From Cytophagales bacterium (lineage in GTDB: Bacteria > Bacteroidota > Bacteroidia > Cytophagales > Cyclobacteriaceae), in NCBI GenBank assembly GCA_022360055.1, contig JAKSDO010000161.1:1-56212 (forward strand): a stretch of DNA of 56,212 nucleotides, given 5' to 3'. The notes under the pieces were generated by a model. The model was not told where the DNA came from. It saw nothing but the letters and a program-made list of their open reading frames with translations, and did not search any database. Made by a program: the position numbers and the translations under genes. Shown here one piece after another: positions 1-56,212 of the stretch (position 1 is its first letter; the number at the start of each line of letters is the position of its first letter).

Positions 1-24
1 AATATAAACACATGAAACAGGCCA

Positions 25-71
25 TGCCTGAGATCATTTTGAGACACACAGGATCATGATGATCTCAGGCA
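25..71. promoter_or_regulatory. Inverted repeat upstream of the NifX-like gene
   Basis: A perfect 13-bp inverted repeat, TGCCTGAGATCAT at 25-37 and ATGATCTCAGGCA at 59-71, is separated by 21 bases and ends 30 bases before the next start codon. No T-run follows on the + strand, so an operator or 5'-leader hairpin is more likely than a terminator. Confidence 0.5.
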
Positions 72-101
72 CATGGTGAGGTTTCAGCAAATTTTAAACA
101 G

Positions 102-443
102 ATGAAAAAGAAAATAGCAATTCCCACGGACGCAACCGGCATACTTGACGCCCATTTTGGGCACTGTAAATTTTTTGTCCTTATCACCTTCAGGGATGAT
201 GAAATTGTCCTGGAAGAAAAGGTCGTTCCTCCCCCGCACGAGCCGGGCGTACTTCCAAAATGGCTTGCCGATAAACAGGTAACCGATATACTTGCCAGAG
301 GAATGGGACGAAAAGCTATGCAATTATTTAAACAATACGGCATCAATGTGACGGTCGGCGCCCCCCGCGAGGCGGCCAGGGAATTGGCAAAAGGCTATCT
401 AAAAAATACCCTGACGCTATCAGCTAATCACTGCGATCATTGA
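102..443 (+). CDS. NifX/NifB-like dinitrogenase iron-molybdenum cofactor family protein
   Basis: This 113-residue protein matches the small family that binds or carries metal-sulfur clusters (NifX, NafY, the NifB C-terminal domain, orange protein). It opens with the family pattern KIAIPTDATGILDAHFGHC and keeps the middle motif DILARGMGRKAMQLF. The tail ends NHCDH, a possible metal ligand. No nitrogenase gene is nearby, so a general cluster-carrier role is more likely than nitrogen fixation. The stop overlaps the region of the next start, so the two genes are probably translated together. The true metal and client are unknown. The family call is firm and the role is inferred. Confidence 0.85.
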   Translation: MKKKIAIPTDATGILDAHFGHCKFFVLITFRDDEIVLEEKVVPPPHEPGVLPKWLADKQVTDILARGMGRKAMQLFKQYGINVTVGAPREAARELAKGYLKNTLTLSANHCDH

Positions 444-445
444 TC

Positions 446-1312
446 ATGAGACACGAATGCTACTTTTGCCATCTTAAAACGGTCGAAAAACTTATTGATA
501 AATTCAAACCGCAGAGAAAAGTCGCCGACCTTTTTGCCCGGGCTGTAAACGAACTGCTATACCATAAGCAAGATGGAACGAATCCGATTTTGGCGGGCGA
601 TATCCACCGGTTGGCCAAAGACATTATCAATAATTCCGATTTATACCGCGAAGAAAAACATCAGGCAAACAAAGTGCTCCTGGAAAACTATGACGTTTGG
701 GAAGATCTGGTAAAGAACAACGGTGATCCAATGCGGAAAGCCACAAAGCTTGCCGTCGCAGGTAACATTATCGACTACGGGGCTCACTCCGTTCCTACCG
801 ATATCGAGAAACAGATTAAAGCTATGCTAAACATCGATTTGGCAATTGATGAAACGGACGAGCTATTTCAAAAAATAGCCCGGGCAGACTCGATCTTATA
901 TTTGGGAGATAATGCGGGTGAGATCGTTTTCGATAAACTCCTTATCGAAACCTCGGAACACCCCAATATCACATATGTGGTAAGAGGCCGACCGATAATC
1001 AACGATGTAACTCATGAGGATGCCGAACAGGTTGGTATGCATCATGTCTGCAAGGTCGTATCGAATGGATCCGATGTGCCTTCGACACTTTTAAATCTCT
1101 GCTCTGAAAAATTTATACGCAAATTCTATAAAACGGATCTCGTGATATCCAAAGGACAAGGGAATTATGAAGGGCTTATGAATGCGGATCACCCGAATTT
1201 ATACTTTTTGTTAATTGCGAAATGCAAACCGATAGCTGAATTACTGGGCGTAGACCTCTTTGGAATGGTCGTAGGTAAGGGCCCGCGGCTGGAGGCCGGC
1301 AGGCGGTGGTAA
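446..1312 (+). CDS. DUF89/ARMT1-like damage-control metal-dependent phosphatase
   Basis: A 289-residue protein of the DUF89 family, whose characterised members are Mn/Co/Ni-dependent phosphatases that remove damaged phospho-metabolites. The metal-site motif GDNAGE (Asp155, Asn156) and the later KGQGNYEG motif (Lys236, Asn240) are both intact. The start is MRHECYFC with Cys5 and Cys8, as in the archaeal-type AF1104 branch. I prefer ATG at 446; an in-frame TTG at 440 is possible. The gene begins three bases after the NifX-like stop codon. The pairing suggests a metal or cofactor housekeeping unit, but the substrate cannot be read from sequence. Confidence 0.85.
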   Translation: MRHECYFCHLKTVEKLIDKFKPQRKVADLFARAVNELLYHKQDGTNPILAGDIHRLAKDIINNSDLYREEKHQANKVLLENYDVWEDLVKNNGDPMRKATKLAVAGNIIDYGAHSVPTDIEKQIKAMLNIDLAIDETDELFQKIARADSILYLGDNAGEIVFDKLLIETSEHPNITYVVRGRPIINDVTHEDAEQVGMHHVCKVVSNGSDVPSTLLNLCSEKFIRKFYKTDLVISKGQGNYEGLMNADHPNLYFLLIAKCKPIAELLGVDLFGMVVGKGPRLEAGRRW

Positions 1313-1470
1313 TCGATACCCGGCAGCCATAGGCGTATGACCTAGGTTCCGGTCCGAATATCCGGTCTGTCCGCTACCGGAACCGCACCGGAGGTCAAAT
1401 CCAATTGGTTTTTCAATGATTATGCGCGGAAAGACGGTGTACTGAAAATTTGAATTATAAAAAGCGAATT

Positions 1471-2643
1471 ATGAACAACAAAACTATTTATTCCAGTATA
1501 ATAACTATTTGCCGGATACTGGTCGGGCTGGTATTCGTATTTTCAGGTTTTGTCAAAGGAGTAGACCCTCTGGGGACAGCATACAAGATAACCGATTATT
1601 CGGAAGCTTTTCATATTGGCTTCCCGGATGCGCTGGCTTTAGTGTTTTCCGTGTTCCTCAACATGTCCGAGTTCGTACTTGGCATTGCCCTGGTCCTTGG
1701 AGTTTTTCCAAAATTCTTCATTTCAATGGCCTTACTATACATGTCTCTTTTCACACCGCTCACCCTGGTCCTGGCCATAGACAACCCGGTGACCGATTGC
1801 GGTTGTTTTGGAGATGCCATTGTTATGACCAATTGGCAAACGTTCTACAAAAACGTGGTTATAACCGCCATTACTCTTCTCGTATTTCTTTACCGGGGAA
1901 AATCGACAGGTCTTATACATCGCCAAATACAATGCGCCGTGATCTTTGTTTCCATATCCGTTTTTCTTTCATTATCCGTATATACATACAGACATCTCCC
2001 GATACTCGATTTCCGTCCGTACAAAGTCGGAACTTACATCCCGGACGGGATGAAGATCCCCGACGGCGTCCCGCTCGACTCCTTTGAAATAGTACTAACC
2101 TATGAAAAAAACGGTCTATTTGAGGAATTCAGCCCGGATAATATTCCATGGCAGGACACTGCATGGAAGTGGGTCGAAACAAAATCCAGGCTGATTGAAC
2201 AGGGGTATCATCCCCCGATTCACGATTTCTCATTTCTCGACCCACAGGGCGCAGATGTTACAGAAGCTATTCTACAGGACACTTCATTTGTATTTCTGGC
2301 CATCGCTCATAAACTGGATAAAGCCTCAAAGGAAGGATTGAACAAGTTAAAGAAACTTTACCGCTATTGTAAACAACAACATCTTCCCTTCTACTTTGCA
2401 ACCGCCTCCCCTTCCGCGCAGATCAAGGAATATTCGGATGCCTTATCGCTACCCTATGAATTTTGCTCCGCAGATGATATCATGCTTAAGACCGTTGTCA
2501 GGGCCAATCCCGGACTTGTGCTCATACGGCACGGCACCATCGTCGGGAAATGGCACCATAATGATTTTCCTGAGGTTGAAGATCTCCCCGCCATTTATGC
2601 GGATGCCGATTCATCTACCGAAAATCATCCTGAAAAGCTTTAG
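1471..2643 (+). CDS. DoxX-family membrane protein with C-terminal thioredoxin-like region (BT_3928 type)
   Basis: A roughly 390-residue protein. The first ~160 residues form about four membrane helices with the DoxX/MauE signature (RILVGLVFVFSGFVKGVDP near the start, then a DCGCFGD cysteine motif). A further membrane helix follows, and the last ~130 residues look like a thioredoxin-type fold without a clear CxxC. DoxX/MauE proteins work in membrane redox or thiol chemistry; the exact role of this Bacteroidota branch is unknown. I chose ATG at 1471 because it places the first helix near the N-terminus; an in-frame TTG lies at 1450. The thioesterase gene starts 12 bases downstream, so they are probably cotranscribed. 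Confidence 0.75.
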   Translation: MNNKTIYSSIITICRILVGLVFVFSGFVKGVDPLGTAYKITDYSEAFHIGFPDALALVFSVFLNMSEFVLGIALVLGVFPKFFISMALLYMSLFTPLTLVLAIDNPVTDCGCFGDAIVMTNWQTFYKNVVITAITLLVFLYRGKSTGLIHRQIQCAVIFVSISVFLSLSVYTYRHLPILDFRPYKVGTYIPDGMKIPDGVPLDSFEIVLTYEKNGLFEEFSPDNIPWQDTAWKWVETKSRLIEQGYHPPIHDFSFLDPQGADVTEAILQDTSFVFLAIAHKLDKASKEGLNKLKKLYRYCKQQHLPFYFATASPSAQIKEYSDALSLPYEFCSADDIMLKTVVRANPGLVLIRHGTIVGKWHHNDFPEVEDLPAIYADADSSTENHPEKL

Positions 2644-2655
2644 CGTAATAAAAAA

Positions 2656-3105
2656 ATGGAAGCATACGATATGAAAAGCGAAAAAAAGATCATACACAAA
2701 ACACAATTGAGGCCAAGGTACGGAGAAGTTGACCGTATGGGATATGTATATCATGCCAATTACATCACCTACTGTCATCAGGCGAGAACCGAGTTGTTGC
2801 GAGAATTTGGAATCAACGACAGCGTTCTGGAAGAAAACAGCATCATGTTGCCGGTAATTTCCATGGATCTCCGATATTTTAAGCCTGCATACTACGATGA
2901 ATTACTGACGATTAAGACCGTAATCAGGAAACTCCCCGAAGTTCGATTCCACTTTGAATTTGAGATCCGAAATGAGGCAAAGGAAAAGGTTTGTACGGCA
3001 AATTCAACTGTTGTATTTGTCAATAGCGCCACGCGAAAGCCGGTTAAGGTACCTGAACTCATCGAAGAAATATTTAAACAGGAGCTTGAAATTGCCTGTG
3101 TATGA
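2656..3105 (+). CDS. Acyl-CoA thioesterase, YbgC/FadM (4HBT hotdog) family
   Basis: A 149-residue single hotdog-fold protein. The family's active-site segment is visible as RYGEVDRMGYVYHANYITY, with the catalytic Asp followed by the G-x-VYH-x-x-Y pattern. Such enzymes hydrolyse acyl-CoA or related thioesters. A second in-frame ATG at 2671 (MKSEKK) is an equally plausible start. The stop overlaps the next start by four bases (ATGA), a sign of translational coupling to the metallo-hydrolase. The natural acyl substrate is unknown. Confidence 0.85.
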   Translation: MEAYDMKSEKKIIHKTQLRPRYGEVDRMGYVYHANYITYCHQARTELLREFGINDSVLEENSIMLPVISMDLRYFKPAYYDELLTIKTVIRKLPEVRFHFEFEIRNEAKEKVCTANSTVVFVNSATRKPVKVPELIEEIFKQELEIACV

Positions 3106-3887
3106 AACTAACCGTATTGACCGAAAATGTAGCCGGAGGTCAATTGCTGGCAGAACATGGCCTCTCCTATCTCATCGAATGTGACGGGCGAAGCGTCCTG
3201 TTTGATACAGGGCACAGCGATGTATTTCTGAAAAATGCCAAAAAACTTGGGATCGATATTCGAGCGAAGATTAAAACGATTGTCTTAAGTCACGGGCACT
3301 GGGACCATGGAGACGGCCTGCGGTACCTGCAGGGGCAAACCTTAATTACCCACCCTTCATCATTTCTTAAAAGATACCGAAAAAATGATCCGTCCCGCAA
3401 TATCGGGCTGACTTTGAGCAGGCCGGAAGTCGAAAACAAGTTTGACCTAATAGTTTCCGAAATTCCATGCGCTATTGACCAAAATATGATCTTTCTCGGT
3501 GAGATACCCCGGTTAAACGATTTTGAAGCACAAGCCACTCCGTTCGTTGATGAAAATGGATGGCCGGATTTTGTCCCGGACGACTCTGCCATAGCGATCT
3601 TGCAAGATGACGGGTTAATCGTAGTTACAGGATGTTCCCATGCGGGAATTTGCAATATCGTCGAGTATGCTAAAAAAGTAAGCGGACGCCGTGTTGTAAA
3701 GGCAGTTGTCGGGGGCTTTCATCTGAAACGGAATAACCGTCAGACCGAAAAAACCATTCAATACTTTCGAGATCATGGTATGGAGGCCATTTTTCCATCG
3801 CACTGCACCGAATTGCCTGCATTGGCGGCATTTCAAAACGCGTTCGAAATAAATCAGGTGAAGACTGGAATGATATTAAACTTTTGA
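3102..3887 (+). CDS. Metallo-beta-lactamase-fold hydrolase (dihydropterin phosphate synthase-like)
   Basis: A 261-residue MBL-fold enzyme. The metal-binding motif SHGHWDHGDG is present, with later ligand motifs GCSHAGICN, GGFHL and PSHCTELPA. This arrangement fits the branch annotated as 7,8-dihydropterin-6-methyl-4-(beta-D-ribofuranosyl)aminobenzene-5'-phosphate synthase-like. In archaea that enzyme makes a methanopterin precursor; in bacteria the role is mostly untested and the annotation should be read as a fold, not a function. It overlaps the thioesterase by four bases and is the last gene of the + strand group. Only 11 bases separate it from the convergent SDR gene. Confidence 0.8.
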   Translation: MKLTVLTENVAGGQLLAEHGLSYLIECDGRSVLFDTGHSDVFLKNAKKLGIDIRAKIKTIVLSHGHWDHGDGLRYLQGQTLITHPSSFLKRYRKNDPSRNIGLTLSRPEVENKFDLIVSEIPCAIDQNMIFLGEIPRLNDFEAQATPFVDENGWPDFVPDDSAIAILQDDGLIVVTGCSHAGICNIVEYAKKVSGRRVVKAVVGGFHLKRNNRQTEKTIQYFRDHGMEAIFPSHCTELPALAAFQNAFEINQVKTGMILNF

Positions 3888-3898
3888 CAAAACGATGT

Positions 3899-4717
3899 CT
3901 AAACCCCACTGAATGAACTAAAGCCGCCATCTATTGGGATTACCGCCCCGGTCATAAATTTAGAAGCGTCACTGCACAGAAACTGAACAATGCCGTTGAG
4001 TTCCTCCGGCTTCCCGAATCTTCCCATGGGGGTATTGTTCATGATTTTATTGGCTCTGTCCGTGTAATTGCCATGCTCATCAATGAGTATGTCTTTGTTT
4101 TGCTTGCTGATAAAAAAACCTGGTGCTATAGCGTTTACTCGAATACCATCCCCGTATTTAGTAGCCATTTCCATTGCCATCCATTTGGTAAAATTATCGA
4201 TTCCCGCCTTGGCCATGGAATACCCTATTACCCTTGATATGGAATGCGAGGAAGCCATGGAGGAAATATTGATAATGCTACCGTGTCCCTGCTCTGCCAT
4301 TAGTTTTCCCATGGACAATGTGGGAACCACAGTCCCGAATAGATTGAGATCCAAAACATTCAAAATTGCCTCAAGCGAAAGGTCAAAGACCGATTTATCG
4401 GAAGGAATGACCGTACCGGGCACATTACCTCCTGCTGCATTGATCAAGACATCTATGCTCCCCCATTTGTCCAGGACAGACCGTTTCCCGGATTCTATAC
4501 TTTCAGCATCCAGGACATCAATAGGAATCGCCAATGCATTCCTGCCTTTTTTATTCCAGTTTTCAACTTTTTCTTTTACCATCAAACCTGAACGATAGGT
4601 TATGGCAACCTTCATATCGGCCTCAACAAGACTCTTGGCCATTGAACTGCCAAGCACACCGGAACCTCCGGTAATCAGCACAACTTTATTTCTTAAATCA
4701 TCAAATTCGGTATTCAT
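3899..4717 (-). CDS. SDR-family oxidoreductase, possibly D-fructuronate reductase
   Basis: A 272-residue classical short-chain dehydrogenase. The NAD(P) motif TGGSGVLG is at 16-23, NAAG near 94, the catalytic Ser near 152, and the Y-x-x-x-K pair Tyr166/Lys170. The layout, including NVPGTVIPSD after NAAG, resembles SDR-type D-mannonate oxidoreductases (YjmF group), which act in glucuronate/galacturonate breakdown. That assignment is tentative. It is the last gene of the PUL 1 run, 119 bases after the clan GH-A gene, and a uronate enzyme would suit the GH2 protein upstream. Other substrates such as sugars or hydroxy acids cannot be excluded. Confidence 0.75.
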   Translation of the reverse strand: MNTEFDDLRNKVVLITGGSGVLGSSMAKSLVEADMKVAITYRSGLMVKEKVENWNKKGRNALAIPIDVLDAESIESGKRSVLDKWGSIDVLINAAGGNVPGTVIPSDKSVFDLSLEAILNVLDLNLFGTVVPTLSMGKLMAEQGHGSIINISSMASSHSISRVIGYSMAKAGIDNFTKWMAMEMATKYGDGIRVNAIAPGFFISKQNKDILIDEHGNYTDRANKIMNNTPMGRFGKPEELNGIVQFLCSDASKFMTGAVIPIDGGFSSFSGV

Positions 4718-4836
4718 AAACTTTAATTTTGTTGAATTGATATCCTAGTGAATAGATATTCTCCGTCCGGTCGATTGGCATCATACAGTTTTCACTCCGG
4801 TATTGGACATTTGCCGAAGTTCAGGTCTCTCAGCGA

Positions 4837-6405
4837 TCACTTAAACATTATTGCGTCCCTGTCCACAATGCACAACGGATAGTCTAATAATGGTAAATCT
4901 TTGAAATGCATCTGCTTCTCATCTTTGGCAAAAGCGCTAATTTTGTAAGCATTCCCTGAGAGCAGATCAACCAAAACCGGGTCGGTAAAATTTACATTTT
5001 CCACAGCAAGTAAAATATTAGCTGCATGCATAATATTTTCCTGAGCATTCCAAGGCAGCCAATACGCAATGAGATTTTTGTTTTCTTCAGTTTTGAACGA
5101 GGCGACCAACGTAATTGAAGGAAATGCGTCATCTTCCTCGCCAATACCATAAAAATCCCCTTGATTTTCCACGTGTATTTTATGTTCCGCCCGAAATATT
5201 TTATAGGAATTATCCATAATCGCACAAAGGTTCTGATACGCAAAATAGCCTGGCTTGGGAATGAACTCGGGATTGGACAGTAGACACTTTTCATTGACTC
5301 CTTTTGTACGAACCCTCGAACCTCCACGCTCCCGATATCCAAACAAAGTATCGAGCCCTTTCAGCGGAGATCTTTGTTGCCACTCCATTCTTCCCTCTGA
5401 ATGCACCAATTTAAAATAGTTACTCATCGCAGCATTACAAAAAAACACATCTGTAAACGCTTGTCGAAGCAACCATTTGGCCTGAATCTTAAGCCCCCAG
5501 GGAGCTCGTCCTCTAAAATCGCGCGTGCTGCTGTGTGACGGATAGCCGCATTCGCCTTGCCAAAGCTCAATCTTCGGATTGTATTTATCGATAACCTCCC
5601 ACAATTTCACAGCTCTGTATGCCCGCTCTTCCGGTACCGATCCGTAATTATGGTAGGTAATAATATCAATTAAACCTGCAGTTCCCACGCTCAAAAATTC
5701 ATCGGTAAACTCGGGCTGTATACCGGCCGTGGAACCGCCGATCACCTTGGCTTCCGGTTGTATCTTCTTAATTAATTCTGCCGTTTGCTTCAGGAGCCTC
5801 CCATATTCCAGACCATCCGGCGTTGCTCCCCAATAATTCCGGTGATTAGGTTCATTCCATACTTCCCAGTAAGCGATTTTGTTCTTATACCTTTTGATCG
5901 TAAGTTCAACGAACTTAAGCCAGGCTTCCATAGCTGCGGGGTCCTTGACGGGAGGTTCGGGTTTATAACCGTAGATTTCTGCCAGTCTCGGATCATCGTA
6001 AGTCGAAAGCTTTGAATACAGTGTATTGCCATGACCGATGGTCACAAACGGTGTGATACCGGTTTTCAATATGGCATCAAATGCTTTATCGGTCTTGGAC
6101 CAGTCGTATTTGCCCCTTTCTTTCTCGATGTCGTTCCACGAGGCATTCAATCGTGTCCATTTTACTCCGATTTCGGCTGCCCGCTCCAGCAACTGCGGGT
6201 CAAGCGTGCTCGCCTGTATCCCCCAATAAGAAGCTTTTATATCTTTTGAATGCTTTGGTTGCAGTTGTCCGATGTATTCCAGTTTTTCAAATGTCCGGTT
6301 TTCCTGCTGTACATTTCTATTGGTGGAAGTACTGCAATCATTGAATAACAGCAACAGGGTACCGGCGATTCCGGCGGAAAAAAAACGTATTAATCCAAAC
6401 CTCAT
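4837..6405 (-). CDS. Clan GH-A glycoside hydrolase, probable secreted or lipid-anchored
   Basis: A 522-residue TIM-barrel glycosidase. The acid/base Glu185 sits in YWEVWNEPNHRN and the likely nucleophile Glu285 in LWQGECGYPS, the spacing expected of clan GH-A (GH5, GH39, GH79 and relatives). The barrel covers about residues 55-360, and a beta-rich C-terminal domain follows, as in GH39-like enzymes. I cannot fix the family. The N-terminus has a hydrophobic stretch ending LLLLFNDCSTST; the Cys may be lipidated, although the lipobox is poor. It lies in the PUL 1 enzyme block, 132 bases after the beta-helix gene, and probably cuts a glycan exported or captured by this locus. Confidence 0.75.
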   Translation of the reverse strand: MRFGLIRFFSAGIAGTLLLLFNDCSTSTNRNVQQENRTFEKLEYIGQLQPKHSKDIKASYWGIQASTLDPQLLERAAEIGVKWTRLNASWNDIEKERGKYDWSKTDKAFDAILKTGITPFVTIGHGNTLYSKLSTYDDPRLAEIYGYKPEPPVKDPAAMEAWLKFVELTIKRYKNKIAYWEVWNEPNHRNYWGATPDGLEYGRLLKQTAELIKKIQPEAKVIGGSTAGIQPEFTDEFLSVGTAGLIDIITYHNYGSVPEERAYRAVKLWEVIDKYNPKIELWQGECGYPSHSSTRDFRGRAPWGLKIQAKWLLRQAFTDVFFCNAAMSNYFKLVHSEGRMEWQQRSPLKGLDTLFGYRERGGSRVRTKGVNEKCLLSNPEFIPKPGYFAYQNLCAIMDNSYKIFRAEHKIHVENQGDFYGIGEEDDAFPSITLVASFKTEENKNLIAYWLPWNAQENIMHAANILLAVENVNFTDPVLVDLLSGNAYKISAFAKDEKQMHFKDLPLLDYPLCIVDRDAIMFK

Positions 6406-6537
6406 TTCTTAAGATTATTTTGATATGTTCTTGATTTATACAAAGTCTATCGGTGCCCACAGAGAAATTATGCAATGCTTCTCATATGAATGCAAAATTT
6501 ATAATCCGGAGTATATCGAATTATAGAGACAGATCCG

Positions 6538-8061
6538 TTATCGTTCTTTTAAAAGAAAATTCTCGTGTTTACCACTCCAATACTTTTCAAGCTTTGGTAT
6601 CAAGTTATAGAACCTGTCGGGAATCCGATCAAAAAAGTTTAAGGGATGCTCTTCTCGATCAATTTGCCTGTACAATGGATCATGACCTATATATAAATTG
6701 TCCGAGAATTCATTCCCTGTACTTGCTCCCAGGTCCATTACCGTCCCTTTACCATGAATTAAGAATAGGTTGTTTCGGTAAATGGTTTTGTCGGCATATC
6801 CTCGCCAGCTTTTATGCCAAATAACCGACGTACTATCCAGATGACTGACAATGTAATTGTCATGAATTGCAGTATTACTTGTTTTGCCCGAAACTCGAAT
6901 AGTATGATGTTTGTTATCTTCAAAAATATTGTATCTGATCTTCGTACCATAGTTGAAACGGCTCTCATCATCGCCACCCATGCAGCATATCAAAATTCCT
7001 CCAAACTCATTGTGATGGCTGTAGTTGTATTCGATCACGGTGTTTTTACAGCGGTAATCACTGTCGAAACCACCGGCATCCGCATCGCCTAGATTATATT
7101 TGGTAAATCTCGCTTCGTTAAACCTGATGACAGCATGATCACAGTTAAAGGGGAAATTGGCATTACCCGATCCTTTAATCGAACAGTGATCAAATAAATT
7201 GTACTCTATAATAGGTCCTTCGGCAACCCGGACAATCAATGCATTGGCTCCCGTTCGCTCAAATACATTATTCCGGATCACTATGTTTTTACTTGGCACC
7301 CAGTTTACGTTACGGGTTAACGTGCGGTTGTTCCATGAAGAAATATTCGATATGCCCGTGCGATCCACATCGTGAATATAGCATCCTTCCACCACCAGAT
7401 CATCAAACCATGTGGCGATACGATCACCTCGAACTGCCAGAAATATCCCTCCGTTATGCTTTGTGGACATCGCTCCGTTTACACCGTGTATTTCAAGGTT
7501 TTTAAAATACAGACCGTTCACACATCCGACATCTATCGCTTCTACCAAAATGGCATGTTTTTGGTTTCGGGCATCCTTGAACGGTGCTAATGGCTCAATT
7601 GAAGAAGCCCATATGTTTTTGTTCCGCATCTCCCAGGCCCATAAATCGATTCCTTCTTCACGCTCATCAAAATTGGTAATTTCAAGTCCCAAAATTCTCC
7701 AGTACTCCTGGTTGCGGATCAAGATGGTATAGTGGTTCCCGCTGCCATTTAATATCGGTTTCTCTCCTTCCCCAAATGACGCTAATACTATGGGATTATT
7801 TGCTTCTCCCGAACCATTAAGCTGTATATGTCCGTTCCACGAATTACCGCACTCCAATAAGATTGAATCGCCCGGGGAAAAAGTTAGTTGACTAATCTTT
7901 TCTAACGATTTCCATGGTTTTGATACACTTGTTCCCTTCCAGGAATCCCGGCCCCGTCTATAGCTGATATAGTAATTTGTAGCATTTGCTCCCTCGAAAG
8001 CAATTAACAGTAAAATGATAGTTGCTAACTTTATGGTATGAACGATCAATGAAGGACACAT
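6538..8061 (-). CDS. Secreted right-handed parallel beta-helix protein, possible lyase or glycosidase
   Basis: A 507-residue protein with a signal peptide (MCPSLIVHTIKLATIILLLI then AFEGANA) and long runs of beta-helix turns, for example repeated I-x-x-N / V-I-x-x-N patterns from about 130 to 450. This fold is used by pectate-lyase-like enzymes, GH28 and GH141; no catalytic set is obvious, so I do not assign a family. ATG at 8061 is chosen because it gives a clean signal peptide and lies four bases after the GH2 stop. A longer frame to 8103 would overlap the GH2 gene and lacks a signal. The spacing implies cotranscription with GH2. Confidence 0.75.
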   Translation of the reverse strand: MCPSLIVHTIKLATIILLLIAFEGANATNYYISYRRGRDSWKGTSVSKPWKSLEKISQLTFSPGDSILLECGNSWNGHIQLNGSGEANNPIVLASFGEGEKPILNGSGNHYTILIRNQEYWRILGLEITNFDEREEGIDLWAWEMRNKNIWASSIEPLAPFKDARNQKHAILVEAIDVGCVNGLYFKNLEIHGVNGAMSTKHNGGIFLAVRGDRIATWFDDLVVEGCYIHDVDRTGISNISSWNNRTLTRNVNWVPSKNIVIRNNVFERTGANALIVRVAEGPIIEYNLFDHCSIKGSGNANFPFNCDHAVIRFNEARFTKYNLGDADAGGFDSDYRCKNTVIEYNYSHHNEFGGILICCMGGDDESRFNYGTKIRYNIFEDNKHHTIRVSGKTSNTAIHDNYIVSHLDSTSVIWHKSWRGYADKTIYRNNLFLIHGKGTVMDLGASTGNEFSDNLYIGHDPLYRQIDREEHPLNFFDRIPDRFYNLIPKLEKYWSGKHENFLLKER

Positions 8062-8065
8062 TGCA

Positions 8066-9889
8066 TCAGTTACCCTTTTCCATATAATATTTCCGCAAGA
8101 CATAAAATGCTTCTTTTTTAATACCCGTGTCTGAAATCAAACCTTTTCGGTTATAATCCATTTGGATGTGTTTTAAGTTTCTTCTCGGCGATCGAAAATC
8201 CATCAAAATCCATGGAGAAAGTCCCTGAATAAAATCAATACGTTCCACCATTTCTAAGTTGTGCCTGTACACTTCTGCCTGGTATTCTTCCGTCCATCGC
8301 TCATTTACCGCACCGTGCAGCCCCAACAATGCTCCGGCACCTACTTCACTCAGAATCATGGGTTTGTCAAACTTGTTCTCCCAACACAGGGCGCCACATT
8401 CTTCAGGCTTTTTAGAATACCAACCACAATAATTGTTTATGCCGATCACATCGACATACGCACCAAGCCGATCATCGATAATGATATTGTCTCCCTCTCC
8501 CTTTTGGCTATCCAGCGCCGCAGTTATCAATCTTGTGCTGTCCAGAGATTTTGCCTTGGAAATTAGTTTTCTGAGGAAAGAAAGCCGCTCTCCATTTACC
8601 GGAGTTTCGTTGGCAACAGACCAAAGACCGATGCCAACCCTGTTCTTATCCCTGTTAATCATGTCTACAAGTTGATTTTCAGCATTTTGATATGTGTCCC
8701 TGTTATTAAAAAGTACGGTCCAGTAAACCGGAATTTCCGACCATATCAAAAAACCCATCTTTTCCGCTTGTCTGACCATAACTTCCCCGTGGGGATAATG
8801 CGCAAGCCTTACAAAATTACACCCCATCTCTTTCGCCCAATTGAGTAGAATCTTGCATTGTTCCCCGGAGGTTATCCGTCCGCCGCCAAAAGGCGCTTCT
8901 TCATGAATACTTATGCCTTTTAGAAATATCGGATCGCCGTTTAAAAGGATATGTGTTCCCTTTACTTCTATTCTTTTAAATCCTATTTCGTCTTCAATGG
9001 ATTCAAAATCTGTAATCAAATTAATTTTATAGAGTTTGGGTTTCTCCGGAGTCCACAGTTCCGGCCCGGAGTTAATTGAAAAGCTCGCGTAACCATTTTC
9101 ATTTGTTTCGACACGAATTTCCTCCCCAAGTTCCGGTATGCTTATCTCAACCATGTTAGCCAGGTTTTCGCCATTCAATTGCACCCACCCGGTAATTATA
9201 TTGTCCTTATCGCTTGATAGTCTTACAAAGTAGTCTTCGATATATGTATCCGGAAGCTCCAGCAACTTTACCGATCTGGTGATACCCCCGTAATTCCACC
9301 AGTCCGTATTGAGGGTGGGCACTCCTTCGCGCCTCCGGGTGTTTTTTACCTGTACAATTAAAAAATTATCCGTTTCTTGTAATAATTCGGTGACGTCGAA
9401 ACTAAAAGGCGTATATCCCCCGACATGATCGCCCAGATACGCTCCGTTTAAATACACCTTGCATTCATAATTAACGGCTTCAAAATGCACAAATATCCGC
9501 CCGTTAATTTTTTCTTTATAATCAAATGATCTTTTATACCAGATACAGCCTTCGTAATAATAGAGTTTTTCCATTTGAGTGTTCCAATCACCTGGAACGT
9601 TTAACTGGTAATTATGATCAAAATCGTACTCAATGAGATCATCCGGGTTTTTCATTTTTTCGTTTTTAAAATACCCGTTCTTTCTCGGTTTTAAACTGTG
9701 ATTGTAATATCCGTTCTCTAAAGGATCAATGATGATTTGCCATACCCCGTCGAGGCTTTTATACGTTCTTGCTGATACATTTTGAATTGCATGGTTTTTG
9801 CCATGGATGTCAAACAATAAATTGAATTGCATCATGGTGCAAATCATTAAAAATTTAACGGCTTTGTTTAGACAAAAAGTTTTCTCCAT
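8066..9889 (-). CDS. GH2 family beta-glycosidase, beta-glucuronidase or beta-galactosidase type
   Basis: A 607-residue enzyme with the full GH2 order: jelly-roll sugar-binding domain (about 40-205), immunoglobulin-like domain (205-305) and TIM barrel (305-600). The acid/base Glu428 is in VANETPVNGE and the nucleophile Glu515 in MILSEVGAGALLG. The length and the SEVGA nucleophile region fit the compact beta-glucuronidase-like group better than large beta-galactosidases, but activity cannot be fixed. A hydrophobic N-terminus (residues 11-28) suggests export to the periplasm. It is separated from SusD by about 180 bases containing a hairpin. Confidence 0.85.
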   Translation of the reverse strand: MEKTFCLNKAVKFLMICTMMQFNLLFDIHGKNHAIQNVSARTYKSLDGVWQIIIDPLENGYYNHSLKPRKNGYFKNEKMKNPDDLIEYDFDHNYQLNVPGDWNTQMEKLYYYEGCIWYKRSFDYKEKINGRIFVHFEAVNYECKVYLNGAYLGDHVGGYTPFSFDVTELLQETDNFLIVQVKNTRRREGVPTLNTDWWNYGGITRSVKLLELPDTYIEDYFVRLSSDKDNIITGWVQLNGENLANMVEISIPELGEEIRVETNENGYASFSINSGPELWTPEKPKLYKINLITDFESIEDEIGFKRIEVKGTHILLNGDPIFLKGISIHEEAPFGGGRITSGEQCKILLNWAKEMGCNFVRLAHYPHGEVMVRQAEKMGFLIWSEIPVYWTVLFNNRDTYQNAENQLVDMINRDKNRVGIGLWSVANETPVNGERLSFLRKLISKAKSLDSTRLITAALDSQKGEGDNIIIDDRLGAYVDVIGINNYCGWYSKKPEECGALCWENKFDKPMILSEVGAGALLGLHGAVNERWTEEYQAEVYRHNLEMVERIDFIQGLSPWILMDFRSPRRNLKHIQMDYNRKGLISDTGIKKEAFYVLRKYYMEKGN

Positions 9890-10039
9890 TACTTATTGGT
9901 TTGCAAGTTTATACTTTTTTGAAATGGGGTAAATAAATGGTCCAATCCCCCCTGCGGAATAAGATCATGTTCACCGGTGATCTTTCCATTTGTACCAGGC
10001 ATTTCCGTATCGATAAAATGTAAATTTGAAAAGTGCGAA

Positions 10040-10063
10040 TGGCCTCCCGGTTTTAGGAGGCCA
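10040..10063 (-). promoter_or_regulatory. Intercistronic hairpin after susD
   Basis: TGGCCTCC (10040-10047) and GGAGGCCA (10056-10063) form an 8-bp GC-rich stem with an 8-base loop, starting nine bases after the SusD stop. No U-run follows on the - strand. It may set the drop in transcript level between susCD and the enzyme genes, by partial termination or 3'-end protection. Confidence 0.5.
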
Positions 10064-10071
10064 AAGAAAAT

Positions 10072-11700
10072 CTACTCTGCTGTATATCCCGGATTTTGTT
10101 CCATTGGAGCAGTTAAGTTCGCATCGATTACTGACTGAGGAATCGGAAGAAGCTTGTCCTTTTCTCCGGCCGTAGGCCCTCCGACCTTATTGTACATTTG
10201 AATTCTTTCCAGCCACTTGTTCAAACGCACCAGTGTGTAACGCCTGTGCTCTTCCGAATAGAGTTCTCTGGAACGTTCATCAAGTATAAAATCAATCGTA
10301 ACATTACTGGCAGCAATCTCACTTGCATTCGCACGTCTCCTTAAAACATTAATAGTTTCCGCTGCTCCGGCCGCATCATTTAATGCCAATTGTGCCTCTG
10401 CGAGCAGAAGATAGGTCTCGGCTAACCTTAGATAAACCTGATCATTATAACTTCTCGCGCCGGAAGGATCTGCCGGATTGAAATAATCCCATTTCCTGGT
10501 ACTTGGCCAGTAAGTGTCTTTGATTTTTTCATCTCTTCCTTTCCAGTCAAACCAAACGGTATCTCCCAACGCCCAGCCATCGGGAATTTTATCCGGATTA
10601 TTCAATACCTCGTACGTTCTCCATGCAAATACGCCGCCCCTATCATCCGAAGGTTCATACAATTCCATGGTATAGCGTGTGGGGCCGATCCTTCCAAGTC
10701 CCCGGCCTCCATTTGCCTCATCAAATACAACCACGCCGGATACACCATCCACCTTTACGGAATGCGATCGGTTTCTATGCCATCGACGCATGATGTTGTC
10801 TCCGCCACCGATGGTTTCAAGTTCGTGTTGCATTACCCAGAGCGCTTCCGTATTACCCTCATCTTTGTTGGAGTTGCCAACCAGGAACATATCTGTAAAA
10901 GGTGTACCCGGTTCACCTTTCTTAACTCCATATCTTTCGGTGATCAATTCAAAAGGTCCGTCAATGACTGCTTCCGCTTTTGCCTTTGCTTTAGTAGGAT
11001 CACCCATTGCAAGGTACAGTTCTGCCAGATAATGCGAAGCTACGGCGCTCACAACTTTTCCGGGATTCGATGAGGTTTCGGGAAGGTATTTTTCTGCGAA
11101 CAATAAATCTTCTTCCATCTGCATTCTCACCTCAGCTATGGGAGTTCGCTTCCAATCTGTCTTAATGCTTGATCCGGATGATTCGTCCAGGCTCATTGGA
11201 ACATCTCCCCACATATATGTTGCATGACGATATGCCCATGCTCTGAAGAGGCGCGCTTCGGCAACAACGCGATTTTTATCGTCTTCAGCCCAGTCAATAT
11301 CCGGATTTTCCGCCCTGACAATAATGGTATTGGCAGCATTGATTGTCTCATAGATCCATTCGAAAAAATGGCGGTTGTGCGCTTCTGTAGTCACATTCCT
11401 TGTGGCAAAATCATTCCCAACCTGATTCCATCCGGAGCGCTGATTTCCATAACAATTATCCACACCTGTTACCGCAGGATCTATCATAAGATCATTGGAA
11501 CTGCCCAGGGTTTCACCGCCCCGCTCCCTTCTGAATTGAGCGTAAAGACCATTTAGGCCGGCCTCAAAACCAGCCAGATCGACATAAAGATTATCTGCCG
11601 CTATGATGTGGGGCGGGTTTTCTTCAAGGTAATTGTCAGAACACGAAACCGATACGGCTGCAAAACCACTTACTATTATTATATATTTAAGATATTTCAT
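10072..11700 (-). CDS. SusD/RagB-family outer-membrane glycan-binding lipoprotein (PUL 1)
   Basis: A 542-residue SusD-like protein. The signal peptide ends in a good lipobox, VSVSC followed by SDN, so it should be anchored on the outer membrane. The body has the helical TPR-type core (AEARLFRAWAYRHATYMWGDVP is the family's typical segment, near 140) and the C-terminal region with LRLAETYLLLAEAQLALN and ERSRELYSEEHRRYTLVRLNKW. SusD proteins form the lid over the SusC pore and capture oligosaccharides. It follows SusC by 39 bases. Confidence 0.95.
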   Translation of the reverse strand: MKYLKYIIIVSGFAAVSVSCSDNYLEENPPHIIAADNLYVDLAGFEAGLNGLYAQFRRERGGETLGSSNDLMIDPAVTGVDNCYGNQRSGWNQVGNDFATRNVTTEAHNRHFFEWIYETINAANTIIVRAENPDIDWAEDDKNRVVAEARLFRAWAYRHATYMWGDVPMSLDESSGSSIKTDWKRTPIAEVRMQMEEDLLFAEKYLPETSSNPGKVVSAVASHYLAELYLAMGDPTKAKAKAEAVIDGPFELITERYGVKKGEPGTPFTDMFLVGNSNKDEGNTEALWVMQHELETIGGGDNIMRRWHRNRSHSVKVDGVSGVVVFDEANGGRGLGRIGPTRYTMELYEPSDDRGGVFAWRTYEVLNNPDKIPDGWALGDTVWFDWKGRDEKIKDTYWPSTRKWDYFNPADPSGARSYNDQVYLRLAETYLLLAEAQLALNDAAGAAETINVLRRRANASEIAASNVTIDFILDERSRELYSEEHRRYTLVRLNKWLERIQMYNKVGGPTAGEKDKLLPIPQSVIDANLTAPMEQNPGYTAE

Positions 11701-11739
11701 GATGCAAAATTTTAAAGTCTTATAGAAATCACTGCTCGA

Positions 11740-14676
11740 TTAGAACCCGAAATTGAGTCCGAATATGTACTCTTTCTGAAAAGGAATTTCCCGATCGCTA
11801 CTCAATTCAGGATCCAATCCTTCATATTCAGTAACGGTTAAGAGGTTACGACCCGTGAAATATAGCCTGAAGCGATCGAAACCCAGTTTTTCCAATATAC
11901 TCATAGGCAAATCATAGGATAATGTCACATCTTTTAGGCGCCAAAAGCTGGCGTTCTCATAAACTCTGACTCCAAGAGGGTTTGCATCAACATCATTGGC
12001 CCAAAATTCATTTATCGGGTTTTCGGGCGTCCACCAGTTCTTTTTAATCGTATTTCTTCGTACTTCACCCCAGACGTCGTCTCGCTTTAGCGTGTTGTAT
12101 TTCGTCATACCGTGAGCACTATGAGAAAATACATTTAAAGAGAATGATTTATATTTGAAGGTCATGTTCAAACCGCTGATAAATTTTGGGTCTCGCTGCC
12201 CAATAATTGTTCTGTCGTTATCGGCATCAATCATACCATCAAGATTCTGATCCACGATCTTCGCATCTCCGGGCCGGGCATCAGGCAGCGGCGAGTTTTC
12301 GATATCATCGCCTTCTTGAAATACACCGTCAAATTCATAAGCATAATTCACTCTGATTGGCTTGCCAATGAACCAGTTGTTCAATACATCGTCCTGATCA
12401 TCGCCGTATAATTCCACAATTTCGTTTTTCATATATGAGAAATTACCCGAAATGTCCCAACTGAAATCCCCCGAGTTGATGAGATTGGCCAATAGTGTAA
12501 ATTCGAACCCCCTGTTTTTTGTCTTACCGATGTTTTGTGTGATCTCCGTGATCCCATGAACAGGAGATATTTCTCTTTCCAGTAAAAGTTCTTCCGTATT
12601 GGATTCATAGATATCAATGCTGCCCTGTAATCTATCCTCAAGAAAACCATAGTCAACACCAATATTAAATGAGGCCGTCGACTCCCACCCCAATTCCGGA
12701 TTCCCCAATTTCGAGGGCACATATCCCGGAGCCGTTGTACTGCCATCGAGATAGGATCGCTCCGATAACCTGGCTAAAGTCTCATACGGATCGACGGCCT
12801 GATTGCCGTTTTCCCCGTACGAAAGTCTGAGCTTTAACGTGCTCAAAATTCCAGTAGCAGACATAAACGATTCATTATCAATGTTCCAGCCTAAAGCGAC
12901 GGATGGGAAATTACCCCATTTGGTATTGGATCCAAATCCCGAAAATCCGTCCCTCCTGCCGGTAAGAGTTAATAAGTAGCGATTGTCGTAGCCATAATTA
13001 ATCCTGAGCATAGAAGAAAGAATAGAAAAATTCTCATATCCGTAAGACGGCTCTACGAGGTTTCCTACATTGGCCTGGTACCAGGTCAATACGTCGTTTG
13101 GGAATCCCTGGGATTCCAGCCTGTGCTCAGTAAACTCGTCTTCCTGATAACTGTAAAGCCCGGTAATAAATAGGTTATGCTTGCCTATTTCCCGCTGATA
13201 ATTGAGAATGTTTTCCACAACCAGATTTGTTCCTACAGAGCTTCTGGTATCCGCCCGGCCACCCGTTTCCAAACCTGTTTTCGTATTTCGTCCGTAATAA
13301 GTCCCCCTGGTTCGGTTGGTATATTCTATTCCGGTATTTAATTTGTAAGAAAGCCCCGGGACAAAAGGGAAATCAATGTTTAAATAATTATTGGAAAATA
13401 TCTTATAGGATTTATCCTCGCTTGCTGCGAGTGTCGGAGCGAGCGGATTGCCCCAATACACCTCTTCCGGCCAGGGATAAATTGTCAGATCTCCGTTTTC
13501 ACTATGAGATGTAGTGAGCGGATTCATGTAAAATGCTCCATCGGTACTTCCTGACCAACTGCTCGGGATACCACTTCGATCAGCTAACGACAATTGTGTA
13601 TTTGTGCCTACTTTAAGCCAACCGGTAATATTCGCCTCAAGATTGAACCGGGTTGAATACCGCTTAAACAGGTCGTTCACCGCAACACCCTCAACATCAA
13701 GAAAACTTCCTGACAAATAGTATTTAAAATTCTCCGCTCCGCCGGAAACGGAAAGCGTATGTTGCTGCTTGTGACCGTTTTGTGTGGTCAGATCTAACCA
13801 ATCCGTACCTCCTCCACTTTGAAAAAGCGCCTCTTCCGAATCCGTAATTGATCCGGGTTCTCTCGTATTTTTAAAATCATAGAATTCGGCCGGAGAAAGC
13901 AGATCAGGCAGGGCAGCAATTTTTTGAATGCCATAAAAACCGTCATAATTGATCGTTGGTTTTCCTTTTTTACCTTGCCTGGAGGTAATCAAAATCACAC
14001 CGTTTGATCCCCTTGAACCATAAATAGCGGATGCCGAAGCATCTTTCAATACTTCAATAGATTCGATATCCGTGGGATTGATCTCCGAGATACTGCCGTT
14101 GTACGGCATACCATCCAATACAAGTAGCGGCGAATTGCTCGCTGTCATGGAGTTTCTACCTCTAATGAGAATTGAAACATCGTTTCCTTCTGCTCCGGCA
14201 GAATTGGACACGATGGATACACCGGGAATCGCTCCCTGTATTGCCTGCGCAAAGTTGGTGTTAGGCACCTGCTGCAATCGTTCCTGAGGCAAAGAAGCCA
14301 CCGAACCGGTAATGTCGCTTTTCTTTTGAGTACCATAACCGACCACTACAATTTCCTCAAGAGCGGTGATGTCAGGAGCTAATGAGATATTGATAACAGA
14401 TTGACCCCCAACCGTGATTTCCTCCGACACGTATCCGACGAAACTAAATATCAGGATTTCTTCCGGTTTAGCCTCAATACTATATTTTCCGTCCACATCC
14501 GTAGTAGTACCAAATGAGCTTCCTTTGATCAGTACATTTACGCCGGGCAACGGATTTCCATCTTCTTGGCTTGTGACTTCACCGGTTACGATGGTTTGTG
14601 CCTGTCCAAAAGACACAAATGTCAAAACCAGTAGAATTGTTAAACCTGGTTTGATTTTCAGGTATAGCTTTTTCAT
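11740..14676 (-). CDS. SusC/RagA-family TonB-dependent outer-membrane transporter (PUL 1)
   Basis: A 978-residue transporter with a signal peptide ending GQA, a carboxypeptidase-like regulatory domain (about 30-105), the SusC signature segment SLAPDITALEEIVVVGYGTQ, a plug domain (roughly 115-230) and a 22-strand barrel ending in an aromatic residue (FGLNFGF). It lacks the STN domain, so it does not signal to a FecR protein; this fits regulation by the hybrid two-component protein encoded upstream. Imports oligosaccharides across the outer membrane with SusD. Confidence 0.95.
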   Translation of the reverse strand: MKKLYLKIKPGLTILLVLTFVSFGQAQTIVTGEVTSQEDGNPLPGVNVLIKGSSFGTTTDVDGKYSIEAKPEEILIFSFVGYVSEEITVGGQSVINISLAPDITALEEIVVVGYGTQKKSDITGSVASLPQERLQQVPNTNFAQAIQGAIPGVSIVSNSAGAEGNDVSILIRGRNSMTASNSPLLVLDGMPYNGSISEINPTDIESIEVLKDASASAIYGSRGSNGVILITSRQGKKGKPTINYDGFYGIQKIAALPDLLSPAEFYDFKNTREPGSITDSEEALFQSGGGTDWLDLTTQNGHKQQHTLSVSGGAENFKYYLSGSFLDVEGVAVNDLFKRYSTRFNLEANITGWLKVGTNTQLSLADRSGIPSSWSGSTDGAFYMNPLTTSHSENGDLTIYPWPEEVYWGNPLAPTLAASEDKSYKIFSNNYLNIDFPFVPGLSYKLNTGIEYTNRTRGTYYGRNTKTGLETGGRADTRSSVGTNLVVENILNYQREIGKHNLFITGLYSYQEDEFTEHRLESQGFPNDVLTWYQANVGNLVEPSYGYENFSILSSMLRINYGYDNRYLLTLTGRRDGFSGFGSNTKWGNFPSVALGWNIDNESFMSATGILSTLKLRLSYGENGNQAVDPYETLARLSERSYLDGSTTAPGYVPSKLGNPELGWESTASFNIGVDYGFLEDRLQGSIDIYESNTEELLLEREISPVHGITEITQNIGKTKNRGFEFTLLANLINSGDFSWDISGNFSYMKNEIVELYGDDQDDVLNNWFIGKPIRVNYAYEFDGVFQEGDDIENSPLPDARPGDAKIVDQNLDGMIDADNDRTIIGQRDPKFISGLNMTFKYKSFSLNVFSHSAHGMTKYNTLKRDDVWGEVRRNTIKKNWWTPENPINEFWANDVDANPLGVRVYENASFWRLKDVTLSYDLPMSILEKLGFDRFRLYFTGRNLLTVTEYEGLDPELSSDREIPFQKEYIFGLNFGF

Positions 14677-14751
14677 AATGATATATTGTTTAATTGTTAA
14701 TTGGAAATAATGAATACAGTGACAACCAGTCCGATAATTGATATGGACAAT

Positions 14752-14765
14752 ATCAAGATCTTGAT
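14752..14765. promoter_or_regulatory. Perfect 14-bp palindrome in the susC upstream region
   Basis: ATCAAGATCTTGAT lies 76 bases upstream of the SusC start, in the 264-bp gap between the regulator gene and susC. It is a candidate binding site for the regulator or another factor. Position and symmetry are seen; function is inferred. Confidence 0.35.
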
Positions 14766-14940
14766 CATTAATTTTTGAATAGTCTTTATTCGACTCACCT
14801 TAATAAAAATTTCACATGGTAAAGTTAGATTTGGGTCATGAAAAAGAACCCTTTGGTATGTTGCCTCTTTACCTTACAAATGTTACGGTGGCTTATTTTG
14901 TGTTACAAAAACACAATGTAAATGTTACAGTTCCTCAATA

Positions 14941-17900
14941 TCAGGAAGGGTTATTGCGCAAATAATTTCTGAGGTAATCGGTGGGGGTTTCACCGAAATA
15001 TGCTTTGAAGGCGTTGCGGAAATAGTCTGCTTGCTGAAAACCGACTTCATAACGCACTTCTGATATGTTAAGTTTTCCGGTTTTAAGTAGTTGCGCTGCC
15101 CGCTCGAGTCTGATCGTTCGAATAAATTCCACTGCACTGAAATTTGTAAGCGCTTTGATTTTTCTGTAAAAATGTACCCTGCTCATCCCAACTTCTTTGG
15201 CTACCGTCTCAACTCCAAGGTCAGGATCGGAAATATTTTCATTGATAAAATCGATCGTTTTTTTTATGAATGTTTCATCAACAGATGTGATTGATATTTC
15301 TTCGGGAATCAGCTTCAGGTTTTTGCCCGATTGCTCTTTGAGCATCCTTCTTTGGTCAATCAGTTTTCCGGCTCGTATTTTCAGGAGCTCAGCACTGAAT
15401 GGCTTGGTAATATAATCGTCGGCGCCGGTTTCAAAGCCCTTGATCTGAAATGTGACGGCTGTTCGGGCGGTGAGTAAAATAACAGGAATATGACTGGTTC
15501 TGGGATCGGTCTTTATCCGTTTGCAAAGTTCTATGCCATCGAGTTCCGGCATCATGATATCACTCAAAACCAAATCGGGCATTATTTCCATGGCCAGTTT
15601 AAGTCCCATTTTTCCATCACCTGCCTTTGCTACCATATATTCCGGCTCAAATAGGCCGGAAATAAAATTCCGGACCTCCTCGTTGTCTTCCACCACAAGC
15701 AGCGTTGGTCTTTCGGCATCATCCGGCACCTCAATAACTTGCGACGCCCGTTCCGAATCAAATTTTGCCTCATCGCTTTCAGATTCCAAAAAAACGTGCC
15801 TATACAGGGAGATGTCTTCACTGTTCTTAAAATCTTTTATGACCTGCGAATCACTTAAATGCCTTCTCCCCAAAGGGATGGCTATTGTAAATCTCGTTTT
15901 GCCCGGCTGGTTGTTCCGGGATTCAATGCTCGAAACGGTAATCGTTCCCTGATGCAACTCGACAAACTTCTTGACGACCTCCAGCCCTAAACCCGAGCCG
16001 TAAACTTTTTCGTGGTGCTGCTTACCCGACTGATAGAATCTGTCAAAAACCTTATCAATCTGATCAGCGGGTATACCAATCCCATTGTCCTCAACGGAAA
16101 TCTCCAGGTATCCATCTTCAAAAACTTTATCCTTTTCCAACCCGCTCATGTGTTTTTCAACCGATCTTCGAACACTCAACCCGATAATGCCTCCGGTCGG
16201 TGTGTATTTTACCGCATTGGAAAGCAAATTGTATAGGATTACTTCCATCTTATCCCGATCAAACCATAACAGGATCGACTCATCGCTTACGTCAACTTCC
16301 AACTTGATGTTTTTCTGAAGTGCGGATTCACGAAATGCAAGAGAAACCTCCCTTACAAATTTCACTATGTCTCCCTTACCGGCTTTAAGGCCTAAATGAC
16401 CTTTTTCAAGTTTCCTCAAATCAAGCAATTGATTGATCAATTGAAGCATACGCTCACCATTGCGCTGGATCATATACAATTGATTCTTAAGCTTTGGACG
16501 ACCGATGTATTGCGCAGCCAGATGTTCCAGGGGTGCCAGGATCAGGGTCAGGGGCGTTCTGAGCTCATGCGAAATATCCGTAAAGAATTTTATCCTCAAT
16601 TGATGCTGTTCATTTTCTCTTTCTCTTTCAAAATGCTCCCAGGCGAGGTCACTTTTAAGCTTGCCCCATTTGGAAGCGAAAACGAAAAAAAAGTACAATA
16701 GACCAGTCAATACGATCGCATAGAGCAAATAGGCCCAGAGGGTTCTCCAAAACGGGGGAGTGACTGTAAAATACAATTGATTGTAATTGTTGCCCCAGTT
16801 TGACAAATTGTTGGTAGCTTTTACTTTAAATGTATATGTCCCGGGCTGTAGTTTTGAATAATTCACAACCCGGTAATTCCCGATATTATTCCATTTATTA
16901 TCAATAGGCTCCAGCTTGTATGCATAATTGATTTCTTTTTGCTCCAAATAATTTAAGGCGGCAAACTCGATCGAAAAATCAGATTGCGAATATTTCAGGG
17001 AAATAACGCTATCTTGCCCCAGCGATGCTGTTTTATCTGAATTCAAGTCTAATTGATCCCTCAATTTCACTTCCTTGAAAATTATATCCGGATGATAATT
17101 GATGAGTTGAATGTTTTCCGGATAAAAGGAGTTGAAACCATTTGTCCCTCCAAAAAATAACTGACCGTCAGCAGATTTAAATGCACTATTCGGATAGAAT
17201 TGAAAACCTTGAATGCCATCTGCTTTACCGAAGTTGATCGTCTGATCGACAACAATTGAATCCTGACCGTCGACAGACCAAAGTAATTTTGAAATCCCTT
17301 TATTCGTGCTTACCCAAAGATTTCCGGAATTATCTTCTAAAATTCCATTTATGGTATTGTCGGGCATACCTTCTTTGATGTTAATATTTTTAAGATCGCC
17401 GAATTTGGTATCATAGATATATAATCCCATTCCAAGAGTTCCAATAATTAAATACCTATGGTTTGAAAGGTACAAACAATGGATGGGCAATTCGGAAACC
17501 TTGGAGAATACACCATCCGATTTTAGTCTCGAACGGGAAAATAATCCTTTATCTCCATCGAAATATTCCAATCCGTTTTCAGTCCCCACCCAATATTTAT
17601 TATCGTTGTCTTCCACGATTGCCCAGACATGATTATCTATGGTTTCAACCGGCTCATTTTCGATCCTGAGATACCTTATAAAGGATCTGCTTTCCGGAAC
17701 ATATTTATTTAATCCGCCACCTTGTGTGCCTATCCAAATGCGATTATTCGAATCCTTAAATATTACCTGAATATGATTATAGCCGATGGACGATTCGTCC
17801 ACCGGATCATGAATAAAATATTGAACATCCTTTGTGGAAAGATTGAGGACGCTCAATCCGATCAAACCACCAACCCACAAATTATTGCGATCGTCCAGCA

Positions 17901-19149
17901 GTAAGGTTTTTATTGTATTTTCCAGTAATCCGGCTTGTCCGTCTTCTTTCAGTATATGTGTAAACGACTTTGCGGACTGATCAAAGTAATTCAAACCATT
18001 TTCTGTTCCAATCCACATATTTCCGGTTTTATCTTGAGCAAACGATGAAACAAGATTATCACTTAGTCCATTTTCCTTTGTAACTTCCTCTTTATAATGG
18101 CTAAACTTATTTATTGAAGGGTGTGTATAACTTAAACCACCATTGAATGTAGCGATCCAGATCCCTCCGTCCCGGTCCTTATAAATATCTCTTATGGAAT
18201 TCTGGCTTAAGGAGTTGTCGTCAAATTTATTTGATTTGTACGTAGATATTTCTCCGGTAAGTGTATTGAATATACTTAGACCGTCAAATGTGCCTATCCA
18301 AACTCTTTCTTCGGAAAACTGCTTAATGACCCTTACCCTGTTTCCCGCCAATTCATTGTTTCTTTCACCATTTCTGGAATAGCTTTTTACAAGATTTAAA
18401 TGGGGATCAAACTTTAGAACACCTTTTTCCAAAGATTCGGTTGCAAACCAATAGTTTCCTTCCATATCGATCAGAAGGTCTCTGAAAGGTGTTCCTGATC
18501 CCAATATCGGATTTGCGTTCAATTGAGCAGCTTTCGAAACAACGCCGCCGTTGTATATGTATAATCCTTCGGTTGTGCAAAGCCACAGGATCCCATTTAG
18601 ATCTTCAACAACTTTGTAAATACTCATATCGGTCACCTGATGGGGCATACCGGATATAATATTATGCTTAATGAATGTGAACTTTAAAGGATCGAAATGA
18701 TAAAGTCCTGAAGAAGTTCCCAGCCATAATTTACCCGATTTGTCCTGTATTATACTGCGAATAAAAACATCTTGTTGTTGCCCATTTGAATCTGTGAGCG
18801 GGAATCTTCTAAATCTGTCCTCTTCACTGAGGTATAGGTTGAGCCCCTTTGACGTACCAATCCATAGCTGCCCATTATCGCTTACAAACAGGTCAACTAT
18901 TTTACTACTGGTCAAAGAAAGTGAATCCCTGTTGCTTTGTCTATAAATCGTTATGTCATATCCATCGTATTTATTGAGCCCATCATTAGTGCCAAACCAC
19001 ATAAATCCCTTATTATCCTGAACAACGCTCCAGACCGTATTGTTAGAAAGCCCATTTTCAATATTGATGTGACGAAAATTAATTTTTTCGTTTTGGGACA
19101 TTAGGCCACCAATTCTAAATAGGAATACGAATAGAAAATAGTACTTCAT
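14941..19149 (-). CDS. Hybrid two-component system (HTCS) sensor kinase/response regulator of PUL 1
   Basis: A 1402-residue one-piece regulator. Order: signal peptide (MKYYFLFVFLFRIGG), a periplasmic double beta-propeller of Reg_prop repeats (many VVQDNKGFMWFGTNDGLN-like turns, about 20-690), a Y_Y_Y domain (about 730-795), one membrane helix near 810, HisKA with phospho-His861 in DISHELRTPL, HATPase (NAVKYTP, GSGLGL), a receiver domain with Asp1197 in VLSDIMMPELDG, and a C-terminal AraC-type helix-turn-helix. Proteins of this kind bind a specific oligosaccharide in the periplasm and activate the adjoining susCD operon. I prefer ATG at 19149 over 19170 because it begins the signal peptide. 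Confidence 0.95.
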   Translation of the reverse strand: MKYYFLFVFLFRIGGLMSQNEKINFRHINIENGLSNNTVWSVVQDNKGFMWFGTNDGLNKYDGYDITIYRQSNRDSLSLTSSKIVDLFVSDNGQLWIGTSKGLNLYLSEEDRFRRFPLTDSNGQQQDVFIRSIIQDKSGKLWLGTSSGLYHFDPLKFTFIKHNIISGMPHQVTDMSIYKVVEDLNGILWLCTTEGLYIYNGGVVSKAAQLNANPILGSGTPFRDLLIDMEGNYWFATESLEKGVLKFDPHLNLVKSYSRNGERNNELAGNRVRVIKQFSEERVWIGTFDGLSIFNTLTGEISTYKSNKFDDNSLSQNSIRDIYKDRDGGIWIATFNGGLSYTHPSINKFSHYKEEVTKENGLSDNLVSSFAQDKTGNMWIGTENGLNYFDQSAKSFTHILKEDGQAGLLENTIKTLLLDDRNNLWVGGLIGLSVLNLSTKDVQYFIHDPVDESSIGYNHIQVIFKDSNNRIWIGTQGGGLNKYVPESRSFIRYLRIENEPVETIDNHVWAIVEDNDNKYWVGTENGLEYFDGDKGLFSRSRLKSDGVFSKVSELPIHCLYLSNHRYLIIGTLGMGLYIYDTKFGDLKNINIKEGMPDNTINGILEDNSGNLWVSTNKGISKLLWSVDGQDSIVVDQTINFGKADGIQGFQFYPNSAFKSADGQLFFGGTNGFNSFYPENIQLINYHPDIIFKEVKLRDQLDLNSDKTASLGQDSVISLKYSQSDFSIEFAALNYLEQKEINYAYKLEPIDNKWNNIGNYRVVNYSKLQPGTYTFKVKATNNLSNWGNNYNQLYFTVTPPFWRTLWAYLLYAIVLTGLLYFFFVFASKWGKLKSDLAWEHFERERENEQHQLRIKFFTDISHELRTPLTLILAPLEHLAAQYIGRPKLKNQLYMIQRNGERMLQLINQLLDLRKLEKGHLGLKAGKGDIVKFVREVSLAFRESALQKNIKLEVDVSDESILLWFDRDKMEVILYNLLSNAVKYTPTGGIIGLSVRRSVEKHMSGLEKDKVFEDGYLEISVEDNGIGIPADQIDKVFDRFYQSGKQHHEKVYGSGLGLEVVKKFVELHQGTITVSSIESRNNQPGKTRFTIAIPLGRRHLSDSQVIKDFKNSEDISLYRHVFLESESDEAKFDSERASQVIEVPDDAERPTLLVVEDNEEVRNFISGLFEPEYMVAKAGDGKMGLKLAMEIMPDLVLSDIMMPELDGIELCKRIKTDPRTSHIPVILLTARTAVTFQIKGFETGADDYITKPFSAELLKIRAGKLIDQRRMLKEQSGKNLKLIPEEISITSVDETFIKKTIDFINENISDPDLGVETVAKEVGMSRVHFYRKIKALTNFSAVEFIRTIRLERAAQLLKTGKLNISEVRYEVGFQQADYFRNAFKAYFGETPTDYLRNYLRNNPS

Positions 19150-19246
19150 TTTACGAGGTATTATTGGCACAATAAGGATCTACGGCGGAAGTAAAACGAA
19201 TGTTAAGTAAAATTAAAAACGATGTTTTTGTCATTAGTACGTTTAG

Positions 19247-19316
19247 GAGAAATCTGGCTGCTTGATGATGGTCCGGTATTGATTAAACCAGATTTCTCAC
19301 TCCGTTTGAAATGACA
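19247..19316. repeat. Dispersed repeat with hairpin (GAGAAATCTGG...CCAGATTTCTC) and ATTTCTCACTCCGTTTGAAATGACA-type tail
   Basis: An 11-bp inverted repeat (19247-19257 and 19288-19298) is followed by a tail running CACTCCGTTTGAAATGACA. From general familiarity, sequences of the kind AGATTTCTC...CGAAATGACA are frequent intergenic repeats in Bacteroidota; only this one copy is seen here. The - strand reading through it (CHFKRSEKS...) should not be called a gene. Confidence 0.5.
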
Positions 19317-19638
19317 CTTTTTATTTAACACTAGCCCCGCATAAAACCAGGAAAAAAGGTTTAGTAACATTGTCGCTTCAAAATTTAAATCTTTTATTGA
19401 GTTGTAAGCAAAATTAGGCACTTAATTCCACTGATCAATGTTTTTTTGATCGCGATGAAGGGCGAATAGCTTTTTCTTTCGTTTCTTTGCTGATTTCGAA
19501 GGTCCCTGCTTTGGGCATTGATACCATCTGTAAGGCAACTTAATCCAGCTATGTGAAACGGGCAACGCCGGATGAGGCGTATAAGAAGTGGGAAGTGAGG
19601 AGGAGGATTTTGACTTTATATAAATTCCGATTCTGTTA

Positions 19639-19673
19639 AAAAGGGACAGAAGGTGATCCCTTTTGTCCCTTTT
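19639..19673 (-). terminator. Rho-independent terminator of the PKS operon
   Basis: A perfect 10-bp stem, AAAAGGGACA (19639-19648) with TGTCCCTTTT (19664-19673), has a 15-base loop. On the - strand the second arm ends in a T-run (CCCTTTTT). It begins 25 bases after the stop of the STAS-like gene, so it ends the transcript running from the PKS. Confidence 0.75.
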
Positions 19674-19697
19674 AGATGTAAGTTCGGGTTATGTAAT

Positions 19698-20102
19698 CTA
19701 AACCTTTGTTTCAGTCTGCGTTTTCAACCAGTTTTCTGCTGCTTCGTATTCATAAAATTTATGAACAACCTCCGTATTTGGCATCGCTTTGCTGGCGGAT
19801 AATTCCGCAAACACGTTATCCGGAAATATCCAGGCAAACTTTTTCAAGCCCGCTTTTATCATTGCGGGAAACCAATAGGATTGAGTCCATTCCGAAGCTT
19901 TATTCCAGGGACCCTGAACTTCACGGTTGTCGTTGATCACATTAGAGCAATCAAGCTTTTTAAAAATCTCCAGTATATCTTCGCCCGCTTCATATATCCC
20001 CTCTTCGGTTTGAAAGCCTACCCAGTTCAGGTAAAGATAATTCTGTTGCTTGTCGTGCTCAACAATAACGTTTTTCTTTTTTAATAAAACTGTTTTACTC
20101 AT
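19698..20102 (-). CDS. STAS/SpoIIAA-like small protein downstream of the PKS
   Basis: A 134-residue protein that looks like the STAS/SEC14-type SpoIIAA-like family: an N-terminal beta hairpin (LLKKKNVIVEHDKQQNYLYL), a central helix, a strand-turn region around VINDNREVQGPW, then KAGLKKFAWIFP and a final amphipathic helix. Members may bind lipids or acyl ligands, but no function is proven for this type. ATG at 20102 (MSKTVLLKKK) is chosen; a longer frame to 20126 adds a weak N-terminus. It lies 31 bases after the lipocalin-like gene and is the last gene before the terminator, so it belongs to the polyketide operon. Confidence 0.6.
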   Translation of the reverse strand: MSKTVLLKKKNVIVEHDKQQNYLYLNWVGFQTEEGIYEAGEDILEIFKKLDCSNVINDNREVQGPWNKASEWTQSYWFPAMIKAGLKKFAWIFPDNVFAELSASKAMPNTEVVHKFYEYEAAENWLKTQTETKV

Positions 20103-20133
20103 ACTATATGATTTTAAATTGAACAATAATTAA

Positions 20134-20589
20134 TCAGTTCATGATTTTTTTCCATGTAATCTTAAATACAACATTGCCGGTAGAGGTTGGAGTAGGAGGT
20201 GTGGAAAGCATGAGAACATCCTCTTGAAGCTCAGCGATCCTGGTTTCTTTATGCTTTAGCCAATTCGGAAAAAGTGTCCCTTCTACGGAATGTACAAAAA
20301 CTCCGGGCTCTGCTTCCTCATACCTGCCATAGTAGGATAAGTAAGTTTTAAATGCCTCTGCCATTTCTTCTTTCGTTCCTGCATCGATCCCCTGACTAGC
20401 AAAGTCTTGCCTTTCTTCCCGTGCAATTTGAACACTCATATATCCGGAATCGTGATAAATCAAGATTCCTTTCGGCTGCTGCCCGAAAAACTTTACTTCT
20501 TCGCCGGATTCGTTTATGAAAACCCAACTTACCAGCTTCCACGCTCCCAATATGCGTTTGCCTATTTTTTCATTTGTCACACTGCTCAT
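20134..20589 (-). CDS. Lipocalin-like domain protein downstream of the PKS
   Basis: A 151-residue protein matching the bacterial lipocalin-like family (PF13924): ILGAWKLVSW near the start, then the GILIYHDSGYMSVQI and GRYEEAEPGVFVHSVEGTLFPNW segments typical of that group. These are small beta-barrels found beside polyketide and other biosynthetic genes; in several fungal and bacterial clusters a lipocalin-like protein acts as a cyclase or ligand binder. Here it starts one base after the PKS stop, so it is translated from the same message. No signal peptide, so it should be cytoplasmic. A product-binding or tailoring role is inferred. Confidence 0.75.
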   Translation of the reverse strand: MSSVTNEKIGKRILGAWKLVSWVFINESGEEVKFFGQQPKGILIYHDSGYMSVQIAREERQDFASQGIDAGTKEEMAEAFKTYLSYYGRYEEAEPGVFVHSVEGTLFPNWLKHKETRIAELQEDVLMLSTPPTPTSTGNVVFKITWKKIMN

Positions 20590-20590
20590 T

Positions 20591-23500
20591 TTAATATTTT
20601 ATTTCATATCCAATAATTTTCTTAAACCGGTCATTTATTAGTTGACTCACAAAAGCTACATCTTCCATGATGTACCTGTGCCCTCCCGGACGTTCGATGG
20701 ATTCGTGCGATTGGATTGTCTCTTTATGCCATTGGCTCACTTGTTCCAAACTGACACCCGGATCATCTTTGCCCCGAAGAGATATTATCGGCAGATCAAA
20801 CGGTTCCGAAGGGTTATACCGATAGCTATCGAGCAACATCAAATCATTCCGCATGATCTCGATAAAGGTCTGTCTCAGTTTTTCGTCGGTAATATTTTCG
20901 GGACTCAGATGTGGAAATTGTTGTATCAACTTTTCCTCGCTCATCTCGCTGCTCAACCGTGATCGATCGTAACTGAACAGGGCAGGGGTCGATGAAGTAA
21001 ACAATACAACGGGTAACTGATTGTTTTGATCTCTCAGTTTTCTCATGACTTCAAATGCAATTGCACCGCCCATGGAATGCCCCAAAAAGGCAAATGGGGT
21101 GCCATCATTGTATTTATTGATTTCGGCTGCCAGCGTATTTGTAAGTTGAGTCATATCCGTTATGGGCGTTTCACCTGATCTGGTACCTCTGCCGGGTAAT
21201 TCCACGGCCCTTAGCTCAATATCCGGCAGTAAACCTTCCCACGGATCAAATAGGGCACTGCTACTTCCCGCATCATGAAAACAGTATATATGAAACTTTG
21301 GCGCCTCTTTGGCATGAGTTACCCACCAGGGAGATTTATGTTCCATATCCTCAATTATGTTCTCAGTAATCAACTTATAAGCGAAATTGCTAAACTGGGC
21401 TATGGACGGATATTTCCAAAAATTACCAACTGCCAGTTTCAGGTTCAGAACTCTTTCCAGTTGATTGCGTAACTGGATGGCCATGAGCGAATCTATCCCC
21501 AATCCTTTAAAGGTCGTATTGTCCGTTATGATGCCCTCCGATGCCTTGGTAATTCCGGAGACTCTTCTGACAATCACGTCGCGTATTATACGCACCGCTT
21601 CTTCTTCGCTTTTATCCCTCAGGTCGATGCGATCACTATCCGGGTTATCGGAAATCGACGTAGACAACAATTTGCTCAAATACATTGTTTCAGACAATGC
21701 ATTATAATATTCGGCCGTTTTTTCAATATCGATGCGACCAATACCTATCTGGACGGGTTTCTTGTGAAAGATTTTGGCGAATACTTCGACTCCTTCGTGC
21801 ATCGGGAATGGAATAAAACCTTCTGCCTCGGCATATTTTTGCAGCTTTTTTTCATTGGCCACCATACCGACATCCTCAATTACTCCCCAGTTGATCGCCA
21901 CGGCCGGTAAATCCAATTTATTTCTGAAATGCGCAAAGTAATCGATAAATGTATTCGCAGCTACATAGCTTCCCTGTCCGCTCAGGCCCAATAGTGAAGA
22001 TTCCGAAGAAAATAAAATGAAATGCTCCAGCGGAAGATCAAGACTCAAACGATGCAGATTCCAGGTGCCGGCCATTTTCGGAGCCAATATTTTAAGGAAC
22101 TCTTCCGTACTCAGATCGGCAATCTTGTTCGCCTGTATTAATCCCGCCGCATGTATGATGCCTTTGACCGGAGGCATATCGTGCCTGATCTTGCCAAACA
22201 CATGCTGTAATTGATCGTAGTCTGCCACGTCGGCACAATACAAATGAATGTCGATACCATCTCTTTTGAATTGCTCAATAATACCCTCAACATGTTCGGA
22301 CATTTTACCGCTCCGGCTTATCAGGGCGATATGTTTTACTCCTTTTTTAATTATCCACTCCACCAAAGGAAATGCCGCGCCCCCAAATCCGGTAACAACC
22401 GTGGTACTTTGATCATCCAGTTTGTCATTTTCCAAACTTAGAACCGGCAGGCTTTCATTCACCAGCCTTGAAACATAGGTTTTATCTTCTCTGATCGCTA
22501 TTTCTACCTCCGCACCTTTATACTTAAAGATCAAATCGAATAAAAGAGCTACTTCAGGCTCATCCGGGAAATAGCTAATGTCTATCCTCCGGCAATTATA
22601 GGCCGGTTGCTCATTAGATAAAACTTTCGCCAAACCCCAAACCGGAGCTTGCGATATATTGACGTGAGGACTCTTATTGCTCACAGGTTGCAGGCCGTTT
22701 GTAAGCACAATCAAGTTAGGTTTCTTTAGCGGATAGCATTGATTTAATGCTTTATGGATATTCATAAGCAATATACTTCCGCTCTGCTGCAAGAGATCCA
22801 AATCATTTGAGCAAAGATTCTCATAATGAATGTGATCATTCAGGGATGCCGCATGAATTACACCGTCGATAAAAACATTATTATTGATAAAGTTATCGAA
22901 CAATAATTTCAGACTGTTGGGTTCATTGAAATTTACCAGGTACTGATCATCATCTATTTTTAAATATTCATCACTAAGACCTACCCGGATGAGATTGTGA
23001 CCGTGGTTATGAAATGATCTCCGAATGCTTTTTTCTACGCCAAGGTGATCTTCAAAAATTACCCATGTCTGTAAAGTTGATTCTTTTTCGGATGGTTGGA
23101 TATCAACTTTTTCCCACTTTGTGGTGTACAACCAATCGGTCCTGGTATTTTGTGATAATACTTTATTGTCGATTATTATTGCTTCCAGCAATTCAAGATC
23201 TGCCAATAAATTACCATTTTCATCATAGATTGTAATCGCCACCTGTTGTTTTACAATGCCGCTTTCTTCGGCCATCGACTTTTTAAATTCAGCCTTAACC
23301 AGGATATCATCGTCTTTTTCAGGCTTGTGATACCACCTAAATCCCTTTAGCTGAGATAAAAACGTCGTATACCTGTTCTTCTCATCAAGTGTATCTTGTA
23401 TCGGAGTAAATATGGTTTGAAAACAGCTATCCAAAATTGCCGGATGAATAAAATACTTATGATCATAACCGGAAATCAACGAGTCCGGCACAATGTGGGC

Positions 23501-26500
23501 AATAGCTTGCTTTTTGTTTATTCTTATCCAGTCAATACACTGAAACAAATTTCCATATTGCACCCCAATCGCATCCGTAACCTTATAAAACTGATCCTTT
23601 TTTATAAAGACATCTTTTGCCGAATGCCTGAGATGGTAGAGATAGTCATTTGCCACTTCTTCCCTGCTGCCACAGATTTTGAGCTCGCCGTATGCGCTGA
23701 CCGTCCATTCGGATTCTTCAACACCCGAAACCTTTGTATGATAGCTGAAGGTAGCGCTGTATTGTCCGGTTCGAGTTATTTTTAACTGCGCATCAACAAC
23801 TTCATTTTCTTGCAGATAAACCGGCACTTTGAAGTATAGACTTTCTATCTGATGAGAAGCGTTACCAAATGCTTCCTCAAGCGCAGCGTAAAGTATCTCT
23901 ACATAGCTGACCCCTGGCAGGACACTGGCATTGTTTACCTTGTGATCCTTAATAAAAGAAAGATGCTCCAGGCTCAACTTGTTTTCCCAGATAAATGTAT
24001 CGTTCATCCCGGCAAGCATCATACGATGACCCAGCAATGGATTTTTTCCGTTTGTTTTTACCACCCCTCTTTGCTCTGAACGATCTTCTATTTTGTATGG
24101 CAGTCGTTGCATCGGGTAACCTGGAAGACCTATATTCGGAGCTTTTGAAACCTTAAAAAAAGCTCTCCAATTGATGTTGTGCCCCCTTTCAAAAAGACCA
24201 CCTGCATTGTTTAAAAAAGATAATTTTTCAGGCTTTTCCCGAAACAATGTCGGGATGGCCGCTACGGTTCGACCCTTTGCTTCCGCACATTCATTAATCG
24301 CATGGGTTAATACCGGATGTGGGCTCATTTCAATAAAAATGGAATGACTGCCTTCCAAAAGCTTTTCAACGGTAGAGGAAAATTCAACCACGTTCCTAAG
24401 GTTGCTTACCCAGTAATCCTCATTTAGTTCACCGCCGGGAACAAGGGCTTTACGGACCGTAGAGTAAAAAGGCACATGATTTTCGCACAGGCTCAATCCT
24501 TTTAGTTTTTCCTTAAGCGGTTCCTTCAAGCCATCCATATGAGGCGAATGCGAAGCCACATCCACTTTTATTTGGCGGCAAAAAATATCTTTATCTTCCA
24601 GTACCTGGAGCAACTTCAACAATTCGCACTCATCCCCCGCAATTACGGTTGATTTGGGACTATTGCATACGGCGACAGACAGCGCACCGTTATAGGCTGC
24701 CAGCATCCCGTCGGCTTGCTCATACGTGAGCTCTGTGACAGCCATGGCCCCTCCGATGCTGCTCACCGTCTTCATGAGTTTCGACCGGCTAAAAATTATC
24801 TTTGCAGCATCGTCCAGGGAGATTGCCCCGGAAATGCAGGCCGATGCCACCTCTCCCATGCTGTGCCCTACGACGGCATCCGGCAAAATTCCTTTGTCCA
24901 TCCAAAGCTTGGCCAAAGCGATTTCAACAGCTAAAAGTAAAGGCTGAACAACATCAATTTCATCCAGTCTGCTCATGTGTTCATTCGCAAACAGTTGCTC
25001 TTTCAAAGACCAATCGGCAAAAGGCGCGAAAGCTTCCTCGCAATCGTCGATTGCCACCCTAAACGCAGGCTCGGAATGGTAAAGTTCCACCCCCATACCC
25101 AACCACTGACTCCCCTGGCCCGGAAATACAAAAACTATTTTTTCATCTCCGTTCAACTTGGCAGGCATTATATGACTTTCGTCTTCAATATAATCCTTTA
25201 GCTTCTCGATTATTTCCTCCGCATTGCTTCCCGATACGCTTAATCTGTAATCCAATTGAGGTTTATTTATGGCGGTCGCCAGGCATAGATCGGCAGTTTC
25301 CGACGGTGCGTTAATTTGGGTTGACAATTTCTCCCTGTACCTGCTCGCATAATCTTTTAATGCCTGCTCATTTTTTGCGGATAAGTTCAACAAAAACGGG
25401 CCTTCCTTTTTATGATTTGTCTCCGGATGATCATGCTTTCGTATGTACTCTTCGAGTACGGTGTGCGCATTCGTACCCCCCCATCCAAAAGAATTTATGC
25501 CTGCTTTACGCGTTTCTCCATTGGAAATTTTCCACTCCCTAAGTGTATCATTTACAGTTATCTTGAGCTCATCAAAAGGAATTTTTGGATTTGGCCTGTT
25601 GAAATGCAAGCTTGCGGGGATCTTTCGGTTCTGAATGGACAATAATACTTTCAGAAGCCCTGCCATGCCAGCCGCTCCTTCCAGATGCCCGATATTTGTT
25701 TTGACCGACCCGATTCTCAATGTGCGGTCGTCCGGCCTGTCCTTGGAGAAGAATTTTCCCAAAGCTATGGTTTCGGTAGGGTCTCCCAGTTTTGTGCCAG
25801 TGCCATGAGATTCGATATACTGTATTTCAGAAGGCAATATTCCCGAATCCCTGTAAGCTTCTTCGAGCATACTGATTTGACCTTTTATACTGGTTGCCGG
25901 TAAATTGACGTTATAGCCATTGTTATTCATGCCGGTGCCCCTTACGACGGCAATAATTTCATCGCCATCCGTCTCCGCGTCCGACAATGCTTTAAGGATA
26001 ACCACACCGGCTCCCTCACCCCGAACGAAACCATCAGCCTCGTCGCTAAACGTGCTGCACCTCCCTCTTTTGGAAAGACCCCCGAATTTTGATAATAGCA
26101 CGTATTGATCGTGATCAAGGATATGATTGATCCCACCTACCACCGACATATCCGCGCCTCCATCCCAGATGCTCTGGCACGCCAGTTGCAATGCGACAAG
26201 CGAAGAAGAGCAACCCGTATCAACTACCAGGCTGGGGCCCGAAAACCCAAACGTGTAAGATATACGATTCGCAATAATATTAGCCGATTGCCCCACTGCC
26301 GAATGCGAAGTTGCATTGGCATTGAGGTGCTTTCGGAAATGCTCAAAATCACTCCATATATTTCCAATGAATACACCGACCTTCTTGCCGGCCACACGAT
26401 CAAATGCCAGGCTGCTCTCTTCTATTGCCTCCCAGGTAAGCTCCAGCATGAGCTTTTGAGAGGGCGACATTTCAATGGCTTCGGCCGGAGATATGTTGAA

Positions 26501-26728
26501 AAGAAAAGGATCAAAATCGTATATATTTTTCAAAAAGGATCCATGACACTGATATGATTTATTTGGAGTATCCGGGTTTGGATCAAAAAAAGAACTTAAA
26601 TCCCACCGATCATCCGGCATCTTGGTAACCGAACTCTTGCCTTTCGCTAGCAATTTCCAAAATTCCGTTAAGTTTTGAGCCTCTGGAAACCTGCCAGACA
26701 TACCGACTATTGCAATTGGTTGCTTCAT
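20591..26728 (-). CDS. Single-module type I polyketide synthase, KS-AT-DH-KR-ACP-TE
   Basis: A 2045-residue synthase that begins directly with the ketosynthase, with no loading domain. KS (1-430): Cys173 in DTGCSSS, then ESHGTGT and NIGHLEG. AT (535-830): Ser623 in GHSMGE and a VASHS specificity motif near 725. DH (895-1180): His929 in DHKVNNASVLP and Asp1100 in HPAILDSCFQ. No enoylreductase. KR (structural part about 1220-1430, catalytic part 1440-1680): Tyr1588 and the Ser and Lys are present, but the cofactor loop reads TGFGGAAF, short and missing a glycine. ACP: Ser1747 in GIDSLMA. TE (1790-2040): Ser1885 in GHSMGG, Asp1988/1989 and His2017, most like RifR/SrfAD type II thioesterases. One module with its own release domain suggests iterative use. 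The product is unknown. Confidence 0.95.
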   Translation of the reverse strand: MKQPIAIVGMSGRFPEAQNLTEFWKLLAKGKSSVTKMPDDRWDLSSFFDPNPDTPNKSYQCHGSFLKNIYDFDPFLFNISPAEAIEMSPSQKLMLELTWEAIEESSLAFDRVAGKKVGVFIGNIWSDFEHFRKHLNANATSHSAVGQSANIIANRISYTFGFSGPSLVVDTGCSSSLVALQLACQSIWDGGADMSVVGGINHILDHDQYVLLSKFGGLSKRGRCSTFSDEADGFVRGEGAGVVILKALSDAETDGDEIIAVVRGTGMNNNGYNVNLPATSIKGQISMLEEAYRDSGILPSEIQYIESHGTGTKLGDPTETIALGKFFSKDRPDDRTLRIGSVKTNIGHLEGAAGMAGLLKVLLSIQNRKIPASLHFNRPNPKIPFDELKITVNDTLREWKISNGETRKAGINSFGWGGTNAHTVLEEYIRKHDHPETNHKKEGPFLLNLSAKNEQALKDYASRYREKLSTQINAPSETADLCLATAINKPQLDYRLSVSGSNAEEIIEKLKDYIEDESHIMPAKLNGDEKIVFVFPGQGSQWLGMGVELYHSEPAFRVAIDDCEEAFAPFADWSLKEQLFANEHMSRLDEIDVVQPLLLAVEIALAKLWMDKGILPDAVVGHSMGEVASACISGAISLDDAAKIIFSRSKLMKTVSSIGGAMAVTELTYEQADGMLAAYNGALSVAVCNSPKSTVIAGDECELLKLLQVLEDKDIFCRQIKVDVASHSPHMDGLKEPLKEKLKGLSLCENHVPFYSTVRKALVPGGELNEDYWVSNLRNVVEFSSTVEKLLEGSHSIFIEMSPHPVLTHAINECAEAKGRTVAAIPTLFREKPEKLSFLNNAGGLFERGHNINWRAFFKVSKAPNIGLPGYPMQRLPYKIEDRSEQRGVVKTNGKNPLLGHRMMLAGMNDTFIWENKLSLEHLSFIKDHKVNNASVLPGVSYVEILYAALEEAFGNASHQIESLYFKVPVYLQENEVVDAQLKITRTGQYSATFSYHTKVSGVEESEWTVSAYGELKICGSREEVANDYLYHLRHSAKDVFIKKDQFYKVTDAIGVQYGNLFQCIDWIRINKKQAIAHIVPDSLISGYDHKYFIHPAILDSCFQTIFTPIQDTLDEKNRYTTFLSQLKGFRWYHKPEKDDDILVKAEFKKSMAEESGIVKQQVAITIYDENGNLLADLELLEAIIIDNKVLSQNTRTDWLYTTKWEKVDIQPSEKESTLQTWVIFEDHLGVEKSIRRSFHNHGHNLIRVGLSDEYLKIDDDQYLVNFNEPNSLKLLFDNFINNNVFIDGVIHAASLNDHIHYENLCSNDLDLLQQSGSILLMNIHKALNQCYPLKKPNLIVLTNGLQPVSNKSPHVNISQAPVWGLAKVLSNEQPAYNCRRIDISYFPDEPEVALLFDLIFKYKGAEVEIAIREDKTYVSRLVNESLPVLSLENDKLDDQSTTVVTGFGGAAFPLVEWIIKKGVKHIALISRSGKMSEHVEGIIEQFKRDGIDIHLYCADVADYDQLQHVFGKIRHDMPPVKGIIHAAGLIQANKIADLSTEEFLKILAPKMAGTWNLHRLSLDLPLEHFILFSSESSLLGLSGQGSYVAANTFIDYFAHFRNKLDLPAVAINWGVIEDVGMVANEKKLQKYAEAEGFIPFPMHEGVEVFAKIFHKKPVQIGIGRIDIEKTAEYYNALSETMYLSKLLSTSISDNPDSDRIDLRDKSEEEAVRIIRDVIVRRVSGITKASEGIITDNTTFKGLGIDSLMAIQLRNQLERVLNLKLAVGNFWKYPSIAQFSNFAYKLITENIIEDMEHKSPWWVTHAKEAPKFHIYCFHDAGSSSALFDPWEGLLPDIELRAVELPGRGTRSGETPITDMTQLTNTLAAEINKYNDGTPFAFLGHSMGGAIAFEVMRKLRDQNNQLPVVLFTSSTPALFSYDRSRLSSEMSEEKLIQQFPHLSPENITDEKLRQTFIEIMRNDLMLLDSYRYNPSEPFDLPIISLRGKDDPGVSLEQVSQWHKETIQSHESIERPGGHRYIMEDVAFVSQLINDRFKKIIGYEIKY

Positions 26729-27327
26729 TTTATATGATATTTAAGAACAGAACACGTATTTAAATCAAGACTCTACCACCGATACTATCGCATAGTATTT
26801 GTAAAAATCTTAGACAGAACCTAAAAAATTATTAAAAGGCGCAATGTTAACCTCAGCGAACAGATCAAGAAAAAAAATCATCGTCATCCTAAAAAATCAT
26901 TGCCAAAGTGATATTGTTGCAACAATATAAAACCAAATAGAGTTCTATGAAAGAAAAAAAATTAAAAAAAAATTATATCTCAAGATGATATTAATATACG
27001 GAAAATATTAGCTTCTTCCTTTGAATGCGCCAATGGTTTTGAACCGATACGGATAGAATCGCACAACAAATTCGTAATTTGCTGATCACTAACTTTTTGA
27101 TGAAAAAACAACGGATCATGATCGCATGCTCTACTTATGGTATAAATCGTACCGAAATCCTTGGAAGGATAATTTCTTTGAATTTATTCGATTTTCCAAA
27201 TAAGTTCGAATCGATTGATCAACCCGATGGCTGATGGTCGATAATAATTGGAGCAAAGGATATTACTTTTTTATTTCTGTGAAGTATTTGCACTAGAATC
27301 CATCACCCCTTCAATTTTATACTTTTT
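26729..27327. promoter_or_regulatory. Divergent promoter region between PKS and phosphopantetheinyl transferase
   Basis: 599 bases with no gene, much richer in A and T than its flanks, including runs such as AAAAAAATTAAAAAAAAATT near 26956. It must hold the start sites for both divergent genes. It contains the 18-bp palindrome listed separately and a near direct repeat CCTAAAAAAT(T/C)ATT at about 26820 and 26888. No exact TAnnTTTG promoter could be pinned with confidence. Confidence 0.6.
26911..26928. promoter_or_regulatory. Perfect 18-bp palindrome, candidate operator of the PKS/PPTase pair
   Basis: ATATTGTTGCAACAATAT is a perfect 9+9 palindrome, 183 bases from the PKS start and 400 from the PPTase start. 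Uninterrupted symmetry of this length in a divergent promoter is typical of sites for dimeric helix-turn-helix repressors. No candidate repressor gene is adjacent except the ArsR protein at 28.5 kb, which has its own different operator. Confidence 0.5.
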
Positions 27328-28032
27328 ATGATACATGTTGCGGTTATTAATATAAATTCCGAGAAAGGAATCTTTGAAAAATATAATGCTTCATCGTTTT
27401 TATCGGAACCGGATTATAAAACCTATAATTCTTTATTAAAACCTTCCGACCGGCAATTGATGCTGGCATCACGCATCCTATTGGATGAAATGGCGAAATA
27501 CATCTTCGGCCGCTGTTCTATTAAAACACTTCATAAGAATTCTTTGGGGAAACCCATTCTAGATGGTATAAAGAGTGTCGGAATTTCGCACAGCGGCGAA
27601 ATCGCAGCAGTTGCAATGAGCAATGTGAGCGATATAGGAATTGACGTTCAGCATATCAAACATGTTCCTTTGCGGGATATTCAAAGTGTATTTAGCAGGC
27701 TGGAACAACAAAAATTTGAAGAATTACCGCAAGATGCCCGTCCGGGATGGTTCCATGCCCAATGGAGTAAAAAAGAGGCCATATTAAAAGCCGAAGGCAT
27801 TGGGCTTTCCATCGATCCAAAGCGAATCTATGCGGACCAAACAAGGGGTCATATCGAAAAAGGAGGCAGGTCATGGTACTTCAAAGATTGCCCCGATATT
27901 GAAAATTACTCGCTACAATTGTGCGGAGACAAGCCCTCCGAAGATGTTGAATGGTACATGTTAAAGAATAATGAACTAACCCGGTTAGTTCATCTCAAAG
28001 GACGATACGGGCAAAATGCCCGTGCCGGCTAA
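27328..28032 (+). CDS. 4'-phosphopantetheinyl transferase, Sfp superfamily
   Basis: A 234-residue enzyme that moves phosphopantetheine from CoA to the serine of carrier proteins. The Mg/CoA motif GIDVQ (Asp106) and the second motif W-S-K-K-E-A (Trp146 to Ala151, with Glu150) are intact, as is the N-terminal LGKP motif near 73 and SHSG near 87. It is divergent from the PKS across one shared upstream region, so it most likely activates the PKS carrier domain at Ser1747. The gene end contains two small inverted repeats (ACGGGCA/TGCCCGT at 28007-28023 overlaps the last codons). Confidence 0.92.
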   Translation: MIHVAVININSEKGIFEKYNASSFLSEPDYKTYNSLLKPSDRQLMLASRILLDEMAKYIFGRCSIKTLHKNSLGKPILDGIKSVGISHSGEIAAVAMSNVSDIGIDVQHIKHVPLRDIQSVFSRLEQQKFEELPQDARPGWFHAQWSKKEAILKAEGIGLSIDPKRIYADQTRGHIEKGGRSWYFKDCPDIENYSLQLCGDKPSEDVEWYMLKNNELTRLVHLKGRYGQNARAG

Positions 28033-28081
28033 AGGGAAGAACTTCCCCGGCAGAAGAGGGGCTCAAGTTGCTATAAATCTT

Positions 28082-28537
28082 TCAATTCAGTTTTTTGGGC
28101 ACCTTTATATTTTCATCCAGTATGCGGAGCATGTGCACCCAGGTCTTTGTCCTTCTGTCCATGTCCGAAGGGATGGTGTCAAAATACTGGGTAAGAGAAA
28201 GGAAAGATTCGCGTTCGGCAATCTGTTCCAGCCTGATCTTTACCGTGCTTTTTGGCGGGGCGGATGGAAGACCTCCATATTCAAAGCTGAATGTCAGGAG
28301 CTCAGGAGCCCGGATCTCGAGGTACTCTCCTCGAATGAAGAAACTGGCGGTCCTCGCACTTTTGAGTTCGATGGAGTATTGTCCGCCGACCTGCACATCC
28401 GTTTGCACCCTTCCCACGGTCAGGTGTTCCGGGCCGAACCACTTCACGATCAGATCGGGCTTAACCAACCAATCGAACAGTTCCGAGACCGAACAGTTGA
28501 ACTTTCGGCGGACATATACCCTATTTGTTGCTTTCAT
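28082..28537 (-). CDS. SRPBCC/AHSA1-family protein
   Basis: A 151-residue helix-grip protein. KWFGPEHLTVG and the VGGQYSIEL strand followed by the EAxxPERL-like segment (RAPELLTFSFEY) are typical of the AHSA1-like SRPBCC group, which forms a deep ligand pocket. ATG at 28537 (MKATNRV) is preferred; a GTG lies at 28543. The start overlaps the ArsR gene's 3' end by 17 bases, so the two are translated from one message. ArsR plus AHSA1-like pairs are common and the ligand is usually unknown. It is convergent with the PPTase, 49 bases apart. Confidence 0.8.
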   Translation of the reverse strand: MKATNRVYVRRKFNCSVSELFDWLVKPDLIVKWFGPEHLTVGRVQTDVQVGGQYSIELKSARTASFFIRGEYLEIRAPELLTFSFEYGGLPSAPPKSTVKIRLEQIAERESFLSLTQYFDTIPSDMDRRTKTWVHMLRILDENIKVPKKLN

Positions 28538-28865
28538 CAGCACGGTCGATCAGGTTTTCCAGTTTATCAAAGGACTGATGCCAGAAGTTCGAATAATAGG
28601 AGATCCATTCAAGCGATTGCTTCAAGGATGCTCTGTTCAGGGACAACACGCGATATTTGCCCTGCTTTCGCTTGGTGAGTACCCGGGCATCTTCCAGAAT
28701 ACGGATATGCTTGCTCAGCGCCTGAAATGAAATGGAAAAAGAACCGGTGAGCTCCAGCAAGGTCGAGTCCCTTTCATGAAGCAGCTCAATTATTCTTCTT
28801 CTATTCCCATCGGCCAGTGCGCTGAAAACCTTGTCCCGGTCGATCCTGCCGGCAGCGGTACCCAT
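28521..28865 (-). CDS. ArsR-family winged-helix repressor
   Basis: A 114-residue regulator with the winged helix-turn-helix core: ALADGNRRRIIELL, then the recognition region SISFQALSKHIRILEDARVL and the wing KRKQGKYRVLSL. There is no cysteine metal site, so it is the non-metal branch found with SRPBCC proteins. The C-terminal extension (YYSNFWHQSFDKLENLI) is the usual dimer-side helix of this group. It probably represses its own four-gene operon through the inverted repeat at 29641-29660. Confidence 0.9.
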   Translation of the reverse strand: MGTAAGRIDRDKVFSALADGNRRRIIELLHERDSTLLELTGSFSISFQALSKHIRILEDARVLTKRKQGKYRVLSLNRASLKQSLEWISYYSNFWHQSFDKLENLIDRADESNK

Positions 28866-28868
28866 AGC

Positions 28869-29174
28869 TTACAGTGTAAATCCCGCCGCCACCGGATTGA
28901 GCTGCGTAGATACGGGAGGCTCCAACGGACCGCTGGCCTTTAGCGCCATTCTGAAATCGTTGACCTCCTGAACTTTGCTTAACGCACTCAGTGTTTGTTC
29001 GTCTCGGGCAATATTGATATGAACAAAAGTTTGCCCGTCATCGAGGGTATAGGAGGAATATAACATTCCGTCTATCGGATCGACCTTTAGCCTGTCCATG
29101 ACCTTTTGAATATTCGCCTTGTTTTGCTCGGCATATTCCGGCCTTACTTTGTACTTTACTTTTACCGCTTTCAT
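28869..29174 (-). CDS. Small dimeric alpha/beta-barrel (ABM-like) protein
   Basis: A 101-residue protein that fits the ferredoxin-like dimeric alpha/beta-barrel superfamily: VKVKYKVRPEYAEQNKANIQ, then a strand-rich middle (MLYSSYTLDDGQTFVHINIA) and a second helix (ALSKVQEVNDFRMALKAS). Antibiotic-biosynthesis-monooxygenase-like proteins have this shape, but no catalytic residue is defined for the group, so the function is open. The stop is three bases before the ArsR start and it follows the SnoaL-like gene by 10 bases, within one operon. Confidence 0.55.
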   Translation of the reverse strand: MKAVKVKYKVRPEYAEQNKANIQKVMDRLKVDPIDGMLYSSYTLDDGQTFVHINIARDEQTLSALSKVQEVNDFRMALKASGPLEPPVSTQLNPVAAGFTL

Positions 29175-29184
29175 TATTCCCGTT

Positions 29185-29598
29185 TTATTCCATAAATTTC
29201 ATCAGCATATCTTTATGACATGGCAATCCAAACGAATTCCAGTACTCATACATTTTTCCGTCCTTCATTCTGAAAATATGTATGTCTTTATGACGGTAGG
29301 CCCTGCCGTTCTTTGTGCCTTCACCCACATCCATCATCGCTACCATATCCCCTTTGGCAAAAAGGTGGATCGGGGTTACCTTAAAGCCTTCCATTGTGGA
29401 GAAAGCTGCACTGATCGTTTTTACGATTTCGTAAAATCCAGCTTTATCCTGAAGCCCTTCCCGGCCATGATGGTTCTTAAAATCATCATGGATCAGATCG
29501 TCGAGGATGTCGGTATGGCCGACGTTGAAATTACTTACCAGACTTAATATGGTATCCATATTGCGCTGCTCCTGCTCGGTTACATTTTCCATGTTCAT
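29185..29598 (-). CDS. SnoaL-like / ester cyclase family protein (NTF2 fold)
   Basis: A 137-residue cone-shaped NTF2-fold protein. The pattern LIHDDFKNHHGREGLQDKAGFYEIVKTI, then FKVTPIHLFAKGDMVAMMDVGEGTKNG and KDIHIFRMKDGKMYEYWNSF, is characteristic of the SnoaL-like polyketide cyclase/ester cyclase group. Many such proteins are not polyketide enzymes. ATG at 29598 (MNMENV) is preferred; 29592 is also possible and 29646 would overlap the operator. It is the first gene of the ArsR operon. Confidence 0.8.
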   Translation of the reverse strand: MNMENVTEQEQRNMDTILSLVSNFNVGHTDILDDLIHDDFKNHHGREGLQDKAGFYEIVKTISAAFSTMEGFKVTPIHLFAKGDMVAMMDVGEGTKNGRAYRHKDIHIFRMKDGKMYEYWNSFGLPCHKDMLMKFME

Positions 29599-29640
29599 TC
29601 TTTTAGAAGGTAAGTTCAAAGATAGCAAAAATACTTTAAC

Positions 29641-29660
29641 ATTCAACTAAATGGTTGAAT
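29641..29660. promoter_or_regulatory. ArsR-type operator
   Basis: ATTCAAC-TAAATG-GTTGAAT is a perfect 7-bp inverted repeat with a six-base centre, 42 bases upstream of the first gene of the ArsR operon. Its form is like sites of ArsR proteins that partner SRPBCC genes. It is the natural site for autoregulation. Confidence 0.65.
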
Positions 29661-30182
29661 GATTTATTAAAGATGAATTTCACCTGTGTTTCTACCGCTA
29701 TCTTAAATGCTGAAGCAGAAGTTACCTCCGCGATTTTCCCATGCCTTTGCCGGACAGGCATCTCTATGCCTATTGAGTTACTCAGCAGGGAAAAAACTTA
29801 TAGGTGAAATATTTGAAAATATACTCAGAGTTCTTTGTGTACGATCTAATCTCGCATACTCTCAGCCCTGAGTTTTTCAGCGGGCCCTAAGCAGAAGGCG
29901 TGAGGTACCTTTTGATATGAAAAATATATTATAATCCAACTATTTATTAGAAAAGCAAAAACTGCTGACTAAAAAAATTTTGATCGTTCTAGCCCTTAAT
30001 TTCATTAAAAAAAGTACAATTAGTTTATAATTAGTGCTTTGCAATGCATTTAAGATATAATACTGAGGCCATGATTTCATATAAGTAGTCAAATCTTATT
30101 CACGGTACCATATTCGCTATATATTCATGTAATGAAAAATTTTGGAATATATATTCGTGTTCTATTGTCTCCTATATAGATC
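29661..30182. other. Intergenic stretch before the T9SS type B gene
   Basis: 520 bases, no gene seen. It holds repeat copy A, a short inverted repeat ATGCCT...AGGCAT at about 29740-29760, and an AT-rich last 200 bases that should carry the promoter of the large surface-protein gene. Confidence 0.5.
29708..29740 (+). repeat. Dispersed palindromic repeat, copy A (diverged)
   Basis: Reads TGAAGCAGAAGTTACCTCCG then CGATTTTCC, two changes from the core GAAGCGGAAGTTACTTCCGC. Same orientation as copies B to E. Confidence 0.6.
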
Positions 30183-33100
30183 ATGAATATAACCAAGCTC
30201 ATTTTTTTTTGTTTTTTTTTGCTATCGGGCTCATATATAAAATCTCAGATACCTCCACCGGTAGATGATACAAAGGTGCCCTTCATATCAAACATTGAAC
30301 CAGGCGTTCACGCCACAGATCAACGTTCGGTGTCATCTGTTCAGTTTGGAGCGTCATTGACCTCAAGTCCCCGCTATATCAGACAAACAAAGCGTGGCGA
30401 ACTCCTTGTAACGGTTTACGGGGGAAAAATTATGAAAATGGCAACAGATGGTTCAGTCAGCGAATTTGCGAATGTTCCTGATGTGAATTGCGCCGTGGAA
30501 GGACAAGACGGACTGGTTTATGCAGGAACTAGTACTGGTAAGGTGCTAAAGATAGCTGCTGACGGAAGTATTTCGGTGTTTTATGATATGGCAAATCTCC
30601 ATGGAAGTTCGGCAAGGGTTCATGCTATCACCCAGGTAAATAATGGTGATTTTTATGTTGTGGGATCTACTTATACTGTTGATAAGGTATTGGCTGATGG
30701 TAGCCATGCCAGTACATTTAACACTGGACACCTAAGTTATATCACAAATATTGACCAATCCGAAGATGGAGGATTTTACGTATCAAGGCCTCTGGATAGA
30801 AAAGCAAGTAAGTTGAATTCTGATGGATCAGTAATTACCGATTTTTTTAAATCGACAGAGCAAATTCAAAGTTTTATGATTGGAAGGGATGGCTACTACT
30901 ATGCATTAGCAAGGAAAAAGATCCTGAAAATAGATCCCGGCAACAAAAATATTATTGACACATTTGGAAGTTTTAATATGTCACTTGGTATGGTACGAAC
31001 CTCAGATGGAGATTTTTACGTCGCAGATGATAGCAGGTTCTATATCAACAAGGTAAGCCGGGAGTATGCTGTGTCGATTGATGAATTCACACCCAAAAAT
31101 ACTGTTATTGCTATGGTTGAAACGATTGATCCGAATGGTGATGCTTTGACCTATAAAATTTTAAGCGGGAACGGCTTGGGAGCCTTTTCCATGAATAGTA
31201 AAGGTGAAATAGTGGTTGCCGATGATATGAAATTAGACCATAGCAAAACACCAACCTTTAAACTTGAAGTGGTTGCAAATGACGGAGTTCACAGCTCACA
31301 GATTGAAGCCTTGACCATTAACCTGAAGCCGATTAATACACATGCGCCAGTTATTACACCGGGTCAGGTTTTTACAGTTTTGGAGCACGCCAATGTCGGT
31401 GTTGGTGTTGGTACCGTACAGGCAACTGATTCGGATGGCCCGGTTTTACTTGACTGGAAAATAGTCTCCGGTAACACCAACGGGACTTTTACAATTGATA
31501 GTAAGACCGGAGAAATAACTGTTAAAGACAATACCATGCTCGATGGTACCGTACTAAGCTTTAATCTGGGAATTACCGTAAGCGATATTACCCATACCAG
31601 CGCTATCGAAAATGTTAAGATAGACCTGGTATTAATAAATCATCCCCCGACATTTGACAAAGGTCCTGATATCGAAATTTCGGAAGATGCCGGATCCCAA
31701 ACTATTTCCGGATGGGCGACCAACATTACGCGTGGACGGCCATTGGAAAGCAGCCAATCCATTTCATTTAAATTGACACCTGATTTACCAACCTTGTTTA
31801 CAGCTTTGCCGGCTGTCAGCACCAGCGGCACGTTGACCTTTAAAACAGCCCCGGATGCAAATGGTCTTTCAAATCTGGAAGTGGTGCTGAAAGATGACGG
31901 AGGCGCACTGAATGGGGGACAGGATACCTCAAGCCCTCAACAATTCATAATCCGGATAAAGGAAGTCAATGATGCGCCTACATTTTCTTTGCTGTCGGAC
32001 AGTGTTTTGATTGACTATGGCACCACGAGCCACATGAGGACGAATTGGGCTATAAATATCGATCCGGGAGCTACGAATGAGGCGTCACAAAACCTGACCT
32101 TCGAAGTAATCAATGATAACAATAATCTATTCGTTGTCAACCCCTATATTGATGTTCAGGGACATCTTTATTTTGAAGTTGCGGATCAGATGTCTGGCAT
32201 CTCAAATGTCACTGTGCTATTAAAAGATGATGGCGGCACCTTAAATGGGGGCATAGACAGAAGTACCCCGGCAACATTTACTATAAAAGTGAAAGAGCCT
32301 CCGACGCATCCTCCGACAGTCATAGCCAATCAGGTTTTTTCCGTAGTCGAAGGCAGCTCCACAGGCACAATGGTTGGCAAAGTACAAGCTACAGACCTCG
32401 ATCCCAATACAACATTTCAAGATTGGAAAATCAAGAGCGGCAACGCCAACAATACTTTTTTAATTGATGATAAAACAGGGGAAATTACTGTATTTGACAA
32501 TACACGGTTAGATGGGAGTATTCAAAGTTTTGCATTAATTGTAGTGGTCGGAGATGGGCAGCATGTTAGCGCAGATGAAACAACCACCATTAATATTTTA
32601 TTAGTAAATGATCAACCTACGTTTACGAAGGGGCCTCGCGTAGAGATATTGGAAGATTCCGGCCCTCAGGTTATTAATGGTTGGGCAACAAATATATCCG
32701 CCGGAAGTCCGGCGGAGTCTGGTCAGGCACTGACGTTTTCCTTAACTGCGGATAAGCCATCTCTTTTTTCCCAAACCCCTGCATTAAAAGCAGATGGCAC
32801 TTTGATGTTTGAACCTGCCAGGGATGCAAATGGTACAACAAACATCTCAGTTGTTCTTAAAGATGACGGTGGCATCGCCAATGGAGGAGTGGACACCTCT
32901 CCTCGGCAAACCTTTGAAATATTTATTGCGCCTGTAAACGATGCTCCTTCATTTATGATGTCTTCGGCAATAATTGAGGTTGAAAACGGAGCTAAAGTTC
33001 ATCAAATAGCCAATTGGATTACAGGTATTAGCCCGGGACCTTCCGATGAGGCCAGTCAGCGTTTATCGTTCCAGCTATCAACTGACAATCAAAGTCTTTT

Positions 33101-33827
33101 TACGGATGCTCCGAAGATTGATGATCGTGGAAACCTTTCTTTTGAAGTGGCTGACCAGGTGGCGGGTCAGGCAGTAGCTGAGATAGTACTGGTTGATGAC
33201 GGGGGAACAATGAACGGAGGAAAGCACCAAAGTGATGCATATAAGTTTACAATTCAGGTAAATAAAATACCCCAATTCATTGATTTTTCACCTATTTCGG
33301 ACCAAAGAATAGGGAAACCACCTGTAAATTTGATTGCCACCGGTGGGGACTCCGGAAATCCTGTAACTTTCACCCTGGAAACCTCCCCAGCCGACGGAGT
33401 AGCACATCTCATGGGAGAAACTATCCTTCTGGATGGTACGGGAAAGGTTACGGTACGGGCAAATCAGGAAGGAAATGAGCTATATGCGGCAGCGGAAGAA
33501 GTTGTTGTAGCCTTTGAGATCAAGCAAAGTGCCCTATTCCTTCCAACCCTATTTTCGCCCAATGGCGATGCAAATAACGACTATTTTATCCTAAGAGGCG
33601 CTTCAAACATAAGTCAAATTGAATTTTCAATCTATGATAGGTACGGGAAAAGGATATTCTATTCCAATGATATCCAAAGAATCACACGTGAAGGGTGGGA
33701 CGGCTACTTCGGTGGTCAAAAGCAGCCTGTAGGCAATTACAAGTGGATACTAAATGGCAGTTACCAAAATGGGGAACCACTGAACATCGATGGTAAAAAT
33801 TCTGGAACAGTCCGCCTGATCCGATAA
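30183..33827 (+). CDS. Large T9SS type B-sorted surface protein with propeller and cadherin-like repeats
   Basis: A 1214-residue secreted protein. Order: signal peptide (1-22), a beta-propeller-like region of short repeats (about 50-300, e.g. GKIMKMATDGSVSEF and GKVLKIAADGSISVF), a first cadherin-like repeat (300-385), two tandem blocks of about 322 residues (from about 393 and 715), each a cadherin-like repeat plus two domains ending in DDGG-x-x-NGG-x-D-x-S, then a strand-rich spacer. The tail (about 1118-1214) is a type B sorting domain: LPTLFSPNGDANNDYF, DRYGKRIFY, W-DG-x-x-GG and PVGNYKWI. Such proteins cross the outer membrane by the type IX system and often act in adhesion or gliding. 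The PorP/SprF partner follows by 20 bases. Confidence 0.9.
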   Translation: MNITKLIFFCFFLLSGSYIKSQIPPPVDDTKVPFISNIEPGVHATDQRSVSSVQFGASLTSSPRYIRQTKRGELLVTVYGGKIMKMATDGSVSEFANVPDVNCAVEGQDGLVYAGTSTGKVLKIAADGSISVFYDMANLHGSSARVHAITQVNNGDFYVVGSTYTVDKVLADGSHASTFNTGHLSYITNIDQSEDGGFYVSRPLDRKASKLNSDGSVITDFFKSTEQIQSFMIGRDGYYYALARKKILKIDPGNKNIIDTFGSFNMSLGMVRTSDGDFYVADDSRFYINKVSREYAVSIDEFTPKNTVIAMVETIDPNGDALTYKILSGNGLGAFSMNSKGEIVVADDMKLDHSKTPTFKLEVVANDGVHSSQIEALTINLKPINTHAPVITPGQVFTVLEHANVGVGVGTVQATDSDGPVLLDWKIVSGNTNGTFTIDSKTGEITVKDNTMLDGTVLSFNLGITVSDITHTSAIENVKIDLVLINHPPTFDKGPDIEISEDAGSQTISGWATNITRGRPLESSQSISFKLTPDLPTLFTALPAVSTSGTLTFKTAPDANGLSNLEVVLKDDGGALNGGQDTSSPQQFIIRIKEVNDAPTFSLLSDSVLIDYGTTSHMRTNWAINIDPGATNEASQNLTFEVINDNNNLFVVNPYIDVQGHLYFEVADQMSGISNVTVLLKDDGGTLNGGIDRSTPATFTIKVKEPPTHPPTVIANQVFSVVEGSSTGTMVGKVQATDLDPNTTFQDWKIKSGNANNTFLIDDKTGEITVFDNTRLDGSIQSFALIVVVGDGQHVSADETTTINILLVNDQPTFTKGPRVEILEDSGPQVINGWATNISAGSPAESGQALTFSLTADKPSLFSQTPALKADGTLMFEPARDANGTTNISVVLKDDGGIANGGVDTSPRQTFEIFIAPVNDAPSFMMSSAIIEVENGAKVHQIANWITGISPGPSDEASQRLSFQLSTDNQSLFTDAPKIDDRGNLSFEVADQVAGQAVAEIVLVDDGGTMNGGKHQSDAYKFTIQVNKIPQFIDFSPISDQRIGKPPVNLIATGGDSGNPVTFTLETSPADGVAHLMGETILLDGTGKVTVRANQEGNELYAAAEEVVVAFEIKQSALFLPTLFSPNGDANNDYFILRGASNISQIEFSIYDRYGKRIFYSNDIQRITREGWDGYFGGQKQPVGNYKWILNGSYQNGEPLNIDGKNSGTVRLIR
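30202..30220 (+). repeat. Two 9-base T tracts inside the signal-peptide codons
   Basis: T9-G-T9 at 30202-30220 encodes the LIFFCFFLL part of the signal peptide. Homopolymers of this length at the very start of a surface-protein gene are possible slippage points; only the in-frame form is seen here. Confidence 0.6.
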
Positions 33828-33847
33828 ACAACATTTTAAATCTAACC

Positions 33848-35365
33848 ATGAATAGGTATAAATCATTCATTTTCATATTTCTAACAATTCCAGGATCTTT
33901 GACTGTAGGATTGGCACAGCAACCAAACTTAATCCAGTTTCAACGCACACCATTTCTGACGAATCCAGGGATGTTGGGAGCATTGTCAAGACCATCTGTT
34001 AGCTTCAATTTTCAGAATCGGGCGAGCGCGGCAGGAACACAATACGTTATTTCTATGGCATCTGCATTTTATCCGATCTCCATTGGATCTCATCGTCTAG
34101 GCATGGGAATGTCATTTTTAAATGATCGGGCTTCGGGTTTCATAAACACAAATGGAGGTATTCTTGGCATAGCCACCGGTATCCAACTTTCAAACAAGCA
34201 TTTACTCAGTCTTGGTATTCAGGGAGGTTTTTTTAGCGAAAATTTGGGGGATTCTTTTCAATTTTCCACGGATCAGCAATTTATTGAAGGAATCTATCAG
34301 CCAAATTTACCAACAGGCGAAAATTTTAGCGCTGAATCTGCACAATATATGAATCTTTCCACTGGATTGTACTGGCAATTTTATGATCAGAACGAACAAC
34401 AAAGGGCTTTTGCCGGATTATCAATATTCAATTTTAATGAACCTGACCGCAGTTATGTAGAAAAGGATAATATTAATCTTACAATGAAAGGTATTGCCGG
34501 ATGGAGGATCTATCAGGGTAGAGTTATCAATATCTATCCGAATTTTCGATGGGTCGCAAATCAAGGATATCAGATGTTGAGTGGAGGTTCATGGTTTAAT
34601 TTTTATTTAAACAGCCAGGCACTCTCGACACAGCAATTATCCTTAGGATTATGGTACAATAGTACAAACTCCGGGTCAACCACTATAGAACTCAGCTTAC
34701 AGCAAGTTAGAGCTGGATTGAGCTATGAAATTCCAATGGGTAATGATTTAAATCGTCAGCAAAATGGAACTTTTGAGGTTTCAATTGCATGGTTTTTCAA
34801 ACAAAAAAGAAAGCTGAGATCAGCTAAGAACATTGCTGAGAAAACGAATATGAAAATGCAGCAGGCTGTAAAGTCGGAATCGGAGTCATCGAATGAACCT
34901 CCGGAAAAAAAAGAAGTTACTTCCGGGGAATCTCCTAAAATGCCCCCTCCAATAGAAGATCGTGTTTCAGATTCCGAACCTAAGGTTGAATCACAGGTAA
35001 ATTGGCCTATGCTTACACCGGAAGAGCGGGCGCTTTTTGAAATGGATATACGTTTTGATCTGAATAGTACGGATATCGACGCTTCATCGAAGGAGTTTTT
35101 GCATAAAATTGTTAAGGTATTAAAAGAAAAAGAGTGGGTAAAGGTTAAACTTATTGGCCATACCTGCTCTGTAGGTACGGCAGAGAGAAACATCATTATT
35201 TCCAATGAAAGAGCTCAAAAAGTTCGTGAATTTATCATTGGACTTGGAATACCTGAACACCGCCTGCAGGCTTCAGGGCTTGGCGAAACCAGGCCAATAT
35301 TATCCAATGGGACGTTGAAAGGCAGGATGCAAAACAGGCGGGTCAGTTTTGAAATATCAAAATAG
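33848..35365 (+). CDS. PorP/SprF-family T9SS membrane protein fused to a C-terminal OmpA domain
   Basis: A 505-residue protein. Residues 1-24 are a signal peptide. About 25-325 is a PorP/SprF beta-barrel (NLIQFQRTPFLTNPGMLGALSRPSVSFNFQNRAS is the family's opening; RQQNGTFEVSIAWFF is the last strand). A charged, proline-rich linker (330-390) leads to an OmpA peptidoglycan-binding domain (395-505) with DIRFDLNSTDID, LIGHTCSVGTAERN, RLQASGLGETRP and NRRVSFEI. PorP/SprF proteins help deliver specific type B cargo, here the gene just upstream. The fused OmpA end would tie the barrel to the cell wall. Ordinary PorP/SprF proteins are near 300 residues, as at 42 kb. Confidence 0.88.
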   Translation: MNRYKSFIFIFLTIPGSLTVGLAQQPNLIQFQRTPFLTNPGMLGALSRPSVSFNFQNRASAAGTQYVISMASAFYPISIGSHRLGMGMSFLNDRASGFINTNGGILGIATGIQLSNKHLLSLGIQGGFFSENLGDSFQFSTDQQFIEGIYQPNLPTGENFSAESAQYMNLSTGLYWQFYDQNEQQRAFAGLSIFNFNEPDRSYVEKDNINLTMKGIAGWRIYQGRVINIYPNFRWVANQGYQMLSGGSWFNFYLNSQALSTQQLSLGLWYNSTNSGSTTIELSLQQVRAGLSYEIPMGNDLNRQQNGTFEVSIAWFFKQKRKLRSAKNIAEKTNMKMQQAVKSESESSNEPPEKKEVTSGESPKMPPPIEDRVSDSEPKVESQVNWPMLTPEERALFEMDIRFDLNSTDIDASSKEFLHKIVKVLKEKEWVKVKLIGHTCSVGTAERNIIISNERAQKVREFIIGLGIPEHRLQASGLGETRPILSNGTLKGRMQNRRVSFEISK

Positions 35366-35490
35366 CGAAAATCGTATGTCTCTTTGACAAAATTCATAAC
35401 CTCCTTTTCAGTCCATCGCTCCGTTAAATGTTTTATGATCCGGTCAAAACCCTTGGCGGCACGAACAGTCCAGACAATCTCTAAAGCCAT
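35366..35490 (-). pseudogene. Truncated RelE/ParE-like toxin
   Basis: The first ~42 codons read as a ParE/RelE-type toxin start: EIVWTVRAAKGFDRIIKHL then TERWTEKEVMNFVKETYDF. Full toxins of this family have about 95 residues. At 35366 the frame runs straight into the antisense of the OmpA-domain gene, whose stop is at 35363-35365, so the second half of the toxin, including its usual catalytic end, is gone. The remaining open frame to 35215 is a meaningless hybrid. It begins inside the end of the antitoxin gene (10-base overlap), the usual antitoxin-first layout. Confidence 0.7.
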
Positions 35491-35708
35491 TTCTTATACT
35501 TTTTCATTACTTCTTCATGAGAGATCACTTCTCCCTTGTCGGCCTGGGCAATGCCTTCTAATATCTCCGCTCGTTCTTCCGCACCTATTGTATCCCACCA
35601 ATCTACTTCCTTGGACTTTTTCAGGTCAATAAATTCTTTAATAATTTCTATATCTCTCACTCCTGCCAACCATCGTATCAACTCTAGCTTTTCTGCCTTT
35701 ATATCCAT
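35481..35708 (-). CDS. Antitoxin of a ParE/RelE-type pair (orphaned)
   Basis: A 75-residue protein starting MDIKAEKLELIRWLAGVRD, with a helical middle and the end ISHEEVMKKYKKWL. This matches small antitoxins that precede ParE-like toxins in Bacteroidota; GEVISHEEVMKKYKKWL wraps around the toxin. ATG at 35708 is chosen over a longer frame to 35846, which would read through repeat copy B. Because the toxin behind it is cut, it may be a relic. Confidence 0.7.
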   Translation of the reverse strand: MDIKAEKLELIRWLAGVRDIEIIKEFIDLKKSKEVDWWDTIGAEERAEILEGIAQADKGEVISHEEVMKKYKKWL

Positions 35709-35807
35709 TATGTCTCTTATTTTTTGGTCCACCAAATTTAACGGTTTCACATGATAAATTGATCTACTCCTACGGATGATATTGATTAATTTCTTCAATA
35801 AGCTCTT

Positions 35808-35845
35808 CCCAACACTGAAGCGGAAGTTACTTCCGCGATTTTTCA
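35808..35845 (+). repeat. Dispersed palindromic repeat, copy B
   Basis: CCCAACACTGAAGCGG then AAGTTACTTCCGCGATTTTTC: the full core, 100 bases upstream of the antitoxin start. It lacks the 55-base tail seen in copies C and E. Confidence 0.8.
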
Positions 35846-35890
35846 TTTACCTGTTCATTTTAGGCAATTCACTGCATTAAAGCTTATCCG

Positions 35891-37147
35891 TTACCTGCTG
35901 TTTTTCTTTTTGCTCAGTCGTTCAATCTCCTTTGTCAAAGTCTGTTTTTCTGTATTTGATTTTGTCAGCTCGATGGCTTGTCGGTAATGGTCAATCGCTT
36001 TGTCGATGTTTCTGTCTACATACAAGTAGCCCAGCAGTTCGTGATAGTAATTGCTTTCCTTCAGGTTTAGTTTTTCGGCTTCCGGAATAGCCTTTTCGTA
36101 TCCGTAAACTTTGGCAAAGGCAAATGTCCTGTTCAATGCTGTTATGGGTGAATATTCAATAGGCATAAGCTGATTGTACAACTGTAAAATATGTTGCCAT
36201 TTGTTTTCATCCGTTGGCGTTGTATGCCAATAGGCAATGCCTGCTTCCAAATGATATTTTGATATTTCATTTCCATGACAAGCGTTCACCAAATAGTAAT
36301 TGCCTTTTTCAATCAGCGATTTGTCCCACAAGTTTTTGTCCTGTTCGTCAAAAAGAATAGCTTCACCTTTATCATTTGTTCTCGCTTCAATTCGTGAACT
36401 TTGAAAACACATTAAAGCAAGTAAAGCGTTTGTTTGTGGTGTATCTGTCCATGGATTTTCTGTTAGGACCAAGGCTAACCTGACAGCTTCCGAACAAAGT
36501 TCCTTTCGGATTAACTGATTGTCCGTTTTGGAAAAGTAACCTTCGTTAAACAATAAGTATAAAGTTTTCAACACCGTGTCCAATCTTGATTGGATTTCTT
36601 TTTCACTTAATATTTTGATGTGAAAATTGTCGTTACGAAGATTAGTTCTTGCCCTTTGTAATCGTTTTTTTATAGTTTCTTTTTTGGTTAAAAAGGCATT
36701 GGAAATTTCTTCTACGCTGAAACCACAAAGAATTTGAAGCGCCAAACAGATCTGGGCTTCGATTGAATTAGCCGGATTACAAACTGCAAAAATCATTGCC
36801 AATTGACTGTCGGCAATAATTTCATTGCTTATCTCGAAACTATATTCCGATTCAAATTCACTTACTCTTAGGTTGTTTTTGATCTGGTTTTCAAAAACGT
36901 TCAAATGTTTGAAATAATCTTTGGTTTTGTTTTTGGCTACGGTATAAAGCCAAGCAGTTGGATTGTCCGGAATGTCATTAATACCCCAATATTCGGAAGC
37001 TTTTAGAAATGTTTCACTTGCAATATCTTCAGCAATCTCGATATGTTTCAAACCAAAATGACGGCACAAAACAGCCGTCATTTTGGCATATTCTTGTCGG
37101 AATAGATGTGGTAAAAGTTCCTTACGCGATTTTTTACCTTTTGCCAT
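35891..37147 (-). CDS. ECF42-type RNA polymerase sigma factor with long C-terminal domain (DUF6596)
   Basis: A 418-residue sigma factor. Residues 1-180 carry sigma region 2 (HFGLKHIEIAEDIASETFLKASEYW) and region 4 (QILCGFSVEEISNAFLTKKETIKKRLQRART). The remaining ~230 residues are the DUF6596/TPR-like extension (LYLLFNEGYF, ALLALMCFQSSRIEART, YHELLGYLYVDRNIDKAIDHY). That long tail, and the adjoining YCII gene, are the hallmarks of group ECF42, which lacks an anti-sigma factor and is thought to be controlled by its own tail. It overlaps the YCII stop by one base (TAATG). Confidence 0.92.
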   Translation of the reverse strand: MAKGKKSRKELLPHLFRQEYAKMTAVLCRHFGLKHIEIAEDIASETFLKASEYWGINDIPDNPTAWLYTVAKNKTKDYFKHLNVFENQIKNNLRVSEFESEYSFEISNEIIADSQLAMIFAVCNPANSIEAQICLALQILCGFSVEEISNAFLTKKETIKKRLQRARTNLRNDNFHIKILSEKEIQSRLDTVLKTLYLLFNEGYFSKTDNQLIRKELCSEAVRLALVLTENPWTDTPQTNALLALMCFQSSRIEARTNDKGEAILFDEQDKNLWDKSLIEKGNYYLVNACHGNEISKYHLEAGIAYWHTTPTDENKWQHILQLYNQLMPIEYSPITALNRTFAFAKVYGYEKAIPEAEKLNLKESNYYHELLGYLYVDRNIDKAIDHYRQAIELTKSNTEKQTLTKEIERLSKKKNSR

Positions 37148-37488
37148 TAATCTCGTTTTAACACCTCACGGACTTCGATATTTCCTCCTGTTTTAAAAAT
37201 AGGATTGGCTTTGGCAATTTCTACTGCTTCTTCAATGGTTTCGACTTTTACAACGATATAACCTGCTATAAATTCTTTAATTTCGGTGTAAGGGCCATCC
37301 GTTACTACATTATCAGGTTTTACGGTTTTAGCGCTTCCGGGAGTTGGCAAAAGTGTATTCCCTTTATCTGCCAGCTTGTTTTGGGCTGCAATACTTCCCA
37401 GCCAATTCATTCTTTCCTGCATTTGCTCGGGAGAAGGTTTGAAGCTGGAAACATCATTTACTCTGAAAATTAATGCGAATTCTTTCAT
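37147..37488 (-). CDS. YCII-related (DGPF) protein partner of ECF42
   Basis: A 113-residue YCII-family protein: MKEFALIFRVND, then the diagnostic DGPYTEIKEFIAGYIVVKV and EEAVEIAKANPIFK...IEVREV. DGPF/YCII genes are conserved neighbours of ECF42 sigma factors and usually their regulatory targets; the biochemical role is not established. It follows the azoreductase by 20 bases and shares one base with the sigma gene, so the three are probably one operon. Confidence 0.92.
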   Translation of the reverse strand: MKEFALIFRVNDVSSFKPSPEQMQERMNWLGSIAAQNKLADKGNTLLPTPGSAKTVKPDNVVTDGPYTEIKEFIAGYIVVKVETIEEAVEIAKANPIFKTGGNIEVREVLKRD

Positions 37489-37508
37489 TTTATAATTTTT
37501 TAATGGTT

Positions 37509-38099
37509 TTAATTAAGGATTGAGTCCAATTTTTCCTTTGCTGTCTTTCTTTTTTCTTCGTACTTAAACCGGTTTTCATCCAGTTCTATAAACTCGATAT
37601 CTTCGATGCCCAAGAAGCCTAAAAACGTAGCAATATAGTTTTTCGAAAAATCCATTGGACTACCTAAAGGTACGCCTCCGGTAGTAATTACAACAATGGC
37701 TTTTTTGTTTTTAACCAGTCCGACAGGATAACCTTGTTCGCTATATTGAAATGTTTTGCCTGCTCTTGCGACCAAATCAAAATAAGCTTTCAAACTGGCG
37801 GGGATTCCAAAATTGTACATGGGAGCACCCATTACCAAAATGTCACTTTCCATAAGTTCATCTACAAGGCCATCCGATAATTTTGTAACTCTTTGTTGTT
37901 CTTCATTCAGTTCTCCATGATGAAAAACAGCTTCTAAAAACTTATCATCCGGAAATGGCAAATTACTGTATGCTACATCTCTATTGATTACTTCCGCGTT
38001 TGGGTGTTTGATTAATAATTTGGAAATAATAGCATCTACCTCGCTCCGACTAATAGATGTTTTTTCCGCTGCACTGGAGTTAATTTTCAATACTTTCAT
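37509..38099 (-). CDS. azoR: FMN-dependent NADH-azoreductase (AzoR family)
   Basis: A 196-residue flavodoxin-fold quinone/azo reductase. It begins MKVLKINSSAAEKTSISRSE (FMN phosphate loop), has APMYNFGIPASLKAYFDLVARAG (FMN and dimer site) and TTGGVPLGSPMDFSKNY. It reduces quinones and azo compounds with NADH, a defence against electrophiles. ATG at 38099 is chosen; the open frame to 38189 adds residues unlike the family. An inverted repeat sits just upstream. Confidence 0.9.
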   Translation of the reverse strand: MKVLKINSSAAEKTSISRSEVDAIISKLLIKHPNAEVINRDVAYSNLPFPDDKFLEAVFHHGELNEEQQRVTKLSDGLVDELMESDILVMGAPMYNFGIPASLKAYFDLVARAGKTFQYSEQGYPVGLVKNKKAIVVITTGGVPLGSPMDFSKNYIATFLGFLGIEDIEFIELDENRFKYEEKRKTAKEKLDSILN

Positions 38100-38113
38100 T
38101 TTTCGAAATTTAA

Positions 38114-38133
38114 AGTTCACTCTAGTGACGACT
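38114..38133. promoter_or_regulatory. Imperfect inverted repeat upstream of azoR
   Basis: AGTTCACTCTAGTGACGACT contains TCACT-CT-AGTGA, 15-34 bases before the azoreductase start; a 12-bp palindrome CATTTTAAAATG follows at 38136-38147. HxlR/MarR-type repressors commonly sit at such sites before azoreductase genes. No such repressor gene is in the window. Confidence 0.4.
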
Positions 38134-38185
38134 GACATTTTAAAATGAGGACAAGCCTTGTTCCATATTTTCAGTATTGTGTTTT

Positions 38186-38410
38186 TCAAGTAGCAGGTTG
38201 ACCAAACCCAATTGGGTTTATACCTGTGTATTCTTTGTTCAAATCTAAAAGATCCAATGGATTGTTTGACCGATTCATAGAGGTTACAACTACAAAAGTG
38301 TAAATCTCAGTTGTTTTGCTGTTGCTGTGCCCGACTAGGGGTTGAATATACCTTACAGTTCCATCTTCCAATGAATGTATTGCAAAATTACGCCTTAATA
38401 CAGGCAGACC
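38186..38410 (-). pseudogene. C-terminal remnant of a tyrosine recombinase/integrase
   Basis: The - strand reads LRRNFAIHSLEDGTVRYIQP, LVGHSNSKTTEIYTFV and then a tail NPLD. This is the end of an XerC/D-like integrase: the LRHSFATHLLEDG box with its Arg, the LLGHSSSKTTEIYTHV box with the catalytic Tyr, both slightly decayed (His to Asn in the first box, His to Phe after the Tyr). The N-terminal ~two thirds is absent and the sequence stops at repeat copy C. Not functional alone. Confidence 0.8.
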
Positions 38411-38506
38411 CCAACACCGAAGCGGAAGTTACTTCCGCGATTTTTGTCTTTTCCGGCAGGTTCTTCCGGCTTTGATTCCGAACTAAGTTCCGCTCCGGAG
38501 ACGAGA
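38411..38506 (+). repeat. Dispersed palindromic repeat, copy C (long form)
   Basis: CCAACACCGAAGCGG, core AAGTTACTTCCGCGATTTTT, then a 55-base tail (GTCTTTTCCGGCAGGTTC to CTCCGGAGACGA) that copy E repeats with a single mismatch over about 88 bases. It abuts the integrase remnant. Confidence 0.85.
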
Positions 38507-38791
38507 GGCAGGTCTGGAGGCAACCTTGCGTGGTTGGTTATTTTTTGTATCGCCGGTGTTTCAGAGTACCACAATGTATCCGTTTGGTGTCGGGCATATC
38601 ACTTATTTGGACTGAAAAATCAGATACATAATCCCTGCGATGCTGGTGAGTTTGCCGGGATTCTGGAAATCAACCTTAACGAAACAAAAGTACAGGGGCT
38701 CACTTAAAATCTACAATAAAGATTACCGCATGGAATATATCTATTTATCAATCTATTCCAAGCCAGCAGCCCCCATACGCTTTCTACATCA
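38507..38791. other. Intergenic stretch after repeat C
   Basis: About 285 bases between repeat C and the end of the rhamnosidase gene. I see no gene, no clear terminator and no recognised remnant in it. Confidence 0.4.
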
Positions 38792-41644
38792 TTATCTAAC
38801 AATTATCTTGTGCGTCTTCACGGCATCATCCAGCACCAATTGCAGAAGATAAGTGCCTGAAGCTAAATTACCGATCGGGATCACAACTTCTGGATTGAAA
38901 TCCGCAGACTCTAAAATCACCCGTTCTCCCATAAGATCGAGTAAACGGAACTCTGCCTGGTCATAATCAATTCCCGATCGTATTTTCAAGAAATGTCCTT
39001 TGTTCACCGGGTTAGGGTAAACTTGGGCCTTCAATGCTGTGATATACCCCGTTACGGTGATATCGCTATTACTTACAATGGTCCAATTCCCAGGCTGGAA
39101 CCGGTATTTGATGTATTGACTATCCTCTGAATCATAGCTCACTCCCGGAATACCTTGTACAGGTTGTCCATTTTGCCAGATCACTGTACCATTAACTTCA
39201 ATCTTTGATACGGAGCCTGAGGTGCTTGAGATATTCCTGGGAACTCCCACTACAGCTTCGGTATTGGGAGGAGAAATCAGGGTTTGAGTGAAAGTCTCAT
39301 CATTATTTTTAACGTAGGATGCAGTAATATTACCTTTTACTGTAGGAATGATACTCGATATCTCATTAAGCCCTGCATCCTGCGGCTCGAAAATATACTC
39401 GGAGTATGCGGCCTGGGTGGGACGGACCCCAAGAGTATATGCGCTCATATGGTATAGTGGGCCGGCTGACCAGGCATGATTATTACTATTTTTAGCTGGA
39501 AATTCTTCCCAAAGCGTGGAAGACCAACCGTTGATCATTTCGGAGTACCGTGCTCTCATACGGTCCAGTGCCTCGCTTGGATCTAAAAGTGACATGGCCA
39601 GTTCTACATACATTTCCTGGTAGGGCCCCGCATTATAATGTGATCGCAGCACATTCAAGACATCTGCCTTTTTTGACTCATCTGCCATCCCGGCCAGGAC
39701 GGCCCATCCATTGCTTCGGTCATCTACCACGGTTGATTGTTGTCCGTTCAGACTGTGAAAACAATAAGCGCTGCCAGTCCAGAAATAGTTATTGAAATTG
39801 TTCTTTACAGGTGTTAAAAGATTTTCATAATAGGAAACATCTGCCGTTTGACCAAGTATCTCGGCAATCTTGATCATATTTTCCAACAGTACGATGTAGA
39901 GGGCATTCACTACCGTATTAGCACTTCCGGTTACCACATCCTTATTGTCTCCCCAGTCGATCCAGTTCCATAAGTCCCCCCCCTGTTCAGGCTGAAGGAT
40001 CAACATACCATCATTATTAGCAGTACTTTCAAGGTATTCAATGAACTTCCTGGTTTGAGGATAGAGCTCTTCGAGTAAAGCCTGATCACCGGTATACAAG
40101 TAATACTCCCATAATATGGCAACCGCTGCCATATTTTGATCTGGCAAATTAAATCTAGTACCAGGAGCAGTAGTATAAAGGGAACCGTCAGCTTTTTGGG
40201 TATTCAGCAATTCGCGAAAACCTTTTCGGGCAAGTAAGTGACCTCGCTCATCATACAGATAAAAAGAATAGAGGATCTGCTCGGACACATCACCCCACCA
40301 CTGGCCCCGCTCCCGGTCAGGACAATCATAAAAAATATCCCGCATGCACACATAAGACGTGTTCTTGCATTTCGTCCAAAGCAGGTTTAACTGGGGGTCG
40401 CTACTTGAAAAATCTCCTACTATGTCAGCATCATATCCAGTCTGCCTGAACTTCAGGTCCAAAATGCTTACCGGGCTCGTCACATTGGTAAACTCATACC
40501 TTACAGTATGCTTACTCGAGTTTTGCCAGGCATAGCATTCAAATTCCTGCACACCGCCTTTTGTGATGTATTCCTGGTAGTAAAAGTCATTCAATACAAA
40601 GCGGATCTTCACTTCTGCCGGGGCGTCTATTTTTAGGTAAGGATTCCCTTGAATGTTAATACCCAAATTTCCTGTAATTGTACCATCGGCGTTCACTGTA
40701 GATGGCAGATCAGCTTGATTAAGGTACGCTGACAGTCCAAAATCTTTCCAAAGGGGTATGGTACGATGTACCAGATTGTTCCATGGAGCTACCGGGGGCA
40801 CTCCCTTGCTGACGGCACTACTCCACAGATTATCATTGAATCCCAAAGTATACCAATCCGATACTTCACTCCGCGCATCATAGATAACCGGCCATGCTAC
40901 CCATTTATAATCCGTCCATTGCTTCATTTGATTGTTTTCCGAACCATAACGCACATCTGACAACCCCGGCAAAGTAAATGATTCGTTTTCACTGGCACAC
41001 AGGATCCATTCACTGGTACCTTCAAGCCTGTAATACCCCTGTTTTACAATACCATAGATCGGATCTCCAAAAGTGGCGTTGTCAAAAGTGATGGTCCCCG
41101 TGACATCGTAGAGATAATTGAAAGTCCCTCTTTGAAATGCCGGATGCTCTGTTACCTTCCACGAATTATCCGAAATAATCCTGGAAGGGCTCGAACCAAC
41201 CAAATCGCATTGAAACAAAAACCCGCCATGGTCTGTCATTAAATGCGAATAGCCCTCTTCACCTCCCTTGTGCCAAACCAGGGCAGCAATAATGTTATCT
41301 CCGTCCTGAAAATACGGAGACAGGTCTATTTCATCATAGTATGTATTACTTAGGTCCGGGCGAGCATCAAGTCCCCCACCCCGGACTACGAGCTGGCCAT
41401 TTACATACAACCAATAGTTGTTCTCGGCGGCAATTTTTGTTATGGCACTTGTGGGTTGGCCACTGAGTGTTACTTTCTTCCTCAAAGCCAGCCAAGTATT
41501 GTTGGGTCCCTGAGCCGAAGTCCAGATCCAATGGGCGGACCAATCGGCTTGCGCGAATACTTCCTGAATATTAAATACATACTGTGCCCATATGACGATC
41601 ACAATCATAAGTGTTCTTACTGAAAATTTATCTTTTCCCTTCAT
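38792..41644 (-). CDS. GH78 alpha-L-rhamnosidase with T9SS type A sorting tail
   Basis: A 950-residue secreted enzyme. After a signal peptide (cleaved near FAQA) comes an N-terminal carbohydrate-binding beta-domain (WSAHWIWTSAQGPNNTWLALRK, YWLYVNGQLVVRGG), then the (alpha/alpha)6 barrel with the GH78 landmark DCPDRERGQWWGD near 441 and the EQGGDLWNWIDWGD region, and a C-terminal beta-domain (about 780-840). The last ~80 residues (VYPNPVNKGHFLKI ... LASGTYLLQL ... HKIIVR) are a type A T9SS tail, so the enzyme is secreted and attached to the surface. It releases L-rhamnose from glycans such as ulvan, gellan or rhamnogalacturonan; the exact glycan is unknown. Confidence 0.92.
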   Translation of the reverse strand: MKGKDKFSVRTLMIVIVIWAQYVFNIQEVFAQADWSAHWIWTSAQGPNNTWLALRKKVTLSGQPTSAITKIAAENNYWLYVNGQLVVRGGGLDARPDLSNTYYDEIDLSPYFQDGDNIIAALVWHKGGEEGYSHLMTDHGGFLFQCDLVGSSPSRIISDNSWKVTEHPAFQRGTFNYLYDVTGTITFDNATFGDPIYGIVKQGYYRLEGTSEWILCASENESFTLPGLSDVRYGSENNQMKQWTDYKWVAWPVIYDARSEVSDWYTLGFNDNLWSSAVSKGVPPVAPWNNLVHRTIPLWKDFGLSAYLNQADLPSTVNADGTITGNLGINIQGNPYLKIDAPAEVKIRFVLNDFYYQEYITKGGVQEFECYAWQNSSKHTVRYEFTNVTSPVSILDLKFRQTGYDADIVGDFSSSDPQLNLLWTKCKNTSYVCMRDIFYDCPDRERGQWWGDVSEQILYSFYLYDERGHLLARKGFRELLNTQKADGSLYTTAPGTRFNLPDQNMAAVAILWEYYLYTGDQALLEELYPQTRKFIEYLESTANNDGMLILQPEQGGDLWNWIDWGDNKDVVTGSANTVVNALYIVLLENMIKIAEILGQTADVSYYENLLTPVKNNFNNYFWTGSAYCFHSLNGQQSTVVDDRSNGWAVLAGMADESKKADVLNVLRSHYNAGPYQEMYVELAMSLLDPSEALDRMRARYSEMINGWSSTLWEEFPAKNSNNHAWSAGPLYHMSAYTLGVRPTQAAYSEYIFEPQDAGLNEISSIIPTVKGNITASYVKNNDETFTQTLISPPNTEAVVGVPRNISSTSGSVSKIEVNGTVIWQNGQPVQGIPGVSYDSEDSQYIKYRFQPGNWTIVSNSDITVTGYITALKAQVYPNPVNKGHFLKIRSGIDYDQAEFRLLDLMGERVILESADFNPEVVIPIGNLASGTYLLQLVLDDAVKTHKIIVR

Positions 41645-41955
41645 GATTAATTGGTTAAATCGATTGAATTACTATTTAATACTTAAATCAGTTGGTGCTG
41701 ACCCGACCACTATTTTCTGGCAGACAAAGGATATCCAGGTCTTCTGTTGAAATGGTAGCAAAGCGATCTGCAGCCACTGCTCTTCCCGATCACTTTCCAA
41801 TGTACCTTCGCTGCTGTATTGGAGGGCATTACCAGGTGATATCTAAGTTTCTAAAATGTTCCGGGCACTTTGTAAATTCCCAGAAACGTTACATTACCTA
41901 TCGTAAAAAATCACAAAACTTCTCAAAACGATATTGAGCAGTCAGTCAAACCGGA
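41645..41955. other. Gap between GH78 and PorP with a possible gene remnant
   Basis: About 310 bases. The - strand part 41672-41842 has a coding look (listed separately); the rest carries no recognisable feature. Confidence 0.4.
41672..41842 (-). pseudogene. Possible C-terminal gene remnant
   Basis: The - strand is open for 56 codons and ends in TAG: it reads SPGNALQYSSEGTLESDREE, then QWLQIALLPFQQKTWISF and SAPTDLSIK. The composition is protein-like, but there is no start, and a stop precedes it in frame. I do not recognise the family. It could be the end of an enzyme lost from this PUL. Confidence 0.35.
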
Positions 41956-42876
41956 TTAATCTATCCTTAACTGTACGACAAACTCAAAATTGCCGCCGGC
42001 ATTTCCATTGTATTCCGCCGATCCCGTGGTAAACATCGAACTAAAAGCGACAAGGTCTTTTATCTCGGCACCAACACCGAAAGTGGCACACTTAGAAGTG
42101 TGATACATCGTAAAAAAACTCAGCTTTTCATCTAAAAAGTTTATTTGTGCCCCAATATCCACTACTTCCTTATACTCCTTCACTTTTCGATAGACTGCCT
42201 TGGGCCTTAGATTGATGGTATTTGTCCCCTCTCTTAACAAAATGTTATAACCTGCCGCTACAAAAACGGTAGGTTGTCTTATTGAGGTCATCATACTTTC
42301 ATCGTTATCATAAACCAGTGCGCCCAGATGTAATCCTGCTGCCTGAATGTGGAGTTCACCTATAGTATATGACAAACCAAAATCACTGTCAACTTGTATC
42401 CCGGTATCATTAAAATTTGCTACTACCGGATCCCCCGGGTCTCCTATCAATTCATCTTCATTTATACGTTCGTCGACCGCTCCAAGAGACAGCCCGAAAG
42501 CTAAGTTTTGATTAGGAGCCAAAGGGAGGTGATATGAATAATTGGCAATGAAACGCGTCCCTTTTAATATTCCCATTTCTTGCCTGAATACCGCCAGACC
42601 TAAGCCTACACGCTTGCTGTAACCGTAGTCTGCCGTTACATATTGCGTGTTTGTACCCGAACTAATACTGCTGGCTTGTCGCTGGTATGACAGCGTGATT
42701 TTAAGATCTTCCTCAACACCTGACATGGCAGGATTGAGAGCAAACTGATTAAAAAAATACACAGATCCTGACGAACTTAACTGTGCATGTCCTTTCTGAG
42801 CGGAAAATAAAGGAAGCAGACATATGATCACTGTCCTAAAACCTCTTCTGAAAATAGATTTATATATATGTTGCAT
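41956..42876 (-). CDS. PorP/SprF-family T9SS membrane protein (PUL 2)
   Basis: A 306-residue protein of normal PorP/SprF length: signal peptide ending GHA, then the family start SVYFFNQFALNPAMSGVEED, a series of beta-strands (RFIANYSYHLPL, LRPKAVYRKVKE, GAQINFLDEKLSFFTMYHTS) and an outer-membrane ending FEFVVQLRID. It follows the type B cargo gene by 10 bases and is presumably its dedicated secretion or anchoring partner. Confidence 0.92.
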   Translation of the reverse strand: MQHIYKSIFRRGFRTVIICLLPLFSAQKGHAQLSSSGSVYFFNQFALNPAMSGVEEDLKITLSYQRQASSISSGTNTQYVTADYGYSKRVGLGLAVFRQEMGILKGTRFIANYSYHLPLAPNQNLAFGLSLGAVDERINEDELIGDPGDPVVANFNDTGIQVDSDFGLSYTIGELHIQAAGLHLGALVYDNDESMMTSIRQPTVFVAAGYNILLREGTNTINLRPKAVYRKVKEYKEVVDIGAQINFLDEKLSFFTMYHTSKCATFGVGAEIKDLVAFSSMFTTGSAEYNGNAGGNFEFVVQLRID

Positions 42877-42886
42877 TTTTTATCGA

Positions 42887-45529
42887 TTAATAATGAAGAA
42901 TTGTTAACGTCCCCTTAACTATCGGAATACCGGAGCCCAAATTGATTATATAGTAATAAGTTCCCGATGACAATGTATTCCCTTGGAATGTACCTTCCCA
43001 GCTATTATCATAATCGTGCTGATCAAATACGACACGACCTTCCAAATCATATACCTTTACATGATTGCCTGGGTAGGTATTGATGTTCCATACGACCCAG
43101 GTATCATTTTTTGTATCGCCATTTGGAGTGAGAATGTTGTTTGATTCTATGAGATAAGGACTGCCTTCCATCTGGACAAGCGACTCCGCATCTTTAGTAC
43201 AACCTTCTGATGTGTTAGCTGTTACAACATATACATGATTTTGATTTGGCTTTATTGTGATGGTTTCATCATTCAGGTCACTTAAAATTCCCGGGCCTTC
43301 CTGCCATCTGTAGCTATAGCCTCCTTCACCTGTTACGGTCAGTTCTATAACGTCGCCCCGCGGCACCTTCTCTGAGGTATAGCTTCTTGTAATCTCAATA
43401 TCTAACTCGTAGGCTGTAATCTTAAATACCCTACTAAAACTATCTGTGCCACCATTCAATGTCCCCCCATCATCAGTAACGGTTACGGTCACATTTGCCT
43501 CCCCTATGATCCCTTCATTGAGCATGTAAGTGATATACCCTCTCCCCTTTTCAACTCCACTTACGGAGAGTTCACTGAACAGACCGCCATTGTCGGTTGT
43601 GACCGATAAACTAAGCTCCTGATCAGGTTCCGGCCCGGGAGTCAACCCATCTACGGGAACAGTATAGGCATCTGTATAATTACAGCTATTTTGATCCATT
43701 AATTCGGCCATTGTCGGTGCCTGATTGGTTCCCAATGTAGTTACCTGCACGACCGGGGTATAGGGGACCTCCAAGCCCGAGCCAATACTATAGTCATTGA
43801 ATGGCCTGACTCTGTAATAGTACGAAGTCGCAAGTTTCACATCACGATCCGTATATGAAGTGCCATTTTCTCCAACCGAAACCACGACCGAGAACTCCTC
43901 ACCATCCAGAGCGCGCTCAATATCATAACCTGTCTCATTATGTGCCCTATCTGCCCAGCTTAACGCTATTTCCGTTTCCGATAACGGTGAGGCATTCAAA
44001 GATTCGGCAGGGAGGGGGAGCTTTTCATCATAGATCGTTTTGGCATTTACAACGGATGAATAAATAGAATTCCCTGAAGAATTGATCGCCCTGACTTTGT
44101 AATAATAAGTCGTCAATAACTTCAAATTGTTATCCGTGAAAAGGTCAGCTTCCACTGTATCGATTACTGCAAACGTATATCCATCGGTGGATCTAGATAT
44201 TTCATAACCGGATTCGTTGTTTGCCACATCATCCCAACGGATAGAGATGGAGTATTCGGCAACCTCTGTAACTGTTAAATTGGCTGGTACGGCGGGGGCG
44301 TTCAAAGGTATCCCGAATATTTGCCATTCGGCCATCTGATAAGCATCAGACCCATGATTAGCGGTCATATTGAGCCGGAAATATCGGTATGAATCCCCGT
44401 TTACAAAGGTGAAAGAGCGTTCCTGGAACCGGGATGGAAAATCTTCATTGGTCCGGGTATCGAGTGTTACCCAGTTTGATCCGTCATTTGACCCCTCGAA
44501 CGTCCAGTTTCTGGGGTCTCTTCCTGGGGCATCATTCGCTGAAGTGATGCTATACTTGGTGATCAGGTGGGTTGAAAAAGCAGATCTGGATTCATACTGT
44601 GTCCATAAGGTTGCAGTGTTCCCCACCAAAAATTTAGTGTGTACATCGTTATCAATAAATTTCGGTGAGTTTTCGTTTTCGTTATCATTTTCCTTTGAAA
44701 CGGTTAATGTGCCCCCATCATCTGTGATATCCATGAGGGCACCGCTATAATCTAATGTGGTCACTTCAACTGTCGCGGCAAAGTCTGAGGTGCCAAAGGA
44801 ATTGTAGCTGCGAATGCGATAATAATAGGTCGTGCCCTGATTGAGACCACTATCGTAAAAACTTTTTTCATTGGTATTAAAATCGGCGATCTTCTCGAAT
44901 GTGAGATTATCAATAGATCTCTCCAGTTGGAAACCTTTCTCCACCGAGCTGTTATCTTCCCAAGTCAGGAATATTTCATCCCCGGCTGATGATACAGCAC
45001 TTAGATCGGTGGGTGCTTCCGGCACCTTTGCCTCCAGCAAGCGCCACTCGCCCAGTTGAAAAGTACCTGAACCATTCAGCGCGGTGATATATAAACGATA
45101 GTACTCGTAAGCCACACTGTTCTCAATTTCAAATGAAGTCGTATTAAACCTCCCGCCTAGTTGCATGTTCGTACGTGTGTCCAAAACCGTCCATTCCGTG
45201 CCATTGTGTGAACCTTCCAAAGTCCAGTCTTTAGGGTCTCTTTCAGGGGCGTCATTACCGGCCGTGAGCGTGTATATACCCACTACTGCCGGTGTGTTGA
45301 GCTGAAATTGTATCCACTGCAGATCGGGAAAATGCGAAAGGAATTTTGTGCTGATATCATTATCGATCACTTTGGTTGATCCTTCTGCCGCATCGCTGCC
45401 GCCACCGTTTTCTTCGTGGACTGTAAGTGTACCTCCTGTTGCCGTAATGTCTTGCGAGAAACCGCATAGGCCTGCCGCCATGAAAATAGCAACACTTACA
45501 ATGATATATATATGCTTATAAATTTTCAT
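42887..45529 (-). CDS. T9SS type B-sorted discoidin/fibronectin III surface protein (PUL 2)
   Basis: An 880-residue secreted protein. Order: signal peptide (1-25), discoidin/F5-8C-like domain (about 28-168), FN3 (172-258), a second discoidin-like domain (265-410), two FN3 domains (415-600), a strand-rich domain with TDDGGTLNGGTDS near 695, an Ig-like/PKD-type domain (710-785), and a type B sorting tail (ILTPNGDTKNDTWVV, VYDLEGRVVFDQ, SSGTYYYIINL). Discoidin domains bind sugars, so the protein probably binds the PUL 2 glycan at the cell surface. Its position after SusD and before PorP/SprF is unusual and suggests a T9SS-exported binding protein built into the PUL. Confidence 0.9.
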   Translation of the reverse strand: MKIYKHIYIIVSVAIFMAAGLCGFSQDITATGGTLTVHEENGGGSDAAEGSTKVIDNDISTKFLSHFPDLQWIQFQLNTPAVVGIYTLTAGNDAPERDPKDWTLEGSHNGTEWTVLDTRTNMQLGGRFNTTSFEIENSVAYEYYRLYITALNGSGTFQLGEWRLLEAKVPEAPTDLSAVSSAGDEIFLTWEDNSSVEKGFQLERSIDNLTFEKIADFNTNEKSFYDSGLNQGTTYYYRIRSYNSFGTSDFAATVEVTTLDYSGALMDITDDGGTLTVSKENDNENENSPKFIDNDVHTKFLVGNTATLWTQYESRSAFSTHLITKYSITSANDAPGRDPRNWTFEGSNDGSNWVTLDTRTNEDFPSRFQERSFTFVNGDSYRYFRLNMTANHGSDAYQMAEWQIFGIPLNAPAVPANLTVTEVAEYSISIRWDDVANNESGYEISRSTDGYTFAVIDTVEADLFTDNNLKLLTTYYYKVRAINSSGNSIYSSVVNAKTIYDEKLPLPAESLNASPLSETEIALSWADRAHNETGYDIERALDGEEFSVVVSVGENGTSYTDRDVKLATSYYYRVRPFNDYSIGSGLEVPYTPVVQVTTLGTNQAPTMAELMDQNSCNYTDAYTVPVDGLTPGPEPDQELSLSVTTDNGGLFSELSVSGVEKGRGYITYMLNEGIIGEANVTVTVTDDGGTLNGGTDSFSRVFKITAYELDIEITRSYTSEKVPRGDVIELTVTGEGGYSYRWQEGPGILSDLNDETITIKPNQNHVYVVTANTSEGCTKDAESLVQMEGSPYLIESNNILTPNGDTKNDTWVVWNINTYPGNHVKVYDLEGRVVFDQHDYDNSWEGTFQGNTLSSGTYYYIINLGSGIPIVKGTLTILHY

Positions 45530-45592
45530 TTCCTTAAAATTTAATTGAGAGAATTAAACTGCCAGGGCATGGCATGGAGTATAGGTATATCC

Positions 45593-47407
45593 TTACCAAC
45601 CTATGTTCTGCACCAGTTTTTTATTTGTATTGATATCGTCCTGAGGGATGGGCCACAGATAGTGACGTTTATCAAATACGCGATTTTCGAATGGAACTTT
45701 CTTATAAAAATCTTTGATATCCGGGGCATTAATATCCAATCCAATCATAGGGCCACCGAATGCCTCTTCAGCAACTTTCCATCTTCGAGCATCGAAATAA
45801 CGGACACTCTCAAATGCCAATTCTACTCTTCTTTCTTTCCTGATCGCTTCCCGCATGGCAATTTTACCGGCTGGGGCCTCCAACTCACCGGAACCGTATT
45901 CCGGAATACCTGCCCTGTTCCTGATCAGATTAATATACTTCAGGATCTCCGGGTTCCCCGGAGATGATTCATTAAGCGCCTCTGCATAATCCAGATAAAT
46001 TTCGGCCAGCCGCAACATACTGTTTGCCCTGTTTCCGCTGGTCCAGGCGCCAAGCCCCATATTCTTCCTGACAATGTATCCTGTTGGAGAGTAATCATTT
46101 CCGCCGGCTTTTCTTCCCGAATTACCTTCATACCAAGTCCGGGTGATGATATCACCGGTATTCCGGTTGAGCCATAGTGTATTATCAAAAGTAATATTTG
46201 TATAAAACCGCGGCTCCCGGCCTACCCACTGATTGAATGTTTCGCGTTCCATGAAATCGTAGGGTGTCCGGAAACTGGAAAATCCGGATGCTTCATATCC
46301 TGATTGCGGGTCGTCGATCGACCTGCCGTTGGCCATAAAATAAGCATCGACCATGGCTTGGGTCACTCCCAGTCCGCCACTGCCCCGGGCTTCACCGGAG
46401 CTCCCCGCATGAAATGGCGTCATTTCATATTGTCTTGACCCAACATCGGCGGCAGGACGAGCCATAATTATTTCCTGGTTCCACTCGTCAAGCATAACAT
46501 CTCTTGTTGATAAATACGGATCAAACCGCCCCTCACTGTTGCTTTTTCTATAGAGGTCAAAGGTGCCTGGCACAAATTCCGTAATGAATTGCTTGTAGGA
46601 TTCCTCCGCAATGCTCCATTTGTCTTCATTATACGTCTGGCTGATCAAATGTGTGCCATCTGCATTCATCAAATCGCCATAGTCTGTATTTCCATTAAAC
46701 AAAGGGCTGGCTGCCAGTAACAGAACCTGTGATCTGATCGCCATGGCATAGGCCCTGGTAATTCTCCCATAGGCATCGTCATTTCTGGGAACATTCGGCA
46801 AATCGAGCATCGCTTCATCCAATTCACTTACAATGTATTCAACGCATGCATCAAAGGTACTCCTGGGAAGATGGACTTTCTCCACCGGTGCATCAGGAGG
46901 AATGGGTGTATCCTCCAGCAGGACCACCGGACCATACAAACGTATGAGGTGATAATAATAAATCGCCCGCAATGCCCGCGCTTCTGCATGATATTGGATT
47001 TCTAACTGGGCAACACAATCCTGGCATTCATATATATGCTCCATGAAATAACTTGCATTCCGGATCCCCCGATAATAATTAGTCCACTTATCATTGACAA
47101 ATCCTGTTGTGGGATTCCAGGTTCCTATGTTCATATCGTTGCTCGATACAAATGACCATACATATTCCGCTTCATCGGACCCACCCGTCCAGGGTCCTGC
47201 ATTATTGGCCAAATGTCTTTGTGATAACTCATCAGGAAGCACAGAATAGACATTGGCCAGGTATTGCTCTACTGTATTCTCGTTGGCAAAGGTCTGCTCC
47301 AAGGTTAGCCTGTCATCCGGCACCTGGTCCAGGAAATCACTACATGAAGCACTAACCAGGGTAGTGACAACCGTTGCAATCAGTATTTTAATTTTCATCG
47401 CTTTCAT
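45593..47407 (-). CDS. SusD/RagB-family outer-membrane lipoprotein (PUL 2)
   Basis: A 604-residue SusD-like protein with a signal peptide and lipobox VSASC followed by SDFLDQVPDDRLT, the common start of the family. The segment HAEARALRAIYYYHLIRLYG (near 145) and the C-terminal RLAEIYLDYAEALNESSPG and RRVELAFESVRYFDARRWK are diagnostic. Start is at 47407, or MKIKIL nine bases in. It follows SusC by 5 bases and precedes the discoidin protein by 63. Confidence 0.95.
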   Translation of the reverse strand: MKAMKIKILIATVVTTLVSASCSDFLDQVPDDRLTLEQTFANENTVEQYLANVYSVLPDELSQRHLANNAGPWTGGSDEAEYVWSFVSSNDMNIGTWNPTTGFVNDKWTNYYRGIRNASYFMEHIYECQDCVAQLEIQYHAEARALRAIYYYHLIRLYGPVVLLEDTPIPPDAPVEKVHLPRSTFDACVEYIVSELDEAMLDLPNVPRNDDAYGRITRAYAMAIRSQVLLLAASPLFNGNTDYGDLMNADGTHLISQTYNEDKWSIAEESYKQFITEFVPGTFDLYRKSNSEGRFDPYLSTRDVMLDEWNQEIIMARPAADVGSRQYEMTPFHAGSSGEARGSGGLGVTQAMVDAYFMANGRSIDDPQSGYEASGFSSFRTPYDFMERETFNQWVGREPRFYTNITFDNTLWLNRNTGDIITRTWYEGNSGRKAGGNDYSPTGYIVRKNMGLGAWTSGNRANSMLRLAEIYLDYAEALNESSPGNPEILKYINLIRNRAGIPEYGSGELEAPAGKIAMREAIRKERRVELAFESVRYFDARRWKVAEEAFGGPMIGLDINAPDIKDFYKKVPFENRVFDKRHYLWPIPQDDINTNKKLVQNIGW

Positions 47408-47412
47408 GTCGT

Positions 47413-50400
47413 TTAAAATTGAATGTTAATACCCATTGAATAGATTGTGCTATTGGGATATCGTGCCCCGTTAGAAGTGTAAAGTTCAGGATCCCAGATA
47501 TCAAATTTGCTGAACGTAAGAAGGTTTACACCTCTCATGTATATACGCGCATTTTTCATTCTCAGGCCCTCAGTGATATGTGCGGGTAAGGTATACCCCA
47601 GTTCTGCTGTTTTAAGCCGTAGAAAGTCAATATCCCTGAGCCACCAGGTACTTGTCTTGGTATTATTACTCTGCCCTATGGCAGAAGAACCATAGGATAA
47701 CCTGGGATACATTGCGTCAGGATTAGGATCCTCTTCCGTCCACCTGTCCAAAGCTACATGGTATAGGTTTGCTCCCCCTCCATCTCCTCTGAATGGAATG
47801 ATGCCGCTGCCACTCAGGATGATATCTGCCTCAGCCTGCCCCTGGAAAAATAAGCTCATGTCAAAGCCATGATAGCTTAAACTGATCCCAAAACCATAGG
47901 TGAGCGCAGGAACGTCTCCTTGACCAATCTCAATCTCGTCATAGGCATCAATACGACCATCTCCGTTGAGGTCCTTGTATTTGATATCTCCGGGCATTAC
48001 TTCCCCAAATTGCTCCGCAAAATCTCCGTCTTCGACGGTAATGTATCCATCACCATTGGCATCATCTTCAAAAGTAAATAGCCTTTCAGCTATAAATCCG
48101 TAGCGGGCCAGTACCGGGTCACCCCTGCGTTCCATCCAGGGATATTGTTGCTCAGGCTGACCATTCTCCAATATTTTGTTTCTGTTATATGAGAAAGTTC
48201 CCCTGACACCTACGATCAGGTTATTGAAGCTTTTGTCAAAATTGATCGAGCCATCAAATCCTTTGTTTTCAACAATACCTATGTTACCATAAGGATCAGC
48301 ATTTAAGCCGATGTAACTCGGTATATCGGCCCTCCTTAAAAAAGCGCCTTCGGTATGTTCCTTAAACACATCAAATATGATCCCCAGACGATAATTGAAC
48401 ATGTTGATCTCTATCCCCAGATCCTGCTTGCGCGCCTCTGCCCAGGTGACATCCACGGCATAAGAATTTTCAAAAATTCCATCATATCTGATCCTGTTCT
48501 TTCCATAGGTGTACCCCCTATTTCCATCTCTGATCACCTCACCAATAAAGGCGAACCTGCCCGCTCCTGAAGCAGAACCGACCATACCGTCCGTATACCT
48601 GATTTTGAGAAAATCTATCACACCTGTAAGGGGTTGAAAAAATTTCTCATTGGAAATTGCCCAGCCCACGCCAATAGCCGGAAAAAATCCATACCTTTTG
48701 GAGGGTGCAAAATTCTCTGATCCATTATAACCGGCATTGAATTCAACGAAATAACGATCACCAAAAGAATAAGTAACTCTTCCTGCCAATCCCTGGTTTC
48801 TGAAGGGTATGGATTCCGTAAAATTACCTGCAAATGCATTTAAATAATCGGACTTGTTAAACAGCAGTAATCCACCAAACCGATGCTTTCCAAAAGCCCT
48901 GTCGTAATTAAGGGATGCCTCCATATAAAACCGCCTGTTCCCTCCATTGGAACGAGAATAACCCAAAAAGTTTTGTCCCTGAAAAGTAGGAACCGTACCT
49001 AAATTCAAGGTCCCGTCCGGGTTCCTCGGATTATTTGCATCTACAATCCAGGTATCTTCACGTTTTCCCCGGTGAATGCGATGTTCATTATAAGCATCAA
49101 AAGCAAGCATGACGTTGGCAGAAAGTCCCTCGATAAGACTATCTAAATCTTGTGTAACTCGTAGGTTTGAATACAACTGGTTGCGGTCATGATTTTGATA
49201 CCCCCTTAGGGTAGCATCGGCATAAGGATTCCTCATACCACCATTCGGGCTTCTACCGGGAACAAATCCTCCGGGATACATGACCGGATACTCTACCGGG
49301 CTTACTTCAAGGGCGCCGTTGAATATTGTGTTGGCCGATTCTCCGGGATAATTACCTTCGGACAGGTAACCCTGAATCCCCAGGTCCACCTTAGTAGTAG
49401 GAGTCAGGTCCATGGTAATGTTAGTGGTTACATTATACCTTGTAAAACGAGCTTCTGAGTTGTACTGCGCCAAGGCATCGGTATTGTATAAACCTGTTTC
49501 ATTGTAATAACCCAGTGATGCATAATACTTTGAATTAACCGAACCACCATGTACATTCAGGCTGGCCTGCCGGTTGTATCCATAGTCGCTGAATACCTCC
49601 TCCATCCAGTTGACATCGGGATAAACGAACGGGTCATACTTACTCTCAGTTCTTTCAATGACTTCCTGGCTATACCTGGGAGCTTCTCCCCTGGTTGTGA
49701 GCGCTTCATTGGATAATTCCATATAATCGACACCCCCGAGTAGTTCAGGTGTTTTTGTAAAGCCGGTAACCCCCTGGTTAAAATCAAACACAATCGTTGG
49801 CTTCCCCTCCTTTCCTTTTTTAGTATTTATCAAGATCACGCCATTGGCTCCTCTGACTCCATAGACTGCAGTTGCTGAGGCATCTTTCAAAATACTGAAT
49901 GATTCAATATCCTGAGGGTCAATATTATTCATTGATCGCTCCACACCATCTACGAGTACCAGAGGGTTGCTACCTCCACTCATGGTGGAAATCCCCCTGA
50001 TCCATATATCCGCTCCGTCATAACCCGGTTCTCCGGATCTCTGAACACCAGTGATGCCCGCCAAACGTCCTGCAAGCATGGTGCTGATATTTGCTACAGG
50101 GTGATCAAGCTCCCTCGCAGAAATATTCGATTGAGCCCCGGTAAAACTGATCTTTCGCTGTTCTCCATAACCAACTACAATAATTTCTTCAAGTGACTGA
50201 ATATCAGGAGTCAATTCCATATCGATCACAGCCCGGTCACCTACGGCAATCTCTTCTCTTAAATAACCTACACTGCTGAATATCAAAACCGCATCTTCCT
50301 GTGAAACGTCGAGTCCATAATTCCCCTCGACATCCGACATCGTGCCATGAGCTGTACCTTTTACGATTACATTTACTCCGGGCAAGCCTTCTCCATCTTC

Positions 50401-50847
50401 AGACGATGTGACTTTGCCCGTGACCCTACGGGTTTGAATAACGATCTCTATGACATCTCTCTGGTCTGAATCTTCCTCAATCTTTTTCACATGAATATTT
50501 TTATTGACTTGTCGAAATTTAAGATGCGCGTTTTCTGATATTTTCAATAAAACAGACTCCACAGTCGCATTTTCAAACTTCAGGTCCATTCTTAGTTTTC
50601 GATCAATCTCCGTTTTATCGTACGTGAATTTGTAGCCTGTCTTTCCTTCTATAGCACGTATCGCTTCCAGTATGGAGGCATTATCAAGATGCAATGAAAT
50701 GAGATGATCTTTAACACTTTTTATACCCTGAGCCTGTCCTTTACTCTGGCTGGCCAACATAGCTCCTGCCGTGATCAAAAGCGCGATAGCTCCCAATAAA
50801 ATATGTCTTGAAACCATCACGAGGAATTTAGTTAGTAGATTTTTCAT
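47413..50847 (-). CDS. SusC/RagA-family TonB-dependent transporter with N-terminal STN domain (PUL 2)
   Basis: An 1144-residue transporter: signal peptide (about 1-40), STN domain (about 48-118, ILEAIRAIEGKTGYKFTYDK), carboxypeptidase-like domain (135-215), the SusC segment LTPDIQSLEEIIVVGYGEQ, plug, and barrel ending SMGINIQF. The STN domain is the part that signals to a FecR-type anti-sigma factor, and the FecR and ECF sigma genes lie just upstream, so the transporter should report substrate occupancy to them. Confidence 0.95.
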   Translation of the reverse strand: MKNLLTKFLVMVSRHILLGAIALLITAGAMLASQSKGQAQGIKSVKDHLISLHLDNASILEAIRAIEGKTGYKFTYDKTEIDRKLRMDLKFENATVESVLLKISENAHLKFRQVNKNIHVKKIEEDSDQRDVIEIVIQTRRVTGKVTSSEDGEGLPGVNVIVKGTAHGTMSDVEGNYGLDVSQEDAVLIFSSVGYLREEIAVGDRAVIDMELTPDIQSLEEIIVVGYGEQRKISFTGAQSNISARELDHPVANISTMLAGRLAGITGVQRSGEPGYDGADIWIRGISTMSGGSNPLVLVDGVERSMNNIDPQDIESFSILKDASATAVYGVRGANGVILINTKKGKEGKPTIVFDFNQGVTGFTKTPELLGGVDYMELSNEALTTRGEAPRYSQEVIERTESKYDPFVYPDVNWMEEVFSDYGYNRQASLNVHGGSVNSKYYASLGYYNETGLYNTDALAQYNSEARFTRYNVTTNITMDLTPTTKVDLGIQGYLSEGNYPGESANTIFNGALEVSPVEYPVMYPGGFVPGRSPNGGMRNPYADATLRGYQNHDRNQLYSNLRVTQDLDSLIEGLSANVMLAFDAYNEHRIHRGKREDTWIVDANNPRNPDGTLNLGTVPTFQGQNFLGYSRSNGGNRRFYMEASLNYDRAFGKHRFGGLLLFNKSDYLNAFAGNFTESIPFRNQGLAGRVTYSFGDRYFVEFNAGYNGSENFAPSKRYGFFPAIGVGWAISNEKFFQPLTGVIDFLKIRYTDGMVGSASGAGRFAFIGEVIRDGNRGYTYGKNRIRYDGIFENSYAVDVTWAEARKQDLGIEINMFNYRLGIIFDVFKEHTEGAFLRRADIPSYIGLNADPYGNIGIVENKGFDGSINFDKSFNNLIVGVRGTFSYNRNKILENGQPEQQYPWMERRGDPVLARYGFIAERLFTFEDDANGDGYITVEDGDFAEQFGEVMPGDIKYKDLNGDGRIDAYDEIEIGQGDVPALTYGFGISLSYHGFDMSLFFQGQAEADIILSGSGIIPFRGDGGGANLYHVALDRWTEEDPNPDAMYPRLSYGSSAIGQSNNTKTSTWWLRDIDFLRLKTAELGYTLPAHITEGLRMKNARIYMRGVNLLTFSKFDIWDPELYTSNGARYPNSTIYSMGINIQF

Positions 50848-50895
50848 ACATTTACATGGGTTTTATTATACATTGATAAAATCTTATACCATATG

Positions 50896-50943
50896 ACCGA
50901 TAACCCCAAAAGGATTCTGCACATTTCCTCATGGGTTATCGGT
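50896..50943. promoter_or_regulatory. Hairpin between fecR and susC
   Basis: ACCGATAACCC (50896-50906) and GGGTTATCGGT (50933-50943) pair perfectly over 11 bp with a 26-base loop. On the + strand a T-run follows, so it could end antisense transcription; on the - strand the hairpin directly follows the FecR stop (A-run before, none after) and may separate regulator from transporter expression. Confidence 0.5.
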
Positions 50944-50947
50944 TTTT

Positions 50948-51985
50948 TTATGAGCTGTTCATATCATCCGTGTTCCTATGTTTGTTTGATATATTTTTTT
51001 TTCTATTCAGTAAGATATGCACCTTTTTGCCTTTTATGATAAAATCAAATTCCTTGACGTAAGACATTCCGTGCAACACGTTTTCAAGGCTTTCATTATC
51101 GAATTCACCTGAATACTTCCATTTAACCTGATTGATATCGGTTACTCCGCTTAGCTGAATGTCAACGGCATACCATCTGGTTAAAATTTGGACTATTTCT
51201 GACAGGTCATTTTCATCAAAGATCAGGATCCCTGATCTCCATGAGGTTACCTTGTGAAGATCAAACATCTCAATCCGGGCTGAATTATGTTTGGTATTGC
51301 AGATTACCTGCTCGCCGGGAGTCAAGTAAATCGATTTTGTAGAATCGCGCTGATCATCTACTTTCACGGTCCCGCTGGTCAGTGAAACTTTCACTACTTC
51401 GCTTTCATACCCGGAAATGTTGAAACTTGTCCCCAAAACGGTCGTTTTCAATCCCCTGCATTCAACTACAAACGGACGTTGACGCTCTTTCTCAATCTCA
51501 AAAAATGCCTCCCCTTTCAAAATTACCTTTCTCAGGTCCCGCCCAAACAATTTGGGATATTCAATGCTACTCCCGGAATTTAAATGTATAAGCGATCCGT
51601 CCGGTAATCTGATCTGTTGTTTTGTCCCCAGAGGTGTTGTCTTGATGACCTGATGGACAATTGGCGGCTCCTTCTCCAGGGGACGATAATGGTAGATAAC
51701 GAAAGTCATGGAAAAAACAAGGGCAACTGCCATTGCAGCTTTGAACCACCGCAATGGCCTCACAGCTCTCCGTTCTGATGTCTGGATATACGTATTGATC
51801 CTACCTAATACTTCTCCGGCTTGTTTTGGGTACGTGTCCAGAGGATGATATTTGTTCCACCAATCCCTTAAGATCTCTTCGTGTTCGGAATCCAGTTTTT
51901 TCCCTTTAAAAAAGGAAAGGACCTCTTCCTTTTCCTGATCTGTTGCTTGACCATTAAAATATTTCTGGATTAGATCCGCATTCAT
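50948..51985 (-). CDS. FecR-family anti-sigma factor (PUL 2)
   Basis: A 345-residue single-pass membrane protein. A cytoplasmic N-terminal part (1-85, IQKYFNGQATDQEKEEVLSF) meets the sigma factor; a helix near 88-103 (AAMAVALVFSMTFVIYHY) spans the membrane; the periplasmic FecR domain follows (GTKQQIRLPDGSLIHLNSGS, YPKLFGRDLRKVILKGEAFF, VVECRGLKTTVLGTSFNI) and a C-terminal region (FDENDLSEIVQILTRWYAVDI). ATG at 51985 is chosen; an upstream ATG at 52012 adds nine atypical residues. The STN domain of SusC is its likely partner. Confidence 0.92.
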   Translation of the reverse strand: MNADLIQKYFNGQATDQEKEEVLSFFKGKKLDSEHEEILRDWWNKYHPLDTYPKQAGEVLGRINTYIQTSERRAVRPLRWFKAAMAVALVFSMTFVIYHYRPLEKEPPIVHQVIKTTPLGTKQQIRLPDGSLIHLNSGSSIEYPKLFGRDLRKVILKGEAFFEIEKERQRPFVVECRGLKTTVLGTSFNISGYESEVVKVSLTSGTVKVDDQRDSTKSIYLTPGEQVICNTKHNSARIEMFDLHKVTSWRSGILIFDENDLSEIVQILTRWYAVDIQLSGVTDINQVKWKYSGEFDNESLENVLHGMSYVKEFDFIIKGKKVHILLNRKKNISNKHRNTDDMNSS

Positions 51986-52170
51986 ATTCCGGGCATTTAT
52001 CCTAATACACATAAACAGGGGATCACACCACCTTAACCCAAAATCTTTTTAACAAAAGACCTTGGAATGAAACGTTTGTATTTAAGCAGAAGCCGGAAAA
52101 GTTGAGTAATACCCTAACCAAATCCAGATGGGAAATCACTAAACTTCCAATAAGATGGGAAAATGAAATC

Positions 52171-52761
52171 CTAAAATGACAACCAAAGAAATAATACCGA
52201 AATTAACTCAACGTTAATCTTTTTTTTCGCCATGTGCGCTTTAATGTTTTTCAGGGCTTTGTAGATATGATTTTCAACATTGGAAATCGAGGTATTAAGT
52301 TTTTGAGCGATTTCCTTGTTGCTTAGACCTTCCATCCGGCTCATCACAAAAATCGCTCTCCTTTTTTCGGGCATACGTTTGATCGCATCATTTATTAAAA
52401 CCTGCACCTCGTTAAATGCGATCTGTTGATCAATCAAATTAACCCCTCCCGGATGATGATGTTTTACATGGATCTCATAATTCAGACGATATACCCTATG
52501 CCGGGCTTTATTGTAAATACTGTTTTTTGCTATGGTAAACAATAAACTGCCAAGACTGAGATCAGAAGCTAAGTTTTGCCTGGTTTCCCAAATTTTTATA
52601 AAAACCTCTTGTACGATCTCCTCTGCATCGGATACATTGCCGGTAAGTTTTAAAGAAAACCCATAAAGTTTTGGGAAATAATGATTGTACAGATCATTAA
52701 AGGCCAGTTGATTCCCCTTCTTTAGCTGTTCTATCAAAACAAACTCTTTATGCAAGTCCAT
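52171..52761 (-). CDS. ECF sigma-70 factor of the Bacteroides expansion family (PUL 2)
   Basis: A 196-residue sigma factor with region 2 (AFNDLYNHYFPKLYGFSLKL, then DAEEIVQEVFIKIWETR) and region 4 (MPEKRRAIFVMSRMEGLSNK, then EIAQKLNTSISNVENHIYKA). It activates the PUL 2 genes when released by FecR. ATG at 52761 (MDLHKEF) is the family-like start; the frame is open to 52839 but without a family-like N-terminus. FecR begins 185 bases downstream. Confidence 0.93.
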   Translation of the reverse strand: MDLHKEFVLIEQLKKGNQLAFNDLYNHYFPKLYGFSLKLTGNVSDAEEIVQEVFIKIWETRQNLASDLSLGSLLFTIAKNSIYNKARHRVYRLNYEIHVKHHHPGGVNLIDQQIAFNEVQVLINDAIKRMPEKRRAIFVMSRMEGLSNKEIAQKLNTSISNVENHIYKALKNIKAHMAKKKINVELISVLFLWLSF

Positions 52762-53075
52762 CCAACTATATTTCAAAAAGTATCTATCAAATCTCCAAAA
52801 TTTTAATAAAAATGTAAAAACTACATCAGAGAATTGCAATAAGAAAGAAGGCAGCTAATTTAGCAAAAATGAATTATTATAGATCGGACGGAAATGAAGA
52901 TAAAACCAAGAGAAGTGTCAGGTTATTAAGGTTGCTTTGGAATAGATAGACTTTAATACTTCTTTTATTAACTAGTATTATCATGAAACAAGAAATTAAT
53001 GGGCACTGTATGTCTATTTATCGAATAAGTTCCTATACAAAAAATAATTCATGCCGATTCCTCGACCAGGACAAA

Positions 53076-53113
53076 CCCCCAACACCGAAGCAGAAGTAAC
53101 TTCCGCAACTTTT
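53076..53113 (+). repeat. Dispersed palindromic repeat, copy D
   Basis: CCCCCAACACCGAAGCAGAA then GTAACTTCCGCAACTTTT: same head as copy C (CCAACACCGAAGC) with three changes in and after the core, and no tail. Confidence 0.75.
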
Positions 53114-53201
53114 ACCATATCTTTTCCAGATGGCAAGTTGTTCTCGGAGGGTGTATTTGAGCCAAGATTTCCCGGTGTCTCTTCAGGACTGACTCAGCAT
53201 T

Positions 53202-53289
53202 GAAGCGGAAGTTACTTCCGCGATTTTTGTCTTTTCCGGCAGGTTCTTCCGGCTTTGATTCCGCACTAAGTTCCGCTCCGGAGACGAAA
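53202..53289 (+). repeat. Dispersed palindromic repeat, copy E (long form)
   Basis: GAAGCGGAAGTTACTTCCGC at the start, then the same 55-base tail as copy C, differing from it at one base (CCGCACTAAG against CCGAACTAAG) up to the final GAGACGA. Confidence 0.85.
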
Positions 53290-53319
53290 GAGTGATTCTT
53301 CACTTAAGATGGAAATCTA

Positions 53320-53608
53320 AAACCCTATAGGGGGGAATTGCATTGGTTTGGGATCAATAATCCTTATCCGTTGCCAAAGGGGCATAAAAAGCATCGTTCT
53401 GGAATGTATCGCTACCATCCTTATCTAGGGCATTTAACCTCGGATGAGGTGATCAAAGACTGGAAGCGTAAAGATTTTGCCATCAATATGTTGGAAAAAT
53501 CCTTGATTACATAAAAACACAAGGTTTGATGGAGAATACACTGATTGTTTTAACCAGTGATAATGGTGGACTAACGGTGAAAAAAGGGGCATTTACCCCA
53601 GCCTTCTA
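53320..53608 (+). pseudogene. Frameshifted sulfatase fragment
   Basis: The frame from 53320 reads LHWFGINNPYPLPKGHKKH, then RYHPYLGHLTSDEVIKDWKR and KDFAINML, and stops at 53512-53514. Shifting one frame near 53490-53500 continues with VGKILDYIKTQGLMENTLIV then LTSDNGG, the well-known sulfatase motif with its metal-binding Asp-Asn. Both ends are missing. It ends in the antisense of the SusC-tail remnant. A relic of an arylsulfatase-type gene, not expressible as a protein. Confidence 0.8.
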
Positions 53609-53639
53609 AATTTAATGTTAATCCCCATATTCATCTCCT
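53592..53639 (-). pseudogene. Possible SusC C-terminal remnant
   Basis: The - strand reads MNMGINIKFRRLG followed by a stop. SusC proteins typically end MGINIxF, so this may be the last codons of a lost transporter (with a three- to four-residue overrun). It is short enough to be chance and overlaps the sulfatase fragment's last codons. Confidence 0.35.
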
Positions 53640-53739
53640 TTAGCTAGCTCTTTTCGCTGAATGGTGAAACAAACAATTTCACAAAATTGGTAATATATCT
53701 TTCAATACTTTCTTGTCTTAAAGCTTCATGCACTCAGAT

Positions 53740-53862
53740 ATTGCCTTTGAAAAAATGAATGGGCTGTGAGTTATTGACTTTGAAAAATGAAATTTAATTA
53801 TCATTATTGCCTTTGAAAAGTGAAAAAATATATAAATAATTGCCTTTGATTTTTTGCATAGG
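53740..53862 (+). repeat. Direct repeats of exactly 33-bp period leading into the ATPase start
   Basis: The unit ATTGCCTTTGAAAAATGA recurs at 53740, 53773, 53806 and 53839: three steps of exactly 33 bases. Unit 2 reads ATTGACTTTG, unit 3 AAAAGTGA, and unit 4 keeps ATTGCCTTTGA and then diverges into the start region of the gene (ATG at 53863). The spacers of about 15 bases are unrelated and AT-rich. Stops in all units rule out a coding repeat. Likely a cis-regulatory or protein-binding array. Confidence 0.75.
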
Positions 53863-55176
53863 ATGTATTTGATACGCAATATAGATAACGAATTGCTTCG
53901 CTGGAAGGATGATGAAGAACGTAAGCCTTTATTGGTTAGAGGAGCAAGACAAGTTGGGAAATCTTCTTCGGTAAGGAAACTTGGAGAATACTTTGAATCT
54001 TATTTGGAGATAAACTTTGAGGAATACAAGAGGGTACATTCATTGTTTGAAGGAGATTTAACGCCACAGGTTTTATGTGAAAACCTTTCGATAATGTATG
54101 ATACGGAAATTGTGCCGGGAAAGACATTATTGTTTTTTGATGAGATTCAAGCCTGTATTCCCGCCATTTCATCTTTGCGTTTTTTTTATGAAAAAATGCC
54201 GGAATTACATGTTATTGCTGCTGGTTCACTGTTGGAATTTGCGCTTGCAGAGATACCTTCTTTTGGCGTAGGGAGAGTCAGATCAATCTATATGTACCCT
54301 TTATCTTTTGACGAATTTCTGAAAGGTATGGGGCAGGAGAAACTTTTCAATCTAAAAAGTAACGCAAACACTCAAAGGCCTCTTGCTAAAGCATTGCATG
54401 ATAAATTACTTGAACTTTTGAAAAGATTTCTTGTCATTGGAGGAATGCCTGAAGCGGTTCGTAAATACGTTACAAATAATAATATTAAAGAATGTCAAAA
54501 GGTATTGGACGATTTAATAAGCTCTTTCCGGGCTGATTTTACCAAATATAAGGACAAAATACCTTCTGTAAGGATCGGGGAAATTTTCGAATCTGTTGTA
54601 CATCAGGCCGGGGGCAAATTTGTTTATACAAAGGCATCTCAAAACCTGAATACATTACAAATTAAGGAAGCTCTTGAGTTGCTTATTATGGCAGGTTTGG
54701 TGATACCAGTTACCCATACCTCTGCAAACGGTATTCCGCTGGGTGCAGAGGTTAATCTTAAGAAAAGGAAAATGTTATTGTTGGATACAGGTTTGTTTCA
54801 ACGATTAATGCAACTGGATATCTCAGAACTCCTTTTTAGCAATGAATTAAAACTAATCAATAAGGGTGGAATAGCAGAACAATTTATTGGCCTGGAAATT
54901 ATTAAGAATTCTTCATGTTTTCAACAAACGGAATTATTTTATTGGCATCGCGAAGCATTGAACAGTAATGCTGAAACTGATTATCTTATTCAAAAACAAA
55001 ATGAAATTGTTCCTATAGAAGTAAAATCCGGTACAAAAGGTTCTATGAATAGTATGTTCCTGTTTTTAAAAGAAAAAAAAGCGAAGTATGGATGCCGGTT
55101 ATCATTGGAAAACTTTGCAGAATATGAAAATATTAAAGTGTATCCACTTTATGCGTTAGCTAATATTTTAGCTTGA
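53863..55176 (+). CDS. AAA-type ATPase with C-terminal DUF4143 (PD-(D/E)XK-like) domain
   Basis: A 437-residue protein. The N-terminal half is an ATPase: Walker A GARQVGKS (Lys33), Walker B LLFFDEIQ near 93, and the ELHVIAAGSLLEFAL sensor region. The middle is helical (KRFLVIGGMPEAVRKYV). The C-terminal DUF4143 part carries AETDYLIQ (Asp373) and IVPIEVKSG (Glu386, Lys388), the D...E-x-K pattern of the restriction-endonuclease fold. Family role is unproven; such proteins are common as isolated, mobile-looking genes in Bacteroidota. ATG at 53863 is chosen; a TTG lies nine bases before. It stands alone among remnants and is the only intact gene of the last 3.4 kb. Confidence 0.88.
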   Translation: MYLIRNIDNELLRWKDDEERKPLLVRGARQVGKSSSVRKLGEYFESYLEINFEEYKRVHSLFEGDLTPQVLCENLSIMYDTEIVPGKTLLFFDEIQACIPAISSLRFFYEKMPELHVIAAGSLLEFALAEIPSFGVGRVRSIYMYPLSFDEFLKGMGQEKLFNLKSNANTQRPLAKALHDKLLELLKRFLVIGGMPEAVRKYVTNNNIKECQKVLDDLISSFRADFTKYKDKIPSVRIGEIFESVVHQAGGKFVYTKASQNLNTLQIKEALELLIMAGLVIPVTHTSANGIPLGAEVNLKKRKMLLLDTGLFQRLMQLDISELLFSNELKLINKGGIAEQFIGLEIIKNSSCFQQTELFYWHREALNSNAETDYLIQKQNEIVPIEVKSGTKGSMNSMFLFLKEKKAKYGCRLSLENFAEYENIKVYPLYALANILA

Positions 55177-55257
55177 TTTTTTGTATATTTAAAAAAAGAT
55201 AGAAGCGAATATTTAGAGAGAGACCTTAGCGAGACCTATCGGTTTTAGCGTTTTTAA

Positions 55258-55536
55258 GATATTGACAATCAGCTTAATAAAAACGCGGTTCTGCCTTCAG
55301 CTGAGCGAACTTTCCCCAAGCCCCGCTATTATTACCATCAGGTGCTTTGGCTTGATAAGCCTGTGGTTCATGTGAATGTTCAAAAAAAGAAACCTTATTA
55401 CATCTCGGCCTGGGGATGGCAACCTGCTATCGCAACCTGGAACTGGGACCGTGAAAGTGGGGACATTAAGCTAAAAGCGTCTGCCCAAAGGTTAAAAAAA
55501 GGAGAGATTAAGATTAAAACTATTGCTAACAGCTAA
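55258..55536 (+). pseudogene. C-terminal remnant of a GH2 beta-galactosidase-like enzyme
   Basis: The + strand is open for 92 codons with no start of its own: PSAERTFPKPRYYYHQVLW, then LDKPVVHVN, then ISAWGWQPAIATWNWDRES. The pattern K-x-RYY-x-x-x-W...P-x-x-x-WNW is like the stretch between barrel and C-terminal domains of GH2 enzymes (DUF4982 type). The catalytic barrel is absent and the following part is low-complexity Lys-rich. The short open frame starting at an internal Met (55342) should not be called a gene. Confidence 0.5.
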
Positions 55537-55846
55537 ATAACTAGATTACAATATGTAGCTTATTGCTGCTGATGTCCTGTATGGAGTTGAGCAGCCTGTG
55601 TGAAATTGTGAAATATGATTGTTAAATAAGCATATTGGCTGCTTAAAATCAAAGTGTATTGAAATGCTTAACACCATATAGACTGAACCCGGTCCGTGAA
55701 GCGTCTGATAGCTCCGGTTTTCATTTTTAAGGTAGAAACTCCGGGCAGGCCTCCATTAGACAAATGTCCGTATGAACCACCTCTGTGCGCACAGCCCCAA
55801 CCTGGGTCGGAAGTAACTTCCGGCCCCTGAACTTTGGCTAAATTAT
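55537..55846. other. Gap with a core-only repeat copy F
   Basis: About 310 bases with no gene. Near 55807-55821 the core GGAAGTAACTTCC recurs (repeat F), flanked by CGGG/CGGC-like bases, apparently in the opposite orientation to copies A to E. Nothing else recognised. Confidence 0.4.
55806..55823 (-). repeat. Dispersed palindromic repeat, copy F (core only)
   Basis: CGGAAGTAACTTCCGG: 13 bases match the family core on the reverse strand; the head and tail are absent. Could be chance given the short length. Confidence 0.4.
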
Positions 55847-56212
55847 TTATTGTCTGCTATATAATAGAGTCCCTGTTAGCGGGTTAGTTTTATTTTGACG
55901 GCTTTTGGTTAGGTGTTGTTGTTTGACGAAGCTGTTGAAATTGCCACATCCCAGAGCTTTGGCCCATAATTCTGTTCTGAGATGGTTTAGCAGGTCTCCT
56001 GTTGTAAACCGTTGTTGCTTTTTTTGCAGGATACCACTTAGGCCGGGGCAATAACATCTTCCTGTTCTTGCTATTGCCATTATGTTTGAATGCTCTGATA
56101 CTGGCTACCTGGAGAAAGGCATACATAGCTGAAACGAAGGCCGGTACATTGGCCACTGAGTGTTGGTTTCTCACCTGGGCTTGCCCACATCCAACAACAG
56201 TCTTTTCGTCGC
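55847..56212 (-). pseudogene. Frameshifted C-terminal part of a transposase, cut by the window edge
   Basis: From the right edge the - strand reads MRNQHSVANVPAFVSAMYAF, LQVASIRAFKHNGN and LLPRPKWYPAKKATTV in one frame, then needs a +1 shift at about 56005 to continue TTGDLLNHLRTELWAKALGC and end at 55847. The RNQHSV...LLPPPKW...LRxELWGKAL arrangement is familiar from Bacteroidota insertion-sequence transposases, though I cannot name the family. The N-terminal part lies beyond the window. The shift lies after an A-run, so programmed frameshifting cannot be fully excluded, but decay is more likely. Confidence 0.65.

Follow-up and report, generated by a model that had tools for sequence, protein, structure and literature searches.

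A single-module polyketide synthase recurring with lipocalin-family and predicted STAS-fold neighbours in Cytophagales-type Bacteroidota

Mycocerosic acid synthase and Pks2 are polyketide synthases (PKSs) of methyl-branched fatty acids, and the PKS described here is highly similar to them over KS-AT-DH and KR, with an acyltransferase (AT) that by motifs and scores looks of similar type, although the ER is absent and a fused thioesterase (TE) is found instead; the Pks2 model NF041183 scores 870 on the new protein against a cut-off of 2400. In the literature searched, and as far as its accessible text describes the systems, the closest characterised design is CA_C3355 of Clostridium acetobutylicum, the clostrienoic acid / clostrienose PKS, which has been shown to iterate in vitro; it uses malonyl-CoA, its in vitro products are a lactone and pyrones, and in vivo it leads to clostrienoic acid (PMC5686105). 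By that description it is likewise a single module on one KS-AT-DH-KR-ACP polypeptide encoded by a stand-alone gene, but it has no TE and a predicted malonyl-specific AT, whereas the PKS of the present locus carries a fused TE and other AT motifs. CA_C3355 has been presented as an orphan gene with regulators and efflux pumps in its vicinity, without mention of a lipocalin or STAS partner in the accessible part of the source, and its final product needs enzymes encoded elsewhere (PMC5686105). The predicted malonyl specificity, the missing TE and this dependence on other enzymes make the analogy only partial. As regards Fulvivirga, the available excerpts report a single type I PKS biosynthetic gene cluster in Fulvivirga kasyanovii, with no close characterised homologue according to its authors (PMC12565237), which may or may not be the same as the cassette examined here, and cluster numbers given without gene detail (PMC10113389). 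No paper on the cassette was recognised in the accessible parts of the open literature on Fulvivirga and Cytophagales or on single-module, lipocalin-linked and Bacteroidota iterative PKSs, so that an earlier sequence-only reading, according to which the locus resembles no known cluster, still stands for openly accessible work on related PKSs.

The locus is located in a window of 56,212 nucleotides, the whole stretch of DNA analysed, from a Cytophagales bacterium (contig JAKSDO010000161.1), and its features are collected in Table 1. The stop codon of the PKS gene is followed after 1 bp by the lipocalin gene and, after a further 7 bp, by the STAS-fold gene, a spacing that is operon-like, while the PKS and phosphopantetheinyl transferase (PPTase) genes diverge head-to-head with 599 bp between them; a chance arrangement is excluded because the gene set recurs in many genomes. 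The sequence-only reading had described a 2045-residue KS-AT-DH-KR-ACP-TE synthase devoid of loading domain and ER, and the open reading frame and Pfam agree with it; the lipocalin-like and STAS-like genes said to trail the PKS are indeed there, on the same strand and at the distances just given. The interval assigned to the locus, 20591-28032, was accurate for the PKS and PPTase genes but left both tail genes (19698-20589) outside, and the PPTase gene said to face the PKS is in fact divergent from it, in the head-to-head arrangement given above, and one of two ACPS-family matches in the genome.

Table 1. Positions of the genes, intergenic region and PKS domains of the locus in the window.
Feature	Coordinates	Strand	Properties and basis
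STAS/SpoIIAA-fold protein (predicted)	19698..20126	-	142 aa, motif NDNxxVxGPW; alignment, model, fold search
Lipocalin_5 protein	20134..20589	-	151 aa; Pfam Lipocalin_5, E 2e-31
Single-module type I PKS	20591..26728	-	2045 aa, KS-AT-DH-psiKR-KR-ACP-TE; ORF, Pfam, NCBIfam
C-terminal thioesterase, type II-like	20636..21292	-	S1885 D1989 H2017; Pfam
ACP	21383..21577	-	S1747; Pfam
KR	21875..22402	-	K1551 S1574 Y1588 N1592 present; Pfam
Structural pseudo-KR / KR prefix region	22565..23137	-	PF21394 just under cut-off; NF047870 PKS_KR_start above cut-off
DH	23165..24040	-	H929 and D1100 present; Pfam
AT	24206..25135	-	S623; motifs EIDVVQP, GHSMGE, VASH; Pfam
KS	25601..26722	-	C173 H308 H348, motif DTGCSSS; Pfam
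Divergent intergenic region PKS/PPTase	26729..27327	.	599 bp, presumed promoters; from coordinates
Sfp-type 4'-phosphopantetheinyl transferase	27328..28032	+	234 aa; ACPS PF01648 E 4e-12

Every Pfam match for KS, AT, DH, KR, ACP and TE exceeds its cut-off, with ketoacyl-synt at residues 3-251 and its C-terminal part at 260-376, Acyl_transf_1 at 532-841, PKS_DH_N at 897-998, PS-DH at 1044-1188, KR at 1443-1618, PP-binding at 1718-1782 and Thioesterase at 1813-2031. An enoylreductase domain of the PKS kind is absent among the 18 Pfam families reported, and a loading or docking segment is absent too, since the KS starts at residue 3. The best NCBIfam match, NF045894 for type I PKSs, remains below its cut-off (1200 against 1740 bits), and the PUFA synthase PfaA was ruled out, TIGR02813 reaching 432 of the 1010 bits needed. 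Across 26 aligned Bacteroidota cassette PKSs, the KS Cys, His and His with the Gly before the Cys, the AT residues checked, the AT motif VASH, the ACP Ser and the TE Ser-Asp-His are each present in all 26. This residue alignment leaves out L102 (Leptospiraceae; a KS of different type, at a contig end), L097 (likewise at a contig end), L041 (broken frames), L172 (a 1,571-aa PKS) and the family genomes represented by 1.5-kb flanks alone, and the gene-calling script gives M as the first residue of every open reading frame, fragments at locus ends included.

In a midpoint-rooted KS tree of 52 rows (51 of them different), the KSs of the 26 Bacteroidota cassettes, that of the window included, form one group with support of 100/100 on a long branch, and the addition of the Leptospiraceae KS to this group is weakly supported (85/42). 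Under the midpoint root, the neighbouring group (fork 97/92) holds single-module PKSs some 2,420 aa long (L181, L182 and L183), which belong to the same bacterial family as the source. Like the cassette PKS, L181 is a single module that ends in a TE according to Pfam, and L181 and L182 each have a PPTase gene adjacent; unlike it, L181, in which an ER was seen, reads KS-AT-DH-ER-KR-ACP-TE, with DTACSSS in the KS and GHSIGE in the AT. In the comparison with these three PKSs, the cassette lipocalin was not detected in genomes G018, G022 and G031. The cassette design is not isolated, as the group also includes KR-less cassette members and, in at least one case, a single-module PKS with an ER and a terminal TE next to a PPTase gene.

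The source genome, an assembly of 300 contigs, has five KS matches, among which the cassette KS is the only one on the window's contig; of the other four, one is a partial type I KS located on contig C187 (4.5 kb), another lies close to the end of contig C16, and two are in frames of 417 and 419 aa. A further type I KS fragment on so short a contig, in an assembly of so many pieces, could be taken to mean that the PKS is itself one piece of a larger assembly line, with further modules encoded elsewhere. This appears very improbable for a protein that opens with its KS and is closed by its TE, the more so as all 26 members of the alignment share the stand-alone design, DH and KR being complete in 19, and as the cassette KSs form one clade that does not include the C187 KS.

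With respect to the substrates of the ATs compared, those of DEBS and Lsd14 are methylmalonyl-specific. The motifs EIDVVQ and VASH of the window AT align with RVDVVQ and YASH of these enzymes, and among solved sequences seven match it at 1e-68 (DEBS, Lsd14 and similar), the four that were aligned all carrying RVDVVQ and YASH. Scores descend from 235-247 bits for the DEBS/Lsd14 type through 206-224 for mycocerosic acid synthase, 176 for PpsA and 146 for CurL to 90 bits for a malonyl-CoA:ACP transacylase. In the accessible portion of one mutational study, VASH and YASH are set against HAFH as motif alternatives, and it has been shown that the methylmalonyl-derived product rose from 36 to 43% when HASH was changed to VASH and fell to 25% in a YASH mutant, the motif alone being insufficient to fix specificity (PMC8058987). 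The source genome also encodes a methylmalonyl-CoA mutase family pair. Judged by its sequence, the AT most likely supplies a branched extender, methylmalonyl-CoA. On the other hand, CA_C3355, with the same domain order, uses malonyl-CoA, gives a lactone and pyrones and leads to clostrienoic acid according to the available text (PMC5686105), and an AT that takes malonyl-CoA would lead here to a straight unsaturated acid, a polyene or a pyrone of pigment- or signal-like character; such an outcome is considered rather unlikely, given that the AT motifs and the order of the scores favour branched extenders and that VASH is invariant in the alignment.

The reductive domains present a more variable picture. 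In the 26 rows, which are relatives and therefore do not give independent counts, the catalytic residues of DH (His and Asp) and of KR (Lys, Ser, Tyr and Asn) are both complete in 19, the window PKS among them, and both incomplete in seven that sit in two clades; they are never incomplete in one domain alone, which suggests that DH and KR work together where they are kept. In the L088/L089 clade both domains are there with their catalytic residues missing, and in the L091/L173-L176 clade neither pseudo-KR nor KR remains and the DH is without its Asp, three rows also being without the His. KR identity to the window drops from a mean of 0.49 in 18 intact rows to 0.25 in two dead-KR rows, whereas the identity of KS, AT and TE changes little between KR-intact and dead-KR rows. 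Apparently there were two separate losses, each of them coupled, and reduction is, to judge from these seven members, dispensable to the cassette; on both side branches, where the DH and KR residues or the entire KR have been lost, an unreduced beta-keto product would be expected, with the same partners. These coupled losses constitute a natural series in which the reduction state of a module changes while its TE and partners are kept. In the window itself, alignment to the KR of mycocerosic acid synthase indicates a glycine loop, TGFGGAAF, that looks one residue short and has its last Gly replaced by Ala, so that KR activity is possibly weak.

At 1e-5 the TE matches 14 solved sequences, of which 12 are chains 242-292 aa long that bear the names RifR, YbtT, TesA or thioesterase, the remaining two being a DEBS-RifR fusion and an NRPS chain; the best solved relatives include RifR, YbtT, SrfAD and TesA. 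The domain has the sequence affinity of a type II TE and an S-D-H triad, yet it is fused to the PKS and not stand-alone, and its closeness to RifR and other separate thioesterases makes hydrolysis likelier than macrocyclisation. Together, the methylmalonyl-type AT motifs and the resemblance of the TE to stand-alone thioesterases point to a methyl-branched free acid, and the pigment that had been contemplated earlier as a product has become less likely.

The preferred reading, to which an evenly balanced probability is given, is that of an autonomous, probably iterative PKS that releases a methyl-branched unsaturated free acid. The PPTase, as its family implies, would arm the ACP, and an acyl starter drawn from primary metabolism would go directly onto the KS, there being no loading domain. 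The AT would then bring the branched extender, most likely methylmalonyl-CoA, for condensation by the KS, after which reduction by the KR and dehydration by the DH would give an alpha-methyl, alpha,beta-unsaturated acyl-ACP whose double bond would persist, no ER being present. The module would probably repeat this cycle a few times before the type II-like C-terminal TE hydrolyses the chain to the free acid; the lipocalin may bind, protect or fold the hydrophobic product, and the STAS-fold protein may dock on the ACP or the synthase, as partner or regulator. Iterative use of the module is plausible by the precedent of CA_C3355. A single elongation, by which one cellular acyl-CoA and one methylmalonyl unit would yield an alpha-methyl-2-enoic acid for lipid tailoring, would also suit one module with no loading domain and a hydrolytic-type TE in cis, and a lipocalin-like partner would be in keeping with a lipid product. 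This alternative is doubtful, if realistic: CA_C3355, of the same domain order, iterates in the account available (PMC5686105), and no conserved acyl-activating partner is apparent near the 34 clustered loci, since no further gene family (the families of the clusters being unnamed) occurs in more than five of them. A second PKS family likewise does not recur near the cassettes.

The sequence-only reading had proposed to check the conservation of the four-gene order in other Bacteroidota and had tied its view to that of the two tail genes with the PKS. The tail genes were found conserved, the lipocalin gene lying by the PKS in 31 of 31 family genomes with a cassette-type lipocalin and the STAS gene in most loci; the PPTase gene accompanies about half of the loci. 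Among 59 genomes (own included), a lipocalin match at 1e-6 was confined to three, the window genome, G025 and G019, and in these it comes directly after the best PKS match. A survey of 295 genomes of the family (own included), with a profile itself built from cassette lipocalins and a threshold of 1e-10, gave matches in 39, of which 31 scored 5e-48 or better, followed by a gap to 6e-36. In all these 31 genomes (29 loci, the window and G019) the PKS C-terminus adjoins a cassette-type lipocalin, a count that covers the high scorers and not the 15 lower matches (E 6e-36 to 3e-11), eight genomes having only lower ones. From the lipocalin side, this linkage led to rejection of the idea that the tail genes are accidental neighbours. 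The STAS gene is present within 1.5 kb in 24 of the 29 family loci, five of these having it on the opposite strand and just 36-38% identical; in L154, L155 and L158 (the same as L058, L059 and L054) it is found on the far side of the PKS, beyond the PPTase gene, and the remaining two loci, L146 and L157, stop at a contig edge.

When the STAS alignment was used to scan named genomes, 56 loci emerged, 20 of which hold PKS, lipocalin and STAS genes, in genera that include Mangrovivirga, Marinigracilibium, Fulvivirga (with four named loci carrying the cassette, L078, L080, L081 and L088), Chryseolinea, Chryseotalea, Chryseosolibacter, Parachryseolinea and Dawidia; one of the 20 comes from a Leptospiraceae MAG and has a different gene order. 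In the locus DNA examined, the other 36 showed no PKS stretch of at least 100 aa and no cassette lipocalin; they include Pedobacter, Hymenobacter and the close L075, L077 and L087 (47-49% identity), and for this reason the STAS gene alone is no marker of the cassette. The named-locus and family-genome counts are not independent, as some entries of the two probably come from one assembly; L076 and L039, for instance, share a contig of equal length with identical gene positions. Outside the family, 14 other genomes among 395 of the phylum have a relative of the lipocalin at 1e-8, and a PKS match occurs in none of their 1.5-kb flanks, one of which is cut by a contig end. The locus represents a small portable biosynthetic cassette of about 8.3 kb in many Cytophagales-type genera, to which the literature searched assigns no product, and discovery of its product by deletion or expression should be simple because one gene makes the chain.

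Regarding the two small proteins, Lipocalin_5 (PF13924) matches the first with 109 bits against a cut-off of 25, and its model (pLDDT 91.9) has a lipocalin-type barrel whose best fold matches are mostly lipocalins; the resemblance to ligand-binding lipocalins is weak (TM about 0.5, best E 1.4e-3, none below 1e-3). By eye, no signal peptide is obvious in this or the STAS-fold protein, and the lipocalin is on that ground probably cytoplasmic. The STAS-like protein has no Pfam or NCBIfam match at 1e-3; its model (pLDDT 90.9) gives RsbS and SpoIIAA as best Foldseek matches, weakly (TM about 0.6, best E 1.4e-3). The list also contains integrase cores at lower TM (about 0.35), and the 142-aa protein is predicted by this modelling to adopt a STAS fold. 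In STAS / SpoIIAA anti-anti-sigma proteins, helix 2 opens with a phosphorylatable Ser/Thr. In the STAS-like proteins of the cassette the corresponding region, as placed by alignment only, reads VxGPW and contains no invariant Ser/Thr. Binding of ACP by the STAS domain of YchM, a reference title cited in PMC11214054, offers a lead. In the accessible literature, nothing ties lipocalin-like Diels-Alderases to the cassette lipocalin, and nothing relevant was found on Lipocalin_5 in connection with PKSs. A bolder and rather improbable proposal is that of an undescribed PKS complex, in which the STAS-fold protein would be an obligate subunit docking on the ACP or synthase, the lipocalin would receive or reshape the chain, and parallel loss of KR and DH would switch the product. 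If this were true, a single module with two small partners would replace an assembly line, and loss of KR and DH would toggle between unsaturated and beta-keto methyl-branched acids with the partners unchanged. The recurrence of the STAS-fold and lipocalin genes raises a testable question on PKS accessory proteins.

Among other neighbours, the ArsR/AHSA1/SnoaL genes at 28082-29646 do not recur with the cassette in the 34 clustered loci. A hybrid two-component gene, recognised by eye, is located near the window cassette at 14941-19170, and homologues are found upstream of the PKS in L172, L174, L175 and L176. Hybrid two-component genes are abundant in such genomes, and the candidate was for this reason set aside as a conserved regulator. 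Of 21 clustered PKS loci, 12, the window included, have a PPTase homologue near the PKS, and one also lies beside the broken PKS of L041.

Not all cassette PKSs carry the full set of reducing domains, and in six loci (L172-L176 and L091) the enzyme has a length of 1,559-1,587 aa, lacks both the pseudo-KR and the KR and, in L091 and L173-L176, has a DH that has lost catalytic residues, L172 being grouped with them by length only. Judged from their sequences, these short KR-less enzymes, with L172 again placed by length, are taken to represent a natural non-reducing form. Homologues of the hybrid two-component regulator adjoining the window cassette lie upstream of the PKS in L172, L174, L175 and L176 (34-37% identity).

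The KS tree also placed next to the cassette group a group of longer single-module PKSs (L181, L182 and L183), the domain order of which is KS-AT-DH-ER-KR-ACP-TE in L181, and which are adjoined by a PPTase gene in L181 and L182. The KS search of the window's own genome revealed two further KS genes: contig C187 (L184) has an open frame of 1,495 aa that belongs to another type I PKS, and a 452-aa KS frame is situated close to the end of contig C16 (L185).

Features at and around the cassette loci and in related PKS loci
Locus	Coordinates	Feature	Remark
Window	14941-19170	hybrid two-component regulator	assigned by eye; adjoins cassette
L174	212-4324	homologue of window regulator	
L175	1-4071	homologue of window regulator	
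L041	4-5912	PKS with several in-frame stops	genome G009
L073	9965-11021	STAS-fold gene	tandem duplicate 3' of lipocalin
L074	9965-10935	STAS-fold gene	tandem duplicate 3' of lipocalin
L102	6292-13553	type I PKS, lipocalin and STAS together	Leptospiraceae MAG; gene order unlike cassette
Window	28082-29646	ArsR-type repressor, AHSA1, small protein, SnoaL-like gene	Pfam; adjoins PPTase
L181	5088-12341	single-module PKS, ~2,420 aa	same bacterial family as window
L182	5616-12911	single-module PKS, ~2,420 aa	same bacterial family as window
L183	6121-13413	single-module PKS, ~2,420 aa	same bacterial family as window

The ArsR/AHSA1/SnoaL group, the small protein of which had no match in the Pfam scan, did not recur with the cassette when gene families were clustered across cassette loci, and it looks unrelated to it. 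The Leptospiraceae set possibly reflects transfer or mis-binning; by eye, an ACP-like start precedes the KS of its PKS.

By identity in the homologue search, the PKS nearest to that of the window is the one in L041 (62% over residues 2-627 and 49% over residues 624-1963), the in-frame stops of which may be due to decay or assembly errors. In Mangrovivirga and Marinigracilibium (L073 and L074), the STAS-fold gene is present in two copies.
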